Below, in pieces: positions 1-64,000 of a stretch of 64,000 nucleotides of DNA. A program made the position numbers and the translations under genes. This DNA is from Leeuwenhoekiella sp. MAR_2009_132. Its GTDB lineage: Bacteria > Bacteroidota > Bacteroidia > Flavobacteriales > Flavobacteriaceae. Each line of letters begins with the position of its first letter. Positions within the stretch are counted from its first letter, which is position 1. A model generated the notes under the pieces. That model searched no databases. It saw only the letters and a program-made list of their open reading frames with translations, and had not been told where the DNA came from. The stretch covers positions 1,612,001 through 1,676,000 of the forward strand of contig NZ_JHZY01000002.1 of the NCBI RefSeq assembly GCF_000687915.1, in the 5' to 3' direction.

Positions 1-20
1 TTATACTTGAAAACATCGTG

Positions 21-28
21 CAAAAATA
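21..28 (-). promoter_or_regulatory. Possible -7 element for a gene left of the window
   Basis: On the minus strand this reads TATTTTTG, a full match to the Bacteroidota -7 consensus TAnnTTTG. It lies just past the end of dapA and points out of the window, so it would serve a minus-strand gene beyond the left edge. No clear TTG is seen at the -33 distance. Weak evidence, recorded because it may separate dapA from the next transcript. Confidence 0.35.
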
Positions 29-52
29 GGTTTTTTCTATAGATTAAAAAAC

Positions 53-934
53 TTAAAGACCTGAGTCATTTAAGTATGTTGCAATATTGTTTTTCAAAGT
101 ATCGCTAGCAGCTACTAATGGTAGGCGCACCGTATCTAAACACAGGCTTTTGTGAGCCAATAATGCTTTAATTCCTGCAGGATTTCCTTCAGCAAAAATT
201 AAATCTGTAGCTAGCATAAGGTCATAATGCGTTGCGTACGCCTCCTTAAACTCTCCTGCCAGACCTTGATTTATCATTATTGAAAAGGGTTTGGGAAGAC
301 CCTGACCTAATACAGAAATAACGCCGTCACCTCCCGCACTAATTGTAGGAAGCGCAAGCATATCATCTCCAGAAATGACTAAAAAGTTTTCTGGACGATC
401 TTTTATGATTCGCATCATTTGTGTTATATCTCCTGCTGCTTCTTTAACGCCAATAATGTTAGAAAAATCGTTAGCAAGTTTTATAATGGTTTCCGGAAGA
501 ACATTACTGCCTGTACGTCCCGGTACATTATAAAGAATAATAGGAAGTTTTGTAGCTTCCGCAATTGCTTTATAATGTGCATAAATACCTGTCTGACTGG
601 GTCTGTTATAATAAGGAGATACAGATAAGATTGCGGTAAACGCACTTAAATCTTTGGTTTGAAGCTCTTCAACAATTTGAGCTGTATTATTACCTCCTAC
701 ACCTAAAACAAGTGGTAATCTACCTGCATTCACTGCTATTGACTTAGCTATAACTTCTTTCTTTTCAGCCTCTGTTAGCGTAGCATTTTCTGCGGTAGTA
801 CCCATAATTACGAGGTAATCTACCCCGCCAGAAATACAATGCTCAATTACACGACTTAGACCATCAAAGTCTACACTAAAATCTTTATTAAAAGGAGTAA
901 CCAGCGCTACTCCTGTTCCTTTTAATTCTTGCAT
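53..934 (-). CDS. dapA: 4-hydroxy-tetrahydrodipicolinate synthase
   Basis: Condenses pyruvate with aspartate semialdehyde in the first committed step of the diaminopimelate/lysine pathway, in the cytoplasm. The 293-residue length is the usual size for this TIM-barrel aldolase. The Schiff-base lysine is K164 in GVKEAAGD, the active-site tyrosine is Y135 in YNVPGRTG, and the N-terminal [10 protein letters not shown] signature is present. The substrate loop reads GTTAEN where many homologues have GTTGES. It follows the DUF6913 gene by one base, so the two are probably cotranscribed. dapF of the same pathway lies at 17.7 kb. Identification is secure. Confidence 0.96.
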
Positions 935-935
935 G

Positions 936-1451
936 CTATTCTATGCGGTTTAATATTTTCAAATACTTAACTAACTCTTGTTCAAACAATTTAACATCAG
1001 CTAAATCTGTTTTAATGATTAAATCATTTACAGTACTGTTTTTAACAGGTAATCCTGCCTTAAAATCAGCTTTAGACTGAGATGTAACAAACTCCAAAAA
1101 TACATTTTCTCTGTGGTAATAACTTATTAAGATCTTAAAAGGTTTATCTATAAAAGTATTTAATTTTTCGTTTTTAATTGCTCCCAAGACTGTAAAATCT
1201 TTTTTAGAAAAAACTTCACTAACACTAAAATTACTTTGATTTTGATTCTCTAAATACACAAATAAAGAGATTTCTGAAGTTGCAGAAACACATTTTGCTA
1301 ACGCTTCTAACTGTTTTTCATCCTGAAAATCTCGTGAATCGAACAAAACACCCACTCCTTCCCCAATTTTATTTTGAGAATTTTGGATGGGTTTTAGACT
1401 TTTTTGAAGTTTACTTTTAAGCGAATATTGTTTCCAACCGTCCAAAAACAT
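936..1451 (-). CDS. DUF6913-type protein of unknown function
   Basis: A 171-residue protein with no signal peptide or membrane segment. It looks like the flavobacterial DUF6913 family, recognised from the overall sequence pattern ([11 protein letters not shown] start, [16 protein letters not shown] region and LILKTDLADV-like C-terminal part); the exact family assignment is from memory. It is basic at the N terminus and mixed alpha/beta in composition. It sits one base upstream of dapA, and conserved linkage to dapA is the only functional hint. No catalytic motif is evident. Confidence 0.7.
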
Positions 1452-1468
1452 TTACCTTTGTTTTGCGG

Positions 1469-1476
1469 CAAATGTA
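1469..1476 (-). promoter_or_regulatory. -7 promoter element for the DUF6913-dapA pair
   Basis: The minus strand reads TACATTTG, matching TAnnTTTG, 17 bases before the start codon of the gene ending at 936. No TTG falls within the 17-23 base spacing; the closest is 13 bases away. Only the -7 half is therefore supported. Confidence 0.45.
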
Positions 1477-1517
1477 GACAATTATACCTCAATGCACACC
1501 GCTAATTTTTATACCAA

Positions 1518-2267
1518 ATGATTAGATTATATTCTCTTGCACTTTTAGGCTTTCTTCTAGTCGCCTGCAAGCAATCACAAGCTACGCTTACTAGTATTCA
1601 AGGAAAACAAATAAACATTACAGACAGTATCGCTTCAGATCTTTCGGTTATAGAGTATATAGCTCCTTATAAAAAGCGCATAGATGAAGAGATGAATGCA
1701 ATACTCGCCTATGCTCCTGAAAGTCTTTCTAAGTCAGACGGACCATACAATACTGCTATAGGAAATATGATGGCAGACGCTGTTTTAGAATTTTGTGATC
1801 CTGTATTTTTTAAACGATCTGGCAAACACATTGACGGTGTTGTTTTAAATCACGGCGGTATTCGCTCTGTTTTACGTGCAGGCAATGTTACAATGGGCAC
1901 AGCTTATGAAATTATGCCTTTTGAAAATAGTATAGTGGTTGTTGAAATATCAAGTGATGAGGCTCGTGCTATGTTTCAATATTTAAAATCTGGCAAAGCA
2001 CATCCTATTGCTAATATGCAACTCATTCTTAATGCTAACGATGATATTGATTCTGCCTTGATAAATGGGAAACCTATAGAAAATGGTAAAACTTATTTTA
2101 TAGCTACAAACGATTATTTACAACAAGGTGGTGACGGTATGGTTTTCTTTACTAATCCTAAAACTATTGAGATTTTAGATTATAAAATGAGAACTATATT
2201 AATTGATCATTTTAAAAAACAAGATACTATTGCACCAAAGCGTGACACCCGTTTCATTAAAAAATAA
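1518..2267 (+). CDS. 5'-nucleotidase C-terminal-domain lipoprotein
   Basis: A 249-residue protein with a lipoprotein signal (LLVAC, Cys17), so probably anchored in the envelope. The body corresponds to the substrate-binding C-terminal domain of bifunctional 5'-nucleotidase/UshA enzymes: YNTAIGNMMADA, VVLNHGGIRSVLRAG, MPFENSIVVVEIS and ATNDYLQQGGDGM are typical of that domain. The metallophosphatase half is absent from this polypeptide and is encoded by the next gene, 5 bases downstream. The two probably work as one split periplasmic nucleotidase, but in gene order the C-terminal module comes first. The role is inferred from the domain and the neighbour. Confidence 0.85.
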   Translation: MIRLYSLALLGFLLVACKQSQATLTSIQGKQINITDSIASDLSVIEYIAPYKKRIDEEMNAILAYAPESLSKSDGPYNTAIGNMMADAVLEFCDPVFFKRSGKHIDGVVLNHGGIRSVLRAGNVTMGTAYEIMPFENSIVVVEISSDEARAMFQYLKSGKAHPIANMQLILNANDDIDSALINGKPIENGKTYFIATNDYLQQGGDGMVFFTNPKTIEILDYKMRTILIDHFKKQDTIAPKRDTRFIKK

Positions 2268-2272
2268 GTCCT

Positions 2273-3181
2273 ATGGAAAGAAGAAAGTTTTTAATTCAGA
2301 CAGGAGCTGCTACCGCTTTACTAAGTGCTACACCTGGCCTCAACCTTTTTGCAGGTACAAAAAATTCGCGCAAGATCACAATTTTACATACTAATGATGT
2401 GCACAGTCATATAGAACCCTTTCCTGCAGAAGATCCTTCTTTTGCAAATCAAGGTGGGGTAGCAAGACGTCTTACGCTTATTCAAAACATACGTAAAGAA
2501 AACCCAAATACGCTCGTTCTTGATGCCGGTGACATCTTTCAAGGGACGCCCTATTTTAACTTTTATGGCGGTGAGCTTGAGTTTAAACTTATGAGTATGA
2601 TGGGTTATGACGCCGCTACTATAGGCAATCATGACTTTGACAACGGCGTAGGTGGTCTGGCAGCTCAAATGCCTAATGCTTCTTTTAAAATGATAAGTTC
2701 TAATTATGACTTCACAAATACGGTGATGGAAGGACTTACAAAACCGTATGAGATTTTTATTAAAGACGGAATAAAAATTGGTGTTTTTGGATTAGGTATA
2801 CAACTACAAGGTTTAGTAACCGAAGCATTATCAAAAGAGACTAAATATTTAGATCCGCTTGAAATCACCCAGGATATGACGCGTATTTTAAAAGAAGAGC
2901 ACAAATGCGACTTAATTATCTGTCTGTCTCATCTAGGATATGAATACAAATTTGATAAAATATCAGATCTGTCGCTTGCTGCAAAAAGCAGAAATATAGA
3001 CTTAATAATAGGTGGTCATACACACACGTTTCTTCCGAAGCCTGAAATTGTTACTAATCTAGATCAAAAAAATGTTTTAGTCAATCAAGTAGGTTGGGCC
3101 GGTATAAATGTAGGTAGGATTGACTTTGAGTTTGACGCTACCGGAAATAAATCAAGTACAGCTACTGTTATTCAAGTTTAA
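2273..3181 (+). CDS. Metallophosphatase (5'-nucleotidase N-terminal domain), Tat-exported
   Basis: A 302-residue calcineurin-like phosphoesterase. Metal ligands are visible in order: HTNDVHSH, LDAGDIFQG, GNHDFDNG, CLSHLGYEYK and IGGHTHTF. The N terminus MERRKFLIQTGAATALLS is a twin-arginine signal, which suggests export as a folded metalloenzyme. It ends after the metallophosphatase domain, about half the length of a full UshA-type enzyme. The missing substrate-binding domain is supplied by the preceding lipoprotein gene (5-base gap). It would hydrolyse phosphate esters such as nucleotides in the periplasm; the actual substrate is not shown by the sequence. Confidence 0.9.
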   Translation: MERRKFLIQTGAATALLSATPGLNLFAGTKNSRKITILHTNDVHSHIEPFPAEDPSFANQGGVARRLTLIQNIRKENPNTLVLDAGDIFQGTPYFNFYGGELEFKLMSMMGYDAATIGNHDFDNGVGGLAAQMPNASFKMISSNYDFTNTVMEGLTKPYEIFIKDGIKIGVFGLGIQLQGLVTEALSKETKYLDPLEITQDMTRILKEEHKCDLIICLSHLGYEYKFDKISDLSLAAKSRNIDLIIGGHTHTFLPKPEIVTNLDQKNVLVNQVGWAGINVGRIDFEFDATGNKSSTATVIQV

Positions 3182-3184
3182 AAA

Positions 3185-3898
3185 TTATATATATTCTTTC
3201 TCGTCATTTAGTGCATTATGCACATCTACAAAATAAGATGTTGCGGCCGTTTTATGAAAGCATATGGCGATGTTGAGTAATGATAAAATTATAGGTATAC
3301 TCAAACTATAATAATAAATAAAACCTGTGATGCACTCTATCAATAGTGCTGCAGCTATGATATAGGTTTTATAATTATGAGGACTTCTGTGCCTTAAAGG
3401 TATTAATGAGCAAATTGCGGTAAAAATAAATAATAAAATTCCGCCGATTAGAAAGAGCGGTTTATTAGGTACGCTCTCATAAAAAACCGCTAAAAGATGT
3501 ATTATTAAATAGGCAGCAAACAGAACGCCGAGCACCGGCTCAAGCAGCATTTCTTTAGTTATTTTTTGAGATCTTATTTTTAAAATAGGCGCAAAAAATA
3601 AAAACATTGCAAAAACTGCAATCATATAGAAATAAAGAACCTCATCAAAAAATAGATTAAGATCTAATAGAAAAAAAATTTCGGCAATTAAGGAGGAAAG
3701 GTGAAACACAATTAGGGTAATATTATGCTTCTTAGTGGAAGAATAGTAATAAGCATAAAAAAAAATAAAATAGACCGGTTTTAGATAAAATCCCCATTCG
3801 ATTTTTAATTCTGAAACCAAAATATAGCACAAACAACTAACTATTGCCAGATACCAATATTTTATTGGCTTTAAAGAAAGGCTAATTGTTTTATTCAC
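3185..3898 (-). CDS. Multi-pass membrane protein, unknown function (copy 1 of a related pair)
   Basis: A 237-residue, strongly hydrophobic protein with about seven or eight predicted membrane spans and little else. Family not recognised. It shares layout and local sequence with the next gene upstream: a YAYYYSS..KHN segment after the second span corresponds to YAFYYFNSQRHN there, and SLIPLRHRSPHNY to SIIPIRNRHPDNF. This indicates a tandem duplication with strong divergence. The topology resembles small integral membrane enzymes of YhhN type, but no catalytic residues could be assigned. It ends three bases from the convergent metallophosphatase gene. Confidence 0.75.
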   Translation of the reverse strand: MNKTISLSLKPIKYWYLAIVSCLCYILVSELKIEWGFYLKPVYFIFFYAYYYSSTKKHNITLIVFHLSSLIAEIFFLLDLNLFFDEVLYFYMIAVFAMFLFFAPILKIRSQKITKEMLLEPVLGVLFAAYLIIHLLAVFYESVPNKPLFLIGGILLFIFTAICSLIPLRHRSPHNYKTYIIAAALLIECITGFIYYYSLSIPIILSLLNIAICFHKTAATSYFVDVHNALNDEKEYI

Positions 3899-4010
3899 AG
3901 CTAAGGGAAATTAGTTATTATATTTAATAATTTATCTGTAAAATAACAAAAAATACAGATATCATATTAATAAAAAATTACCGAAGCTCATTTTATGAAT
4001 GAATTTTCTT

Positions 4011-4700
4011 TCAGAAATAAGATTCCTTTGAGTTGAGAATGCCATCTAACTTAATTAAATACCACACCATACAAATTTTTAAGAGCATCATAGAAAGCAA
4101 ACACAAAATTAATACGGGAACATAACTCCATAAAAATGTATAAATAAACATCGTAGGAGCCATTACAGCCATAGATCCGCCCATAAGATATAATAGAAAA
4201 TTGTCTGGATGCCTGTTTCTAATAGGTATGATTGAACAAAAGAATATCCATGATATGAGAGCTGCCAATGCCGGAAAGAAAATAACATTATCGGGTAAAT
4301 TATCAAAAACCAGTAGCGTTAACTCCCAAAAAGCATAAAGAATCCCCGTAAGTCCTAATATGGTTTTAAACAAAGCATCTCTATCTAGGGTAAAACCTAC
4401 CTTTTTAAAAACAGGCCATAAATGATAAATCATCGTAAATGTAGCTAATACATAACCGCCTAGCACTAATGAAAAATAGCGTTCAAAGTTAATTAAGAAA
4501 AAAGTCTCGTTAATTAACTCACAACTTAAATAGATTATAAAATATAAATTATGTCTCTGTGAGTTGAAATAATAAAACGCGTAAATTAATATCGCAGATA
4601 GGGGTCGTAAAATTATAGAATTATCAATTTCTAATGAAACCAATATTATTTCGGTAAAACCTAGAATTAAGAATAAGAATAATAAAATTTTTAATCTCAT
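4011..4700 (-). CDS. Multi-pass membrane protein, unknown function (copy 2 of a related pair)
   Basis: A 229-residue integral membrane protein with about eight hydrophobic segments. It is a diverged paralogue of the neighbouring gene ending at 3185: both carry a YxFYYxxSxxHN segment early and a PIRxRxPxNx motif in the last third, in the same positions relative to the spans. Family not recognised. It lies downstream of ligA on the same strand with a 96-base gap, so cotranscription is possible but not shown. No soluble domain is present, so a sensor or transporter domain architecture is unlikely. Confidence 0.75.
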   Translation of the reverse strand: MRLKILLFLFLILGFTEIILVSLEIDNSIILRPLSAILIYAFYYFNSQRHNLYFIIYLSCELINETFFLINFERYFSLVLGGYVLATFTMIYHLWPVFKKVGFTLDRDALFKTILGLTGILYAFWELTLLVFDNLPDNVIFFPALAALISWIFFCSIIPIRNRHPDNFLLYLMGGSMAVMAPTMFIYTFLWSYVPVLILCLLSMMLLKICMVWYLIKLDGILNSKESYF

Positions 4701-4796
4701 TTATGAGTTCTTAAAAATTGAGTGGTACTAAATAAAATATTCATTTATAACTACGCAAATTTCTTAGTTTAAGTTCTTAAGTTATTGAATATAAAC

Positions 4797-6812
<2,016 letters not shown>

Positions 6813-6841
6813 TTATTTTTAAACGAAAATTTTGATACGTA

Positions 6842-7432
6842 TTAGGTATTTTCGGGCTTTAGCCATTTTGAAGTTAAATCAGGTACAAAGTGCTCCATCT
6901 TATTCAACAGACTATCAACATCTGTATCTTCTATGAGTAAAGCTCTGTTTTCAGCTTTAAGAAAACCTCTGTTTACCATCTCGTCTAGCATAGCTATTAA
7001 ATGATCGTAAAAGCCATTTGTATTTAAAATCCCTATAGGTTTATGATGTAATCCTAACTGACTCCAGGTAATAATTTCAAAAAGCTCTTCAAACGTCCCA
7101 AAACCTCCCGGAAGTGTTATAAACCCATCACTCATTTCTTGCATTTTGAGCTTACGCTCGTGCATGTTTTCTGTAGTAACAAGCTCATCAAGACCTTCGT
7201 GTACAATTTCTTTTGTTTTTAAAAAACCAGGGATAATGCCTATAGCTTTTCCTTTATTACCAAGGCAGGCTATAGCTACCCTGCCCATTATGCCCATTTT
7301 AGAACCACCATAAATTAGCGTGATATCGCGCTCTGCCATTTTAGCGCCAAGCAATTCTGACTCTTTTATGATTGCCGAATCTGTACCTTCACTGCTTCCG
7401 CAAAAAACACAGATAGATTTTAAATTATTCAT
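6842..7432 (-). CDS. LOG-family (TIGR00730) nucleoside-monophosphate phosphoribohydrolase
   Basis: A 196-residue Rossmann-fold protein. The diagnostic PGGFGTFEELFEIITW motif (PGGxGTxxE) and the N-terminal ICVFCGSSEG are both present. Members of this family cleave cytokinin-type riboside monophosphates or AMP to the base and ribose 5-phosphate; in bacteria the true substrate is usually unknown, so only the family-level function is claimed. Its start codon overlaps the prmC stop by one base (TAATG), so translation is probably coupled in a GNAT-prmC-LOG run that may continue into ligA. Confidence 0.9.
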   Translation of the reverse strand: MNNLKSICVFCGSSEGTDSAIIKESELLGAKMAERDITLIYGGSKMGIMGRVAIACLGNKGKAIGIIPGFLKTKEIVHEGLDELVTTENMHERKLKMQEMSDGFITLPGGFGTFEELFEIITWSQLGLHHKPIGILNTNGFYDHLIAMLDEMVNRGFLKAENRALLIEDTDVDSLLNKMEHFVPDLTSKWLKPENT

Positions 7433-8280
7433 TAGCGTTTTGCTTTTATCATTCTAGGTTTTCCTGCAAAATCATTTCGCAATTCTACAGTTTTAAAACC
7501 TGCTTCTTTTACAAGGTTTACCGTCTCATCCCCAAGATACTGATTGATTTCGAAATATAAAACTCCATCAACTTCTAAACTTTCATAAGCCAATTCACTT
7601 ATTTTTTTATAAAATATAAGCGGATTATCATCATCTACAAATAAAGCTAAATCCGGTTCATGACGCAGCACATTCTGATGCATTTCAGCTTTTTCGAGAT
7701 TACGTACATAAGGCGGATTTGATACAATTACAGTATACTTTTGAGGCAATTCTGCCATCTCTAATATGTTAGACTTAACAAATTGTACAGTAACCTTATT
7801 TAATTCGGCATTATGCTCAGCAAGTTGCAATGCTTTATCAGAAACATCAAGAGCTGTTATTTTTGCATCTGTATTTATAGCCAGACTAACAGCTATACAT
7901 CCAGAGCCGGTTCCTATATCTAAAATTTTTAATTGAGAAGTTTCATTGTCTTTTAGATCTAATAGAATCCATTCTACTAGTTCTTCTGTTTCGGGCCTGG
8001 GAATAAGTACATCTGGTGTAACTGTAAAGTTATAGCCGTAAAATTCTGTTTCACCTATAATATATTGCAGCGGTTCATTATTAAACAGACGTTCTCTAGC
8101 TGCTAAAAGAAGCTCTAACTCTTTAATCTTAATGTTTTTGTCAGGATTTAAAACAAGGTCTACAGGCTGAATTCCCAGGTATTTCTGAATTAATATTTTA
8201 AAAAAAGCAGTGATTTCGCTCTGCGGAAAATTAGGCGCTAATCGCTTAAAAAACTGCGCTTTAAACTTTACTAATTTCAT
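7432..8280 (-). CDS. prmC: Release factor glutamine methyltransferase PrmC
   Basis: Methylates the glutamine of the GGQ motif of peptide-chain release factors using S-adenosylmethionine. The 282 residues contain an N-terminal helical domain, the SAM-binding motif DIGTGSGCIAVSLA and the catalytic NPPY in VSNPPYVRN, with EPDLALFVDDDNPL following as usual for the family. It abuts the GNAT gene with no intervening base and overlaps the LOG-family gene by one base. Identification is secure. Confidence 0.95.
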   Translation of the reverse strand: MKLVKFKAQFFKRLAPNFPQSEITAFFKILIQKYLGIQPVDLVLNPDKNIKIKELELLLAARERLFNNEPLQYIIGETEFYGYNFTVTPDVLIPRPETEELVEWILLDLKDNETSQLKILDIGTGSGCIAVSLAINTDAKITALDVSDKALQLAEHNAELNKVTVQFVKSNILEMAELPQKYTVIVSNPPYVRNLEKAEMHQNVLRHEPDLALFVDDDNPLIFYKKISELAYESLEVDGVLYFEINQYLGDETVNLVKEAGFKTVELRNDFAGKPRMIKAKR

Positions 8281-8760
8281 CTACAGATCTTTTAACATAT
8301 AAACCGGACAGGCACTATGTCCCGTATTACCCAAAGGAGCATCTATATAATAAAAACCTGCTTTCACATACAATTTTTGAGCATCTTTCATATACGGCAT
8401 AGTCTCCAAATAAACCTGTCTAAAACCTGCCCCTTTTGCAAAGTCAAGACACCTTTGCATCATTTGCAAACCAAAACCCTTTCCCCGTATTTCTGAAAGA
8501 AAATACATTTTTTGTAACTCACAAACAGGACCCTCATAATTGGCTAACGGTGCGATTCCTGCCCCGCCCAGAAGCCTATTTTGATCCTCTATGACAAAAT
8601 ATTCCTTATTTGCAGCATTATATGTCTCATACATACAATCTAGAGCTTCATCTGCATATGCAGTCCCTACTTTAGGAACTCCCATTTCAATTAAAACCGC
8701 TCGTATGGTTTTTGCTAAAGCTAAATTATCGTTGAGTTCTACAGGTCTAATAAGAGGCAT
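8281..8760 (-). CDS. GNAT-family N-acetyltransferase
   Basis: A 159-residue acetyltransferase when started at the ATG at 8760 (MPLIRPVELND). The frame is open further upstream to 8859, but that stretch lies inside the ribD coding region and reads unlike a GNAT N terminus. The acetyl-CoA binding motif is visible as LSEIRGKGFGLQMMQ (R/QxxGxG/A type), followed by FAKGAGFRQVYLET and YVKAGF. Substrate unknown. It heads a GNAT-prmC-LOG run and is divergent from ribD with only 34 bases between the start codons, so the two promoters must overlap each other or lie in coding sequence. Confidence 0.85.
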   Translation of the reverse strand: MPLIRPVELNDNLALAKTIRAVLIEMGVPKVGTAYADEALDCMYETYNAANKEYFVIEDQNRLLGGAGIAPLANYEGPVCELQKMYFLSEIRGKGFGLQMMQRCLDFAKGAGFRQVYLETMPYMKDAQKLYVKAGFYYIDAPLGNTGHSACPVYMLKDL

Positions 8761-8794
8761 TCGTATCTTAGTTTTAATTGGTATTTTTGAGCTT

Positions 8795-9847
8795 GTGAAG
8801 ATACACGAAAAATACATGGTTCGCTGCGTGCAACTGGCTAAAAACGGACTGAGCACCACCTATCCTAACCCTATGGTAGGAAGTGTAATTGTGCATAACA
8901 ATAAAATTATAGGTGAAGGCTGGCATAAGAAATCTGGTGAACCACATGCCGAAGTAAACGCTATTAATAGTGTGATGAATAAGGAACTTCTGGCAGAATC
9001 AACTATTTATGTAAGCTTAGAACCGTGCAGTCACTACGGAAAAACTCCTCCATGCAGCGATTTAATTATAGCTAAGGGAATTAAAAAAGTAATTATAGGC
9101 ACCGTAGATCCTTTTGCCGAAGTTTCGGGAAGAGGTATAAAAAAATTACTCGAGGCAGGTTGCGAAGTACAGGTGGGGATTTTAGAAGGTTTGTGCCAGG
9201 ACCTAAACCAACGCTTTTTTACTTTCCACAATAAAAAACGACCTTATATTATCTTAAAATGGGCAGAAAGCGCAGATAATTTTATTGCGCCCGATAGTAG
9301 TAGAAGAGACAAAAAAGAACCCTATTGGATAACCAATTCTGTAAGCAAACAGCTTGTTCATAAATGGCGATCAGAAGAACAAAGTATACTTGTAGGATCT
9401 ACTACTGCAAAAACAGACAATCCCAGTCTTACAACTCGAGAATGGTATGGCAACTCTCCCACTCGTATTGTAATCGATAAAAACTTAAGCCTTAGTAATG
9501 AGAGTCATTTGCTTGATGCAAGTACTGCTACATTAATTATAACCGAAACTGAGGCAATCAATTCAGAAAACAAAAAATATTGCAAGGCAGATTTTAATTC
9601 TAATTTGCCTAAGCAGATTTGCGACATCTTACATACGGAAGGTTTACAGTCTGTAATTATAGAGGGTGGTACACAAACCTTACAGCATTTTATAAATGCA
9701 GGTTTATGGGACGAAGCCAGAGTATTTAAAGGAAACTTAGATTTTAAAAGTGGCATTCAATCTCCGCAATTAAAGGCATTTAAAAAATTAAAAACTACAG
9801 CTTATACCGGTGATCTCTTAACCTATTATATAAATACGAATGATTAA
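8795..9847 (+). CDS. ribD: Bifunctional riboflavin biosynthesis protein RibD
   Basis: Deaminates and then reduces the GTP-derived pyrimidine intermediate of riboflavin synthesis. The start is taken as GTG at 8795, giving VKIHEKYMVRCVQLAKNG; longer versions run antisense into the GNAT gene. The 350-residue length is standard. The deaminase domain comes first, with zinc ligands in HAEVNAI and the PCSHYGKTPPC segment; the reductase domain follows (RPYIILKWAESADNFI, SILVGSTTAKTDNPSL, VIIEGGTQTLQHF). It overlaps the HAD gene by 8 bases. An ATG at 8816 is an alternative start that would lose a conserved N-terminal part. Confidence 0.94.
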   Translation: MKIHEKYMVRCVQLAKNGLSTTYPNPMVGSVIVHNNKIIGEGWHKKSGEPHAEVNAINSVMNKELLAESTIYVSLEPCSHYGKTPPCSDLIIAKGIKKVIIGTVDPFAEVSGRGIKKLLEAGCEVQVGILEGLCQDLNQRFFTFHNKKRPYIILKWAESADNFIAPDSSRRDKKEPYWITNSVSKQLVHKWRSEEQSILVGSTTAKTDNPSLTTREWYGNSPTRIVIDKNLSLSNESHLLDASTATLIITETEAINSENKKYCKADFNSNLPKQICDILHTEGLQSVIIEGGTQTLQHFINAGLWDEARVFKGNLDFKSGIQSPQLKAFKKLKTTAYTGDLLTYYINTND

Positions 9848-10454
9848 AAATTTACTTTTTGACTTTGGCGATGTTTTTATAAACCTTGACAAAAAAGCCC
9901 CCGAACAAGCCTTAGCCAAAATGGGTATTCGTGAGATCGACAATGATATGGTTGACTGGCATAATACTTATGAGAAGGGACTAATTACTACAGAAGAGTT
10001 AACTAAATACTATCTGGATAAATTTCCGTCATTAACTAGAATCTCTTTTACTAATGCCTGGAATAGTATAATTCTAGATTTTCCGCAGCATCGCCTAGAC
10101 TGGATTTTAAAACTCAAAGAGGAAGGTAAATACAAATTATTATTATTAAGCAATACAAATGATTTACACATTGAGCAGGTAATCAAAAACATGGGAGCAC
10201 TTAGATACTCTAAGTTTCAAAACTGTTTTGAACGTTTTTATCTATCACAACAAATTAATCTGCGTAAACCTGATCTTGATATTTACGATTATGTACTTAC
10301 AAACGATAATTTAATTGCTGAAGAAACCCTGTTTATAGATGATACAGTCCTAAATACAGCCGCTGCCGCTTCAATGAATATTAGAACCTGGCACCTTGAA
10401 CCAGGTATTGAAGATGTAACGCAATTGTTTAAAATAAAACAGGAGCTCTTTTGA
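9840..10454 (+). CDS. HAD-family hydrolase
   Basis: A 204-residue haloacid-dehalogenase-like phosphatase of the YihX-like type. Motif I is LLFDFGDVFINLD, motif II is LLLSNTND, the lysine-bearing motif III is LRKPDLDIY, and motif IV is FIDDTVLN. In motif I the second aspartate position is taken by glycine-aspartate (FDFGDV), a form common in this subgroup. It overlaps ribD by 8 bases and the EamA gene by 4, so it is part of a coupled run. One attractive but unproven idea is that it dephosphorylates the RibD product, a step for which HAD enzymes are used elsewhere. Confidence 0.85.
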   Translation: MIKNLLFDFGDVFINLDKKAPEQALAKMGIREIDNDMVDWHNTYEKGLITTEELTKYYLDKFPSLTRISFTNAWNSIILDFPQHRLDWILKLKEEGKYKLLLLSNTNDLHIEQVIKNMGALRYSKFQNCFERFYLSQQINLRKPDLDIYDYVLTNDNLIAEETLFIDDTVLNTAAAASMNIRTWHLEPGIEDVTQLFKIKQELF

Positions 10455-11323
10455 TCTATTTATTGCTTAGCATACTCGCTTCAAGTATTATCTTTCTTGT
10501 ATTTAAACTTTTTGAGGGGTTTAAAATAAACACATTTCAGGCTATTGTAGTTAATTATTTCATTGCCTGCGTTTCTGGTCTTGTTGCTTATGGACAACCT
10601 ATAGATTTAATAAACATTCAGCAATACGCCTGGTTTCCCGGCACTATCTTCTTAGGGTTTTTATTTATTGTTATTTTCAATCTTATGGCAATAACCACGC
10701 AACGCAGTGGACTCTCGGTAGTATCTGTTTCTACCAAAATGAGTGTTGTTATACCTATATGCTTTGGTCTCTTTTATTATCAGGAAGCTGCAGGATTTTT
10801 AAAACTTACAGGAATAGGTCTGGCTCTTATAGCAGTATATCTGGTTTCTCTTAAAAAAACAACGGCTAAAACTATATCAAAAAACGATTTGTTGTTTCCT
10901 ATTTTGGTTTTTGTTGGAAGCGGTATCATTGATACAACTATCAAGTTTTTAGAAGCAAGTTTTGTTGCAAAAGAAGATGTCCCCTTATTCTCTGCTGTAA
11001 TATTTGCGACCGCCTTTACCTTAGGCATTCTAGTGTTTATTTTTCAGTTATATAATAGACAACAAAAACTTCAGATTAAAAATATATTAGGAGGAATCGC
11101 GTTAGGTGTTCCCAATTATTTCTCGATTTATTTTCTGGTTCAAGCGCTCAGAAATCCTAATTTAGAAAGTTCAGTAGTATTTACACTAAATAATGTGGGT
11201 ATATTAATGCTGGCAACACTTTTAGGAATTGTGTTCTTTAAAGAAAAACTTTCAACAAAAAACTGGATCGGGTTTGGTCTTGCTGTTTTTAGTATCATTC
11301 TAATAGCTATTGTTAAAGCCTAG
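10451..11323 (+). CDS. EamA/DMT-superfamily transporter
   Basis: A 290-residue protein with about ten transmembrane helices in two EamA-like repeats, the usual drug/metabolite transporter size. The start is TTG at 10451, overlapping the HAD stop codon by 4 bases; no ATG or GTG gives a better N terminus (IYLLLSILASSIIF). Substrate cannot be told from sequence. Its place in a run with ribD could suggest export or import of a small metabolite, but that is only context. Confidence 0.82.
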   Translation: MIYLLLSILASSIIFLVFKLFEGFKINTFQAIVVNYFIACVSGLVAYGQPIDLINIQQYAWFPGTIFLGFLFIVIFNLMAITTQRSGLSVVSVSTKMSVVIPICFGLFYYQEAAGFLKLTGIGLALIAVYLVSLKKTTAKTISKNDLLFPILVFVGSGIIDTTIKFLEASFVAKEDVPLFSAVIFATAFTLGILVFIFQLYNRQQKLQIKNILGGIALGVPNYFSIYFLVQALRNPNLESSVVFTLNNVGILMLATLLGIVFFKEKLSTKNWIGFGLAVFSIILIAIVKA

Positions 11324-11325
11324 TT

Positions 11326-11943
11326 ATGAGTACAACTTCAGACATCTATAAAACAATTGCAAAAAAAAGCTCCGAAAGTTTATTTAAAGATCGCGGAAGC
11401 AAATTTATTGGTCAGGCACATCCCGTCAAAGATGAAGCTGAAATTGAACGCATTCTAACTGAATTAAAAAATAAACACAGTAAAGCATCACATATATGCT
11501 ATGCCTGGCAACTGGGTAAAAATTATGAGCACTATAGGGCAAATGATGATGGTGAACCCAATAATTCTGCAGGTTTACCCATTTACGGCCAGCTACAATC
11601 TTTTGAAGTTACCCAAATATTAGTTACCGTGATACGCTACTATGGTGGGACAAATCTTGGTGTAGGCGGTCTTATACAAGCCTATAAAACAGCCGCACAA
11701 TTAGCTTTAGAAACCGCAAAAATAAAAACAGCTGTTATTACTGAAGCTTTACAAATAGACTTTGAGTATCCATTGCTTCATACGGTTATGCGCATAATTA
11801 AAGAAGAGCAATTAACTATCTCCTCGCAAGAAATGGAATTGAGTTGCTCAATTACCCTAGCCATACGGAAAAAGGATCTAAAAAGAATTAAAAAACGTTT
11901 TGATGCTGTTTTTGGCTTAACCGTAAATACTCAAAAATCTTAA
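11326..11943 (+). CDS. yigZ: YigZ/IMPACT-family protein
   Basis: A 205-residue protein of the YigZ (UPF0029/IMPACT) family. Conserved segments are KFIGQAHPVKDEAE, CYAWQLG, NDDGEPNNSAGLPI and VIRYYGGTNLGVGGL, followed by the C-terminal DUF1949 ferredoxin-like domain. The eukaryotic relative IMPACT modulates translation stress signalling; the bacterial role is not established. It starts two bases after the EamA stop and is the last gene of the ribD run. Its end overlaps the convergent thioesterase gene by four bases. Confidence 0.92.
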   Translation: MSTTSDIYKTIAKKSSESLFKDRGSKFIGQAHPVKDEAEIERILTELKNKHSKASHICYAWQLGKNYEHYRANDDGEPNNSAGLPIYGQLQSFEVTQILVTVIRYYGGTNLGVGGLIQAYKTAAQLALETAKIKTAVITEALQIDFEYPLLHTVMRIIKEEQLTISSQEMELSCSITLAIRKKDLKRIKKRFDAVFGLTVNTQKS

Positions 11944-12338
11944 TTTTCTAAAAGCTCTAATATGTAATCTGGGCAACGCGTAGGTCTGTTTGTTTTCATA
12001 TCTACAAAGACCAGAGTGGTTTGTGCTTTTGTAATCAATTTTTGATCTTGATTTGTGATTTCATAATCAAAAACAATGCTTGCACGCGGCATTTTTTTAA
12101 GACTTGTTTTTATCGTTAAAGTATCGTCAAAAAAGGCCGGACTTAGAAAAGAAAAATGCATATCATAAACAGGTAGCATTACACCTTCTTTCTCCATTTC
12201 TTTGTAAGAAATTCCGATATCGTTTAACCATTCAATACGAGCAAGTTCCAGGTAAATAGGGTAGTTAGCGTGATGTACAACACCCATTTGATCGGTTTCT
12301 GCGTATCTTACTTTAACATTAGTTGAGCTTGTTTTCAT
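11940..12338 (-). CDS. Acyl-CoA thioesterase (hotdog fold, YbgC/4HBT type)
   Basis: A 132-residue single hotdog-domain protein. The signature YAETDQMGVVHHANYPIYLELAR contains the catalytic aspartate and the His-His-Ala-Asn segment of the 4-hydroxybenzoyl-CoA thioesterase/YbgC group. It probably hydrolyses acyl-CoA thioesters; chain length is not predictable. It stands alone on the minus strand, facing yigZ tail to tail with a 4-base overlap and divergent from dnaA. Confidence 0.9.
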   Translation of the reverse strand: MKTSSTNVKVRYAETDQMGVVHHANYPIYLELARIEWLNDIGISYKEMEKEGVMLPVYDMHFSFLSPAFFDDTLTIKTSLKKMPRASIVFDYEITNQDQKLITKAQTTLVFVDMKTNRPTRCPDYILELLEN

Positions 12339-12538
12339 AGACTTATTAACATATAAAAAAGGCTAGTTTATAATATGCAGAGTATGCGATAAAAATTCTA
12401 CAAAACCAATGTAATTTTCTTTTTTTATTACATATTTTGTTCACATATTTGCCCCGCACTGAAAGAAACGAAGATCTCTACATTTTCTCACTTTTCAAGT
12501 GATCTAAATTAGAAATAACTTAAAATTTAATCATTAGA

Positions 12539-13969
12539 ATGAGTATGACTGCGCAAACAGTTTGGGATAATTGCCTCTTGTTTATTCAAGACAATATAAC
12601 CCCGCAGGCTTACAAAACCTGGTTCGAACCTATTAAAGCGGTTAAACTTACAGATAATGCTTTAAGTATACAGGTACCGAGTAAATTTTTCTACGAGTGG
12701 CTTGAAGAACATTATGTTAAACTTCTAAAAGTGTCACTTACCAAAGAGCTGGGGGAAAGTGCTAAACTGGTTTATGTTATACGTATGGAAAACACCTACG
12801 GCAACAGACAGCCATTTACTGAAAAAATACCTAGTACAAATCGCCCTTCTACGATGAAGTCTCAGGAGGTTGATGCACCTTTTAAAAATAAAAATCCAGA
12901 ACTAAAGAATCCATTTATAATTCCTGGAATACGTAATCTTCAGATAGAGTCTCAATTAAACCCTAATTACAATTTTGATAATTTTCTTGAGGGTGACTCT
13001 AACCGCCTCGCGCGATCTGCAGGTATGGCTGTTGCTAATAAGCCGGGTGGTACATCATTTAACCCTTTACTGATTTTTGGAGGAGTAGGTCTTGGTAAAA
13101 CTCACTTAGCCCACGCTATAGGTATTCAAATTAAAGACAGATATCCAGAAAAAACGGTTCTTTATATTTCTGCGGAAAAATTTACGCAACAATATATTGA
13201 GTCTGTTAAGAAGAATAATCGCAATGATTTTATTCACTTTTATCAGGTTATAGATGTCCTTATTGTTGATGATATTCAATTATTATCAGGCAAGGCAGGT
13301 ACTCAGGATGTATTTTTCCACATTTTTAATCATTTGCACCAGAATGGAAAACAGGTCGTTCTAACAAGTGATAAAGCTCCTGTAGATATGCAGGATATTG
13401 AGCAACGCTTACTTTCACGTTTTAAATGGGGTCTTTCTGCAGAATTGCAACAGCCCGGTTTTGAAACACGTGTATCAATCATAAAAAACAAACTCTATCA
13501 GGATGGTGTTGAAATGCCTGAAGATATTGTAGAGTTTTTAGCAAACAACATCAAAACTAACATTAGAGAACTTGAGGGTGCTATTATTTCGTTAATTGCG
13601 CATTCTTCTTTTAATAGAAAAGAGATTAACCTTGATCTCGCTAAAAAGATTGTAGATAATTACGTGAAACACACTAAACGTGAGGTTTCTATAGAATACA
13701 TTCAGAAGGTTGTAAGTGATTATTTTCAGATGGATGTAGATACACTTCAGTCTAAAACACGTAAAAGACATATTGTACAAGCACGCCAATTAGCTATGTT
13801 TTTTGCTAAAAAACTTACTAAGGCTTCTTTAGCCAGTATAGGTTCTCAAATAGGAAAACGCGATCACGCAACAGTGCTGCACGCTTGTAAAACGGTAGAT
13901 AACCTTTCTGCAACAGACAAGCAGTTTAGAAAATACGTAGAAGATTTAAACAAAAAACTTACGATGTAA
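12539..13969 (+). CDS. dnaA: Chromosomal replication initiator DnaA
   Basis: Initiates chromosome replication by binding DnaA boxes and opening oriC. The 476 residues show domain I (VWDNCLLFIQDNITPQAYKTWF), a variable linker, the AAA+ domain with Walker A GGVGLGKTHL near residue 180 and Walker B VLIVDDIQLL, and the domain IV DNA-binding signature ending in GKRDHATVLHA. The upstream 200 bases contain no recognisable cluster of TTATCCACA boxes, so origin function here is not supported; dnaN is also absent from the neighbourhood. A CATATTTG at 12444, one mismatch from the -7 consensus, is a weak promoter candidate. Confidence 0.98.
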   Translation: MSMTAQTVWDNCLLFIQDNITPQAYKTWFEPIKAVKLTDNALSIQVPSKFFYEWLEEHYVKLLKVSLTKELGESAKLVYVIRMENTYGNRQPFTEKIPSTNRPSTMKSQEVDAPFKNKNPELKNPFIIPGIRNLQIESQLNPNYNFDNFLEGDSNRLARSAGMAVANKPGGTSFNPLLIFGGVGLGKTHLAHAIGIQIKDRYPEKTVLYISAEKFTQQYIESVKKNNRNDFIHFYQVIDVLIVDDIQLLSGKAGTQDVFFHIFNHLHQNGKQVVLTSDKAPVDMQDIEQRLLSRFKWGLSAELQQPGFETRVSIIKNKLYQDGVEMPEDIVEFLANNIKTNIRELEGAIISLIAHSSFNRKEINLDLAKKIVDNYVKHTKREVSIEYIQKVVSDYFQMDVDTLQSKTRKRHIVQARQLAMFFAKKLTKASLASIGSQIGKRDHATVLHACKTVDNLSATDKQFRKYVEDLNKKLTM

Positions 13970-13980
13970 GTTTTTTGTTT
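13951..13980 (+). terminator. Terminator embedded in the 3' end of dnaA
   Basis: A perfect 12-bp stem (13951-13962 with 13966-13977) closes on a GAT loop and ends in TTTTTTG followed by TTT. The stem includes the last four codons and the stop codon of dnaA, so the terminator is built from coding sequence. Confidence 0.75.
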
Positions 13981-14045
13981 AAAATCTGAAACGCTATTCC
14001 GTATTTTCAAGAACAAAATATACACTTTCATAAAAAATACGTGAG

Positions 14046-14501
14046 ATGAAAACACGCATTCTAATGGTCTGTTTAGGTAATATTTGCAGATCTCCACTTG
14101 CCGAAGGTTTATTAAAATCTAAGCTAGACCCTAATAAATTTGAAGTTGACTCTGCCGGTACAGGTTCCTGGCATATAGGAAGCTTGCCAGACTCCAGAAG
14201 CATCTCTGTAGCACAAAAAAACGGAATAGATATTACAGATCAGCGCGGTATGCAGTTTAAACCTGCATTTTTTGATGTATATGATCATATTTTTGTAATG
14301 GATACTTATAATTATGAAGATGTGATAAATCTGGCACGCACTGAAGCAGATAAAGAAAAAGTTAGTCTTATTTTAGATGAACTTTTCCCTGGAGAGAAGG
14401 TTGATGTACCAGACCCTTACAATGATAGCCTAAGAGGCTTTGATAATGTCTTTGAAATGCTTAATGAAGCAATTACTAAATTAGCAGAACGTCTTAAGTA
14501 A
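14046..14501 (+). CDS. Low-molecular-weight protein-tyrosine phosphatase
   Basis: A 151-residue cytoplasmic phosphatase. The P-loop VCLGNICRSP gives catalytic C9 and R15, and the general-acid aspartate lies in VPDPYNDS. Length is standard. Such enzymes act on phosphotyrosine of kinases in polysaccharide export or on small phosphoesters; there is no tyrosine kinase in the window to name a partner. It lies 76 bases past dnaA, beyond that gene's terminator, and 18 bases before the methyltransferase gene, with which it probably forms an operon. Confidence 0.94.
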   Translation: MKTRILMVCLGNICRSPLAEGLLKSKLDPNKFEVDSAGTGSWHIGSLPDSRSISVAQKNGIDITDQRGMQFKPAFFDVYDHIFVMDTYNYEDVINLARTEADKEKVSLILDELFPGEKVDVPDPYNDSLRGFDNVFEMLNEAITKLAERLK

Positions 14502-14519
14502 TCTCTAAAATCTACAGTT

Positions 14520-15239
14520 ATGCACATCAACCCTCGATTAGGCAAACTTTACTTAATACCTACAACATTGGGTGATACTGCACCGCTAGAGGTTATGCCT
14601 GGTATGGTTCAGAGAATAGTAGATGATCTTGATGAATTTGTGGTTGAGAATGAAAAAACTGCGCGCAGGTTTATCAAACAACTATGCAAAGATAAATCGC
14701 AACCCAGTCTTATACTACACCCTTTAAATAAGCACACAGACAGCAGCGAGATTCCCGCATATCTTAATTCATGCTTATCAGGTAAATCTGTTGGCCTTAT
14801 GTCTGAAGCCGGCGTTCCCGGGATTGCAGATCCCGGTGCAGAAGTGGTACGCTTAGCCCACGAAAAAGGAATACAGGTGGTTCCTTTAGTTGGCCCCTCC
14901 TCTATTTTAATGGCAATGATGAGTAGCGGAATGAATGGTCAAAACTTTGCGTTTAATGGCTATTTACCAATAGATCAAAAGGAAAAACGCCAGGAATTAA
15001 AACGCTTAGAAAATATATCTAGAGACCACGGGCAATCTCAGCTTTTTATAGAAACGCCTTATCGGAATAACAAACTTATAGAAGAGCTATGCAGCACGTT
15101 AAGCCCTGCTACCCGACTTTGTATTGCCTGCGACATTACTTTAGCCTCAGAATTTATTGTGACAAAGCCCATTTCTGTATGGAAAACTAAACAACCCGAT
15201 ATACATAAAAGGCCGGCGTTATTTATAATTCAGGCATAA
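14520..15239 (+). CDS. SAM-dependent methyltransferase, tetrapyrrole methylase (RsmI-like) family
   Basis: A 239-residue protein of the tetrapyrrole-methylase superfamily related to the 16S rRNA 2'-O-methyltransferase RsmI. LGKLYLIPTTLGD replaces the usual LYLVATPIGN start, and VGLMSEAGVPGIADPGAEVVRLA and VVPLVGPSSILMAMMSSG match the family's SAM-binding and substrate motifs. RNA methylation is likely but the exact target is not certain because several RsmI-like paralogues exist in Bacteroidota. A strong terminator follows two bases after the stop codon. Confidence 0.85.
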   Translation: MHINPRLGKLYLIPTTLGDTAPLEVMPGMVQRIVDDLDEFVVENEKTARRFIKQLCKDKSQPSLILHPLNKHTDSSEIPAYLNSCLSGKSVGLMSEAGVPGIADPGAEVVRLAHEKGIQVVPLVGPSSILMAMMSSGMNGQNFAFNGYLPIDQKEKRQELKRLENISRDHGQSQLFIETPYRNNKLIEELCSTLSPATRLCIACDITLASEFIVTKPISVWKTKQPDIHKRPALFIIQA

Positions 15240-15241
15240 AA

Positions 15242-15265
15242 AAAACGACCAGGATTGGTCGTTTT
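15242..15265. terminator. Bidirectional terminator
   Basis: A perfect 10-bp stem AAAACGACCA/TGGTCGTTTT with a 4-base loop lies between the convergent methyltransferase gene and the gene ending at 15293. The A-rich and T-rich flanks allow it to work in both directions. Confidence 0.85.
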
Positions 15266-15292
15266 ATTATTTTATGGTTATTAAAATTAACT

Positions 15293-15949
15293 TTATAAAT
15301 TAACTTTTGCATTCTTATCAGGCACAATAAAAGAGACATCATAGCCTCCAAATTTTTTAAGGTAACTGTGAACCGAAGTACCGAAAGCATCTCTAAAACC
15401 ATCAACACCACCTGAGCGAAGATAATTTTTAACACTACCCGGTCCTGCTAGGTGTGCCGCAGCTAAAATTCCCGATTCGGTTATAGTAATACCATTCATA
15501 GTTTTACCTGCAAAACGCTTAATATCTTTGCGTAAAACCCATTTATTGCGTGATGCATTAGCTACAAAAGCTTTTTCTTGTAAAACAGGATTTTCTAAGA
15601 ATTCATCAGTATCTGAAATACCTAATAACAATAATGTACTTCTACCAAATTGATATTTTCCTAGATAGCCAAACTGATTTATACGTTTGTAATCGTTTTG
15701 TGACTCTTTAAAGCCTAAAGCTTCTTTAAAACCGGTAAAAGATTTTCCGGTAGTTGCTAAGCTTGAATTTTTTGTCTCATCAAAAATAGTAGAAGAATCT
15801 AACTCGTCTGCCTGAGGAACTGTGTAAAAAAGTTCTAACCCATCTGTAGAGTTATCGAGAGGCATTTCTGCATCTTTTATAGACATACTAAGTGCTACAA
15901 GACCAAATACAGAAGGGAGCGCTGCTAATTTTACTATGTTTCTTGTCAT
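15293..15949 (-). CDS. Secreted lytic-transglycosylase-like protein
   Basis: A 218-residue protein with an N-terminal hydrophobic segment (residues 5-23) that looks like a signal or anchor, then a low-complexity acidic linker. From about residue 72 it resembles lysozyme-like transglycosylase domains: FKESQNDYKRINQFGYLGKYQFG has the family layout of a catalytic glutamate (E82) followed by N-x-x-GYxGxYQFG, and AAHLAGPGSVKNYLRSGG matches the later AAH-x-GG-type motif. Peptidoglycan cleavage is therefore plausible but untested. Homologues are sometimes labelled LysM proteins, yet no LysM repeat is visible here. mltG lies upstream on the same strand with its own gap of 231 bases. Confidence 0.65.
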   Translation of the reverse strand: MTRNIVKLAALPSVFGLVALSMSIKDAEMPLDNSTDGLELFYTVPQADELDSSTIFDETKNSSLATTGKSFTGFKEALGFKESQNDYKRINQFGYLGKYQFGRSTLLLLGISDTDEFLENPVLQEKAFVANASRNKWVLRKDIKRFAGKTMNGITITESGILAAAHLAGPGSVKNYLRSGGVDGFRDAFGTSVHSYLKKFGGYDVSFIVPDKNAKVNL

Positions 15950-16007
15950 AAATAATTTTTCAGACCGGTAGTAAAACGCTACTAATACACCTGTCTATAT
16001 TACCCGG

Positions 16008-16015
16008 CAAATATA
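16008..16015 (-). promoter_or_regulatory. -7 promoter element for the transglycosylase-like gene
   Basis: The minus strand reads TATATTTG, a full match to TAnnTTTG, giving a leader of about 50 bases before the start at 15949. No TTG is present at the -33 distance. Confidence 0.5.
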
Positions 16016-16180
16016 CAACTTGTAATTAAGTTACTGATAATGAATTGGTTAAGGTTTTTATAAATTTAAGGTTTTCGCGATTATTCGTTGCTTTTCCTTA
16101 GATTTAAATGATTATGTTGGCATTTTTAACAAATTAATGCTAATCTATTACACAAACATCAAACATTTAACGTTTTTCAA

Positions 16181-17224
16181 TTATCTGTTAATTCCTTGAT
16201 TATTAATCCAGTCTATATATTGCTTTCTATTTGCATTATGCTGTGCTATCGTTTTTGCAAATAAATGATAGCCAGGTTTAGAAACGTTTGCAACAAAGAA
16301 ATAGTATTCATGGTTTTCAGGATTTAAAACCGCGTTGATTGCAGAAAGATCTGGCATAATAATAGGCCCCGGCGGTAAACCCGCATATTTATAGGTATTG
16401 TAAGGTGAAACCGTTTCAAGATCTTTATACAAAACACGCTTAATGACCTGATCAAAATTATTTGATTCTTTCTTTACTGCATAAATAACTGTAGGATCTG
16501 CGTCTAGTGTCCAATTGTTGTGTAAACGATTTAAATACACTCCCGCAACACGTGGTCGCTCATCATTTTTTGCGGTTTCTTTTTGAACTATAGAAGCTAA
16601 AGTATATACCTCTACTGGCGTCAAACCCTGCTTTTCTGCTTTTTGAAGACGTTCTTCTGTCCAGAATCGCTGATATTCTTTCAACATTCTGTCACGGTAT
16701 TCCTCTGCATTAGTATTCCAGTAAAATTCATACGTATTAGGTAAATACATACTTAAAGCCGTTTCTTCAGTAAACTTATTATTTTTAAGAAACTGAGGAT
16801 CTGTAAATGCTTTTATTAAAGAAATACTATCTGCTTCAATTTGCTGAGAAATACGCCCCGCAAGATTTTCTAATCGCTCCTGATTGTTAAAGGAAATTTT
16901 TATAGGAATGTTTCCGCTACGTATAGCATTTACAATTTCATTATTATTACTTCCTCTCTTTATAATAAAATGCCCAGCTTTAATATTTCCTATATAACCT
17001 TTACGTTGGGCTACTTCATCAAAAGATGTGTGATCTTTCAAAAGAGGCTCCAATTCTGATCTCACATCTTGATAGGTCGCATTAGTTGGAATATATACGT
17101 GTGCTTCCTCATTATTAAATGAAGTATTAGGTGTTAAAAATTTTCCGTAGATGCTATAGGCAAAAAAACCTGCTATGATAAGTCCTATTACTGCTGTTGC
17201 AGCTACAATACGCTTTATATACAT
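16181..17224 (-). CDS. mltG: Endolytic transglycosylase MltG
   Basis: Cleaves nascent peptidoglycan glycan strands at the cytoplasmic membrane and so sets strand length. The 347 residues begin with a membrane anchor (about residues 7-25), followed by a LysM-like region and the YceG/MltG domain. The catalytic glutamate sits in LASIVQKETAKNDERPRVAGVYLNR, and the LDADPTVIYA and YNTYKYAGLPPGPI motifs are present. It overlaps the GNAT stop by one base in a dapF-GNAT-mltG run, linking diaminopimelate synthesis with wall assembly. Confidence 0.95.
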   Translation of the reverse strand: MYIKRIVAATAVIGLIIAGFFAYSIYGKFLTPNTSFNNEEAHVYIPTNATYQDVRSELEPLLKDHTSFDEVAQRKGYIGNIKAGHFIIKRGSNNNEIVNAIRSGNIPIKISFNNQERLENLAGRISQQIEADSISLIKAFTDPQFLKNNKFTEETALSMYLPNTYEFYWNTNAEEYRDRMLKEYQRFWTEERLQKAEKQGLTPVEVYTLASIVQKETAKNDERPRVAGVYLNRLHNNWTLDADPTVIYAVKKESNNFDQVIKRVLYKDLETVSPYNTYKYAGLPPGPIIMPDLSAINAVLNPENHEYYFFVANVSKPGYHLFAKTIAQHNANRKQYIDWINNQGINR

Positions 17225-17757
17225 TACTTTTTTATTAATTGATATAGATATTCATTTTCAAAATTACCGGCTATACGTATCCAATCTTTTTTTAACCCAA
17301 CTTGTGTAAAGCCCTGGTTTTCGAATAAACTTATACTGCCGGTATTAGTTTCTAATATATTTGCATATAACTGGTGTAACTCAAGTCTCTTAAAACTGTA
17401 TTGAATAATTAATTGTAAAGCCTCGGCGCCAAAACCTTTTCTTCGCTGATTATCTTCAAAAATTAAAATTCCGAGTCCTGCTCTATGATGCTTAGGCTCA
17501 TAATCAAATAAATCAATAAGTCCCAGAGGTTCATTAGTGTCACTCTTACAAATAACCAGGCGAAGTTGCTTAACTTCAAAAATATCTCGATGTGAATTTT
17601 TAAGGTACTGTTTAAGTAGAAAACGGGAGAAGGGAGTTATTGTAGAAGTTAGCTCCCACATATTCTCATCATTTTCTATTTTAAAGATAAGATCGAGATC
17701 TTCTGGCTCAAGAGCCCTTAAATAAACGAGACTTCCTTTTAATGTTAAACCGGCCAT
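17224..17757 (-). CDS. GNAT-family N-acetyltransferase
   Basis: A 177-residue acetyltransferase of the RimJ/RimL-like type. LKGSLVYLRALEPEDLDLIFKIEND is the typical N terminus and LGILIFEDNQRRKGFGAEALQLI carries the acetyl-CoA pyrophosphate-binding motif (RRKGFG). Substrate unknown; related enzymes acetylate protein N termini, polyamines or amino sugars. It overlaps the end of dapF by 13 bases and the start of mltG by one base, so it is translated within that operon. Confidence 0.88.
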   Translation of the reverse strand: MAGLTLKGSLVYLRALEPEDLDLIFKIENDENMWELTSTITPFSRFLLKQYLKNSHRDIFEVKQLRLVICKSDTNEPLGLIDLFDYEPKHHRAGLGILIFEDNQRRKGFGAEALQLIIQYSFKRLELHQLYANILETNTGSISLFENQGFTQVGLKKDWIRIAGNFENEYLYQLIKK

Positions 17758-18521
17758 ACCCCTTCAAAAACTTGCTGTGCAGGACCAATTAAATATATGT
17801 CAGTGTATCCCTCTGCTGTAGGTTTAAAATCTACCTGCAACTCACCTCCTTCTACCTGTAACGGTACACTATTTAAGGTCGTCTTCCCTAACTTGTGAAT
17901 TGCAAGAGCAACTGCAGTAGCTCCCGTACCGCAGCTTAGCGTCTCATCTTCAACACCTCGCTCATACGTACGCATTCTAAAGCCTGCTTCAGTTTGCTGC
18001 ACAAAATTGATATTACTTCCGGCTTTGCCATATAAATCGCTATATCGTAACGCCGCTCCCTGTTTTTTTACATCATAAGATGCTATGTCAGCAACCCAGG
18101 TTACGTGATGTGGTGATCCTGTATCTAGAAAAAGATGCGAGTCAAATTTTTGAATAGAAACTACATCCTGCATTTTTAGATGCACTAAGTCATCTTTAAT
18201 AATTGCTTCGTGAACTCCATCTACAGCTTCAAAAGTGGTGGTCTTATCAATAACACCCATTGCTTTTGCGAATGCTACAAGGCATCGCCCCCCATTACCA
18301 CACATAGAACTAGGGTTCCCATCTGCATTGTAGTAAACCATTGTAAAATCTAGCGTATCGTGTTTTTCAAGCAGCATCAAACCATCGGCACCTATGCCAA
18401 ATTTTCGGTCACACATTTCCCTGACAAGTTTGGTATTGTTTTTGGAAAAAACATTTTGACGATTGTCAATAATTACAAAATCGTTGCCGGTACCCTGGTA
18501 TTTATAAAATAATAAAGCCAT
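17745..18521 (-). CDS. dapF: Diaminopimelate epimerase
   Basis: Converts LL- to meso-diaminopimelate for lysine and peptidoglycan. The 258 residues carry both catalytic cysteines, one in MCGNGGRCLVAFA and one in LSCGTGATAVALA, and the N-terminal YQGTGNDFVIIDNR motif. Length is slightly short of the enteric enzyme (about 274) but normal for the phylum. It is the first gene of a dapF-GNAT-mltG operon and is divergent from the HtrA gene. Confidence 0.96.
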   Translation of the reverse strand: MALLFYKYQGTGNDFVIIDNRQNVFSKNNTKLVREMCDRKFGIGADGLMLLEKHDTLDFTMVYYNADGNPSSMCGNGGRCLVAFAKAMGVIDKTTTFEAVDGVHEAIIKDDLVHLKMQDVVSIQKFDSHLFLDTGSPHHVTWVADIASYDVKKQGAALRYSDLYGKAGSNINFVQQTEAGFRMRTYERGVEDETLSCGTGATAVALAIHKLGKTTLNSVPLQVEGGELQVDFKPTAEGYTDIYLIGPAQQVFEGVWPV

Positions 18522-18543
18522 AACTGGTTTTTAATAAGCTTTG

Positions 18544-18551
18544 CAAAAATA
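18544..18551 (-). promoter_or_regulatory. -7 promoter element for dapF
   Basis: The minus strand reads TATTTTTG, a full TAnnTTTG match 22 bases before the dapF start codon. A correctly spaced TTG is not seen. Confidence 0.5.
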
Positions 18552-18653
18552 CACAAAGCAAGAATTCTAGAGCTTGTTAAAGACTAGTTAAATACTGCAA
18601 CATCAAATACGTACAATCGTACTTATAATGTTATTTAAAAAGAAAAACGAATT

Positions 18654-20051
18654 ATGAAAAAATTTGCAAGCTTACTGTTTGTTGCCATCTTAGGTGGTGG
18701 TATTACTTTAGGAGCATATAAACTCCTGGAAGAAAACATTCAACATGACGTGACAAGCGTTACAACTTCTTCAAAATTTAGTCCGGTTACATATAATGGT
18801 ACGCCTTTAACCAGTACCAATGCAGATTTCACAGAAGCTGCAGACCGTACGGTACACGCAGTTGTACACGTTAAAAATGTACAGATATCGAGACAACCTC
18901 GTAGTCTTCAGGATTTATTTTATGGTGGTGGCGAGATGAAAAAAGGACTCGTAGGTGCTGGTAGTGGCGTTATTATTTCTGCAGATGGCTATATCGTCAC
19001 TAATAACCACGTAATTGATGGCGCTACAGAACTTGAAGTCTCACTTAATGATAATCGCACCTTTAATGCTGAAGTTATAGGCGCAGACCCTAAAGCAGAT
19101 ATTGCATTAATTAAAATTGATGCAGATGGTGAGTTGCCCTATCTTCCTTTTGGAAATTCTGATAATGTGCGCATAGGAGAATGGGCCCTTGCCGTAGGTA
19201 ACCCGTTTAATTTAACCAGTACGGTAACAGCTGGTATCATCTCAGCAAAGGCTAGAGATTTTAATGAACTGGATGGTAACCCACAATCCTTTTTACAAAC
19301 AGATGCTGCGATTAATCCCGGTAATAGCGGTGGTGCATTAGTTAATATTAATGGTGAGCTGATAGGTATAAATACTGCTATAACCTCTCAAACAGGAAGC
19401 TATGTTGGTTATGCTTTTGCTGTGCCCTCAAACAATGCCCGTAAGATTGTTGAAGACATTATGGAATATGGCGATGTTCAACGCGGTATTTTAGGGATTT
19501 CCGGAGGAAGTTTAAACCCGAACCTTGCTAATGATTTGAGTATTGACACCGTAGAAGGTGTATATGTAGGTGATGTAGAAATAGATGGAGGCGCTGATAA
19601 AGCCGGACTAAAAAAAGGTGATATAATTACAAAAATTGACAATGTCGTCATTAGAAAATTTTCAGATCTTACTGGCTATTTAGGATCTAAACGTCCTAAT
19701 GATGTTGTAGAAGTTACCTATACCCGAGGCAGCGACACTAAAACAGCTTCAGTAAAACTTCTTAAATATTCTTCTTTTGTTATTCAAAAACCAGGTTTAG
19801 AAGTTCGTGAAATTTCAAAAGAAGCATTAAAAGAATATGGCGTTAAAGAGGGCGTAGTTATAGCACAGGCAACTAATGATCAATTAAAGCGATATGATTT
19901 AAGCGGTATTGTTATTACTGCCATTGATGACAAAGTTGTTAAAACAATTGATGATGTGAAACGTGCAGTATCAAATAAGGCACCTAACGAGGCGATAAGT
20001 ATTAGTTTTGTTAGTAAAGGTGGTGAGAGAAAACAAATTATATTTCAATAA
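18654..20051 (+). CDS. htrA: HtrA/DegP-family periplasmic serine protease
   Basis: A 465-residue envelope protease/chaperone for misfolded proteins. Residues 5-21 form a signal or membrane anchor. The trypsin-like domain contains the triad H119 (TNNHV), D149 (DPKADIALIK) and S225 (NPGNSGG). Two PDZ domains follow, one near 275-370 (KAGLKKGDIITKID) and a second, more diverged, near 375-465. The Q-linker-like segment RSLQDLFYGGG after the anchor matches the LA-loop region. It is monocistronic, ending in a strong terminator. Family and catalytic competence are clear; DegP versus DegQ subtype is not resolved. Confidence 0.95.
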   Translation: MKKFASLLFVAILGGGITLGAYKLLEENIQHDVTSVTTSSKFSPVTYNGTPLTSTNADFTEAADRTVHAVVHVKNVQISRQPRSLQDLFYGGGEMKKGLVGAGSGVIISADGYIVTNNHVIDGATELEVSLNDNRTFNAEVIGADPKADIALIKIDADGELPYLPFGNSDNVRIGEWALAVGNPFNLTSTVTAGIISAKARDFNELDGNPQSFLQTDAAINPGNSGGALVNINGELIGINTAITSQTGSYVGYAFAVPSNNARKIVEDIMEYGDVQRGILGISGGSLNPNLANDLSIDTVEGVYVGDVEIDGGADKAGLKKGDIITKIDNVVIRKFSDLTGYLGSKRPNDVVEVTYTRGSDTKTASVKLLKYSSFVIQKPGLEVREISKEALKEYGVKEGVVIAQATNDQLKRYDLSGIVITAIDDKVVKTIDDVKRAVSNKAPNEAISISFVSKGGERKQIIFQ

Positions 20052-20074
20052 AAGCATAAGTAATTATTAGTTTT

Positions 20075-20108
20075 AAAAGCTCTTCTTAACAGGAAGAGCT
20101 TTTTTTTT
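20075..20108 (+). terminator. Terminator after htrA
   Basis: A perfect 11-bp stem (20075-20085 with 20093-20103) and a 7-base loop are followed by an uninterrupted T run to 20108. Confidence 0.9.
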
Positions 20109-20285
20109 GACTCAGAAATTATCTTTTATATATCTAGTTTATTTAAATAATAAGTTAAACATCCTATAGTAGGGACCTATCATTTACTATTACAAATAAA
20201 ATAGTACCTACCTTAAATGTGATAGACATCTTATTTAATATGCTCAATTATTAAAATCAAATACGTCTTTACACAGGTAATTGAT

Positions 20286-20293
20286 TATTTTTG
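20286..20293 (+). promoter_or_regulatory. -7 promoter element for the coiled-coil protein gene
   Basis: TATTTTTG matches TAnnTTTG and lies 66 bases before the start codon at 20360. No exact TTG is present at 17-23 bases upstream, so the -33 half is unsupported. Confidence 0.5.
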
Positions 20294-20359
20294 CGGATAA
20301 AATATACTAAGAAGGAAAGCATCTCGTTTTCCCAGAAACAGAAAAACGATTAGCCAAAA

Positions 20360-20974
20360 ATGAATAAATTAAGACTTAGTCTAGTATTTGCATTTGTTGC
20401 ATTCTCAGGCCTAACTGCTCAAGAAGTAGAAACTACTGAAGTTCAGGGACCTAAAATAAATACAATAAATCAACAATTTGAAGATTTATATAATGATTCA
20501 AATAGTTGGGAAGATTACAAAAACATCAAAAAAGGTGATTTTATAAAATTGCAGAAAAATGCAGTGGATAGTATTTCAAATTTAAAAACTGAAATTGCGA
20601 GTCTGCAGGCAAATATAGATTCTCAAAAATCTGAGGTAAATCAATTGAATGATTCCTTAGTGGAAACAAAGAGCACATTAGCTTCAACCATTGAGGAGAA
20701 AGATTCTATTTTCTTCTTTGGAATACCTATGAGTAAAGTAGGTTATATGACAATGATGTGGGCTATTGTAGGGGTTCTTGCTTTGGGTCTGGTACTATTT
20801 ATTTATAAATACAAAGGTAGTAACGCACATACTCAGGAAGCTCGCAAGAAACTAAATGAAACAGAATTAGAATACGATGAGTATCGTAAAAAAGCACTAG
20901 AAAAAGAACAAAAAATGGGCAGAATGCTGCAAGATGAGCGCAACAAAGCTTTAAAAAATACTAAAAACAATTAG
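20360..20974 (+). CDS. Secreted/membrane coiled-coil protein, unknown function
   Basis: A 204-residue protein. It begins with a cleavable-looking signal peptide (SGLTA-QEVE), continues with a short domain (INQQFEDLYNDSNSWEDYKNIKKGDF), a heptad-rich coiled coil (about 75-115), one transmembrane helix (about 126-148, MTMMWAIVGVLALGLVLFIY) and a charged, helical cytoplasmic tail. Nothing in it resembles a methyltransferase, although homologues beside trmD may carry that label by proximity. It lies 54 bases before trmD and may be cotranscribed. Function not recognised. Confidence 0.8.
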   Translation: MNKLRLSLVFAFVAFSGLTAQEVETTEVQGPKINTINQQFEDLYNDSNSWEDYKNIKKGDFIKLQKNAVDSISNLKTEIASLQANIDSQKSEVNQLNDSLVETKSTLASTIEEKDSIFFFGIPMSKVGYMTMMWAIVGVLALGLVLFIYKYKGSNAHTQEARKKLNETELEYDEYRKKALEKEQKMGRMLQDERNKALKNTKNN

Positions 20975-21028
20975 TGCTTCTTCGACCTATTTTATTTTTA
21001 ATTTAAAAGTTTAGACCTACTGTAAATT

Positions 21029-21706
21029 ATGCGCATAGATATTATTACCGTAGTTCCCGATCTTTTAAAGAGTCCTTTTGAAGCTTCTATAATGCAACGC
21101 TCAATTGCAAAAGGCCTTGTAGAAGTTCATTTTCATAATTTACGTGATTATACAGACAGTTCCTATAAACAGATAGATGATTATCAATTTGGCGGTGGAG
21201 CCGGTATGGTTATGATGATTGAGCCTATAGACAAATGCATAAGTGCATTAAAAGAAGCTCGTGATTATGATGAAATCATATATATGACTCCAGACGGTGA
21301 AACTTTAAATCAGGGTATTGCCAATCAAGTCTCACTGCTTAATAATGTTATAATACTTTGTGGTCATTATAAGGGCGTAGATCAGCGTGTACGAGATCAA
21401 TTTATAACCCGTGAGATTTCTATAGGTGATTATGTTTTAAGTGGTGGTGAATTAGGTGCTTTAATACTATGCGATGCAGTAATACGGTTAATACCCGGAG
21501 TATTAGGCAATGAGACTTCAGCCTTAACAGACTCTTTTCAAGATGATTTATTAGCTCCACCAGTTTATACGCGACCGGCCGAATATAAAGGATGGAAGGT
21601 TCCAGATATTTTAACCTCTGGGAATACCCCTAAAATAGAAGAATGGAGAGAAGAACAAGCCTATAAACATACTCTTAAGCGCAGACCAGACCTTTTGAAA
21701 GACTAG
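21029..21706 (+). CDS. trmD: tRNA (guanine-N1)-methyltransferase TrmD
   Basis: Methylates G37 of tRNAs reading CNN codons, preventing frameshifts. The 225 residues form the SPOUT trefoil-knot domain: [66 protein letters not shown] and LDSFQ-type [17 protein letters not shown]. Length is standard. It is followed by rplS, as in many bacteria, but a good promoter lies between the two genes. Confidence 0.97.
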
Positions 21707-21739
21707 TAGTTTTACTTTCAAAAAAATACACCTATAAGA

Positions 21740-21769
21740 TTGTGAGATTTAAAATTAATCTTAAATTTG
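21740..21769 (+). promoter_or_regulatory. rplS promoter
   Basis: TTG at 21740-21742, a 19-base spacer and TAAATTTG at 21762-21769 match both halves of the Bacteroidota promoter. Transcription would start near 21775, giving a leader of about 65 bases before rplS. Confidence 0.8.
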
Positions 21770-21839
21770 CAACCTGTTAAGAATAACCTCTGGCGATGTA
21801 CGTGAATGTTGCTTTTATAAAATTTAAAAAATCTTAAAA

Positions 21840-22190
21840 ATGGAAGATTTAATCAGTTTTGTACAAAACGAATTTGTAGAGAAAAAAGAATTCCCAGAAT
21901 TTGGAGCTGGAGACACCATCACTGTGTATTATGAAATACGTGAAGGAGAAAAGAAACGTACACAGTTCTTTAGAGGAGTTGTTATTCAAGTACGTGGTAC
22001 TGGAGTAACCCGCACTTTTACTATTAGAAAAATGTCTGGTACTGTAGGTGTTGAGCGTATATTCCCAATCAACTTACCTGCACTTCAAAAAATCGAAATA
22101 AATAAGCAAGGTAAAGTACGTAGATCTCGTATTTACTACTTTAGAGGTCTTACTGGTAAGAAAGCTAGAATTAAAGAAGTTAGAAAATAA
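21840..22190 (+). CDS. rplS: 50S ribosomal protein L19
   Basis: A 116-residue large-subunit protein located at the 30S-50S interface. The family signature FPEFGAGDTITVYYEIREGEKKR and the segment RKMSGTVGVERIFPINLPALQKIEI are complete, as is the basic C terminus (RRSRIYYFRGLTGKKARIKE). It has its own promoter and a strong terminator, so it can be transcribed alone as well as with trmD. Confidence 0.98.
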   Translation: MEDLISFVQNEFVEKKEFPEFGAGDTITVYYEIREGEKKRTQFFRGVVIQVRGTGVTRTFTIRKMSGTVGVERIFPINLPALQKIEINKQGKVRRSRIYYFRGLTGKKARIKEVRK

Positions 22191-22211
22191 TTCTAACTCC
22201 TGTATATTTAC

Positions 22212-22243
22212 AAAAATGCCTCTATATATAGAGGCATTTTTTT
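22212..22243 (+). terminator. Terminator after rplS
   Basis: A perfect 13-bp stem (22212-22224 with 22229-22241) closes on TATA and ends in a T run. The symmetrical A/T flanks could also work on the other strand. Confidence 0.9.
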
Positions 22244-22572
22244 ATACCTTCATTTCAGAAATTAACAAAAGTTAAAAACCTATGTTCATAAGATGTTCAT
22301 AATAAATATCTAGCAATACTATATCGATATCGGAATTTTATAGTATCTTAGTATAAGTTTAAAATTTAGTAATGCCTTTGCTTATTCTGAAAAGCATTAT
22401 TTGTTGCCTATATAGTTATGAAGCACTTAAAACGTGTTCAGAATTTAAAAAATTTATAAATGTATAGGATCGGGATTAATTAATTAATTCCTATGTATTG
22501 ATTTACGGTGCAAGTACTAATATTCTTGCTAAAGAACTTAAAGGGTTCACCGGTAAAAAGTCAAGCCATTTG
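22244..22572. other. Non-coding stretch between rplS and an orphan terminator
   Basis: About 330 bases without a credible gene. It is AT-rich and contains no complete promoter match. Near the right end one plus-strand frame is open from 22480 to a stop at 22585 without an ATG; its translation ends in ILAKELKGFTGKKSSHLKLY, vaguely like the last helix of AraC-type regulators (LxKxLKxxTGK). This could be a gene remnant. The alternative is a small non-coding RNA ending at the hairpin that follows. Neither is established. Confidence 0.4.
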
Positions 22573-22613
22573 AAGCTCTATTAAGATTATTTTAATCTTA
22601 ATAGAGCTTTTTT
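22573..22613 (+). terminator. Strong orphan terminator
   Basis: A perfect 17-bp stem (22573-22589 with 22593-22609), a 3-base loop and a T run. No protein gene precedes it after the rplS terminator, so it implies a transcript arising in the preceding non-coding stretch or is left over from a lost gene. Confidence 0.85.
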
Positions 22614-22704
22614 ATTAAAAAACAATTAATCTAGATTATAATCTTTATTCCCTATATCAGTGGCATTAAGAACAAATTAGGTGTTAAAATCTGCTATAAA
22701 ATTC

Positions 22705-22712
22705 TATATTTG
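22705..22712 (+). promoter_or_regulatory. -7 promoter element for icd
   Basis: TATATTTG is a full TAnnTTTG match followed by C, as in the strongest Bacteroidota promoters. The -33 position has GTTA rather than TTG. The leader to the start at 22826 would be about 107 bases. Confidence 0.55.
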
Positions 22713-22771
22713 CAGACCGAAAAAATTATTAAAATCTATTTGAGATTTTTAAATATTATATAGAGGATTAA

Positions 22772-25051
<2,280 letters not shown>

Positions 25052-25071
25052 CTGCATTTTATAATCTAAAT

Positions 25072-25108
25072 AAAACGGGTTTTGAAGTAACTTCAAAACC
25101 CGTTTTTT
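25072..25108 (+). terminator. Terminator after icd
   Basis: A perfect 16-bp stem (25072-25087 with 25091-25106) with a very small loop and a trailing T run. Confidence 0.9.
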
Positions 25109-25180
25109 ATTGATCTCAATTTTAATTTTTACAAACGGATAATGTCTATTTAAATTAAAGTAAGGCTTCTCTCAAAAAAC

Positions 25181-25213
25181 TTGTGATTTAATGCCTTAAG
25201 TCTCTTATTTTTG
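25181..25213 (+). promoter_or_regulatory. Promoter of the TonB-dependent receptor operon
   Basis: TTG at 25181-25183, a 22-base spacer and TATTTTTG at 25206-25213. The spacing is at the long end of the accepted 17-23 bases. It leaves only about 5 bases of leader before the TTG codon used as start of the receptor gene. Confidence 0.6.
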
Positions 25214-25223
25214 AAAAAAAAAC

Positions 25224-27590
25224 TTGATCAAGAATTCTTTTATTTTATTCCTGTTATTAGGAATAATATCCGTCAGCTGGAGTCAGAATAACCATACCTT
25301 AAGCGGTATTATTACTGCAGCTTCATCTAATGAAACATTAATAGGTGTTAACGTTTTGGTGCCCGAATTAAATACCGGAGCTGTCACTAATGAATATGGC
25401 TTCTACTCGATCACCTTGCCAGAAGGGTCGTACGACATTCAAATTAGTTTTATAGGTTTTAATTCAATTTCAAAAGCAATTAATCTTTCTGAAAATACAA
25501 AGTTAAACTTCAGCTTAGCAGAAGCTACTGAAACTTTAGATGAGATAATAATTGAAGAAAACATTGAGAAACTAAGCATCAGAAAACCTCAAATGAGTGT
25601 AAATGCATTAACGGCATCAACGATTAAACAAATTCCTGTTGTTTTTGGTGAGGCAGACGTTATAAAATCTATTCTACTTTTACCGGGAGTCACAAGTGCC
25701 GGCGAGGGCGCAAGTGGCTTTAATGTAAGAGGAGGCGCTGTAGATCAAAACCTTATACTTTTAGACGAGGCTATAATTTTTAACTCCTCTCATTTATTTG
25801 GTTTCTTTTCTGTGTTTAATCCAGATGCGATTAAAGATTTAAAACTTTATAAAGGTGGTATTCCTGCTCGTTATGGCGGCAGAGTATCTTCAGTGCTCGA
25901 TATTTATCAGAAAGAAGGAAACAGTAAAGAGTTTCACGCTAATGGTGGTATTGGTGCTATTGCAAGTAGACTACTGGTTGAAGGTCCTATCGTAAAAGAC
26001 AAATCTGCCTTTTTAATAGGTGGTAGAGCCTCCTATGCGCACCTTTTTTTACCCCTTTTTGATTTAGATAATAAGGCGTATTTCTATGATTTAAATGCAA
26101 AACTGAATTATAAACTAAACGAAACTAACAATTTTTACTTATCTGGCTATTTTGGTAGAGACCTTTTTAGCGTCAATGAAAGTTTTGTAAATGTTTATGG
26201 TAATGCTACTATAAATTTAAGATGGAATCATATTTTCTCAGACAAGCTATTTTCTAATCTTTCACTCATCTACTCCGACTATTATTATGGTCTTGAGCTT
26301 GATTTTGTAGGATTTCAATATGACTCGGGTATTCGTAATTTTAATTTAAAGTATGATTTTCAGCATTATTTAAATAACAATCTAAAATTAAGCTACGGTA
26401 TAAATAATATATATTACCGCTTTAATCCTGCTACTATTGAGCCTAATAGACCAGACTCTGGCATTGTACCGTCACAGCTTACCCATAAATTTGCAAATGA
26501 ATTTTCGGCATATATTGAAGCAGAGCAAGATATTACAAGCAATCTAACCTTAAGATATGGGGTAAGACTGAGTCATTTTACAAGACTTGGTCAAGATTCT
26601 TTTTCTAGATACGCAGATGATAGTCCACTTATTTACAATGATAATCTAAAGATTTATCAACCGGCAACTCCTACAGAAATAGAAACCAATACCGGCACTT
26701 TAGCCACGTTTACAAACCTAGAGCCGCGTGCTTCGTTATCTTATACATTGAACAATTCAAGTTCTGTAAAAGCGAGTTATAATAGAATGGCTCAGTATCT
26801 ACATTTAATATCAAATACAAATTCTCCTACTCCACTTGATGTTTATGCTCCTAGCGGACCTTACTTAAAGCCACAAATTCTTGATCAGTATGCATTAGGC
26901 TATTTTAAAGAACTAGCTGATGGCGATTATTCTATAGAGACTGAAGTGTTTTACAAAGACGTGCAAAACAGACTTGATTATAGAAATGGTGCGCAGCTTA
27001 TCGCTAACGATGCTATTGAAGGCGAAGTTCTTGTAGGTAAAGCCCGCGCCTATGGGTTAGAATTTTTAGCACGAAAAAATGAAGGTGACTTCACCGGCTG
27101 GTTAGCTTATACATTGTCACGTAGTGAACAGCAAACTCCCGGTCGTTTACCCGGTGAAGTAGGAATTAATAATGGAAATTGGTATGCTTCAGCTTATGAC
27201 AAAACCCACGATATAAGTGCTTATCTAAATTACAAGGCGAGTAAAAAATGGAACTTTAATGCAAATTTTGTCTTTCAAACCGGGCAACCTACAAATTATC
27301 CCGTAAGTCAATCTAGCTTTCAAGGTTTGATTACTTCAAATTATGGCATGCGTAATCAGGAACGGCTACCATCTTATAATCGATTAGATATTTCGGCTAC
27401 ACTTACACCTTCTAGAAATATTGATCGAAAGGTACAAGGAGAATGGGTATTTAGTATTTATAATGTGTATAACCGTATGAATGCTGCATCAATTAACTTT
27501 AGACAAAATGAAGATACAGGAGTTAATGAAGCCGTTAAAACCTCAATCTTCGGAATTTTACCTTCTGTAACATATAATTTTAAATTTTAA
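25224..27590 (+). CDS. TonB-dependent outer-membrane receptor
   Basis: A 788-residue outer-membrane receptor. It has a signal peptide (residues 1-20, ending SWSQ), a CarboxypepD_reg-like domain (about 23-108, HTLSGIITAASSNETLIGVNV...TNEYGFYSITLP), a plug domain (about 130-240, with GFNVRGGAVDQNLILLDEA) and a beta-barrel. The start is a TTG at 25224, since an in-frame stop lies four codons upstream and no ATG precedes the signal peptide. It overlaps the following DUF4249 lipoprotein gene by one base, a common pairing in Bacteroidota. Substrate unknown; the pair differs from SusC/SusD in size and partner. Confidence 0.93.
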   Translation: MIKNSFILFLLLGIISVSWSQNNHTLSGIITAASSNETLIGVNVLVPELNTGAVTNEYGFYSITLPEGSYDIQISFIGFNSISKAINLSENTKLNFSLAEATETLDEIIIEENIEKLSIRKPQMSVNALTASTIKQIPVVFGEADVIKSILLLPGVTSAGEGASGFNVRGGAVDQNLILLDEAIIFNSSHLFGFFSVFNPDAIKDLKLYKGGIPARYGGRVSSVLDIYQKEGNSKEFHANGGIGAIASRLLVEGPIVKDKSAFLIGGRASYAHLFLPLFDLDNKAYFYDLNAKLNYKLNETNNFYLSGYFGRDLFSVNESFVNVYGNATINLRWNHIFSDKLFSNLSLIYSDYYYGLELDFVGFQYDSGIRNFNLKYDFQHYLNNNLKLSYGINNIYYRFNPATIEPNRPDSGIVPSQLTHKFANEFSAYIEAEQDITSNLTLRYGVRLSHFTRLGQDSFSRYADDSPLIYNDNLKIYQPATPTEIETNTGTLATFTNLEPRASLSYTLNNSSSVKASYNRMAQYLHLISNTNSPTPLDVYAPSGPYLKPQILDQYALGYFKELADGDYSIETEVFYKDVQNRLDYRNGAQLIANDAIEGEVLVGKARAYGLEFLARKNEGDFTGWLAYTLSRSEQQTPGRLPGEVGINNGNWYASAYDKTHDISAYLNYKASKKWNFNANFVFQTGQPTNYPVSQSSFQGLITSNYGMRNQERLPSYNRLDISATLTPSRNIDRKVQGEWVFSIYNVYNRMNAASINFRQNEDTGVNEAVKTSIFGILPSVTYNFKF

Positions 27591-28399
27591 TGCGCACCTT
27601 TATAAAATACACAGCAATTGCAATTTTTACAGGGCTTATAACCGGTTGCCAGGAGACGATAGATGTAGATTTACCACAAACGGAAGAGCGACTGGTGGTA
27701 GATGCATTAATGCGCATTCCTCAATCTAATTCTAATTTTGTAAGAGCTTATTTGCGACTCACCTTGACTACTGGTTTTTTTGAGGATACGATACCTACCG
27801 TAAATGATGCAATTATTAATTTAAGAAGCAACACAGAAACCTTTAGACTTAATTTAGATGGAAATGGGTATTATAGCGCGATGGTTCCGCGAGATCAAAT
27901 TACTAACGATGAGATGACGCTTACCATCTTTTACAAAGATGAGATTTACAGATCTAATACCCGTTTCATTGCTTCGGTACCTTTGGACAATTTATCTCAA
28001 GGAGATGGCAGTTTGTTTTCTGGTGACGAAACTGAAGTTGTGGTAACTTATACAGATACTCCAGACCAAGATAATTATTATCTTTTTGATCTCGATCAAG
28101 GGCAGTATTTAACTAGTGAAGATACTTTTTACAAAAATCAGCAGTTTTCTTTTTCTTATTTTTACGATGAAGTTAAACCGCAGGATACCCTTAATGTTGA
28201 GCTTATAGGCATTACTAAACCTTTTTTTGATTATATGAGCATAGTTATTAATCAGTCGGGTTCTGCTTCGGGCAATCCTTTTGCTGCACCACCTTCAGAA
28301 ATAAGAGGAAATGTCATTAACGATACAGACGAAGCTCATTATCCTCTAGGTTATTTTGCTATAGGTGAAAGCTTCAGTGATCAAATAATTATAGAATAG
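27590..28399 (+). CDS. DUF4249-family lipoprotein
   Basis: A 269-residue lipoprotein with the lipobox ITGC (Cys20) followed by QETIDVDLPQTEERLVVDALM, the typical start of the DUF4249 family. A beta-rich body follows. Family members are regularly encoded directly behind TonB-dependent receptors, as here with a one-base overlap (TAATG), and are thought to be surface or periplasmic partners in uptake. No ligand can be named. The protein is somewhat shorter than many relatives but has no sign of disruption. Confidence 0.85.
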   Translation: MRTFIKYTAIAIFTGLITGCQETIDVDLPQTEERLVVDALMRIPQSNSNFVRAYLRLTLTTGFFEDTIPTVNDAIINLRSNTETFRLNLDGNGYYSAMVPRDQITNDEMTLTIFYKDEIYRSNTRFIASVPLDNLSQGDGSLFSGDETEVVVTYTDTPDQDNYYLFDLDQGQYLTSEDTFYKNQQFSFSYFYDEVKPQDTLNVELIGITKPFFDYMSIVINQSGSASGNPFAAPPSEIRGNVINDTDEAHYPLGYFAIGESFSDQIIIE

Positions 28400-28451
28400 A
28401 CTTTTACAAATTTTTCGGCATTAATATAAACAGAAATTAATAGCATTTTAA

Positions 28452-29264
28452 ATGAATTTCACTAAAGTTACAGAGCAAGACTCCACATATAGAAATTTGG
28501 AAAAAATGAGTATTTCTGAAGTATTAACCTCCATTAATACAGAAGATAAAACTGTACCTCTTGCTGTTGAAAAAGCTATGCCGCTAATTGAAAAATTAGT
28601 CAGCAAAGTAGTCGATCAACTTAAAGCAGGTGGGAGACTTTTTTATATGGGAGCAGGTACCAGCGGAAGATTAGGAGTTGTGGATGCCTCAGAATGCCCG
28701 CCTACTTTTGGGGTTCCGCACGAGTTAGTTGTGGGGTTAATTGCAGGAGGAGAAGCCGCTATTCGCAAAGCCGTTGAATTTGCCGAAGACAGTACAATAC
28801 AAGGTTGGTCAGATTTACAAAACTACGATATAACATCTAAAGATTTTGTCATAGGCATTGCAGCTTCAGGCACGACGCCTTATGTATTACACGCATTAAA
28901 AGCGTGCAATGAACGTAATATACCCACAGGGAGCATAACGTGTAATGCCAACTGCCCTATTTCATTAGAAGCAAAATACCCTATTGAAGTAATTGTAGGT
29001 CCAGAATTTGTTACCGGAAGCAGTAGAATGAAAGCGGGTACTGCCCAAAAACTAGTGCTTAATATGATTTCTACGACTACTATGATACAGTTAGGTAAAG
29101 TAAAAGGCAACAAAATGGTAGATATGCAATTGAGTAATGACAAGCTTGTAGATCGTGGTATACGTATGATACAGGCAGAGCTAGACATAGATGCAAAAAA
29201 TGCCGCGCAATTATTAGAAGAATACGGCTCTGTACGTGCAGCCATAACTAATTATGTAAAATAA
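28452..29264 (+). CDS. murQ: N-acetylmuramic acid 6-phosphate etherase
   Basis: Cleaves the lactyl ether of MurNAc-6-phosphate, releasing GlcNAc-6-phosphate and D-lactate in peptidoglycan recycling. The 270 residues contain the SIS domain with GAGTSGRLGVVDASECPPTFG and the catalytic glutamate region IAGGEAAIRKAVEFAEDS, plus TGSSRMKAGTAQKLVLNMIST. It is about 30 residues shorter than the enteric enzyme, lacking the C-terminal extension, which is usual in this phylum. It overlaps the DUF6095 gene by one base. No MurNAc kinase or transporter is nearby. Confidence 0.95.
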   Translation: MNFTKVTEQDSTYRNLEKMSISEVLTSINTEDKTVPLAVEKAMPLIEKLVSKVVDQLKAGGRLFYMGAGTSGRLGVVDASECPPTFGVPHELVVGLIAGGEAAIRKAVEFAEDSTIQGWSDLQNYDITSKDFVIGIAASGTTPYVLHALKACNERNIPTGSITCNANCPISLEAKYPIEVIVGPEFVTGSSRMKAGTAQKLVLNMISTTTMIQLGKVKGNKMVDMQLSNDKLVDRGIRMIQAELDIDAKNAAQLLEEYGSVRAAITNYVK

Positions 29265-29488
29265 TGGGAACTGACAAAGAAGCTTTAGTAAAAGGTGTAC
29301 AAACTATGGCAATGTCGCTGCTGTTTATGTTTTTAGGACCCGGTCTTATATATCAGGCTTTTAAAAATCAAGAGCATCCACTTTATATTCCTGTATTAAT
29401 TTTAGGAGGTGTAGCCGCAATACTAGCTATCTACTTTGGGTTTAAAGGTATAAACCGAATAATGGATTCTATGTTTGGTAAAAAGTAA
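29264..29488 (+). CDS. DUF6095-family small membrane protein
   Basis: A 74-residue protein with two transmembrane helices (about 12-32 and 42-60) and a basic C terminus. It resembles the flavobacterial DUF6095 family, which is often found behind murQ. The one-base overlap with murQ points to translational coupling. Function unknown. Confidence 0.78.
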   Translation: MGTDKEALVKGVQTMAMSLLFMFLGPGLIYQAFKNQEHPLYIPVLILGGVAAILAIYFGFKGINRIMDSMFGKK

Positions 29489-29531
29489 ATATCTGTAAAA
29501 GTCTAAGAACATTTTTATAGATGGAAACATA

Positions 29532-29564
29532 AAAAAAGCCTTTGCGATTAGCAAAGGCTTTTTT
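29532..29564. terminator. Bidirectional terminator
   Basis: A perfect 14-bp stem (29532-29545 with 29551-29564), a GATTA loop and A/T runs on both sides, located between the convergent DUF6095 and rpmE2 genes. Confidence 0.9.
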
Positions 29565-29584
29565 ATATATACTATTGAAAACGC

Positions 29585-29836
29585 TTATTTAGCGAATTTC
29601 TTGTACTTGTTCTTGAACTTATCTATACGACCAGCTGTATCTACTAATTTAGATTTACCGGTGTAGAATGGATGTGATGATCTAGAAATCTCCAGTTTTA
29701 CCAACGGGTAAACTTCACCTTCTACTTCTATCGTTTCTTTTGTATTAGCAGTAGATTTAGTTAAAAACACATCATCGTTAGACATGTCTTTAAATGCTAC
29801 TACTCTAAAATTTTCTGGATGTATCTCTTTTTTCAT
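29585..29836 (-). CDS. rpmE2: 50S ribosomal protein L31, type B
   Basis: An 83-residue ribosomal protein. The start is the ATG at 29836 ([18 protein letters not shown]), which fits the family length; the frame is open for 26 more codons, but these cover the promoter. The type B features are the internal [42 protein letters not shown] region and the lack of the zinc-binding cysteines found in type A L31. It is a single-gene unit with its own promoter. Confidence 0.96.
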
Positions 29837-29872
29837 CGTAAAATGCTTTAAAATCTGCTGAATTTTGAGGTG

Positions 29873-29902
29873 CAAATTTAGAAATAAATTATTACCTAAC
29901 AA
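29873..29902 (-). promoter_or_regulatory. rpmE2 promoter
   Basis: Read on the minus strand: TTG at 29902-29900, a 19-base spacer and TAAATTTG at 29880-29873, followed by C. Both halves match, and spacing is the same as at rplS, another ribosomal protein gene. Leader about 30 bases. Confidence 0.8.
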
Positions 29903-30044
29903 GGCTATTCGCAATAATATTTAACTTTTATTCAAAAAAGAAAATAAATGTAACATAATGTCCCTTATCTCTACTTATGTATTACTAAAAATATAGGTGT
30001 ATTTATACCTAAAACGTACTTTTACAAACTAAATCTTAACTAAG

Positions 30045-30575
30045 ATGAAAGAACAACAACAAACCACAGGAAAAGTAGCATTAACTTACGGGACACTATT
30101 AGGTGTACTTTCTATTACTCAAGCTGTAATCCTATATATTACAAACAGCTTATTAGATCAAAACTGGGTTACTGCAGTGGTAGGTTTTGCCATTATGATC
30201 GGGATGATTGTATATGGTCAAATGGTTTTCAAAAAGGGCAATGGTGGTTATATGAACTTTAAAGAAGCGCTTAAAGTAGGTGTAGGTATTGCCATTACTG
30301 GTGCTCTTATTGCTGCTTTGTATAACTTTATATTTCTAACGTTTATTGAGCCAGGATTTGTTGATCTTATAGTAGAAAAACAACGTGAAGCAATGATTGA
30401 ACAATCTCCTAATATGACCGAGGCTCAAATCGAGCAAGGTTTAGCCATGGCCGGTCAATTTGCTCGCCCTTGGGTACAAGCTTCTTTTCAAATCGTAGGC
30501 GGAATATTTTTTGGTTTTATCATATCACTTATAAGCGGTCTTATTCTTAAAACAGAAAACCCGTACCAAGATTAA
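30045..30575 (+). CDS. DUF4199-family membrane protein
   Basis: A 176-residue protein with four predicted transmembrane helices (about 13-33, 40-60, 80-105, 148-170) and a glutamate-rich stretch between the third and fourth. It matches the DUF4199 family of Bacteroidota. It lies 6 bases before the family 2 glycosyltransferase gene, a pairing that is common in the phylum, so a helper role in lipid-linked sugar transfer is conceivable. No activity can be deduced from the sequence. Confidence 0.82.
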   Translation: MKEQQQTTGKVALTYGTLLGVLSITQAVILYITNSLLDQNWVTAVVGFAIMIGMIVYGQMVFKKGNGGYMNFKEALKVGVGIAITGALIAALYNFIFLTFIEPGFVDLIVEKQREAMIEQSPNMTEAQIEQGLAMAGQFARPWVQASFQIVGGIFFGFIISLISGLILKTENPYQD

Positions 30576-30581
30576 TACAGT

Positions 30582-31529
30582 ATGCAACTATCGGTAGTTA
30601 TACCTCTTCTTAACGAAAAAGAATCTATACAAGAACTTTACAACTGGCTTCTACAAGTTATTACTTCAGAACAATTAACGTATGAGCTTTTATTTATAGA
30701 TGATGGTAGTACAGATGGTTCTTGGCAGCTAATAGAACACCTTGCAGAAAGTAATCCTAATATTAAAGGATTACGCTTTAATAGAAATTACGGCAAAAGC
30801 CAGGCATTAAATGCCGGCTTTCTTGCTGTACAGGGCGATGTGGTTATCACTATGGATGCAGATCTGCAGGACAGTCCAGACGAGATACCAGAACTTTACA
30901 GACTCATCACAGAAGAAGGCTTTGACCTGGTTTCAGGATGGAAAAAGAAACGATACGATTCGGTCTTATCAAAAAACCTTCCGTCTAAATTATTTAATGC
31001 TGCAGCACGTAAAACCAGCGGACTGAAATTACACGATTTTAATTGTGGCTTAAAAGCTTACCGAAATGAAGTTGTAAAAAATATAGATGTGTATGGCGAT
31101 ATGCACCGCTATATTCCCTTACTTGCTAAAAATGCGGGCTTCGCTAATATCACCGAAAAAACAGTACAGCATCAGGCTCGCAAATATGGCCAGACAAAAT
31201 TTGGCGCAGACCGCTTCATCAAAGGATTTCTAGACCTTTTGACAATATGGTTTGTCACGCACTTCGCAAAAAGACCTATGCACTTATTTGGCACTTTAGG
31301 TGCTATTATGTTTATGATAGGTTTTGGTCTTGCTGCTTATTTAGGCATAGACAAATTGTTTATAAATCCTACAGCTCGTTTACTAACACAGCGTCCTCAG
31401 TTTTATATTGCTCTTACCAGTATGATTATAGGAATGCAACTCTTTATAGCCGGTTTTCTTGGCGAACTCTTGCAGCGTACAAAACATGAAAGACCTAGAT
31501 ATCTTATTAAAGATAAAAAGGGTTTTTAA
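30582..31529 (+). CDS. Family 2 glycosyltransferase, polyprenol-phosphate type
   Basis: A 315-residue membrane glycosyltransferase. The GT-A domain has VVIPLLNEKESI, the UDP-sugar binding DDGSTDGSW, and the metal-binding DADLQDSPDEIP. Two C-terminal transmembrane helices (about 232-255 and 270-292) place it with DPM1/ArnC/GtrB-like enzymes that load sugars onto undecaprenyl phosphate on the cytoplasmic face. The sugar is unknown. It follows the DUF4199 gene by 6 bases. Confidence 0.9.
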   Translation: MQLSVVIPLLNEKESIQELYNWLLQVITSEQLTYELLFIDDGSTDGSWQLIEHLAESNPNIKGLRFNRNYGKSQALNAGFLAVQGDVVITMDADLQDSPDEIPELYRLITEEGFDLVSGWKKKRYDSVLSKNLPSKLFNAAARKTSGLKLHDFNCGLKAYRNEVVKNIDVYGDMHRYIPLLAKNAGFANITEKTVQHQARKYGQTKFGADRFIKGFLDLLTIWFVTHFAKRPMHLFGTLGAIMFMIGFGLAAYLGIDKLFINPTARLLTQRPQFYIALTSMIIGMQLFIAGFLGELLQRTKHERPRYLIKDKKGF

Positions 31530-31555
31530 GTAAAGTGTACGTTAACCGAAATGAC

Positions 31556-31563
31556 TATTTTTG
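31556..31563 (+). promoter_or_regulatory. -7 promoter element for the phosphosugar mutase gene
   Basis: TATTTTTG, a full TAnnTTTG match, 26 bases before the ATG at 31590. GTG rather than TTG occupies the -33 position. Its position supports the ATG at 31590 over the TTG at 31581. Confidence 0.5.
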
Positions 31564-31589
31564 AATTTAAACTTATATAATTGCGCACT

Positions 31590-33308
31590 ATGAATCCTGA
31601 AATTACTGCAAAAGCGGAGGCCTGGTTGTCTCCTACCTTTGATACAACCACTCAAGAGGAAGTTAAAAAGTTACTTGCAAACAATACAGAAGATCTAAAC
31701 GAAAGTTTCTATAAAAATCTTGAGTTTGGTACCGGTGGAATGCGCGGTATAATGGGCGTAGGCACAAACCGAATCAATAAATATACCTTAGGTAAAAACA
31801 CCCAGGGTTTATCTGAATATCTTAAAAAATCATTTCCGGGAGAGTCTGTAAAAGTTGCTATCGCTTATGATTGCCGAAACAACAGTAAAGAACTGGCTCA
31901 GGTTGTTGCAGATGTATTTTCTGCAAATGACATAAACGTATTTTTATTTAGTGATTTAAGACCTACACCAGAACTTAGTTTTGCTGTAAAACATCTAGAT
32001 TGCCATTGTGGTATTGTACTCACTGCAAGTCACAATCCACCGGAATATAACGGCTATAAAGTATACTGGCAAGATGGTGGTCAACTCGTACCACCACAAG
32101 ATTCTGAAATAGTAGCCCTAATAGAACAGCTTGACTATAACGCTATTAATTTTAATGCTAAAAAAGAGCACATTACCTATATAGATACTGAAGTTGATGC
32201 CGCATTTTTAAAAGCTTCATTAGAAAATGGAAGCTTTTCTGAATTAGCAAAACACCGCGATGATGTAACAATCGTTTTTACACCACTTCACGGAACATCA
32301 GTAACTGTGATTCCTGATGTTTTAGAGCAAGCAGGGTATAAAAATGTACATATAGTTGAAGAGCAACGTAAGCCAAATGGTAATTTCCCAACGGTAAAAT
32401 CTCCCAATCCTGAAGAACCCGAAGCTCTTAAAATGGCTATGGCTCTTGCTGAAGAAAAAAACGCAGATATTGTTATAGGTACAGATCCTGATTGTGATCG
32501 CCTTGGGATAGCTGTACGTGATAACTCCGGTAAACTAGTGCTTTTAAATGGTAACCAGACTATGGTTGTTATGACCGATTTCTTACTGGATAATTACTTT
32601 GAAAACAATAAAGCAGACGGGACTGAATTTATAGGCTCTACTATTGTATCTACCCCTATGATGGAGGTTTTAGCTAAATCCTATGACGTAGAATGCAAAC
32701 TAGGCCTTACCGGTTTTAAATGGATTGCCAAAATGATTAAAGATCACCCTAGCCAGTATTTTATAGGTGGTGGTGAAGAGAGTTTTGGTTATATGGTAGG
32801 TGACTTTGTACGTGATAAAGATGCGGTAACCGCTACTCTACTTGCCTGTGAGATTGTAACTAAAGCAAAAAGTGAAGGTTCGTCGTTTTATAAAAAATTA
32901 CAAGATCTTTATGTAAAACATGGTTTTTTCAAAGAAGACCTAACTTCACTTGTAAAGAAAGGAATTTCTGGAGCTGAAGAGATTAAGCAAACAATGATTA
33001 ATCTGCGTGAAAACCCATTGACCTCTATCATTGGCGAACGTATTGTTCAAATAGATGACTATGCAAGTTCAAAATCTTTAAAGGTAAATACAGGAAGTTC
33101 TAGCGATATTGAAATTCCAAAATCTAATGTTCTTATTTACCATACAGATAAAGGCTCTCGTATAGCTGCACGACCAAGCGGCACCGAACCTAAGATAAAA
33201 TTTTACATCAGTGTTAATGATACCGCAGATAGTCTTGCAGATCTTGAGGACACCGAGAAAAAACTAGATGAGAAAATAGCAGGTATTCGTAAAGAATTAG
33301 GTCTGTAA
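31590..33308 (+). CDS. Phospho-sugar mutase (phosphoglucomutase/phosphomannomutase)
   Basis: A 572-residue alpha-D-phosphohexomutase interconverting sugar 1- and 6-phosphates. The phosphoserine loop is TASHNPPEYNGYK (S147), the metal loop is GTDPDCDRLG, the sugar-binding loop is GGEESFGYMVGDFVRDKDAV, and the phosphate-binding loop is RPSGTEPKIKFY. The extended length and N terminus (WLSPTFD...FGTGGMRG) resemble the PGM2-like group, which can also act on phosphopentoses. The start is the ATG at 31590; a TTG nine bases earlier is less likely. Confidence 0.94.
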   Translation: MNPEITAKAEAWLSPTFDTTTQEEVKKLLANNTEDLNESFYKNLEFGTGGMRGIMGVGTNRINKYTLGKNTQGLSEYLKKSFPGESVKVAIAYDCRNNSKELAQVVADVFSANDINVFLFSDLRPTPELSFAVKHLDCHCGIVLTASHNPPEYNGYKVYWQDGGQLVPPQDSEIVALIEQLDYNAINFNAKKEHITYIDTEVDAAFLKASLENGSFSELAKHRDDVTIVFTPLHGTSVTVIPDVLEQAGYKNVHIVEEQRKPNGNFPTVKSPNPEEPEALKMAMALAEEKNADIVIGTDPDCDRLGIAVRDNSGKLVLLNGNQTMVVMTDFLLDNYFENNKADGTEFIGSTIVSTPMMEVLAKSYDVECKLGLTGFKWIAKMIKDHPSQYFIGGGEESFGYMVGDFVRDKDAVTATLLACEIVTKAKSEGSSFYKKLQDLYVKHGFFKEDLTSLVKKGISGAEEIKQTMINLRENPLTSIIGERIVQIDDYASSKSLKVNTGSSSDIEIPKSNVLIYHTDKGSRIAARPSGTEPKIKFYISVNDTADSLADLEDTEKKLDEKIAGIRKELGL

Positions 33309-33338
33309 TTAGAAACACCTCATTTAGTAATAATACCT

Positions 33339-33375
33339 ATAAATCCACCAGTATATAAAACACTGGTGGATTTAT
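33339..33375 (+). terminator. Terminator-like hairpin after the phosphosugar mutase gene
   Basis: A perfect 14-bp stem (33339-33352 with 33362-33375) and a 9-base loop. The following T tract is interrupted (TTTATACTT), so efficiency may be modest. Confidence 0.6.
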
Positions 33376-33420
33376 ACTTAAGTAGAGTACTCTATTAAAT
33401 TTTACAAGCGCTTAGGCCTT

Positions 33421-35244
33421 ATGAATTACTTCAAACAAATATTACAATTTGCAATTCCTTATAAGAAATACGCAATTCTCAACATCATTTGTAATATTCT
33501 ATACGCTGTTTTCAGCACGCTATCATTTTTAGCCTTAATACCGGTCATTGAGATTTTATTTGATAAGAGTAAACGTATTTCAGAATTACCTGTTTGGGAA
33601 GGATGGCCTAATGTAAAGCAATATGCTGTAGATTATTTTTATTATAATGTAAGCCAGCGTGTAGCAGAAGATGAGCTTTCAGCACTTGTTTTTATCTGTA
33701 TAATAGTTGTCATTCTATTTTTTCTCAAAAATATTTTTGGATACTTAGCTACCTATTTTATTACCTTCTTGCGGAATGGAGTAATGCGCGATGTACGTGA
33801 TGCTATTTATGATAAATTAATTGAATTGCCTATCTCCTATTTTTCAGAAAAACGAAAAGGAGATACCATTTCCCGAATTACAGCCGACGTTAACGAAGTA
33901 GAACGCTCCTTTCTTTCTATATTAGAAATGGTGGTGCGCGAGCCGTTAACCATAATTTTTACCATCATTGCTATGGTTTTAATGAGCGCCAAGCTTACCT
34001 TATTTGTATTTATATTTTTACCCATTTCTGGTTTAGTCATTTCGAGAATCGGAAAGTCTTTAAAGCGACAATCTAGTCAGGCTCAGGAAGAAAATAGTAC
34101 GTTTTTATCTATTGTAGAAGAGACCTTATCAAGTCTTAAAATCATTAAAGGATTTAATGGGGAAGAGCAGTTTAGAACTAAATTCAGATCGAGTACAAAT
34201 CGATTGAATACCGTATTAAACAGCTTGCTTAACCGTCAAAATCTAGCCTCTCCTGCAAGTGAATTTTTAGGGATTTTTGTAATTGTAATCATCCTCTGGT
34301 TCGGTGGTCAAATGGTACTTGTAGACGGTACACTTTCTGCAGCTACATTTATCGCATTTTTAGGCTTATCTTATAATATTCTAACACCGGCAAAACAGAT
34401 TAGTAAAGCTTCATACAGTGTAAAAAAAGGAGATGCCGCTGCAGAGCGTATTCTTTCGGTTTTAAATACGGAAACCACTATAAAAGATAAGGCAGATGCT
34501 AAAGTTGCAGCAACTTTCTCAGATTCGGTACGTATTGAAAATATCACGTTTAGTTATGAAGATGAGCAGGTACTCTCAAACTTTAGTGCGGTTATTCCTA
34601 AAGGTAAAACTGTTGCCTTAGTAGGTCAAAGCGGAAGCGGTAAAAGTACTATTGCAAATCTGGTCACGCGCTTCTATGATGTTAATGAAGGTGCTATCAA
34701 ATTAGATGGGATCAATTTAAAAGATCTTACTAAAAATTCGGTACGGGCGCAGATGGGATTAGTCACTCAGGACTCAATTCTCTTTAACGATACGGTACGT
34801 AACAATATTTTATTAGGAAAGCCAGAGGCTAGCGATGATGAAGTAATAGAAGCGCTTAAAATCGCAAATGCCTGGGAGTTTGTATCAGACTTGCCTTTAA
34901 AACTTGATACTAACATAGGAGACAGCGGAAACAAACTAAGTGGCGGTCAAAAGCAACGTCTTTCTATTGCGCGGGCAGTTTTAAAAAACCCGCCAATTAT
35001 GATCTTAGATGAGGCTACTTCTGCTTTAGATACCGAAAGTGAGCGCCTGGTACAAAAAGCTTTAGAAAATATGATGATGAATCGTACTTCTATTGTAATT
35101 GCACACCGCTTATCTACTATTCAAAATGCAGATCAAATCATTGTAATGCACAAAGGAAAAATTGTTGAGCAAGGCAAACATCAAGAACTTTTAAGTTTAA
35201 ATGGTACTTATAAAAAGCTGGTAGATATGCAGTCTTTTGATTAG
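33421..35244 (+). CDS. ABC transporter, fused permease and ATPase (MsbA-like exporter)
   Basis: A 607-residue half-transporter that would dimerise in the inner membrane. Six transmembrane helices span about 15-325. The nucleotide-binding domain has Walker A GQSGSGKST, Q-loop VTQDSILF, signature LSGGQKQR, Walker B MILDEATSALD and H-loop AHRLS. Architecture and order match the lipid A flippase MsbA and related lipid or peptide exporters; the specific cargo cannot be fixed. It has its own region between two hairpins, so it is probably transcribed alone. Confidence 0.92.
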   Translation: MNYFKQILQFAIPYKKYAILNIICNILYAVFSTLSFLALIPVIEILFDKSKRISELPVWEGWPNVKQYAVDYFYYNVSQRVAEDELSALVFICIIVVILFFLKNIFGYLATYFITFLRNGVMRDVRDAIYDKLIELPISYFSEKRKGDTISRITADVNEVERSFLSILEMVVREPLTIIFTIIAMVLMSAKLTLFVFIFLPISGLVISRIGKSLKRQSSQAQEENSTFLSIVEETLSSLKIIKGFNGEEQFRTKFRSSTNRLNTVLNSLLNRQNLASPASEFLGIFVIVIILWFGGQMVLVDGTLSAATFIAFLGLSYNILTPAKQISKASYSVKKGDAAAERILSVLNTETTIKDKADAKVAATFSDSVRIENITFSYEDEQVLSNFSAVIPKGKTVALVGQSGSGKSTIANLVTRFYDVNEGAIKLDGINLKDLTKNSVRAQMGLVTQDSILFNDTVRNNILLGKPEASDDEVIEALKIANAWEFVSDLPLKLDTNIGDSGNKLSGGQKQRLSIARAVLKNPPIMILDEATSALDTESERLVQKALENMMMNRTSIVIAHRLSTIQNADQIIVMHKGKIVEQGKHQELLSLNGTYKKLVDMQSFD

Positions 35245-35263
35245 TTAAAACTATATATTATTT

Positions 35264-35308
35264 AAAAGAAGCCTCAACAATTAAATACTGTTGAGGCTTC
35301 TTTTTTTA
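35264..35308 (+). terminator. Terminator after the ABC transporter gene
   Basis: A perfect 16-bp stem (35264-35279 with 35289-35304), a 9-base loop and a run of seven or more T. Confidence 0.9.
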
Positions 35309-35433
35309 AGGCTTTAATAGAAAACTGTAAAGATATTAAGTTCTTAAAGAGTATTTTAGAGAAGCGAATTACTTCTAGATAAAAACTATTTAAAAGAGTT
35401 TGAAAATAACTTAAATACGGATAGTATGCGAAT

Positions 35434-35459
35434 GTTGTGTTATCCGGGAGTTGTAAAAC
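35434..35459 (+). repeat. Left inverted repeat bounding a small gene
   Basis: The segment TTGTG-TTATCC-GGGA-GTTGTAAAAC ends three bases before the start codon of the small secreted-protein gene. Its inner ten bases are the exact reverse complement of 35967-35976 on the other side of the gene, and the outer TTATC and TTGTG blocks are also matched there in reverse complement, with small gaps. It resembles boundary structures of mobile gene cassettes. Confidence 0.6.
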
Positions 35460-35461
35460 AT

Positions 35462-35959
35462 ATGAAAAGAACAGTATTATTAACATTAGTATTTTTACCT
35501 CTGATTTTAACTGGACAAAATTCAGAGAGTTTTTTTCCGATTGAAATTGGAAAAGAAAAAACCCTAACTTGGTATAAAGACAAATACGTGGAGTCTTTTA
35601 CTGATTCAACAGAAATTGGCGGAGAAAAATATTATTTGTATTCCCAGAAATTTAAAAATAACTTAATGGAAATGCAAATCCGAATAAGTAACGATACTGT
35701 ATATCATTGGAATGATGTTAAAAAAAAGCATCAAGTGTTTTTCGGAGTAAACCCAAAAGTTGGTGTAACAATTGGCAACGGAACAATTAAAAAAGTTGGA
35801 GCAAAACTAAAAACACCTAAAGGAAAACTTACGGATTTATTAGTAATCGAAATGAATTATTCAAACGGAATGTCTGACACAAGATATTACCAAAAAGGAC
35901 TTGGACTCGTTGCTGTGAAAAATAATAGAGGATTAATCTGTTATTATATTCCTGATTAA
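35462..35959 (+). CDS. Small secreted protein of unknown function, enclosed by inverted repeats
   Basis: A 165-residue protein started at the ATG at 35462 (MKRTVLLTLVFLPLILTGQ), which gives a clean signal peptide; the frame is open 12 codons further upstream, but those lie within the left repeat. The mature part is beta-rich (IEIGKEKTLTWYKDKYVESF, ISNDTVYHWNDVKKKHQVFF, GLGLVAVKNNRGLICYYIPD) and ends at an Asp. No family recognised. It sits between imperfect inverted repeats whose inner arms lie three bases before the start codon and seven after the stop, and has no visible promoter, so it looks like an inserted single-gene cassette. Confidence 0.75.
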   Translation: MKRTVLLTLVFLPLILTGQNSESFFPIEIGKEKTLTWYKDKYVESFTDSTEIGGEKYYLYSQKFKNNLMEMQIRISNDTVYHWNDVKKKHQVFFGVNPKVGVTIGNGTIKKVGAKLKTPKGKLTDLLVIEMNYSNGMSDTRYYQKGLGLVAVKNNRGLICYYIPD

Positions 35960-35966
35960 AAAATAC

Positions 35967-35995
35967 GTTTTACAACAACGATAACCGTTGCACAA
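35967..35995 (-). repeat. Right inverted repeat bounding a small gene
   Basis: GTTTTACAAC at 35967-35976 is the exact reverse complement of 35450-35459. It is followed by AACGATAACCGTTGCACAAG, which pairs in part with the outer portion of the left repeat and also contains a local palindrome AACG-ATAAC-CGTT (35978-35989). This layout recalls recombination sites of attC type. Confidence 0.6.
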
Positions 35996-36026
35996 GCCTT
36001 TAATTTTTAGAAAATATCACTTATTT

Positions 36027-36047
36027 AAACCGCTTTTAAGCGGTTTT
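36027..36047 (+). terminator. Weak terminator-like palindrome
   Basis: AAACCGCTT-TT-AAGCGGTTT forms a 9-bp perfect stem followed by T, C, T and a short T run. It may end the transcript of the small secreted-protein gene. Confidence 0.5.
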
Positions 36048-36342
36048 CTAGTTTTATATCGTTTGTAAATTAGCAGAATGAAGTCTCTTTAAAATGGACT
36101 TATACTCTTGATTTAACGTCATTGTGAACTTTAAAAACAAGCCGAGCATCCCTACTCCACTTTTTATGCGCTTTTCAATAAACTTAATTTATATTTTGAG
36201 GTTGTAGGCGATGTCAAAGTGCTGCATACATTTATTGGCCTATTTTAAGCTATTAGTAATTACTTTACTTGGCCCTATAATCCCGCTAGCCCTTGACTTG
36301 GTTTCTATCTAAATTTTGTAATTCGCATCAGACAGCTTAAAC
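36048..36342. other. Non-coding stretch with no recognised gene
   Basis: About 300 bases upstream of the regulatory repeats. The longest ATG-started frame is 36211-36312, coding for a 33-residue hydrophobic peptide (MSKCCIHLLAYFKLL...) without an evident ribosome binding site. Other frames are broken. Nothing here can be supported as a gene, RNA or mobile element. Confidence 0.4.
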
Positions 36343-36375
36343 CTAATTTTCCTTAGTTTATCACTAATTTTCCTT
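36343..36375 (+). promoter_or_regulatory. Direct repeats with 21-base period, possible LytTR operator
   Basis: CTAATTTTCCTT occurs at 36343-36354 and again at 36364-36375, exactly 21 bases apart, ending 17 bases before the -33 element of the downstream promoter. Two direct repeats two helical turns apart upstream of a promoter is the known arrangement for LytTR-type regulators, and one is encoded 1.9 kb downstream. Confidence 0.5.
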
Positions 36376-36392
36376 GACTCATACTTATGTTA

Positions 36393-36423
36393 TTGAACGC
36401 CAATTGCCTTTAAGATAGGTTTG
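36393..36423 (+). promoter_or_regulatory. Promoter of the anchored orphan protein gene
   Basis: TTG at 36393-36395, a 20-base spacer and TAGGTTTG at 36416-36423 followed by C. Both halves match. Transcription should start near 36429, leaving about 28 bases of leader. Confidence 0.75.
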
Positions 36424-36456
36424 CAGCATCAAATCTAAACACTAAAACAATATATT

Positions 36457-37203
36457 ATGAACAGAGAATTAGTCTTCTTGAGAACTTTTGCAGTTGCTAC
36501 TGTGGGAATAATGGTTTTTCTAACCACTGCTGCGTTTAAAAAAAATGGTAATCAAAGATTCAGCGAAATAGATGTTGAACGAATTAATATCGTAGAAGCA
36601 GACGGTACCGTAAAAATGATTATTACAAATGTGGAACGCTTTCCTAACGGAACTGATAAAATTAATACAAGACCTACAAATGAAGAACGTAAAAAACGAT
36701 CTGGAATGTTGTTTTACAATGAGGATGGGATAGAATGTGGTGGATTTATCTATGATGGTCAAGAAAATGAGAATGGTCACAGTTCAGGACTATCATTAAC
36801 ATACGACCAGTATGACGGAGATCAGGTAATGCAGTTACTTACACAGGATTATCAAAAAGGTGATAAAAGATTTGTAAGCAGTAGTCTTGCATTCAATGAT
36901 CGACCAAGTAAAGAGTCTCAATCTAAAACAGCTGAAATTATGAAAGAATTAGAGGAGCTTAGAAAAAAAGATCCTGATGCTATGAGACTCAAACAAAAAG
37001 AATATGAAGAACAAGGTTTAATAGGCGGTGTACCCCGAGTAATGCTTGGTAAAACCAGAAGTCAGAATAATGGTTTATTTCTTTTTGACGACAAAGGGAT
37101 GCCCAAGGCGATGTTTTACGTAGACAAAGAAAACAATGCTAAACTTGACTTCTTTGACGAAAAAGGAAATACAATTGCATCATTTCCGGAAAACAAAAAA
37201 TAA
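36457..37203 (+). CDS. N-terminally anchored envelope protein, unknown function
   Basis: A 248-residue protein with one hydrophobic segment (about 8-26) as signal or anchor and a soluble, charged remainder outside the cytoplasm. Two similar stretches, MLFYNEDGIECGGFIYDG near 84-101 and LFLFDDKGMPKAMFYVDKENNAKLDFFDEKGN near 209-240, look like short beta repeats (F-x-D/E-x-x-G). A Lys/Glu-rich helix lies between them. Family not recognised. It has its own promoter preceded by direct repeats and ends in a strong terminator just before the histidine kinase gene, so it is a candidate target of that system. Confidence 0.78.
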   Translation: MNRELVFLRTFAVATVGIMVFLTTAAFKKNGNQRFSEIDVERINIVEADGTVKMIITNVERFPNGTDKINTRPTNEERKKRSGMLFYNEDGIECGGFIYDGQENENGHSSGLSLTYDQYDGDQVMQLLTQDYQKGDKRFVSSSLAFNDRPSKESQSKTAEIMKELEELRKKDPDAMRLKQKEYEEQGLIGGVPRVMLGKTRSQNNGLFLFDDKGMPKAMFYVDKENNAKLDFFDEKGNTIASFPENKK

Positions 37204-37212
37204 TGAATATTT

Positions 37213-37251
37213 AAAAATAGCATTATAGAGATATAATGCTATTTTTATTTT
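37213..37251 (+). terminator. Terminator between the orphan protein gene and the kinase gene
   Basis: A perfect 14-bp stem (37213-37226 with 37233-37246), a 6-base loop and a T-rich tail that ends 9 bases before the kinase start codon. Confidence 0.8.
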
Positions 37252-37259
37252 TTGACACC

Positions 37260-38291
37260 ATGAAAAGACTGCTTTATACTTTTTACGCTAATCGTTATTT
37301 TTTTCTATTCATTTTACTGTTTGCATATTTTCAATCTATTTATACCCGTATCATAGTAAGAGGTAATGTTGATGCCTATATTTTTACGCCAGATGCAGCA
37401 ATCGCTACGCTCATTTCAGTAAGTATCCTTTACCTTATTATGCTCTTTTTCATCAGAAAAATGATTAACCCTGATGTATTTGGAGTACAGGAAATGATAA
37501 AAATTTTTAGTGACTCGCTCGTTATTTTTGTAATAGCTACATATTTAATTGGCTTTGTGATAGCCTTTTCTTTTAATACTATAGAACGAAACTTTAATCA
37601 ACAAACGCTTATATTATCTACGCTTTCCAATTTTTTAGACGGTATAATCTACGGTAGCTTTTTTCTGGCATATTACTACTTTCAACAAAATACTAAAAAA
37701 CAGAAGCAATTAATTAGTTACAATCAGGCGATTTCAGAAAGTAAAATCAACCAACTTAAAACACAACTTAACCCTCATTTTCTATTTAATAATCTCAATG
37801 TTTTAGATCAGCTTATCGATGAAGATAAAAATAAAGCGTCTGAGTTTTTAAATGAATTTGCAGATATTTACAGATATGTACTACAGGCTTCAGACAAAAA
37901 ATTTGTGACCATTGAAGATGAGTTGATTTTTGCTGAACACTATTTTAAATTGATAGCACATAAATACGGCAACGCTTATCAGCTAGCCCTTACAAATAAA
38001 AACAATCACGGTTATATCATACCACTCGCCTTACAATTGCTACTTGAAAATGCAGTTCAACATAATTTAGGAACGGCTAAAAACCCTGTTTCTATACAAA
38101 TACATATAGATAATACAATTAGAGTCACTAACAACTATATTCCTAAAAAGAATGCAAAAACAACTTCAGGAAGAGGGTTAAATAACCTAAGAGAGCAATA
38201 CAAATTGCTAACCAAAACTCCTATTGAAATTCAAAACCACGACAGCACATTTTCTGTAAGCATTCCTATAATTCATAAATTAGAACAGTGA
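37260..38291 (+). CDS. LytS/YehU-family sensor histidine kinase
   Basis: A 343-residue membrane sensor kinase started at the ATG at 37260 (MKRLLYTFYANRYF); an upstream in-frame ATG at 37236 lies in the terminator hairpin. Four transmembrane helices span about 12-140. The His_kinase domain has the phosphoacceptor in LNPHFLFNNLNVLDQLI (H173), and the HATPase domain has LQLLLENAVQHN and GRGLNNLREQYKLL. The architecture is that of the LytS/YehU group paired with LytTR regulators. It overlaps the regulator gene by 4 bases. The signal is unknown, as no separate sensor domain is present. Confidence 0.92.
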   Translation: MKRLLYTFYANRYFFLFILLFAYFQSIYTRIIVRGNVDAYIFTPDAAIATLISVSILYLIMLFFIRKMINPDVFGVQEMIKIFSDSLVIFVIATYLIGFVIAFSFNTIERNFNQQTLILSTLSNFLDGIIYGSFFLAYYYFQQNTKKQKQLISYNQAISESKINQLKTQLNPHFLFNNLNVLDQLIDEDKNKASEFLNEFADIYRYVLQASDKKFVTIEDELIFAEHYFKLIAHKYGNAYQLALTNKNNHGYIIPLALQLLLENAVQHNLGTAKNPVSIQIHIDNTIRVTNNYIPKKNAKTTSGRGLNNLREQYKLLTKTPIEIQNHDSTFSVSIPIIHKLEQ

Positions 38292-39052
38292 TAAAAATAC
38301 TCATCATTGAAGACGAAATTCCTGCTAGAAAAAAACTAAAAAGATTTTTAGACACATTAGACACTAAAATCGAAATAGTAGCAGAGATTGACACTGTAGA
38401 AACTGCAATCGAATTTCTAAATACCTCAAGTGTAGATTTAATATTCTCAGATATTGAATTGTTAGACGGTAATGCTTTTGAAATCTATAATCGGGTTAAA
38501 ATTGCGTGCCCAATTATTTTTACTACAGCTTATGATCAATTTTTAATGAATGCTTTTGAAAGCAATGGAATAGCCTATTTATTAAAACCATTTTCAAAAG
38601 AACGTTTTGAACTAGCCTGGAATAAATTTCTGTTATTCAGAAATTCAACCTCTTCTGATCAACAACTAAACAATCTCACAAAACTTATTCAACAGAACTT
38701 CGCTAAAGGCTCTTATAAAAAACGTTTTACGATTAATACGCATCAGGGAATTTACTTCATAGACACTGAGAACATTACTTTTTTTGAAGCTAGTGAAAGT
38801 GTAATTTTCGCTTTTGACCAAAGTGGTAAAAAGCATTTAGTGAACAATCTAAGTCTGAAAGAAATAGAAGAACAACTCAATCCTGAATATTTCTTTAAGA
38901 TAAACCGCAGTATGCTCATCAATAAGCAACATGTGGAGAAAATAGAGCGATACTCTAAAAATGTATTATCTGTAAAAATAAAAGCTTGTAAAAACTATCT
39001 TAAAACTAGTCAAAGTAAAACAGCCTCTTTTCGAGAATGGATTGAACAGTAA
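38288..39052 (+). CDS. LytTR-family response regulator
   Basis: A 254-residue transcription factor starting at a GTG that overlaps the kinase stop by 4 bases. The receiver domain has D9, the phosphoacceptor D55 (LIFSDIELLDG) and K100 (YLLKPF). The LytTR DNA-binding domain occupies about 145-252 (GIYFIDTENITFFEASESVIF, FFKINRSMLINKQHVEKIERY). LytTR proteins bind pairs of direct repeats about 21 bases apart; such repeats lie upstream of the gene at 36457. Confidence 0.94.
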   Translation: MIKILIIEDEIPARKKLKRFLDTLDTKIEIVAEIDTVETAIEFLNTSSVDLIFSDIELLDGNAFEIYNRVKIACPIIFTTAYDQFLMNAFESNGIAYLLKPFSKERFELAWNKFLLFRNSTSSDQQLNNLTKLIQQNFAKGSYKKRFTINTHQGIYFIDTENITFFEASESVIFAFDQSGKKHLVNNLSLKEIEEQLNPEYFFKINRSMLINKQHVEKIERYSKNVLSVKIKACKNYLKTSQSKTASFREWIEQ

Positions 39053-39207
39053 TGTGTTTACATACAGTGCCTGTAATAAAATTTGAAAAGAATGTTAACA
39101 AGAAAAGTTATTGATCAATTTTTGAATTTTCCGTAGAATTAACTTACATAACTGAGATTTAAAATTATTTGTAACCTATTTGAGCATACGTACAAAACTG
39201 GAAATAA

Positions 39208-39238
39208 AAAAACCCGATGCTATTAGCATCGGGTTTTT
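39208..39238. terminator. Bidirectional terminator
   Basis: A perfect 13-bp stem AAAAACCCGATGC/GCATCGGGTTTTT with a TATTA loop, between the convergent response regulator and dnaK genes. Confidence 0.9.
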
Positions 39239-39291
39239 AAGTATTAATAACCAGATAAAACTCTGGAGTTATTCACTATTAAGGTTGTGTA

Positions 39292-41199
39292 TTACTTAAC
39301 CTCTTCAAAGTCTACATCTTCTACATCACTTGCAGAACCTTCAGTGCTTTCGCCTGCTGGCTGACCTGCGTCAGGACCCGGCTGTGCACCACCTTCTGCC
39401 TGAGCTTTGTAAATCTCTTCAGAAGCAGATTTCCAGATCTCATTTAAATTATCTAATGCAGGAGTAACTTGCTCTAATTCACCAGTAGCGTGAGCTTTTT
39501 TCAACTCTTCTAAAGCACCTTCAATTTTAGTTTTGTTATCTGCAGATAATTTATCACCAGAATCTTTCAACAATTTCTCAGTTTGGAAAACCATCTGGTC
39601 TGCCTCATTCAATTTGTCAACTTTTTCTTTTGCTTTCTTATCAGACTCTGCATTTGCTTCAGCATCTGCTTTCATCTTTTTAATTTCCTCTTCAGTAAGA
39701 CCAGAAGAAGCTTCGATACGAATATCTTGTTTCTTACCAGTTGCTTTATCTTCAGCACTTACTTTAATGATACCGTTAGCATCAATATCGAAAATAACTT
39801 CAATTTGAGGAGTTCCTCTCTGCGCTGGTGGAATACCATCTAAGTGAAAACGACCAATTGTCTTGTTATCAGTTGCCATTGGGCGCTCTCCCTGTAGAAC
39901 GTGAATCTCAACACTTGGTTGATTATCTGCTGCAGTAGAGAATACCTGGGATTTCTTAGTAGGGATAGTTGTGTTAGACTCAATTAATTTAGTCATTACA
40001 CCACCCATAGTCTCAATACCTAATGAAAGTGGAGTTACATCTAATAAAAGTACATCTTTAACATCTCCTGTTAGTACACCACCTTGTATAGCAGCACCTA
40101 CAGCAACAACCTCATCAGGATTTACACCTTTACTTGGTTTCTTTCCGAAGAACTTTTCAACAGCTTCCTGTACAGCAGGAATACGAGTTGAACCACCTAC
40201 TAAAATGATCTCGTCGATGTCACTCTTAGAAAGACCAGCAGCTTTAAGTGCAGTCTCGCAAGGAGCTATAGTTCTTTTTACTAGATCGTCTATTAACTGC
40301 TCAAACTTAGAACGGGTTAATGTACGTACTAAATGCTTAGGTCCGCTAGCGGTAGCTGTAACGTAAGGTAAGTTGATTTCAGTCTGATTTGAAGAAGATA
40401 ATTCAATCTTAGCTTTCTCAGCAGCTTCTTTTAAACGTTGAAGCGCCATAGGATCTTTACGAAGGTCCATGTCTTCTTCAGACTTAAATTCTTCAGCTAA
40501 CCAGTTAATGATTTTGCTATCTACGTCATCACCACCTAAGTGTGTATCACCATCTGTAGAAAGTACTTCAAATACACCATCTCCTAATTCTAATATAGAA
40601 ACGTCATGCGTACCACCACCAAAATCAAATACTACGATCTTTTGATCTGTACTCTTTTTATCAAGACCGTAAGCTAATGCAGCCGCTGTAGGCTCATTAA
40701 TAATACGCTCTACTTTAAGACCTGCGATTTCACCAGCTTCTTTAGTTGCCTGACGCTGAGAATCATTAAAATAAGCAGGTACTGTAATTACAGCTCCTGT
40801 TACCTCTTGCCCTAAATAATCTTCAGCAGTTTTCTTCATTTTTTGAAGAATCATTGCAGATAATTCTTGTGGAGTATAAAGACGACCGTCAATATCTACA
40901 CGTGGAGTATCGTTATCACCTTTTTTTACACCGTAAGCAACATTTTCTAATTCTCTGTTAGACTCAGAAAACTTGTTACCCATAAAACGCTTAATAGAAG
41001 ATATCGTTTTGGTTGGGTTTGTTACAGCTTGTCTTTTTGCAGGATCACCTACTTTAATTTCACCGCCTTCAACAAATGCTATCACAGAAGGAGTTGTTCT
41101 TTTACCTTCTGCATTAGGTATAACAACAGGCTCGTTACCTTCCATCACGGCAACACAGGAGTTTGTTGTACCTAAATCAATTCCTATGATCTTACTCAT
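39292..41199 (-). CDS. dnaK: Chaperone DnaK (Hsp70)
   Basis: ATP-dependent protein-folding chaperone. The 635 residues begin with [16 protein letters not shown], include the ATPase motifs [13 protein letters not shown] and [13 protein letters not shown], the substrate-binding domain ([20 protein letters not shown]), a helical lid, and the C-terminal EEVK-type tail ([11 protein letters not shown]). An Hsp70 signature reads GGTHDVS where most DnaKs have GGTFDVS. It is not followed by dnaJ here. A sigma-54-like element lies 47 bases upstream of the start codon. Confidence 0.98.
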
Positions 41200-41245
41200 T
41201 ATATATAATTTTAAGTGTTATTAATTTTTTGTTCGGTCTGTTTAA

Positions 41246-41261
41246 GACAATCTTTGTGCCA
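41246..41261 (-). promoter_or_regulatory. Sigma-54-like -24/-12 element upstream of dnaK
   Basis: The minus strand reads TGGCAC-AAAGA-TTGTC, against a consensus of TGGCAC-N5-TTGCA/T. The -24 half is perfect and the spacing is right; the -12 half has TTGT instead of TTGC, breaking the usual GC. It would start transcription near 41235, about 35 bases before the start codon. A separate TATTTTTG at 41366-41359 (minus) is an alternative, more distant -7 element without a -33 partner. Confidence 0.45.
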
Positions 41262-41439
41262 CCAGAACAACACTGCCAACCTGTCATATATTTTAAGAGC
41301 AAGAACGTAACTTTGCCAAAGCAAGCGTTATTGTCTGTCTATACGCTGCAATTTGTCGCAAAAATAACGACAGTATTTACACTACTATCCCTGTAGCAAA
41401 AAACCTGCTACCTTTAAAAAATGTAACTTTAATTAAAAA

Positions 41440-42120
41440 TTGAAGTTTTATACACGCATTGATCCCAAGACCCAACTCTTTATAAAATCGGCTTCACTCC
41501 TATTTACCTTGTATTTGCTTTGGGCCCTTCTAAAATCTCTACTGATACAGCAGTTTCCTCAGATTGGGGTATCAGAATATACCCAGAGTAATCTCTTTGA
41601 GATGCTTGCAAATAATCCTTTTAAGGCATTTGTTATGGTACTCGTAATTGCTCCCGTTCTAGAAGAAATTATGTTTAGAACTCTTCTAAAACCATCTCAC
41701 ATAGACTTTGTACTCTTCATAGTGGCCTGGCCAACTTATTATATAGCTTATTACGTGATTCCCCCAGACGTAAATTGGTTTATGCGGCTCGTATTTATTG
41801 CTGTGTTTTTAGGTAGTTTTACCTATATAGGTATTCAATTGCTTACACCACTCAAAGGAAGACATTTGAGGGCATGGCTATCTCGACACCATATAAAAGT
41901 CTGGTTGATTACTTCTAGTGTCTTTGCACTCTTACATATTAATAATTATGTAGATACTTTTATGATTAACCTACCTTTACTAATGCTGGTAATTCCCAGA
42001 TTTTTAGCAGGGCTTTTCTTCGGATATATAAAGATTAAAAACAAACATTTAAGTTGGTCTATAGGGATGCATATGCTTAATAATGCTATACCTATAAGCA
42101 TTTTACTAATTACCCGTTAA
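41440..42120 (+). CDS. CPBP-family intramembrane metalloprotease
   Basis: A 226-residue integral membrane protein with about six helices. The CPBP (Abi/Rce1-like) motifs are present: EExxxR as E75-E76-I-M-F-R80, FALLHINNY with the conserved histidine, and a final SIGMHMLNNA. The start is TTG at 41440 (LKFYTRIDPKTQ); no ATG is available before the first helix. In bacteria such proteins cleave prenylated or membrane peptides or act in bacteriocin immunity; the substrate here is unknown. It lies alone between dnaK (divergent) and the PLP-enzyme gene (convergent). Confidence 0.85.
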   Translation: MKFYTRIDPKTQLFIKSASLLFTLYLLWALLKSLLIQQFPQIGVSEYTQSNLFEMLANNPFKAFVMVLVIAPVLEEIMFRTLLKPSHIDFVLFIVAWPTYYIAYYVIPPDVNWFMRLVFIAVFLGSFTYIGIQLLTPLKGRHLRAWLSRHHIKVWLITSSVFALLHINNYVDTFMINLPLLMLVIPRFLAGLFFGYIKIKNKHLSWSIGMHMLNNAIPISILLITR

Positions 42121-42143
42121 TTAAGAATTTGTTTATAAGACTA

Positions 42144-43391
42144 CTACACACATTCTAAACCGGCTTCAAGATCTGTAATAAGATCTTCGTGGTTTTCTAC
42201 CCCTACAGATAATCGTATTAAACTTGAAGTAATACCCATGCGTTTTTTTAATTCAGGATTTACTCCTGCGTGCGTCATGGTATCAGGATGCTGTACCAGA
42301 CTTTCTGTACTTCCTAAACTAACAGCCAATTTAATTAAGTTGAGTTTGTTAAGTAATCTAAACGCTTCTGCTTCTGCTCCCTTTATATCAAAAGCAATCA
42401 TTGCTCCGGGTGACGTATATTGACGTTTATAAATACTATAAGCTTCGGTTGACTCTTTTAAAGTACCCAGATAATATACTTGAGACACTTTAGGATGCTT
42501 CTCTAAAAATAACGCGATTTCCTGAGCGCTTCTCGCTTGCTGTTCCATACGTACTTTAAGCGTTTCAAGACTTCGTAACAGTAACCAGCACGTATGCGGA
42601 CTCGCCATATTTCCTAAAAAAGTTCGCAAGACCTTTACACGTTGCATAATCTCATTTGAGCCTAATACTGCTCCTGCTATAAGATCACTATGTCCGCCTA
42701 TATATTTAGTAGCTGAATAAATTACCAGATCTGCACCATGTTTTAATGGGCTGCACCAAATAGGTCCCATATAGGTATTATCTACAGCCAGATAAACTGC
42801 TTTTTCTGCCGTGCTATAGCGCGTTGCTAAGGCTTTGCACATCGCAATATCTATCAACTCATTAGTTGGGTTTGCAGGGGTTTCTATATAAATTAATGCC
42901 AGATTTTTTGCGAGACCACTTGCTTCAAGCAATTGAATAATTTCTTCCTGAGTTTGGTCTGGTCTAAAACCTAATGCATGTACACCCACACTCTGCAGAT
43001 AGTGGGTAATAAAATGATCTGTGCCTCCATACGTAGGCATACTATACAACAATAAATCCCCGGGTTTTAAAAACTCGAGAAGTACCGTACTTATGGCAGA
43101 CATACCGCTTTCAAAAACGGCACATTGATCTGCCTCATCCCATAAGCAAAGACGCTCTTCAAATATTTGAAGATTGGGATTATTTATACGGCTGTAAATA
43201 AGTCCTGTTTCTTCGTCTTGATCTTGTGCTCGCAAACCATAAGCCACCTCAAAAAAGGCTTTTCCGGCTTCTGCGGAATCAAATGCAAATGTTGAAGTTT
43301 GAAAAACCGGAGGTTTAATTGCTCCTTCAGATAATTCGGGCTTATAGCCGTGTGACATCATTAAACTTTCAGGATGCATTTTAGATTTCAT
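42144..43391 (-). CDS. Cystathionine gamma-synthase/methionine gamma-lyase-family PLP enzyme
   Basis: A 415-residue Cys/Met metabolism PLP-dependent enzyme. The PLP lysine lies in IYSATKYIGGHSDLIAGAV, the phosphate-binding SGMSA in FESGMSAIST, and substrate residues in SMPTYGGTDHF and YIETPANPTN. The start is set at 43391 (MKSKMHPES) because the -7 element at 43419-43426 leaves no leader for the ATG at 43412. It is divergent from an Lrp-type regulator, which suggests amino-acid-dependent control. Lyase versus synthase activity cannot be told from sequence. Confidence 0.88.
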   Translation of the reverse strand: MKSKMHPESLMMSHGYKPELSEGAIKPPVFQTSTFAFDSAEAGKAFFEVAYGLRAQDQDEETGLIYSRINNPNLQIFEERLCLWDEADQCAVFESGMSAISTVLLEFLKPGDLLLYSMPTYGGTDHFITHYLQSVGVHALGFRPDQTQEEIIQLLEASGLAKNLALIYIETPANPTNELIDIAMCKALATRYSTAEKAVYLAVDNTYMGPIWCSPLKHGADLVIYSATKYIGGHSDLIAGAVLGSNEIMQRVKVLRTFLGNMASPHTCWLLLRSLETLKVRMEQQARSAQEIALFLEKHPKVSQVYYLGTLKESTEAYSIYKRQYTSPGAMIAFDIKGAEAEAFRLLNKLNLIKLAVSLGSTESLVQHPDTMTHAGVNPELKKRMGITSSLIRLSVGVENHEDLITDLEAGLECV

Positions 43392-43418
43392 AGCTGCGTT
43401 TTTAGGTCTCAATTACTA

Positions 43419-43426
43419 CAAATGTA
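43419..43426 (-). promoter_or_regulatory. -7 promoter element for the PLP-enzyme gene
   Basis: The minus strand reads TACATTTG (TAnnTTTG). No TTG is present at -33. If used, transcription starts within a few bases of the first in-frame ATG (43412), favouring the ATG at 43391 as the translation start. Confidence 0.5.
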
Positions 43427-43549
43427 ATTTTTTAAGGAAACCATTTTATCATGCGTCTATTTTTACCTAAATATTCCTTTAATAGTTTTAAATACAGGAA
43501 TAATTTATATTTTTCAATAAATATTCATATTTAAAACGGAAAACTTCCT

Positions 43550-44014
43550 ATGTACACCTTAGATAAAACAGATAAGCAGTTACTCGAAATCTTACAACAT
43601 AATAGTAAAACGCAGGTTAAAGAAATTACCGAAACGGTAAACCTCACTAAAACGCCTATTTACGATCGTATAAAGCGTTATGAGCAGGAAGGTATTATCA
43701 AAAAATATGTTGCAGTTCTCGACACTCATAAAATTGAAACGGCAATGGTAGTTTTTTGCTCGGTCTCTCTAGACAGTCAACAAATAGATGGTATTAATGC
43801 GTTTAGCAAAGCACTTGCAGATATCCCTGAGGTTATTGAATGTTATTTACTGGGTGGTGCAAATGATTTTTTACTCAAAGTTGTTGTTAAAGACCTTCAG
43901 GCCTATCACGAGTTTTCTTCAGGCAAGTTGGCCGCCCTGCCCAATGTGTCTCAAATAAAAAGCAGCTTTGTTTTAAATGAAATCAAACGCTCAACTGTAA
44001 TTCCTCTGTTTTAA
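43550..44014 (+). CDS. Lrp/AsnC-family transcriptional regulator
   Basis: A 154-residue regulator. An N-terminal winged helix-turn-helix (LDKTDKQLLEILQHNSKTQVKEITETVNLTKTPIYDRIKRYEQEGII) is followed by a RAM ligand-binding domain (VIECYLLGGANDFLLKVVVKDLQAYHEF). Such proteins sense amino acids and often regulate the divergent gene, here the Cys/Met PLP enzyme; the 137-base intergenic region would hold the operator. The effector is likely an amino acid such as methionine or cysteine, but that is inference from the neighbour. Confidence 0.93.
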   Translation: MYTLDKTDKQLLEILQHNSKTQVKEITETVNLTKTPIYDRIKRYEQEGIIKKYVAVLDTHKIETAMVVFCSVSLDSQQIDGINAFSKALADIPEVIECYLLGGANDFLLKVVVKDLQAYHEFSSGKLAALPNVSQIKSSFVLNEIKRSTVIPLF

Positions 44015-44059
44015 GGGAAACTCTAGCTAATAAATTCAATCTAGACTTCTACGTTTTGT

Positions 44060-45340
44060 CTAAGTCCAGGTTGAATCAATCGTTAACAACTCACTCCACT
44101 GCGTGGTATATCGTGGACTTCGGTCTTTTTTAATCAATTCCCATTGTTTCTGCCGGTTACCTACCAGACCCGAATTTACAGTTGATTTACCATACTTCTC
44201 ATTCAGCTTATCTACCGTACGCATTAATGCTGAGCGGCCTTCTGGGTTTGCAGCCTCAAACAGATTCATTTGTACAAATTCCTGCGGAATGAGTCCGCTT
44301 AAATTCACACCTACTTTTTTATAACGGTAACCCGGTTTATAAATAGTTTTTAAGGCCTTTGTAGCTTCACGGGTTAAAATAAACGTATCATTAGTAGCTG
44401 TAGAGAGTGTCACGGTAACACTATTAGAATATTGTGCATCACGATCGCTATGATAATTAGTTTGCAAAAACACCTGAATAAATTGAGCACAAGAGTTTTG
44501 TTTACGTAGTACCTCACTCACTTCACTAATATAAAAAGCACAAGCTTCTTCAATCAATCCCAAATCAGTAAGTTTTGATCCAAACGACTTTGCAGTACCT
44601 ATTGCTTTTTTAGCTTTTGGCAACATCTCAAGACTCAAACACGATTCACCGCGCAGCTCACGCCAAATGCGCTCGCCCACTACAGTCATATGTTTACGCA
44701 CCCAATCTAAAGATACTTCATAAGCAAATTGATACGCGGTAAAAACACCTCTGTTATTTAGACGCTGGCAATGCTTCTTTCCTATTCCCCAAACGTCTTT
44801 AATGACCGCATCTTTAAGTGCTTGTATACAGCGCTCTTCGGTATCTAATACACACACGTGGTTGTAACCTGGGATTTTTTTTGACATTCGGTTTGCTAAT
44901 TTAGCAAGTACTTTTGTAGGCGCGACCCCAACTCCTACGGGTAAACCTGTATTTCTTAATATCGTATTTTTTATAAGATGACCATGAGTATTAAGATCTA
45001 CAAACTTCATATTAGCGAGATCTATAAAAGACTCATCAATACTATATATTTCTACATTAGGTGAAAATTGCTTTAGCGTGTTCATAACACGTTGAGACAT
45101 CTCGCCATACAGCGTATAATTAGAAGAAAAGAATTCTACGTGGTGATCTACCAGCAGTTTTTTTATCTTAAAAACCGGCTCAAACATAGGAATCTGGGTT
45201 AATGCCTTTGCCTCTTTATTTGCAGCAATAATACAACCGTCATTATTACTTAAAACCACAACCGGTTTTCCCCATAAATCGGGTCTGAATACTTGCTCAC
45301 ACGAAGCATAAAAACTATTACAATCTACCAGAGCAATCAT
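44060..45340 (-). CDS. umuC: Y-family DNA polymerase, UmuC type
   Basis: A 426-residue translesion polymerase. The start is the ATG at 45340 ([18 protein letters not shown]), which overlaps the umuD stop by one base; a frame open 12 codons further upstream is not credible. Catalytic acidic residues lie in [12 protein letters not shown] (D6) and [11 protein letters not shown]. The little-finger domain and a C-terminal DUF4113-like tail ([30 protein letters not shown]) are complete, so the polymerase looks functional. Its UmuD partner is unusual (see next entry). Confidence 0.94.
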
Positions 45341-45708
45341 TACAACGCATGAATTATATAGGTTATAACTCCCCACAGCATAACCTCGCTATCTTTTTCA
45401 GTTAATTTAGTGATACGCTCTACTTTAAAATCACCGTCACGCACTACTACAGCAAGTTTGCCCACAGTCGCATGGAGCGAACGGTCAATAATCAATACGT
45501 CCTGATCACGTATCGTGTGTTCACTCCAGCCATTACCTTTTACGCGAATAAAAAATGTAGCATCTCTGTTTTTAGTAAGAATTAAATTAAGATCGAGCGT
45601 GCTTTCAAGATAATGCGTCGCCGGACTCGGAAATCCGGTTTGTTCAGAACTTCCCGCTTTATGGGTCTGCTCTGGTCTTTTTATTTTATGTAACTCATCT
45701 AATTCCAT
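45340..45708 (-). CDS. umuD: UmuD homologue lacking the peptidase catalytic residues
   Basis: A 122-residue S24/LexA-type protein. The start is the ATG at 45708; a TTG three codons earlier overlaps a -7-like element. It aligns without gaps to E. coli UmuD: the cleavage pair C24-G25 is T24-G25 ([13 protein letters not shown]), the nucleophile S60 of GDSM is G60 in KGNGW, and the general base K97 is E97 (FKVERI). All three changes remove self-cleavage in the known enzyme. The fold-determining segments are otherwise kept ([26 protein letters not shown]). It is coupled to umuC by a one-base overlap, so it is probably still a UmuC partner. Confidence 0.88.
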
Positions 45709-45714
45709 AGATGA

Positions 45715-45722
45715 CAAAACTA
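45715..45722 (-). promoter_or_regulatory. -7-like element at the umuDC start
   Basis: The minus strand reads TAGTTTTG (TAnnTTTG), only six bases before the ATG at 45708. If it works, the umuDC mRNA is nearly leaderless. No -33 TTG is found at the right spacing, and no LexA-type palindrome was recognised. Confidence 0.35.
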
Positions 45723-45780
45723 TGGAATATTTCCAATAAATCGGATTTTATCCTGTTAAATTAGAAGGAGAATAGAAATT

Positions 45781-45809
45781 TTGAAGCTGTTTTAAAAATT
45801 ATATATTTA
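45781..45809 (+). promoter_or_regulatory. Possible sdaA promoter
   Basis: TTG at 45781-45783, an 18-base spacer and TATATTTA at 45802-45809, one mismatch from TAnnTTTG in the last position. The start codon follows 15 bases later. Confidence 0.5.
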
Positions 45810-45824
45810 GCCCAAAATCGAGTT

Positions 45825-47258
45825 ATGCGTAAAATTGAGAGTATCAGTGTTTTTGACATGCTAAAAGTAGGCGTTGGTCCGTCAAGCTCACATACTTTAG
45901 GTCCCTGGCGTGCTGCCGTGCGATGGATTCAAAAATTGAAAGCCAACAATAGATTTGATAGCGTAACCCAAATTACGGTAGAATTATACGGCTCCTTAAC
46001 GCTTACCGGAAAAGGCCACGCTACCGATATTGCGGTTCTCTTAGGGCTCGAAGGTTTAGACCCTACAACATTTCCTATTGCTGAAATCACAACAGTAATA
46101 AATCGTATTACCACTCAAGAACAGCTGCACTTCAACAGGGAACGCACAATAGGTTTTACACCAAAAAAAGACATAATATTCAATAGAAAATTTAAAGAAT
46201 TTCATCCTAACGGAATAACCTTTAGAGCTCAATTAACCTCGGGCAAAAAGACTTCAGATACTTATTATTCTATAGGTGGTGGTTTTGTGGTTCAGGAAGA
46301 GCGTAAACGATCAAAAATTAAACAACAACAATTAAAGGCATTTCCCTTTCCTGTTGAATCAGGCTTAGAACTTCTCGCCTATTGCAGTGCTGAAAATAAA
46401 AAAATATCAGAAATCGTCTGGGAAAACGAGAAATCACTAGCGACTGAAGAAACTATCAATCACGGGCTGCATCAAATTTGGGAAGTAATGCTCGACTCCA
46501 TGTATACAGGATGTCATACCGAAGGTATTTTACCGGGAGGCCTCAATGTACGCCGAAGAGCTTTTGACACGCATAAGACACTCATAGGTGAAAGCAAATA
46601 CAGTAATGCACACGAGTGGATTGAGTGCATACGCGGCACAGAAGTAAAATTTAGACAAATCCTAAAATGGGTATCCTGTTTTGCTCTGGCGGTAAATGAA
46701 GTGAATGCATCGTTAGGTCGCGTGGTTACCGCACCTACTAACGGGAGTGCAGGCGTTATCCCTGCGGTGATGATGTATTATTTAGTGATTGAAAATCACG
46801 ATGCCAATTTTGATGACATTAAACAATTTATGCTGGTCGCTGCCGAAATAGGAAGCTTGTTTAAAAAAGGCGCAACCATATCTGCTGCAATGGGTGGTTG
46901 CCAGGCAGAAATAGGCGTATCTAGTGCAATGGCTGCGGGTGCCCTTACCGAACTTATGGGTGGTTCTCCTGAACAGGTATTAATGGCAAGTGAGATCGCG
47001 ATGGAGCATCACCTGGGCTTAACTTGTGACCCTATTGGGGGATTAGTACAAATACCGTGTATAGAACGCAATGCAATGGGCGCAATTAAAGCAATTAACG
47101 CGTGTGAGATGGCTCTTGACACCGACGCTAAGAATGCAAAAGTTCCGCTAGATAAGGTTATTGAAACGATGTGGCAAACAGCTAAAGATATGAATTCAAA
47201 GTATAAAGAGACCAGTGAAGGTGGTCTTGCTGTAAATGTTGCTTTAAGCGACTGCTAA
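45825..47258 (+). CDS. sdaA: L-serine ammonia-lyase (iron-sulfur, single chain)
   Basis: Deaminates L-serine to pyruvate and ammonia. The 477 residues combine the beta domain (SISVFDMLKVGVGPSSSHTLGPWRAA, N-terminal) and the catalytic alpha domain in one chain. The alpha domain holds the cluster-binding cysteines, seen in GGCQAEIGVSSAMAAGAL and LTCDPIGGLVQIPCIERN. ILPGGLNVRRRA and APTNGSAGVIPAVMMYY are also typical. It ends with a 4-base overlap with the convergent MACPF-ankyrin gene. Confidence 0.96.
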   Translation: MRKIESISVFDMLKVGVGPSSSHTLGPWRAAVRWIQKLKANNRFDSVTQITVELYGSLTLTGKGHATDIAVLLGLEGLDPTTFPIAEITTVINRITTQEQLHFNRERTIGFTPKKDIIFNRKFKEFHPNGITFRAQLTSGKKTSDTYYSIGGGFVVQEERKRSKIKQQQLKAFPFPVESGLELLAYCSAENKKISEIVWENEKSLATEETINHGLHQIWEVMLDSMYTGCHTEGILPGGLNVRRRAFDTHKTLIGESKYSNAHEWIECIRGTEVKFRQILKWVSCFALAVNEVNASLGRVVTAPTNGSAGVIPAVMMYYLVIENHDANFDDIKQFMLVAAEIGSLFKKGATISAAMGGCQAEIGVSSAMAAGALTELMGGSPEQVLMASEIAMEHHLGLTCDPIGGLVQIPCIERNAMGAIKAINACEMALDTDAKNAKVPLDKVIETMWQTAKDMNSKYKETSEGGLAVNVALSDC

Positions 47259-50200
47259 CGCAGTTCTAATCGCTTTAATAACTGCCGTATTTCTTTAGAC
47301 GCAGCGTAATCTGCTACAGATTTATTGGCAACCGTTTCAGCTTCGGGTAAAGCACCATTGCGTATTAATTTTGTTATTATAATTTCATTGTCAACCCCTC
47401 CCTTCACGGCCCAGTGTAATGGGGTTTCGCCCAGATTATTTTTAGCATTTACATTTACTCCCGCTTTAAAGAGTTCATCCAATAAGACCTCATCATCTTC
47501 TTCATAAGTTGCTGCTATTAAATGTAATACCGTATTACCTTCAGCATCAGTTACGGTAACAGATAAGTCCTGACCAATAAGTATAGGTATCGCAGCGTTA
47601 AAATGAGTATTTGCTGCTTTCAATAAGTCCTCAGCGTGAGCTAAGGCACCTCTTCGCAATGCAAGAATTAACGCTGTTTCATTCTTATATTGAAAAGCAG
47701 CTTCAAATGCCAAATCAGGTTTATCAAGTTGACCTATCAAATAATCTACAGCTACATTTTTTTCACTTTTAATAGCATTTATGAGAAAACGTTCTTCTAA
47801 AATATCAGGATTTGATTGTTCTAAGAGCTGTAATACAATAGGTTGGTTTTCCAAAGCAATTGAAAGATCTAAGGCTTCTTGAGTAACCTGGACCCCTTGC
47901 CTAATTGCCATTGTAACAAGCTCCGGATTTTGAAGTTTAATTAAATCAAGCACCACCAGGTTTACATCTATTTGCCCGGTCTCTAGCAATCGTCTTACCA
48001 AATCCTCATTACCCAGCGCGACTGCTTTCTGAATAAGACTGGCATCTTGAGCGATAGCTCCAGCTTCAATCAAATATTGAGTCAGCGCAGTATTGCCAAC
48101 ACTAACGGCTTCTACGAGTGCAGTCTGGGGTTTTCCTCCCATAGAAATCAATAATGCTAGTAGTTCTTGATTATCATTTTTAACAGCTTGTATCATCTGA
48201 GAATCAGCATCAAGCACTACGCCTTTTTTACTGAAGGTATAGCGTGCAAATTCAAGTTCATTTAAAGCTACCGCAGTATTCAAACCCGTTTGAGGGTCTC
48301 CTTCATACGTGTCTAATACGTCTTTAAATAACTCAAAATCCTTCTGCCGCACAGCATATTCAAAAACGGAATTGGCATTTGCTCCTTTTGATAAACTCAA
48401 CCGCACCGCATTTGTATTTTTTGATTTTAAGGCTTGTGAAAGAGCAAATTCTGCAGATCCTCCAGAATCTAAAGCTTTGTTTAGAATATCAAGATTATTG
48501 TTTGCAATAGCCGTACTTAAAACCTCATCGGTTATTTCAACGGCTCCCTGAGTAATAAAATAATCAAATAATTGCGTATTATCAGAAGTAGCTACAACCT
48601 CAATGACCCTAGCCGAATTTTTTGATACTGCTTTTACCAGGTCAAGCACTTCCTGATTTTTGGTATCTATAGCAAGCTTTAATATTTCAGGATTTGACAC
48701 CGCACCATAACCTATAAATTTTTCGGTTAACTCTTTATCTGCATTGGCTACTGCTAGTGCCAGCATATTTTCTTCGGCTACAAAACCGTTATAATCTAAG
48801 GACATCAAAGCCTTAATAACCTTATAATTCTGCAGTTTAGCAGCAAAGGCAACATCATTATTAACCGAGGTTGCTCCTTCTCTCAACAATGCATAAACGA
48901 CTTCGGGCTCCTGATAGGCTACCGCTTTGTAAATCATATTATTTTTAGGTTTAGCACCCCGTTCTAAAAGGGCAATTGCTTTTGCTTTGGTGAAATAATC
49001 TGGATCAAAAGCCAGGTCCAGATCCTCTGTGGTAGGTTTTACTCCAAAATCAAATACCTGATTCAATAAATAGGCATCATCAAAATTCTGAATTAATGCT
49101 TTGACCACGCCATTTGTGCGCCGTGAAGCTCCTTCAAAATAGAGCTGCTCCAGATCCTGCATTGAACCACTTGCCGCGGCAGCTACAACTTCAGAATCTA
49201 ATGAGTAGTCATAGCCAGTACTAAAAGACTGTAAAGCTTTTTTAGTTTTTACCAGTTCAAGGCTATACGCCACTTTAAATACATCATTATCTATGGTTGT
49301 GATGGTAACCTCTTTGTACACCGGTTTAACAAGTGCCTCCTTAAAATAAGTATGCGCGTCTGTTGTTCCTGAAACAAATAAGGTAGTTCGCTTCTCCCCT
49401 TTTACCAGTTTTTGAGTGTCATCCCAAACGCTAACATATGCATTTTTTAGTTCTTCAGGTGAAATGATAAAATCAAGCATTTTATTCACATTAATCTCTT
49501 CATCTGTAAGTAATGTGTTTAAATCTAAACCGTTGTAATCTATGAGTGCGGTGGTTTTCATAGGTTCGCCGTGCTCATTAAAACTGCCAAAAAACAAATC
49601 ACCTATATAGCTTTTTGTGTCTTGCTCTTCTGTGCCTACACTCTGCTTAATTAGCTTACCTATCTTTTGCGTAAACTGTAATGAATATTTTTTAAAAAAT
49701 TCTGAAGAGCGTTCTTTTGCCTGCCAGGAAACCGATTTTTTAATGGCGGCATCAATCGCTTCCTGCAGCATAAAACGCTTGTCTTGGAGATTTTCTAATT
49801 CTGGAAAATTTTTAGTCGAAAGTAAATTGGTAAGCGCTACCAGATTGGCGTCAATAACTACAGCATTAGCTGTATTAACAGTTTGCTCCCAGCGCTCATC
49901 CCACGCTTCTGCAGTCTCGCCCCCAATTGTATAATATTGTGCAGGAGCAAGATGTATATAAGGATCTGTTATTGGCGAATTTTGCTGTTGTTGTGCTATA
50001 GATTTTAAAACGGCAGCTCTAAATTCGTTTTCAGAATAGGGAGACTCAATGTAGTCTTGCCTGCGTATCGCATTTTTACTTATAAAAGTACCACCATAAG
50101 TAAGATGCTCTGCGTAATGAGTACCAAATTTTGATATAAAACCTTGCGGAGTTAAATCTCTACCCAGTCTAAAAACTGCATCTCTAAAGTTTTCAGAAAG

Positions 50201-50629
50201 TGTAGTTTCTAATAAACGGCGCTCATAAAGGGGTTTCTGTCGTAAACAAAAAACGACTAAAAATTCGTCTGATTTATCTAAAGCATCATTAGCATTATAT
50301 ACCGAAGAAAATCGTGATGAATAAGCTCTAGCAGAAGTATCTACTTTTAAAATATGCTTCTCAAATTCATAAGCTGAATTAACAAACTCGTAGTTAAGTT
50401 GTGATTTCCGGGTAGTTTTAAGCTTTGAAGTTTCCTTTAAATTTTCAGTATTAAAAATTGAATTACTATCACCCGATACAACTGAATTCTTATTAAAATT
50501 CAACGGATCTACAAATCGAATGTCTACAGAAAAACCGGGGTTTAAGGCAGATTCCCCAGCTTTTTGCTGTGCAGAGATACGTAAGATACCAAGAAATATG
50601 ATGAAATAGAAAAACCTGAAATTAATCAA
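47255..50629 (-). CDS. Secreted MACPF-domain protein with ankyrin-type repeats
   Basis: A 1124-residue exported protein. Residues 1-20 form a signal peptide (ending ISA-QQ). About 60-330 is a membrane-attack-complex/perforin region: FGTHYAEHLTYGG (168-180) is the MACPF signature (Y/F-G-T-H-Y/F-x6-GG), followed by YYTIGGETAEAWDERWEQTV. A spacer follows (about 330-470), then some twenty ankyrin-like repeats of about 31-33 residues to the C terminus; the last are closest to consensus (AGVNVNAKNNLGETPLHWAVKGG), the earlier ones degenerate. MACPF proteins form membrane pores or bind surfaces; ankyrin repeats bind proteins. The target is unknown. A separate NTF2-like secreted-protein gene lies 102 bases upstream on the same strand. 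Confidence 0.85.
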   Translation of the reverse strand: MINFRFFYFIIFLGILRISAQQKAGESALNPGFSVDIRFVDPLNFNKNSVVSGDSNSIFNTENLKETSKLKTTRKSQLNYEFVNSAYEFEKHILKVDTSARAYSSRFSSVYNANDALDKSDEFLVVFCLRQKPLYERRLLETTLSENFRDAVFRLGRDLTPQGFISKFGTHYAEHLTYGGTFISKNAIRRQDYIESPYSENEFRAAVLKSIAQQQQNSPITDPYIHLAPAQYYTIGGETAEAWDERWEQTVNTANAVVIDANLVALTNLLSTKNFPELENLQDKRFMLQEAIDAAIKKSVSWQAKERSSEFFKKYSLQFTQKIGKLIKQSVGTEEQDTKSYIGDLFFGSFNEHGEPMKTTALIDYNGLDLNTLLTDEEINVNKMLDFIISPEELKNAYVSVWDDTQKLVKGEKRTTLFVSGTTDAHTYFKEALVKPVYKEVTITTIDNDVFKVAYSLELVKTKKALQSFSTGYDYSLDSEVVAAAASGSMQDLEQLYFEGASRRTNGVVKALIQNFDDAYLLNQVFDFGVKPTTEDLDLAFDPDYFTKAKAIALLERGAKPKNNMIYKAVAYQEPEVVYALLREGATSVNNDVAFAAKLQNYKVIKALMSLDYNGFVAEENMLALAVANADKELTEKFIGYGAVSNPEILKLAIDTKNQEVLDLVKAVSKNSARVIEVVATSDNTQLFDYFITQGAVEITDEVLSTAIANNNLDILNKALDSGGSAEFALSQALKSKNTNAVRLSLSKGANANSVFEYAVRQKDFELFKDVLDTYEGDPQTGLNTAVALNELEFARYTFSKKGVVLDADSQMIQAVKNDNQELLALLISMGGKPQTALVEAVSVGNTALTQYLIEAGAIAQDASLIQKAVALGNEDLVRRLLETGQIDVNLVVLDLIKLQNPELVTMAIRQGVQVTQEALDLSIALENQPIVLQLLEQSNPDILEERFLINAIKSEKNVAVDYLIGQLDKPDLAFEAAFQYKNETALILALRRGALAHAEDLLKAANTHFNAAIPILIGQDLSVTVTDAEGNTVLHLIAATYEEDDEVLLDELFKAGVNVNAKNNLGETPLHWAVKGGVDNEIIITKLIRNGALPEAETVANKSVADYAASKEIRQLLKRLELR

Positions 50630-50731
50630 AACCTTAATTTTTTATTTTAGTTAATAAAATTAGATCAAGGGGATGACTACGAAATTAAGGGATTGAAAAG
50701 ATAGGCAATTACTTGTAATCTAATTTAAAAA

Positions 50732-51181
50732 CTAGTTACAATCTTCTGTTTTTCGGGTATCTACGATATAAAAAATTTTCCACTGCTTTTCTATAAACAA
50801 AAGCTGAAAATTATTTACACCACAATGGCTGCGTTTATAATCTACATAAAACTCATAAGGTGTCCATACATTTGCCATAACTCCATCTGAGGTTACTTTA
50901 TAATCTAAAATGCGCTCCTGAAACACGGTAGTTTCTGGTATGGAGGCTATAGATTTTAAAAAATCATTAAAGTTTGAAGTTGTAAGTGTAGGTACTCCCG
51001 TTTTACTTTTAGCAATTGACTGCATTCTTACTCTAGGGTGTACTAGGTTTCTTAAAGCAACGGTATCCTGTTGATGAAAAGCATTAAAAAATGCAATAAT
51101 GGTTTCTTCTGGTTTAGGCTGATCCTGAGCACACAAGATGCAGCTCACGCAAAAAGAAATAAGAAGAATTAAGGTTTTCAT
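50732..51181 (-). CDS. Secreted NTF2/SnoaL-like protein
   Basis: A 149-residue protein with a signal peptide (about 1-18, ending LCA-QDQ). The mature part looks like a small NTF2-like fold: PEETIIAFFNAFHQQDTVALRNLVHPRVRM is the usual first helix and hairpin, and GVMANVWTPYEFYVDYKRSHCGVNNFQLLFIEKQWKIFYIVDTR the strand-rich end. Members are often binding or enzyme-like proteins with no fixed function. It is on the same strand as the MACPF-ankyrin gene, 102 bases upstream of it, and may be cotranscribed. Function unknown. Confidence 0.78.
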   Translation of the reverse strand: MKTLILLISFCVSCILCAQDQPKPEETIIAFFNAFHQQDTVALRNLVHPRVRMQSIAKSKTGVPTLTTSNFNDFLKSIASIPETTVFQERILDYKVTSDGVMANVWTPYEFYVDYKRSHCGVNNFQLLFIEKQWKIFYIVDTRKTEDCN

Positions 51182-51254
51182 AAGTGTGAGATAAGCATAA
51201 GGTAGTTAATGCCTCAGTAATTTACTACTTTTACGCGCACTAAAAACTGTTACG

Positions 51255-52073
51255 ATGTCTGCAATCAAAAAAGAATATAAACGTATAACCGTAAAATCAC
51301 TTACTGAGATGAAGTCTCAGGGTGAAAAAATTGCAATGCTTACGGCATACGATTACACTATGGCCACTATTGTTGATCGCGCCGGTATAGATGTGATACT
51401 CGTAGGAGATTCTGCATCTAATGTGATGGCAGGTCACGAGACCACATTACCTATAACATTAGACCAGATGATCTATCACGCGTCTTCTGTGGTACGTGCA
51501 ATTAAACGCGCACTGGTTGTTGTAGACTTACCTTTTGGGAGTTATCAAAGTGATCCTAAAGAGGCGTTGCGCTCTGCTATACGTATTATGAAAGAGAGCG
51601 GCGGACACGCAGTTAAATTAGAAGGTGGTACCGAAATTAAAGAATCGGTAAAACGTATTCTTCATGCAGGAATTCCTGTAATGGGACACCTAGGATTAAC
51701 ACCACAATCTATTTATAAATTCGGGACCTATACCGTACGAGCTAAAGAAGAAGAAGAAGCTCAAAAGCTGAAAGAAGACGCACTGCTTCTAGAACGATTA
51801 GGATGTTTTGCAGTGGTACTGGAGAAAGTACCTAACCAGCTTGCCCGTGAAGTGGCAGAGAGTCTTACGATACCTGTGATAGGAATAGGTGCCGGTAACG
51901 GGGTTGATGGTCAGGTTCTGGTTATGCACGATATGCTGGGAATGAGTCAGGAATTTAGTCCGAGGTTTTTAAGACGTTATCTGGACTTACACACGCAAAT
52001 GACGGGTGCTTTTGAGCAATACATTACCGATGTAAAGTCACTAGACTTTCCTAACGATGATGAGCAATACTAA
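51255..52073 (+). CDS. panB: 3-methyl-2-oxobutanoate hydroxymethyltransferase
   Basis: Transfers a hydroxymethyl group from methylenetetrahydrofolate to 2-oxoisovalerate, the first step of pantothenate synthesis. The 272 residues match the (beta/alpha)8 family: [68 protein letters not shown] and [22 protein letters not shown]. Start ATG at 51255. It precedes the RluA-type gene by 46 bases; other pan genes are absent from the window. Confidence 0.96.
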
Positions 52074-52119
52074 AAAAATGCGAAAGTAGAAATACAAAAC
52101 CGCGATAGAGCCTTTACTA

Positions 52120-52824
52120 TTGAATCTAGAATCTACACATAGCACAAAAGACAATCTTCAGGTACTTTTTGAAGACAATCATATCATTGTAGTCAACAAA
52201 CGTCCCGGTGATATTGTACAGGGAGATAAAACCGGTGATAAACCGTTAAGCGAAGTTGTTAAAAGTTATATTGCTGAAAAGTATAACAAGCCGGGAGCGG
52301 TATATCTGGGAGTTGTGCATCGCCTGGACAGGCCTACGAGTGGTATTGTTATATTTTCAAGAACCTCTAAAGCCTTGCCCCGATTAAATAAATTATTTGC
52401 CGAAAAAGAGGCTAAAAAAACCTATTGGGCTGTAGTAAAAAATCTACCTCCTAAGTCAGAAGATACCCTGGTACATTACCTCAAACGCAATCCCAAACAA
52501 AATAAATCATACAGCAACATAAAAGAAGTTCCCGATAGTAAAAAGGGGATTTTAGACTACCGTATTATTCAGGAATTAAACAACTATTATCTTTTAGAAA
52601 TAGATTTGCATACCGGGCGGCACCATCAAATACGCTCCCAATTAGCAGCTATAGGCTGCCCTATAAAAGGGGATTTAAAATATGGTTTTGACCGAAGCAA
52701 TCCTGATGGTAGTATTCACCTGCACTCCAGAAAATTAAGCCTTACACACCCTGTAACTAAAGAAGAACTATCTTTTGTAGCTCCGCCACCCGCTGAAGAT
52801 GCGATCTGGAAGGCCTGTGTTTAG
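52120..52824 (+). CDS. RluA-family RNA pseudouridine synthase
   Basis: A 234-residue pseudouridine synthase without an S4 domain. The catalytic aspartate is in VVHRLDRPTSG (HRLDxxTSG). Other family segments are LFEDNHIIVVNKRPGDIVQGD, KTYWAVVKNLP and LLEIDLHTGRHHQIRSQLAAIGCPIKGDLKYG. The start is taken as TTG at 52120, which provides a family-like N-terminal lead of about a dozen residues; no ATG lies before the conserved core. RNA target (rRNA or tRNA) not determined. Confidence 0.9.
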   Translation: MNLESTHSTKDNLQVLFEDNHIIVVNKRPGDIVQGDKTGDKPLSEVVKSYIAEKYNKPGAVYLGVVHRLDRPTSGIVIFSRTSKALPRLNKLFAEKEAKKTYWAVVKNLPPKSEDTLVHYLKRNPKQNKSYSNIKEVPDSKKGILDYRIIQELNNYYLLEIDLHTGRHHQIRSQLAAIGCPIKGDLKYGFDRSNPDGSIHLHSRKLSLTHPVTKEELSFVAPPPAEDAIWKACV

Positions 52825-52877
52825 TTAGCACTTAGAAGAAATTCTAGTTGCCATAAAACTATTGAAAACCTTAGGTA

Positions 52878-53750
52878 CTACTTTTTGTTTCGGGCAGTTC
52901 TTAAACTCTCAATGACTACCGCACTTAGAATTAAAAGTCCACCAAAAATAGTTGCTAATTTAGGTACCTCTCCCAGTAGCAACACACCCAGCAAAATACC
53001 ATACACCGGCTGCACACTACTAATGATACTAGCCGTAGTTATTGAAAAGTAACGGAATGTTAGTAAAAATAAAGTATGCCCTATAGCTGTCGTCAAAAGT
53101 GCTAGTGCGAGAATGAAGAACAAATTATCCTGTAACGCTTCCGCAGAAGTTTGAAAACTAAGCGGAATAAGTATAATACCAACGATTACCACCTGATACC
53201 ACATTAATAAACTTCCGTGGTATTTAGACACTTGTTTTTTCATTAAAATATTACGTAACGCATAAGCTAATGCAGACCCTATACCAAAAGCAACAGCCTG
53301 TGTGTATTCATTTTCAAAATCTAAATCGGGTATTAAAAAAGCGATTCCTGCCAAGACGAGAAGGCCCAGGAAGAAATGTATCTTCTGAAAAGGTAAGCGT
53401 AGAATTAAGGGCTCAAAAATACTGGTTAAAGCCGGATAGGTAAAAATCGTAAGCATACCTATTGCAACGTTGCTTAGCTGTAAGGCCTTGAAATAAGCAA
53501 CCCAGTGAATGCCCATTAAAATACCACCTAATAAAACCTGAACGCGATCTTCCTTATAAATTTTAAGGTTTATCTTTTTCCATCTTAAAAACAGAAATAA
53601 AAAACCCGCAGCCAATAAGGCGCGCCAACCTATGGTAACTACAGGAGACATTGTCACTGCTCTGCCTAAAACACCACTGGTGCTTACTAAGAGCATTGCT
53701 AGATTGAGTTGTAATATGTTTTTTATAAACGTATTGGGTGCTGTTGACAA
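52878..53750 (-). CDS. EamA/DMT-superfamily transporter
   Basis: A 290-residue inner-membrane transporter with ten predicted helices in two EamA repeats (first about 8-140, second about 150-285). RAMLAAGFLFLFLRWKK-like and SSVQPVYGILLGVLLLGEVP segments are characteristic. It is unrelated in sequence detail to the EamA protein encoded at 10451. Substrate unknown. It stands alone, convergent with the RluA-type gene. Confidence 0.86.
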   Translation of the reverse strand: MSTAPNTFIKNILQLNLAMLLVSTSGVLGRAVTMSPVVTIGWRALLAAGFLFLFLRWKKINLKIYKEDRVQVLLGGILMGIHWVAYFKALQLSNVAIGMLTIFTYPALTSIFEPLILRLPFQKIHFFLGLLVLAGIAFLIPDLDFENEYTQAVAFGIGSALAYALRNILMKKQVSKYHGSLLMWYQVVIVGIILIPLSFQTSAEALQDNLFFILALALLTTAIGHTLFLLTFRYFSITTASIISSVQPVYGILLGVLLLGEVPKLATIFGGLLILSAVVIESLRTARNKK

Positions 53751-53866
53751 ACTATTAGATTTGGGTATTTGTTATTTGATGTTTGTCACGTATTAAATTA
53801 ATTTCTTTACAAACATCTTTTTTTCTTTTATAGCAATTCTTAGATTTCTTGTCTTCTGTCTAACTG

Positions 53867-55429
53867 CTATCGATTTAAAACCTGAGCTTTTTCTTTAATG
53901 ATTTCAGCTACAGGACGATTTTGAATTCTACTGTCTAACCAACTTAAAATATCAAGGTATAAAAAGGCGCGACGCTCATACGGGTCTTCTTCATAAACCT
54001 CGAGACGTTCTCTCAGTTTTTTGAATTCGTTTTTAATTTCGCCGGGAAATACTTCTCCCAGATTTCTTAAAAATTTAATCATTTCTTTCTGTACTTCGTG
54101 TAAATCATCCATCTTGATTAAAAACTTAAACGTGCTTTTTAATAAGGTTTCCAGATGATAATCCATACCGGCTTCATAGTGGGCCACCAAATTTAGAATT
54201 CGGGCAAAACACATCAAATCTTCTCGCATCTTTAGCGATTTATTATTGATGATGCGTCCCAGATACTCAATACACTTTTTATTTTGGCCGGAGCCAAAAT
54301 ATAAACTTGCAATTTTATAATAGAACACCATAATATGATGCTCATCCATACGCTGGCGCGATTGTTTTAGGTATTTTTCAATCGTATTAATCAAGCCATC
54401 GTCTGTTGTAAAATCGCCCACCATAAACTTTAAATTCAGTTTATGAGAATATACATATAAGAATTCTAAAATTTCTAAATTGTCGCTACGCGGAAAATCT
54501 TCAGTTTCTAATCTGTTTTCAAGTCCTTCAAGAACTTCTTTAAACTTAGTATGGTGTTTTAGATAAAAAAGAGACTCTAATAAGTAATGGTTTCCTTTTA
54601 AATAAAAAACAGGGTTTCTGCTTATCATTGAAGGGTTTTCTTCAAAAAGCTCAACAAAACGGGTTGCATATTTATAACACGAGACAAAATCCTGTATAAG
54701 AAAACTATACCACAAAAATGCCTTATACAACCACAGTTTCTCTCTAAAACCTAGCGTGCTCAAATCATAATTAGGCATTGCGTTGTTGAAGTAGGCGGTA
54801 ATTTCTTGCTTTTCCTCATCACTACGCACATATCCTGTTTTAAGCATAATCCCGTACAGCTGCAATGATAAATTAGACAATTTACTGGTCATCAAATTTT
54901 GTTCACTTAAATCTTCTGCTTCTTTTGCAAGCTCTTCTGCACGCGTGCTCATACTGCGTGTGATGTATTGAGTTTCTATTACCTTTTCTAATTCTACAAT
55001 CTCATATGCTACATTTTTCTCTTCATTGTCTATCGCCATATGTTTGGCTTTCTCCAGAAGTTTTAGCGATTGTTGATATAAGCCTTTTTGATACAAAACG
55101 GTTGCAAAGTCTAGCTGTTCGCGTATTTGTACACGTATATTTTGATGCGCAGGACTTAACCGCAGCGAGATAAGAATTTGCTTATACAAATGTGCTTTGA
55201 GGTTTGAGAGCTGCTGTTTTTTTACAATGTTATTCTTGAAAATTTCAGTTTCCTCATATGTATTCATCTTATCGAGAAGATTAAATAATTGCAAGTATTT
55301 AGAATCTGCATTTCCATCAAGACGGCCTACATAAAGTTTAAATTGTCTCTTTTCAGACTTCGACAATGACTTAATAAGCACATAAAGAGAATCTTTTGAA
55401 TCATTTGCTGTTGTAATGATTTTACGCAT
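53867..55429 (-). CDS. TPR-like helical protein, conserved hypothetical
   Basis: A 520-residue cytoplasmic protein that is almost entirely helical, without signal peptide or membrane segments. Helical pairs of about 34-40 residues such as FATVLYQKGLYQQSLKLLEKAKHMA and ASLYFGSGQNKKCIEYLGRIIN resemble tetratricopeptide repeats. The N terminus SLYVLIKSLSKSEKRQFKLYV is distinctive and recurs in Bacteroidota proteins of unknown function. It is divergent from leuA with a 128-base gap. No catalytic residues seen; protein-protein interaction is the likely role. Confidence 0.78.
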   Translation of the reverse strand: MRKIITTANDSKDSLYVLIKSLSKSEKRQFKLYVGRLDGNADSKYLQLFNLLDKMNTYEETEIFKNNIVKKQQLSNLKAHLYKQILISLRLSPAHQNIRVQIREQLDFATVLYQKGLYQQSLKLLEKAKHMAIDNEEKNVAYEIVELEKVIETQYITRSMSTRAEELAKEAEDLSEQNLMTSKLSNLSLQLYGIMLKTGYVRSDEEKQEITAYFNNAMPNYDLSTLGFREKLWLYKAFLWYSFLIQDFVSCYKYATRFVELFEENPSMISRNPVFYLKGNHYLLESLFYLKHHTKFKEVLEGLENRLETEDFPRSDNLEILEFLYVYSHKLNLKFMVGDFTTDDGLINTIEKYLKQSRQRMDEHHIMVFYYKIASLYFGSGQNKKCIEYLGRIINNKSLKMREDLMCFARILNLVAHYEAGMDYHLETLLKSTFKFLIKMDDLHEVQKEMIKFLRNLGEVFPGEIKNEFKKLRERLEVYEEDPYERRAFLYLDILSWLDSRIQNRPVAEIIKEKAQVLNR

Positions 55430-55557
55430 AATTATTTGATTTTCAATAATTTAAATAACCCAAAAATTACTTAAACATCGTAGGGTATTCACCAAAGAGA
55501 ATATCAAAAGTACCACCATTCTCTATATTCACAATTAAATTGAGAAAAAATCCACTT

Positions 55558-56730
55558 ATGAGTGATAACAAAGTCCAAATTTTTGACACCACCTTGAGAG
55601 ACGGGGAACAAGTTCCCGGATGCAAATTAGATACCAATCAGAAATTGATTATAGCTGAGCGTCTCGATCTTCTGGGGGTTGATGTTATTGAAGCCGGCTT
55701 TCCTATATCGAGTCCCGGAGATTTTATATCTGTTGAGGAAATCTCAAAACTGGTAAAGAACGCCACAGTTTGTGGTCTTACCCGTGCGGTTAAAAAAGAT
55801 ATTGAGGTTGCCGCTCAAGCGCTTAAATATGCTGTAAAACCACGTATACATACGGGTATAGGTACCAGTGATTCACACATTTTACATAAATTTAAATCCA
55901 CTCGTGAAGAGATATTAAAGCGTGCTTATGAGGCTGTCGCCTATGCTAAAACTTTTGTTGAGGATGTTGAGTTTTATGCAGAAGATGCAGGCCGTACCGA
56001 TAATGAATATTTAGCTCGTGTTTGTGAAGCTGCCATAAAAGCGGGTGCAACCGTTTTAAATATACCTGACACTACAGGATATTGTCTTCCTGAAGAGTAC
56101 GGAGCAAAAATTAAATACCTTAAAGAAAATGTAAAAGGTATTGAAAAGGCAATACTTTCCTGTCACTGCCACAACGACCTTGGGCTTGCAACAGCAAACT
56201 CTATTGCTGGTGTAATTAATGGTGCACGACAAATAGAATGTACTATTAACGGTATAGGTGAGCGTGCAGGAAACACCTCTCTTGAAGAGGTTGTAATGAT
56301 CTTGCGTCAACATCCTACTCTAGGTTTAGACACAGGCATTAATTCCCGTTTATTATACGATACCAGTAGAATGGTAAGTGAAAAAATGGGTATGCCGGTG
56401 CAACCAAATAAAGCTATTGTAGGATCTAACGCATTTGCTCACAGCAGCGGTATTCACCAGGATGGCGTTATTAAAAACCGGGAGACCTATGAGATTATGG
56501 ATCCTGAAGAGGTAGGCGTTACCGAAAGTGCTATAGTACTTACCGCGCGCAGTGGTCGTGCTGCTTTAGCTTACCGTTCTAAAAAGGTGGGTTATGAATT
56601 AACTAAACTACAGTTAGACGAAGTCTATGATGTCTTTCTTACCTTTGCAGACAAGAAAAAAGAAATTGTAGATGAAGATATTCATGAGATTATGAAAGTT
56701 GTGAAAATTGAAATTCCGGCGGAAGTTTAA
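55558..56730 (+). CDS. leuA: 2-isopropylmalate synthase, short form
   Basis: Condenses acetyl-CoA with 2-oxoisovalerate as the first leucine-specific step. The start is the ATG at 55558 ([21 protein letters not shown]); a TTG-initiated form six codons longer is less likely. The 390 residues contain the catalytic TIM barrel ([29 protein letters not shown]) and the short linker subdomain, but end there: the C-terminal regulatory domain of classical LeuA (about 515 residues), which binds leucine, is missing. Related short enzymes include homocitrate synthases, but linkage to leuC, leuD and leuB supports LeuA. Confidence 0.9.
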
Positions 56731-56751
56731 TTCACTATAAATAAATACATT

Positions 56752-56786
56752 AAATAAGGATTCTGCTTTTAGAATCCTTATTTTTT
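56752..56786 (+). terminator. Terminator between leuA and leuC
   Basis: A perfect 13-bp stem (56752-56764 with 56771-56783), a 6-base loop and a T run. It separates leuA from leuC, so leuCD either has its own promoter or depends on read-through. Confidence 0.85.
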
Positions 56787-56891
56787 ACAATTTACTCCCA
56801 TAACAAAATTCAATCCACGCAAATAAGTAATTGCTTGATTAAGAATAAATTATAAATAAATTAAGTTCTTATTGAACTAATTAAAATAACA

Positions 56892-58277
56892 ATGGCAGGA
56901 AAAACATTATTTGACAAAGTTTGGGATGCACACGTAGTAGATACGGTGCCTAACGGACCGCAAGTACTTTATATAGACAAACACCTTATTCACGAAGTTA
57001 CCAGTCCACAGGCATTTTCAGAATTAGAAGAGCGCGGCATACCTGTAGCACGACCAGATCAGATTGTTGCAACAGCAGATCACAATACTCCTACCGTAGA
57101 TCAACATTTACCGGTGCGAGATTTGTTATCCCGTAACCAGTTGAAACAGCTCACAGACAATTGTGAGAAACACGGGATTACCCTGTATGGTTTAGGGCAC
57201 GAGTACAATGGTATTGTGCACGTAATGGCTCCAGAACTTGGAATTACCCAACCGGGTATGACAATGGTTTGTGGGGATAGCCATACCTCTACACACGGTG
57301 CATTTGGTACAATCGCATTTGGTATAGGAACCAGCCAGGTAGCTCAGGTTTTTGCCAGCCAGTGTTTATTATTAACAAAACCGAAAAGTTTACGGGTCAA
57401 TGTAACCGGTAAATTAAAACCGAATGTTTTACCTAAAGATGTTATTTTATATGTAATCTCACAATTAGGAACTAACGCAGGTACAGGTTATTTCTGTGAA
57501 TATGCCGGAAACGTTTTTGAAGAAATGTCTATGGAAGGTCGTATGACCGTTTGCAACATGAGTATTGAAATGGGTGCTCGTGGTGGAATGATCGCTCCAG
57601 ACCAGACAACTTTTGATTATGTACAAGGTCGCAAGTTTGCACCTCAAAGCGCAGAATGGGATAAAAAATTAGCCTACTGGAAAACTCTTCCTACAGATGC
57701 TGATGCTGTTTTTGACAAAGAATATTCTTTTGACGCAGCAGACATTGAGCCTATGGTAACTTATGGCACAAATCCCGGAATGGGAATCAAAGTAACCGGA
57801 AACATCCCAGATAAGGATGACGTGAATCTGGAAAAGGCTTTGGCATATATGAACTTCAAAAAGGGAGAAAGTCTAATTGATAAGCCTATTAATTATGTGT
57901 TCATAGGAAGTTGTACCAATTCTCGAATAGAAGATTTTCGCATTGCGGCAGATTTTGTAAAAGGCAAGCAAAAAGCACCTAATGTTAACGCCTGGTTAGT
58001 TCCCGGCTCACAGCAGGTTGCAAAACAACTGGTTGAAGAAGGTCTTGATAAAATATTTACCGAAGCAGGATTTGCATTGAGACAACCGGGTTGCTCTGCA
58101 TGTTTAGCGATGAACGATGATAAAATTCCCGAAGGAGAATATTGTGTTTCTACTTCTAACCGAAATTTTGAAGGAAGACAGGGACAAGGTGCTCGTACCA
58201 TTTTAGCGAGTCCGCTTATGGCAGCGGCCACCGCAGTTGCCGGAAAAATTACAGACATTACCAAACAATTAAATTAA
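56892..58277 (+). CDS. leuC: 3-isopropylmalate dehydratase, large subunit
   Basis: Isomerises 2- to 3-isopropylmalate with LeuD. The 461 residues hold the three [4Fe-4S] ligands of the aconitase family: one in [14 protein letters not shown] and two in [48 protein letters not shown] and [17 protein letters not shown] are diagnostic. It starts 161 bases after leuA, past a terminator, and is one base from leuD. Confidence 0.97.
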
Positions 58278-58278
58278 G

Positions 58279-58863
58279 ATGGAAAAGTTTATCAAGCTTA
58301 CCGATACAGCAGTTCCTTTACCTATAGAGAATATAGATACAGATCAGATTATACCTGCTCGATTTTTAAAGTCTACAGACAAACAAGGTTTTGGAGATAA
58401 TGTTTTCAGAGATTGGCGTTACGATCACGAAGGCAATAAAAACACTGACTTTGTATTAAATGATCCTACCTACGGCGGTACTATTCTCGTTGCAGGCGAC
58501 AACTTTGGCTGTGGTTCTAGTAGAGAACATGCTGCCTGGGCAATTGCAGGATATGGTTTTAAAGTAGTTATAAGTAGTTTTTTTGCAGATATCTTTAGAG
58601 GTAACGCACTAAATAACGGAATTTTACCCATTCAGGTAACTCCAGCATATTTAAAAGAATTGCTTCAAACTATAAAAGACAAACCAGAAACCCAACTTAC
58701 CATCAATCTGGAAGATCAGGTTTTAAGTTCGCCTGCAGGAGAATTAGAATTTGACATCGATCCTTATAAAAAAGTGTGTATGATTAATGGGTATGATGAT
58801 ATTGATTTTTTAATTAGTAAAAAAGAAGCGATAGAAGCTTTTGAACGCGAACAGGCGTATTAA
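58279..58863 (+). CDS. leuD: 3-isopropylmalate dehydratase, small subunit
   Basis: Swivel-domain partner of LeuC. The 194 residues include IENIDTDQIIPARFLK and the substrate-binding GDNFGCGSSREHAAWAI. Length is standard. It begins one base after the leuC stop, so the subunits are made together. A 256-base gap with hairpins follows before leuB. Confidence 0.97.
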   Translation: MEKFIKLTDTAVPLPIENIDTDQIIPARFLKSTDKQGFGDNVFRDWRYDHEGNKNTDFVLNDPTYGGTILVAGDNFGCGSSREHAAWAIAGYGFKVVISSFFADIFRGNALNNGILPIQVTPAYLKELLQTIKDKPETQLTINLEDQVLSSPAGELEFDIDPYKKVCMINGYDDIDFLISKKEAIEAFEREQAY

Positions 58864-59027
58864 GTTTATTAATTCAATAGATAATTGCATTTTAATAAAG
58901 ATGTAGTCCTTAAAATAAATCAAAAGGAAATTAACCGTAAACCACTGGTTAGTTTAATCTGAATTATCGATTAAATTCAATACTTTTATCAATCAATACA
59001 CTGACCTACAATAACTAATAGAATAAG

Positions 59028-59103
59028 GAAGCACAATTTTGCTTCGTTAAATATTTTTAAAAACAATCAAACCTCACTTGTTAATGTTACTCGTGAGGTT
59101 TTG
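59028..59103 (+). promoter_or_regulatory. Pair of hairpins in the leuD-leuB gap
   Basis: The first hairpin is GAAGCA-CAATTT-TGCTTC (59028-59045); the second has a 9-bp stem, AAACCTCAC with GTGAGGTTT (59069-59077 with 59093-59101), and ends 19 bases before the leuB start codon. Neither has a full terminator T run. They may be weak terminators of leuCD or control elements for leuB. Confidence 0.4.
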
Positions 59104-59119
59104 AAATAAAATACAAATA

Positions 59120-60235
59120 ATGAAATTTAACATCGCAGTTTTAGCCGGAGACGGTATCGGACCAGAAGTAACAGAACAGGCAATCAAAGCATTAGATGCG
59201 ATTGCAGATGTATTTGATCACTCCTTTGTTTATAAAAATGCGTTAGTAGGAGCTTGCGCAATAGATGAAACAGGCAACCCTTTACCTGACGAGACCATCA
59301 CGATTTGTAAAGAAAGTGATGCTGTTCTTTTTGGTGCTATAGGTCATCCTAAATATGACAATGATCCTACAGCTCAAGTACGACCAGAACAAGGCTTATT
59401 AAAACTTAGAAAATCGCTTGGTTTGTTTTGTAACATCAGACCTGTAAAAGCATTTGAGCGTTTAATTGAAAATTCTCCGCTTAAAAGAGAAATTATTTCA
59501 GGTACAGATATTTCAATATATCGTGAATTAACCGGTGGTATTTACTTTGGTGATAAGCATCTTAGTGATGACGGTCAGGTTGCTACAGATGGTTGTTCAT
59601 ATTCGGTAGAAGAGATTAGTAGGATTACACATCTTGCATTTAAGGAAGCTCAGAACCGCAGAAAAAAATTAACCCTTGTTGATAAAGCTAACGTTTTAGA
59701 AACATCTCGGCTTTGGCGTAAAACGGTAACCGAGATTGCAAAAGACTATGCAGATGTTGAGTTAGATTTCTTATTTGTAGATAATGCGGCGATGCAAATG
59801 ATTTTAAACCCAAGTCAGTTTGATGTAATTCTTACTGAAAATTTATTTGGAGATATCATTTCTGACGAAGCATCAGTAATAGGTGGTTCTATTGGTCTTT
59901 TAGCTTCAGCTTCAGTAGGAAGCACTGTAGGTATGTTTGAGCCTATTCACGGTTCTTTTCCGCAGGCCACAGGTAAAAATATTGCTAACCCATTAGCTTC
60001 TATTTTATCTGCTGCGATGATGTTGCGCCATTTAGGATTGCATAAAGAAGCGGCAGCTATAGAAAATGCTGTTGAAAAATCATTAGAACTAGGAATCACT
60101 ACCGGTGACATCAATCCTAAAAAACCATTTACAACCACAAAAGTAGGTGACTTTATCGCAGATTTCTTAACCCACCCTGAAGATACGAACCGTAACTTCA
60201 AAAATATTCATATGGGACAGAGTACAATTATCTAA
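59120..60235 (+). CDS. leuB: 3-isopropylmalate dehydrogenase
   Basis: Oxidises and decarboxylates 3-isopropylmalate with NAD+ to 2-oxoisocaproate. The 371 residues carry VLAGDGIGPEVTEQAI, the substrate arginines around VRPEQGLLKLRKSLGLFCNIRP, the catalytic lysine in VDKANVLETSRLWR, the metal site in DNAAMQMILNPSQFDVILTENLFGDIISDEASVIGGSIGLL, and the NAD-specific FEPIHGSFPQATGKNIANP. It is the last gene of the leucine cluster and is followed by a strong terminator. Confidence 0.97.
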   Translation: MKFNIAVLAGDGIGPEVTEQAIKALDAIADVFDHSFVYKNALVGACAIDETGNPLPDETITICKESDAVLFGAIGHPKYDNDPTAQVRPEQGLLKLRKSLGLFCNIRPVKAFERLIENSPLKREIISGTDISIYRELTGGIYFGDKHLSDDGQVATDGCSYSVEEISRITHLAFKEAQNRRKKLTLVDKANVLETSRLWRKTVTEIAKDYADVELDFLFVDNAAMQMILNPSQFDVILTENLFGDIISDEASVIGGSIGLLASASVGSTVGMFEPIHGSFPQATGKNIANPLASILSAAMMLRHLGLHKEAAAIENAVEKSLELGITTGDINPKKPFTTTKVGDFIADFLTHPEDTNRNFKNIHMGQSTII

Positions 60236-60266
60236 AAGAAATTAGACTAGAGATTTTAGATAAGAG

Positions 60267-60303
60267 ATAGAAAAAGCGACGTAATTTAGGTCGCTTTTTC
60301 TAT
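60267..60303 (+). terminator. Terminator after leuB
   Basis: A perfect 14-bp stem (60267-60280 with 60290-60303) with a 9-base loop; the T run is inside the 3' arm (CTTTTTC). Confidence 0.8.
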
Positions 60304-60340
60304 TCAAATTAATAATTAGAAACCAAATTATCCTAAAATG

Positions 60341-60374
60341 AAAAACCGCCCGGGAAATCAACTCCGGGCGGTTT
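60341..60374 (-). terminator. Terminator of the RND efflux operon
   Basis: On the minus strand a GC-rich 11-bp stem (AAACCGCCCGG with CCGGGCGGTTT, 10-base loop) runs into five T. It lies 66 bases past the end of the outer-membrane factor gene. Confidence 0.9.
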
Positions 60375-60440
60375 CTGGTTTGTGATGATTATTAATTTAG
60401 GGGTAATTCACCACAAACTGCATCAACACTAACTAAATCC

Positions 60441-61874
60441 TTAATTCCAGCCGCCACCTAGCGCCTGGTACATATGCACATACGCATTCATTTGATCCAT
60501 CTTTGTTTCTATAAGATCAAAGTTTGATTCTAAAGCATCACGCTGGGTCATTAAAACTTCCATATAATCTGCACGCGCAGAACTAAATAACTTGTTAGAA
60601 ATATCAATAGAACGGTTTAACGCAGCTACTTCCTGAGCTTTTAAATCATAACTTTTTGCAAGATTGGCCACTTTAGAAAGTTGGTTAGCCACCTCGATAT
60701 ATGCATTAAGTACGGTACGCTCATAATCATACACCGCCTGTACCTGTTTAGCATTTGCGGTCATATACGCCGCCTTAATCTCATTTCTGTTGATTAAAGG
60801 CGCAGTTAATTCTCCTGCTATAGTATATAAAAGGGACTCAGGACTGTTTAATAAATACTTAGGATTAAAGGCCTCATAGCCTATTCCGGCACGAATTCCT
60901 AACGAGGGGTAAAAACGTGCCTTAGCAACTTTTACATCTAATTTAGCTGCAGCAAGAGCCAGTTCTGCCTGTTTAACATCGGTGCGGTTTTCTAATAACT
61001 GAGCAGGAATTCCGGCTTTTATAGCTTCAGGAACGAGATCAATCAACTTGGTGGTGCTGCGTTCTACTTTTTGCGGAAAGCGACCTGTAAGAAAGTTAAT
61101 TCGATTTTCGGTTTCTACAATACGCTGCTGAATATCAAACTGCAAACTTTTTGTGTGCAATACTTCAGCCTCAAATCGCGAAACAGCAAGACCAGTTACT
61201 CGTGCAGCTTCCTTTTGAAGTTTAATAATCTCAAAAGCATTGTTACGTATCTCAATATTTCGGTTTACTATTTCTAACTGATTGTCTAAAGCCAGTAACT
61301 CATAATAGGATTCTGCTAGCTCACCCACGAGTTGCGTAACCATAAAATTTCGACCTTCAACACTAGACAGATAATTAAATACCGCTGCTTTCTTAGAATT
61401 ACGAAGCTTTCCCCAGATATCTAATTCCCAGCTCGCCTGAAGTCCGAATCTGTAGTTTGGCAACGGCTCGGGAAATTCAACTCCTTCTCTAATTTCAGTA
61501 TTTGCATCATTAGCTCCCTGACTGGTATATCTTCCTACTTTTTCGGTTTCACTAGAAGCACCAAAGCCTACAAAAGGCAGGTACTCCCCTTTTTTAGCTT
61601 TGATTTCGGCCTTAGAGATAGAAATCTCCTGAAGCATAATGTTTAATTCCTGATTGTTTTGCAATGCAGTATCAATCAAGCTACTTAAATAGGGATCTGT
61701 AAAATAATCTTTCCAGTTAACACGAGCAGTCTGTGCGGTATCTGCAGTTGCAGCAAATGTTTTAGGAAGTTTAAGTTCTACATCCCGTTCTACCAGACCG
61801 GGTGCTTTACAGGCTGAGAACGAGAGTAGTAGAACCACTACTCCCGTATATAATATTTTGGTTTTATTTATCAT
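60441..61874 (-). CDS. TolC-family outer-membrane efflux lipoprotein
   Basis: A 477-residue outer-membrane factor of the OprM/NodT type. The start is the ATG at 61874 (MINKTKILYTGVVVLLLSFSAC), giving a lipoprotein signal with Cys at about residue 22; an in-frame ATG four codons earlier is also possible. The two outer-membrane-efflux repeats are visible: WKDYFTDPYLSSLIDTALQNNQELNIMLQEI, RFGLQASWELDIWGKLRNSKKA, and LVPEAIKAGIPAQLLENRTDVKQAELALAAAKLDVKVAKARFYPSLGI. It overlaps the RND pump gene by 11 bases and forms the channel of a tripartite pump. Confidence 0.93.
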   Translation of the reverse strand: MINKTKILYTGVVVLLLSFSACKAPGLVERDVELKLPKTFAATADTAQTARVNWKDYFTDPYLSSLIDTALQNNQELNIMLQEISISKAEIKAKKGEYLPFVGFGASSETEKVGRYTSQGANDANTEIREGVEFPEPLPNYRFGLQASWELDIWGKLRNSKKAAVFNYLSSVEGRNFMVTQLVGELAESYYELLALDNQLEIVNRNIEIRNNAFEIIKLQKEAARVTGLAVSRFEAEVLHTKSLQFDIQQRIVETENRINFLTGRFPQKVERSTTKLIDLVPEAIKAGIPAQLLENRTDVKQAELALAAAKLDVKVAKARFYPSLGIRAGIGYEAFNPKYLLNSPESLLYTIAGELTAPLINRNEIKAAYMTANAKQVQAVYDYERTVLNAYIEVANQLSKVANLAKSYDLKAQEVAALNRSIDISNKLFSSARADYMEVLMTQRDALESNFDLIETKMDQMNAYVHMYQALGGGWN

Positions 61875-64000
61875 GGCTCTCATCATCTTTTAGTTTTGAA
61901 AAACGGTCTATTTCGTGCACAAATCCTTCAGATAAAGAATGGTCCTCCTCATCTTTAATCAACTTTCTTCCGTCTGCAAGGGTTGCAAAAATGTAATACA
62001 GTCCAGGGATTATGACTACCCCAAATAGGGTTCCGAATAACATTCCACCTAAAGAAGAAGCACCTATGGTACGGTTACCAATAGCACCTGCACCGGTAGC
62101 GATAATTAATGGAATAAGACCTGCAACAAATGCAAATGAAGTCATTAAAATAGGTCTAAAACGTACTCGGGCTCCTTCAATTGCAGCTTCATAAATGGTG
62201 GCTCCCTCACTTCGCTTTAAGACCGCAAACTCTACGATAAGAACGGCATTTTTACCCAGGAGTCCTACCAGCATTATGAGTCCTATTTGTGCATAAATAT
62301 CATTTTGAAGCCCCATTAATTGAAGCATTACAAACGATCCTAAAAGTCCTATAGGTATAGAAAAAATTATAGCAAGCGGAATTATAAAACTCTCATACTG
62401 CGCCGCAAGTACGAAGTATACGAAGGCGAGAACGATTCCAAAAATATACAGGGCTTCATTACCTCTGCCTGCCTCGTCATAGGACAATCCTTCCCAGGCA
62501 ATATCATAGCCTTTAGGTAAGGTTGTTGCTGCAACTTCGCGCACGGCTGCAATTGCATCTGCTGTAGTATAACCTTTTGCAGGCTGACCTTGTATAGCCG
62601 CAGAATTGTACATGTTGTAACGCGTTACCTCATTAGGTCCCTGCGTTTTCTTAAGCTTCATAAAAGCTGAATACGGCACCATCTCACCGGTATCATTCTT
62701 CACATACAAATTCAAAATATCTGAAGGTAATTTTCTATACTGAGGGTCTGATTGTACATACACTTTAAAGAAACGGCCAAACTTGATGAACCCCTGCTCA
62801 TAGGTACTACCTATCATAATGTTTAAGTTTTCCATAGCCTTACCTATAGAAACCCCTTTTTGCATCGCCAGATCATTATTGATCTCAAGTTCATACTGTG
62901 GGTAATTTGCAGCAAAAAAGGTAAACAAACCGGCTAGCTCTTTACGCTTGCCCAACTCATCCATAAAATTTTGATTTATTTTATCAAAATCCTGATAATC
63001 TGTGTCTGTCGTTTTATCTAGTAAACGCATAGAAAAACCTCCTGAAGATCCAAAACCGGGAATAGCCGGTGGCTCAAAATACTCAATGACCGCCCCCAGA
63101 TTTTTAGACTTTTCTTCCAGCTCTTCCATAATTTCGGTAACGGTATGCTTTCTATCTCCCCAGGATTTTAAGTTAATCAAACAAGTACCTGCGTTAGAAC
63201 CCCTACCTTCGGTCATAATTTCATAACCCGCTAAAGACGAAACCGACTCTACGCCTTCTACTTCTTCACAAATCTTCTGAAGCTCGAGTGATACTTTGTT
63301 TGTACGCTCTAATGTTGCTCCTGGCGGAGTTTGAATTATCGCGTAGATTGTTCCTTGATCTTCACTAGGTATAAACCCAGAAGGTAAAATTTGATTTTCA
63401 AAAAATATCAATGCACAAACGGCGATAAGAATTCCAAACGTAAGTATACGTCTGCTAACAATAGTTTTAAGCAAGCGTACATACCTACCGGTAAGCCTGT
63501 CAAACCAATTATTAAAACCATCTAGTGCTTTTGTAAGAATGTTACCTTTTTTCTCTTTTCCGTGATTATTTTTTAAGAGCATCGCACAGAGAACCGGGGT
63601 AAGCGTAAGGGCTACAATTGCAGAAATCACAATAGAACTTGCCATTGTAATTGAAAATTGTCTGTAGAAAGTTCCTACCGGTCCAGACATAAATGTAATA
63701 GGCAGGAATACCGAAACCATAACAGCGGTAATCGCTATGATCGCTCCCGAAATTTCACCAAGAACCAGTTTAACAGCTTTGTATGGCGTGATATCTGGAA
63801 ACTCGTGAAACTTGGCATGTACAGCCTCAACCACTACAATAGCATCATCTACCACAATACCAATTGCAAGAACTAATGCAAATAAAGTAACCAGGTTAAT
63901 TGACATCCCAAACAGCTGAATTACGAAAAATGCACCTACTAAAGAAACCGGAACGGCTATAATAGGGATCAACGTAGAACGCCAGTCACCTAAGAAAATA
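61864..64000 (-). CDS. RND efflux transporter permease (AcrB/MexB-like), 3' part
   Basis: The reading frame is open to the right edge, so the N-terminal third lies outside the window; about 711 residues are visible. It begins in the sequence matching AcrB near residue 330 (DWRSTLIPIIAVPVSLVG). Proton-relay aspartates of TM4 are present in AIGIVVDDAIVVVEAV. The docking/porter segments and the second six-helix bundle (YEAAIEGARVRFRPILMTSFAFVAGLIPL) complete the hydrophobe/amphiphile efflux-1 type. The membrane-fusion protein gene is expected just beyond the edge. Substrate range cannot be predicted. Confidence 0.94.
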   Translation of the reverse strand, partial: IFLGDWRSTLIPIIAVPVSLVGAFFVIQLFGMSINLVTLFALVLAIGIVVDDAIVVVEAVHAKFHEFPDITPYKAVKLVLGEISGAIIAITAVMVSVFLPITFMSGPVGTFYRQFSITMASSIVISAIVALTLTPVLCAMLLKNNHGKEKKGNILTKALDGFNNWFDRLTGRYVRLLKTIVSRRILTFGILIAVCALIFFENQILPSGFIPSEDQGTIYAIIQTPPGATLERTNKVSLELQKICEEVEGVESVSSLAGYEIMTEGRGSNAGTCLINLKSWGDRKHTVTEIMEELEEKSKNLGAVIEYFEPPAIPGFGSSGGFSMRLLDKTTDTDYQDFDKINQNFMDELGKRKELAGLFTFFAANYPQYELEINNDLAMQKGVSIGKAMENLNIMIGSTYEQGFIKFGRFFKVYVQSDPQYRKLPSDILNLYVKNDTGEMVPYSAFMKLKKTQGPNEVTRYNMYNSAAIQGQPAKGYTTADAIAAVREVAATTLPKGYDIAWEGLSYDEAGRGNEALYIFGIVLAFVYFVLAAQYESFIIPLAIIFSIPIGLLGSFVMLQLMGLQNDIYAQIGLIMLVGLLGKNAVLIVEFAVLKRSEGATIYEAAIEGARVRFRPILMTSFAFVAGLIPLIIATGAGAIGNRTIGASSLGGMLFGTLFGVVIIPGLYYIFATLADGRKLIKDEEDHSLSEGFVHEIDRFSKLKDDESHDK

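Follow-up and report, generated by a model that had tools for sequence, protein, structure and literature searches.

The Locus and Its Product

The window analyzed here, a 64,000-nucleotide stretch of DNA from Leeuwenhoekiella sp. MAR_2009_132, encodes a protein of 1124 residues that joins a MACPF domain to ankyrin-type repeats (47255..50629, minus strand; all parts of the gene given below lie on this strand). A first-pass annotation had described a single polypeptide at this position. The open reading frame, Pfam matches, predicted models, and full-length homologues bear this out and define a complete coding sequence with a TTG start. The order of domains is signal peptide, MACPF, C2-like domain, and ankyrin-type array. 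Judged by eye, residues 1–20 (50570..50629) form a signal peptide of the Sec type ending in ...ISAQ/Q, as had been proposed. The MACPF domain spans residues 30–312 (49694..50542) and matches PF01823 with 37.5 bits in a Pfam profile search, well above the curated cutoff of 21.5. The annotated MACPF signature, FGTHYAEHLTYGG, maps to residues 168–180 in the homologue alignment (50090..50128). Signatures of this family take the form GTH...GG, and the corresponding residues G169, T170, H171, G179, and G180 are unchanged in 20 of 20 aligned homologues. The predicted model of this region shows a bent sheet with flanking clusters of helices, the outcome that the first-pass annotation had anticipated from structure prediction. 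By profile, signature, and predicted fold, the window protein is a member of the MACPF/CDC superfamily.

Directly C-terminal to the MACPF domain, the predicted model contains a previously unreported part, a C2-like β-sandwich (residues 313–465, 49235..49693). The remainder of the protein consists of 22 ankyrin-type helix pairs (residues 477–1124, 47258..49201). Both an ankyrin profile (Pfam) and the stacked helix pairs of the predicted model identify this array, and the earlier count of roughly twenty repeats was close. The first helices of consecutive pairs are spaced by 24–31 residues in 19 of 21 steps and by more in the final two. The first repeats (residues 477–612, 48794..49201) are the best-conserved part of the protein and are retained in a truncated homologue (L025). 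Because ankyrins filled the VIA results for the full model, a separate model of the N-terminal part was made and used for a structure search of its own.

The gene lies between two genes that we take to be sdaA-like and panB-like. The former (45825..47258, plus strand) is convergent with the MACPF–ankyrin gene, overlaps it by 4 bases, and forms one border of what we call the panB–sdaA site; the latter (51255..52073, plus strand) forms the opposite border. The direct upstream neighbor encodes a small exported NTF2-like protein (50732..51181, minus strand). This protein probably neither provides immunity nor acts as a partner, since the genome G399 keeps the NTF2-like gene and lacks the MACPF–ankyrin gene. 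The partnership is also unlikely because the NTF2-like gene was not found beside three copies at panB sites (L018, L024, and L026) or beside Dokdonia-type copies, and because relatives occur elsewhere in the family (107 proteins), including Flavobacterium. We therefore judge it to be outside the system. Between the window and L005, the NTF2-like protein shows 53% identity and a dN/dS of 0.32; identities in four other species pairs are 80–95%. As noted before, no obvious immunity-like gene lies near the MACPF–ankyrin gene.

When the earliest start codon downstream of a stop is used, nine of nine Leeuwenhoekiella copies begin with TTG or GTG (50627–50629 in the window, and L002–L009). These starts may indicate low expression.

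Family and Variants

Full-length homologues of 1111–1132 residues fall into two groups, with 48–82% and 34–36% identity to the window protein. The named members of the first group are from Leeuwenhoekiella and those of the second from Dokdonia; further Dokdonia-type sequences share 37–39% identity over residues 30–480. A scan of GTDB species genomes returned 26 loci with the gene, which is carried by 10 of 13 genomes of the window's genus and by 16 of 18 Dokdonia genomes. The MACPF–ankyrin gene is no lone oddity: it is widespread in Leeuwenhoekiella and Dokdonia. The genome sets discussed here overlap in that L002–L009 are members of the window's genus and L017, L018, and L025 correspond to G235, G147, and G096; L023 corresponds to G206, so that L062 and L023 are one locus. 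In a sample of 397 Flavobacteriaceae, carriers were counted by the PF01823 profile together with similarity to the window protein. The resulting count of at least 8 is a lower bound because the homologues P0016 and P0018 carry no MACPF annotation.

In samples of the order and the phylum, a profile of the N-terminal part brought up no clear member from outside Flavobacteriaceae. It matched 6 of 395 genomes in the order sample, three of them strongly (E < 1e-180), and 3 of 395 in the phylum sample, where the genome of the window was the only strong match. We read the weak matches, with E values of 6e-25 to 1e-4, as other MACPF proteins. Both searches with the window protein itself were restricted to the candidates that had most words in common with it (7994 and 7992) and may miss distant relatives.

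Inspection of domain architecture across the family, as the first-pass annotation had recommended, uncovered LysM-bearing and truncated forms, and inspection of gene neighborhoods uncovered adjacency to curli (csg) genes in the Dokdonia group and at L060. The array measures 644–649 residues in 23 of 29 aligned sequences. Six sequences depart from this length: L018 and L021, which are cut short where contigs end, the LysM forms L024, L026, and L027, and the truncated L025. Variation in repeat number of the kind that an arms race would leave was not seen. In the LysM forms, which come from three Flavobacteriaceae MAGs and group as one clade with a support of 100/100, a pair of LysM domains (E 5e-30 to 2e-28) sits midway along the array. 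LysM is a peptidoglycan-binding domain, and these pairs point to the peptidoglycan layer. L025 encodes a form of 661 residues that ends just past the first conserved repeats. Some of the same genera also encode another, distant MACPF protein, whose open frames measure 986–1002 residues (L054, at G176:C3:62665-63138; G405:C30; G798:C201; and G802:C95).

Export and Localization

Most aligned homologues share a hydrophobic N-terminal segment followed by AQ or SQ, and Q21 is unchanged in 20 of 20. The sole cysteine of the window protein is residue 128, with none in the first 40 residues; therefore, the protein has no lipobox. A type IX secretion (T9SS) C-terminal sorting domain was not found among Pfam and NCBIfam matches at E values up to 1, and the protein ends in ankyrin repeats, on which grounds we reject the possibility that it is T9SS cargo. 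The Sec-type signal, together with the lack of a lipobox and of a T9SS domain, suggests a periplasmic or outer-membrane-associated location. The PADLOC models gave no support to a role in anti-phage defense, with 0 families matching at E values up to 0.1, although absence from that library proves nothing by itself. The curlin and Csg families PF07012, PF03783, PF10614, and PF10627 are not among the Pfam matches of the window protein.

Genomic Association with Curli Genes

The gene occupies two kinds of genomic site. In the window and in eight Leeuwenhoekiella loci (L002–L009), the gene order is panB, NTF2-like, MACPF–ankyrin, and sdaA-like. The gene also adjoins panB, with or without the NTF2-like gene, at L017, L018, and L024–L027. 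It is not beside csg genes in the window's genome or at the eight named or MAG Leeuwenhoekiella loci. Dokdonia-group copies adjoin genes identified by Pfam as curlin repeats, CsgE, CsgF, CsgG, and a carboxypeptidase-regulatory-like gene (CarbReg). By tblastn, 11 of 11 Dokdonia-type loci whose flanks are long enough have csg genes within 4 kb, in convergent orientation (L010–L016, L019, L020, L022, and L023; the contig of L021 ends inside the gene). The same holds within 4 kb for G190 (L063). Given the convergent orientation, the gene is not part of the csg operon in Dokdonia.

Where mapped (L013, L015, and L063), the gene sits between CarbReg and an AIR-synthase-like gene (AIRS). These two are side by side in 19 of 23 fetched csg clusters that lack the MACPF–ankyrin gene. 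At L062, an aminotransferase gene occupies the position of AIRS. At L060 (G405, a genome with 9% contamination), the gene is found on the opposite side of the cluster, next to the curlin genes, and AIRS directly follows CarbReg. With one flank used in Dokdonia and the other in L060, the gene has come to adjoin csg in two different positions. The labels csg site and panB site need two changes on the family tree, a number that 0 of 500 shuffles matched or undercut; L060 is a long branch on this tree, and its position is unsure.

Two features of the csg clusters deserve mention in their own right. The CsgG encoded at L062:13476-14945 carries a C-terminal outer-membrane β-barrel-like domain (PF13505), with a PorG match far below cutoff; E. 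coli CsgG is not known to have such a domain. At L080:9530-10051, an exported protein of 174 residues with weak likeness to CsgA (27.6 bits, cutoff 160) is encoded between the curlin and CsgE genes, and its relatives occur in 23 of 28 mapped csg regions.

As a marker for curli we used CsgF, which among 14 control genomes matched in E. coli only. CsgF is present in 24 of the 26 genomes reached through MACPF–ankyrin loci, compared with 86 of the 397 sampled Flavobacteriaceae. The two exceptions are L017 (G235) and L021. G235 also lacks the AIRS gene that flanks csg, so that a gap in the assembly could account for the missing csg genes; L021 comes from a fragmented MAG. Within the sample of 397, seven of the eight carriers have CsgF (Fisher p = 1.2e-4), and counting by genus gives 5 of 6 for carriers against 52 of 231 (p = 0.0034), both with kinship ignored. 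Genomes with other MACPF proteins in the same sample contain CsgF in only 1 of 6 cases. The reverse relation is loose: 79 of the 86 csg-bearing Flavobacteriaceae lack the MACPF–ankyrin gene.

Within the window's genus, CsgF is found in exactly those 10 of 13 genomes that carry the gene, an agreement of 13/13 (p = 0.0035 with kinship ignored; 0.018 for the 11 high-quality genomes), and in most of these genomes the two loci are separate. Among the 18 Dokdonia genomes, 16 have the gene and 17 have CsgF. All 15 with both carry them on a single contig, with about 5–8.5 kb between the MACPF region and CsgF. G795 (99% complete) and G802 (93%) have csg genes and no MACPF–ankyrin gene; the MACPF match of G802 is the distant 986-residue protein and was not counted. 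G800 (88% complete, 1020 contigs) has the gene and lacks CsgF.

One clear case of nested co-loss was found. G399 branches among carriers, together with L006 and L009 (100/100). Its panB–NTF2–sdaA site is intact except that the MACPF–ankyrin gene is missing. At its csg site, just a CarbReg fragment remains between AIRS and a gene that we take to encode glutamine synthetase III; this fragment lies at L110:6992-7219. Since one site is empty and the other emptied, this single lineage has lost two separate loci. Neither the gene nor CsgF is present in G403, but its position in the tree is not firm, and G406, likewise without both, is 81% complete. Taken together, these genome comparisons make a link between the MACPF–ankyrin gene and the curli system well supported. 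The pattern suggests one-way dependence: curli occurs without the protein, and the protein is rarely seen without curli.

Sequence Divergence and Selection

In five species pairs, dN/dS of the MACPF–ankyrin gene is 0.08–0.17, with several dS values saturated. The same pairs give 0.01–0.02 for panB and 0.01 (CsgF) to 0.49 (curlin) for csg genes. The MACPF–ankyrin gene is under purifying selection, with dN/dS inside the range of the csg genes. Between the window and L005, the protein is 67% identical, compared with 98% for panB, 92% for sdaA, and 97% for a 520-residue gene product; CarbReg, CsgE, and curlin diverge at least as far across these five pairs. The best-conserved parts among Leeuwenhoekiella-type sequences are the first repeats (74%) and the C2-like domain (69%), which is why we expect a constant contact there.

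The sister species G144 and G329 present a different contrast. Identities are 41% for CsgE, 65% for CsgG, and 69% for CsgF, but 93% for the MACPF–ankyrin protein, and dS is above 2 for CsgE compared with 0.24 for AIRS and 0.18 for the MACPF–ankyrin gene. The csg genes adjoining AIRS differ strongly between these genomes (L081 and L122), whereas AIRS itself and other genes hardly differ; it looks as though the species had swapped csg cassettes as a whole. The producer's own curlin (net charge −37) and the ankyrin array (−34) are both acidic, which argues against the array as a charge-guided curlin chaperone and leaves this candidate role unsupported.

Possible Function

The MACPF proteins of bacteria are mostly interpreted as toxins aimed at competitors or as host-directed factors. 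What the first-pass annotation had observed is confirmed, and its interpretation is partly supported. A role as toxin, adhesin, or receptor gained no direct support. The gene is under purifying selection and has a near-constant array, its product lacks the lipid anchor of BSAP toxins, and its distribution follows curli. Our main reading, to which we assign a probability of roughly 45%, is that of a Sec-exported envelope protein working with the producer's own curli (type VIII) fiber system.

The protein could instead be a secreted antibacterial pore-former of the BSAP type, with a MACPF head that punches the membrane of related bacteria and an array that serves as the receptor-binding C-terminal domain. 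Perforin carries a C2 domain after its MACPF domain, and the predicted MACPF fold followed by a C2-like domain reproduces this arrangement. The C-terminal domain of BSAP-1 indeed provides receptor binding, according to the main text of PMC12853789. We nevertheless consider this alternative improbable. Where BSAPs have a lipidated N-terminal cysteine, the first 40 residues of the window protein contain none, and Pfam and NCBIfam yielded no T9SS tail. Neither the nearly constant array length nor the lack of an apparent immunity-like gene nearby fits such a weapon, the LysM forms suit the periplasm better, and the curli link is left unexplained.

An extracellular effector coupled to curli would account for the same csg association. 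On or beside the fibers, its MACPF head would attack or grip the membranes of cells, bacterial or eukaryotic, that curli adhesion brings near. The identity to L005, below that of the flanking panB, sdaA, and 520-residue genes, would agree with this idea, lower conservation being usual for surface proteins, and the fold matches include α-latrotoxin, which forms pores and has an ankyrin array. However, the divergence is unexceptional next to that of CarbReg, CsgE, and curlin, the protein is large and folded, a known surface-export signal was not seen, and the LysM forms speak for another compartment, all of which renders an extracellular effector doubtful. Least probable is a shared lifestyle only, with biofilm formers retaining an envelope MACPF protein that has no direct role in curli: the separate loci of L002–L009, the curli of G795 and G802 that can do without the gene, and csg genes that look exchanged between G144 and G329 while the MACPF–ankyrin gene does not would allow it, but placement on two different csg flanks is hard to explain in this way, and genomes with other MACPF proteins do not track csg.

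As a curli accessory, the protein would stay in the periplasm, where the Sec signal, the absence of a lipid anchor and of a recognized surface tail, and the LysM forms would all place it. The MACPF and C2-like head may sit against the outer membrane from the periplasmic side, perhaps assembled into an oligomer close to the CsgG pore. An ankyrin arm of fixed length would reach into the periplasm and hold a partner, either a csg component or curlin in transit, and the LysM forms would play the same role while held on peptidoglycan. The csg divergence between G144 and G329 at 93% identity of the MACPF–ankyrin protein argues against a closely fitted contact with curlin or CsgE but would allow one with peptidoglycan or with the better-conserved CsgF or CsgG. 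Pore formation, a putative activity of this protein, would be unnecessary for an accessory role.

More tentatively, we envisage a perforin-type protein recruited into the secretion of an amyloid fiber, with the MACPF/C2 head inside the outer membrane and a fixed-length ankyrin or LysM-bearing arm bridging toward the peptidoglycan, where it might organize or gate curli export. If true, this would be, to our knowledge, the first MACPF protein that serves the producing bacterium's own secretion system. Comparative genomics ties one MACPF family to the producer's curli machinery and thereby offers a concrete, testable non-toxin role. The natural LysM-bearing, truncated, and full-length variants provide material for dissecting the protein. 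The association also suggests an unlisted curli accessory in Bacteroidota, where csgC is reported absent (missing from Bacteroidetes genera in the account given in PMC3521004).

Comparison with Known Systems

The titles and the openings of abstracts in the matches listed describe neither a curli-linked MACPF protein nor a bacterial MACPF–ankyrin protein. We know of no ankyrin array in perforin-1 or perforin-2/MPEG-1. The MACPF span covers 279–281 model residues in the window protein compared with 307–310 in perforin-2/MPEG-1. The main text of PMC12853789 describes BSAPs as surface lipoproteins with an N-terminal cysteine and an export signal, and groups the C-terminal domains of Bacteroidota MACPF proteins from 214 representatives. 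A word search of that main text gave no mention of ankyrin or curli; its supplementary tables may list an ankyrin group. Compared with the BSAP and Bth-MACPF (PDB 3kk7) proteins of Bacteroidales, which are lipoproteins with small and varied C-terminal domains, the window protein has a plain signal peptide, a C2-like domain followed by 22 ankyrin-type repeats, and a link to csg. As far as a lipid anchor can be judged from the sequence, it is not a BSAP.

In overall design, a pore-forming head followed by a long C-terminal ankyrin array, the protein resembles α-latrotoxin. A Foldseek search with the complete model lists this spider venom protein (9goa) at an E value of 2e-11, probably through the ankyrin part. 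The head of α-latrotoxin is not known to be a MACPF domain, and the resemblance is one of design only, with no kinship implied. The curli accessory proteins CsgE, CsgF, and CsgC are small, no domain kinship to them was found, and, unlike theirs, the MACPF–ankyrin gene lies outside the csg operon. What the protein has in common with them is its genomic company and the character of an exported envelope protein, which in their case serves curli export.
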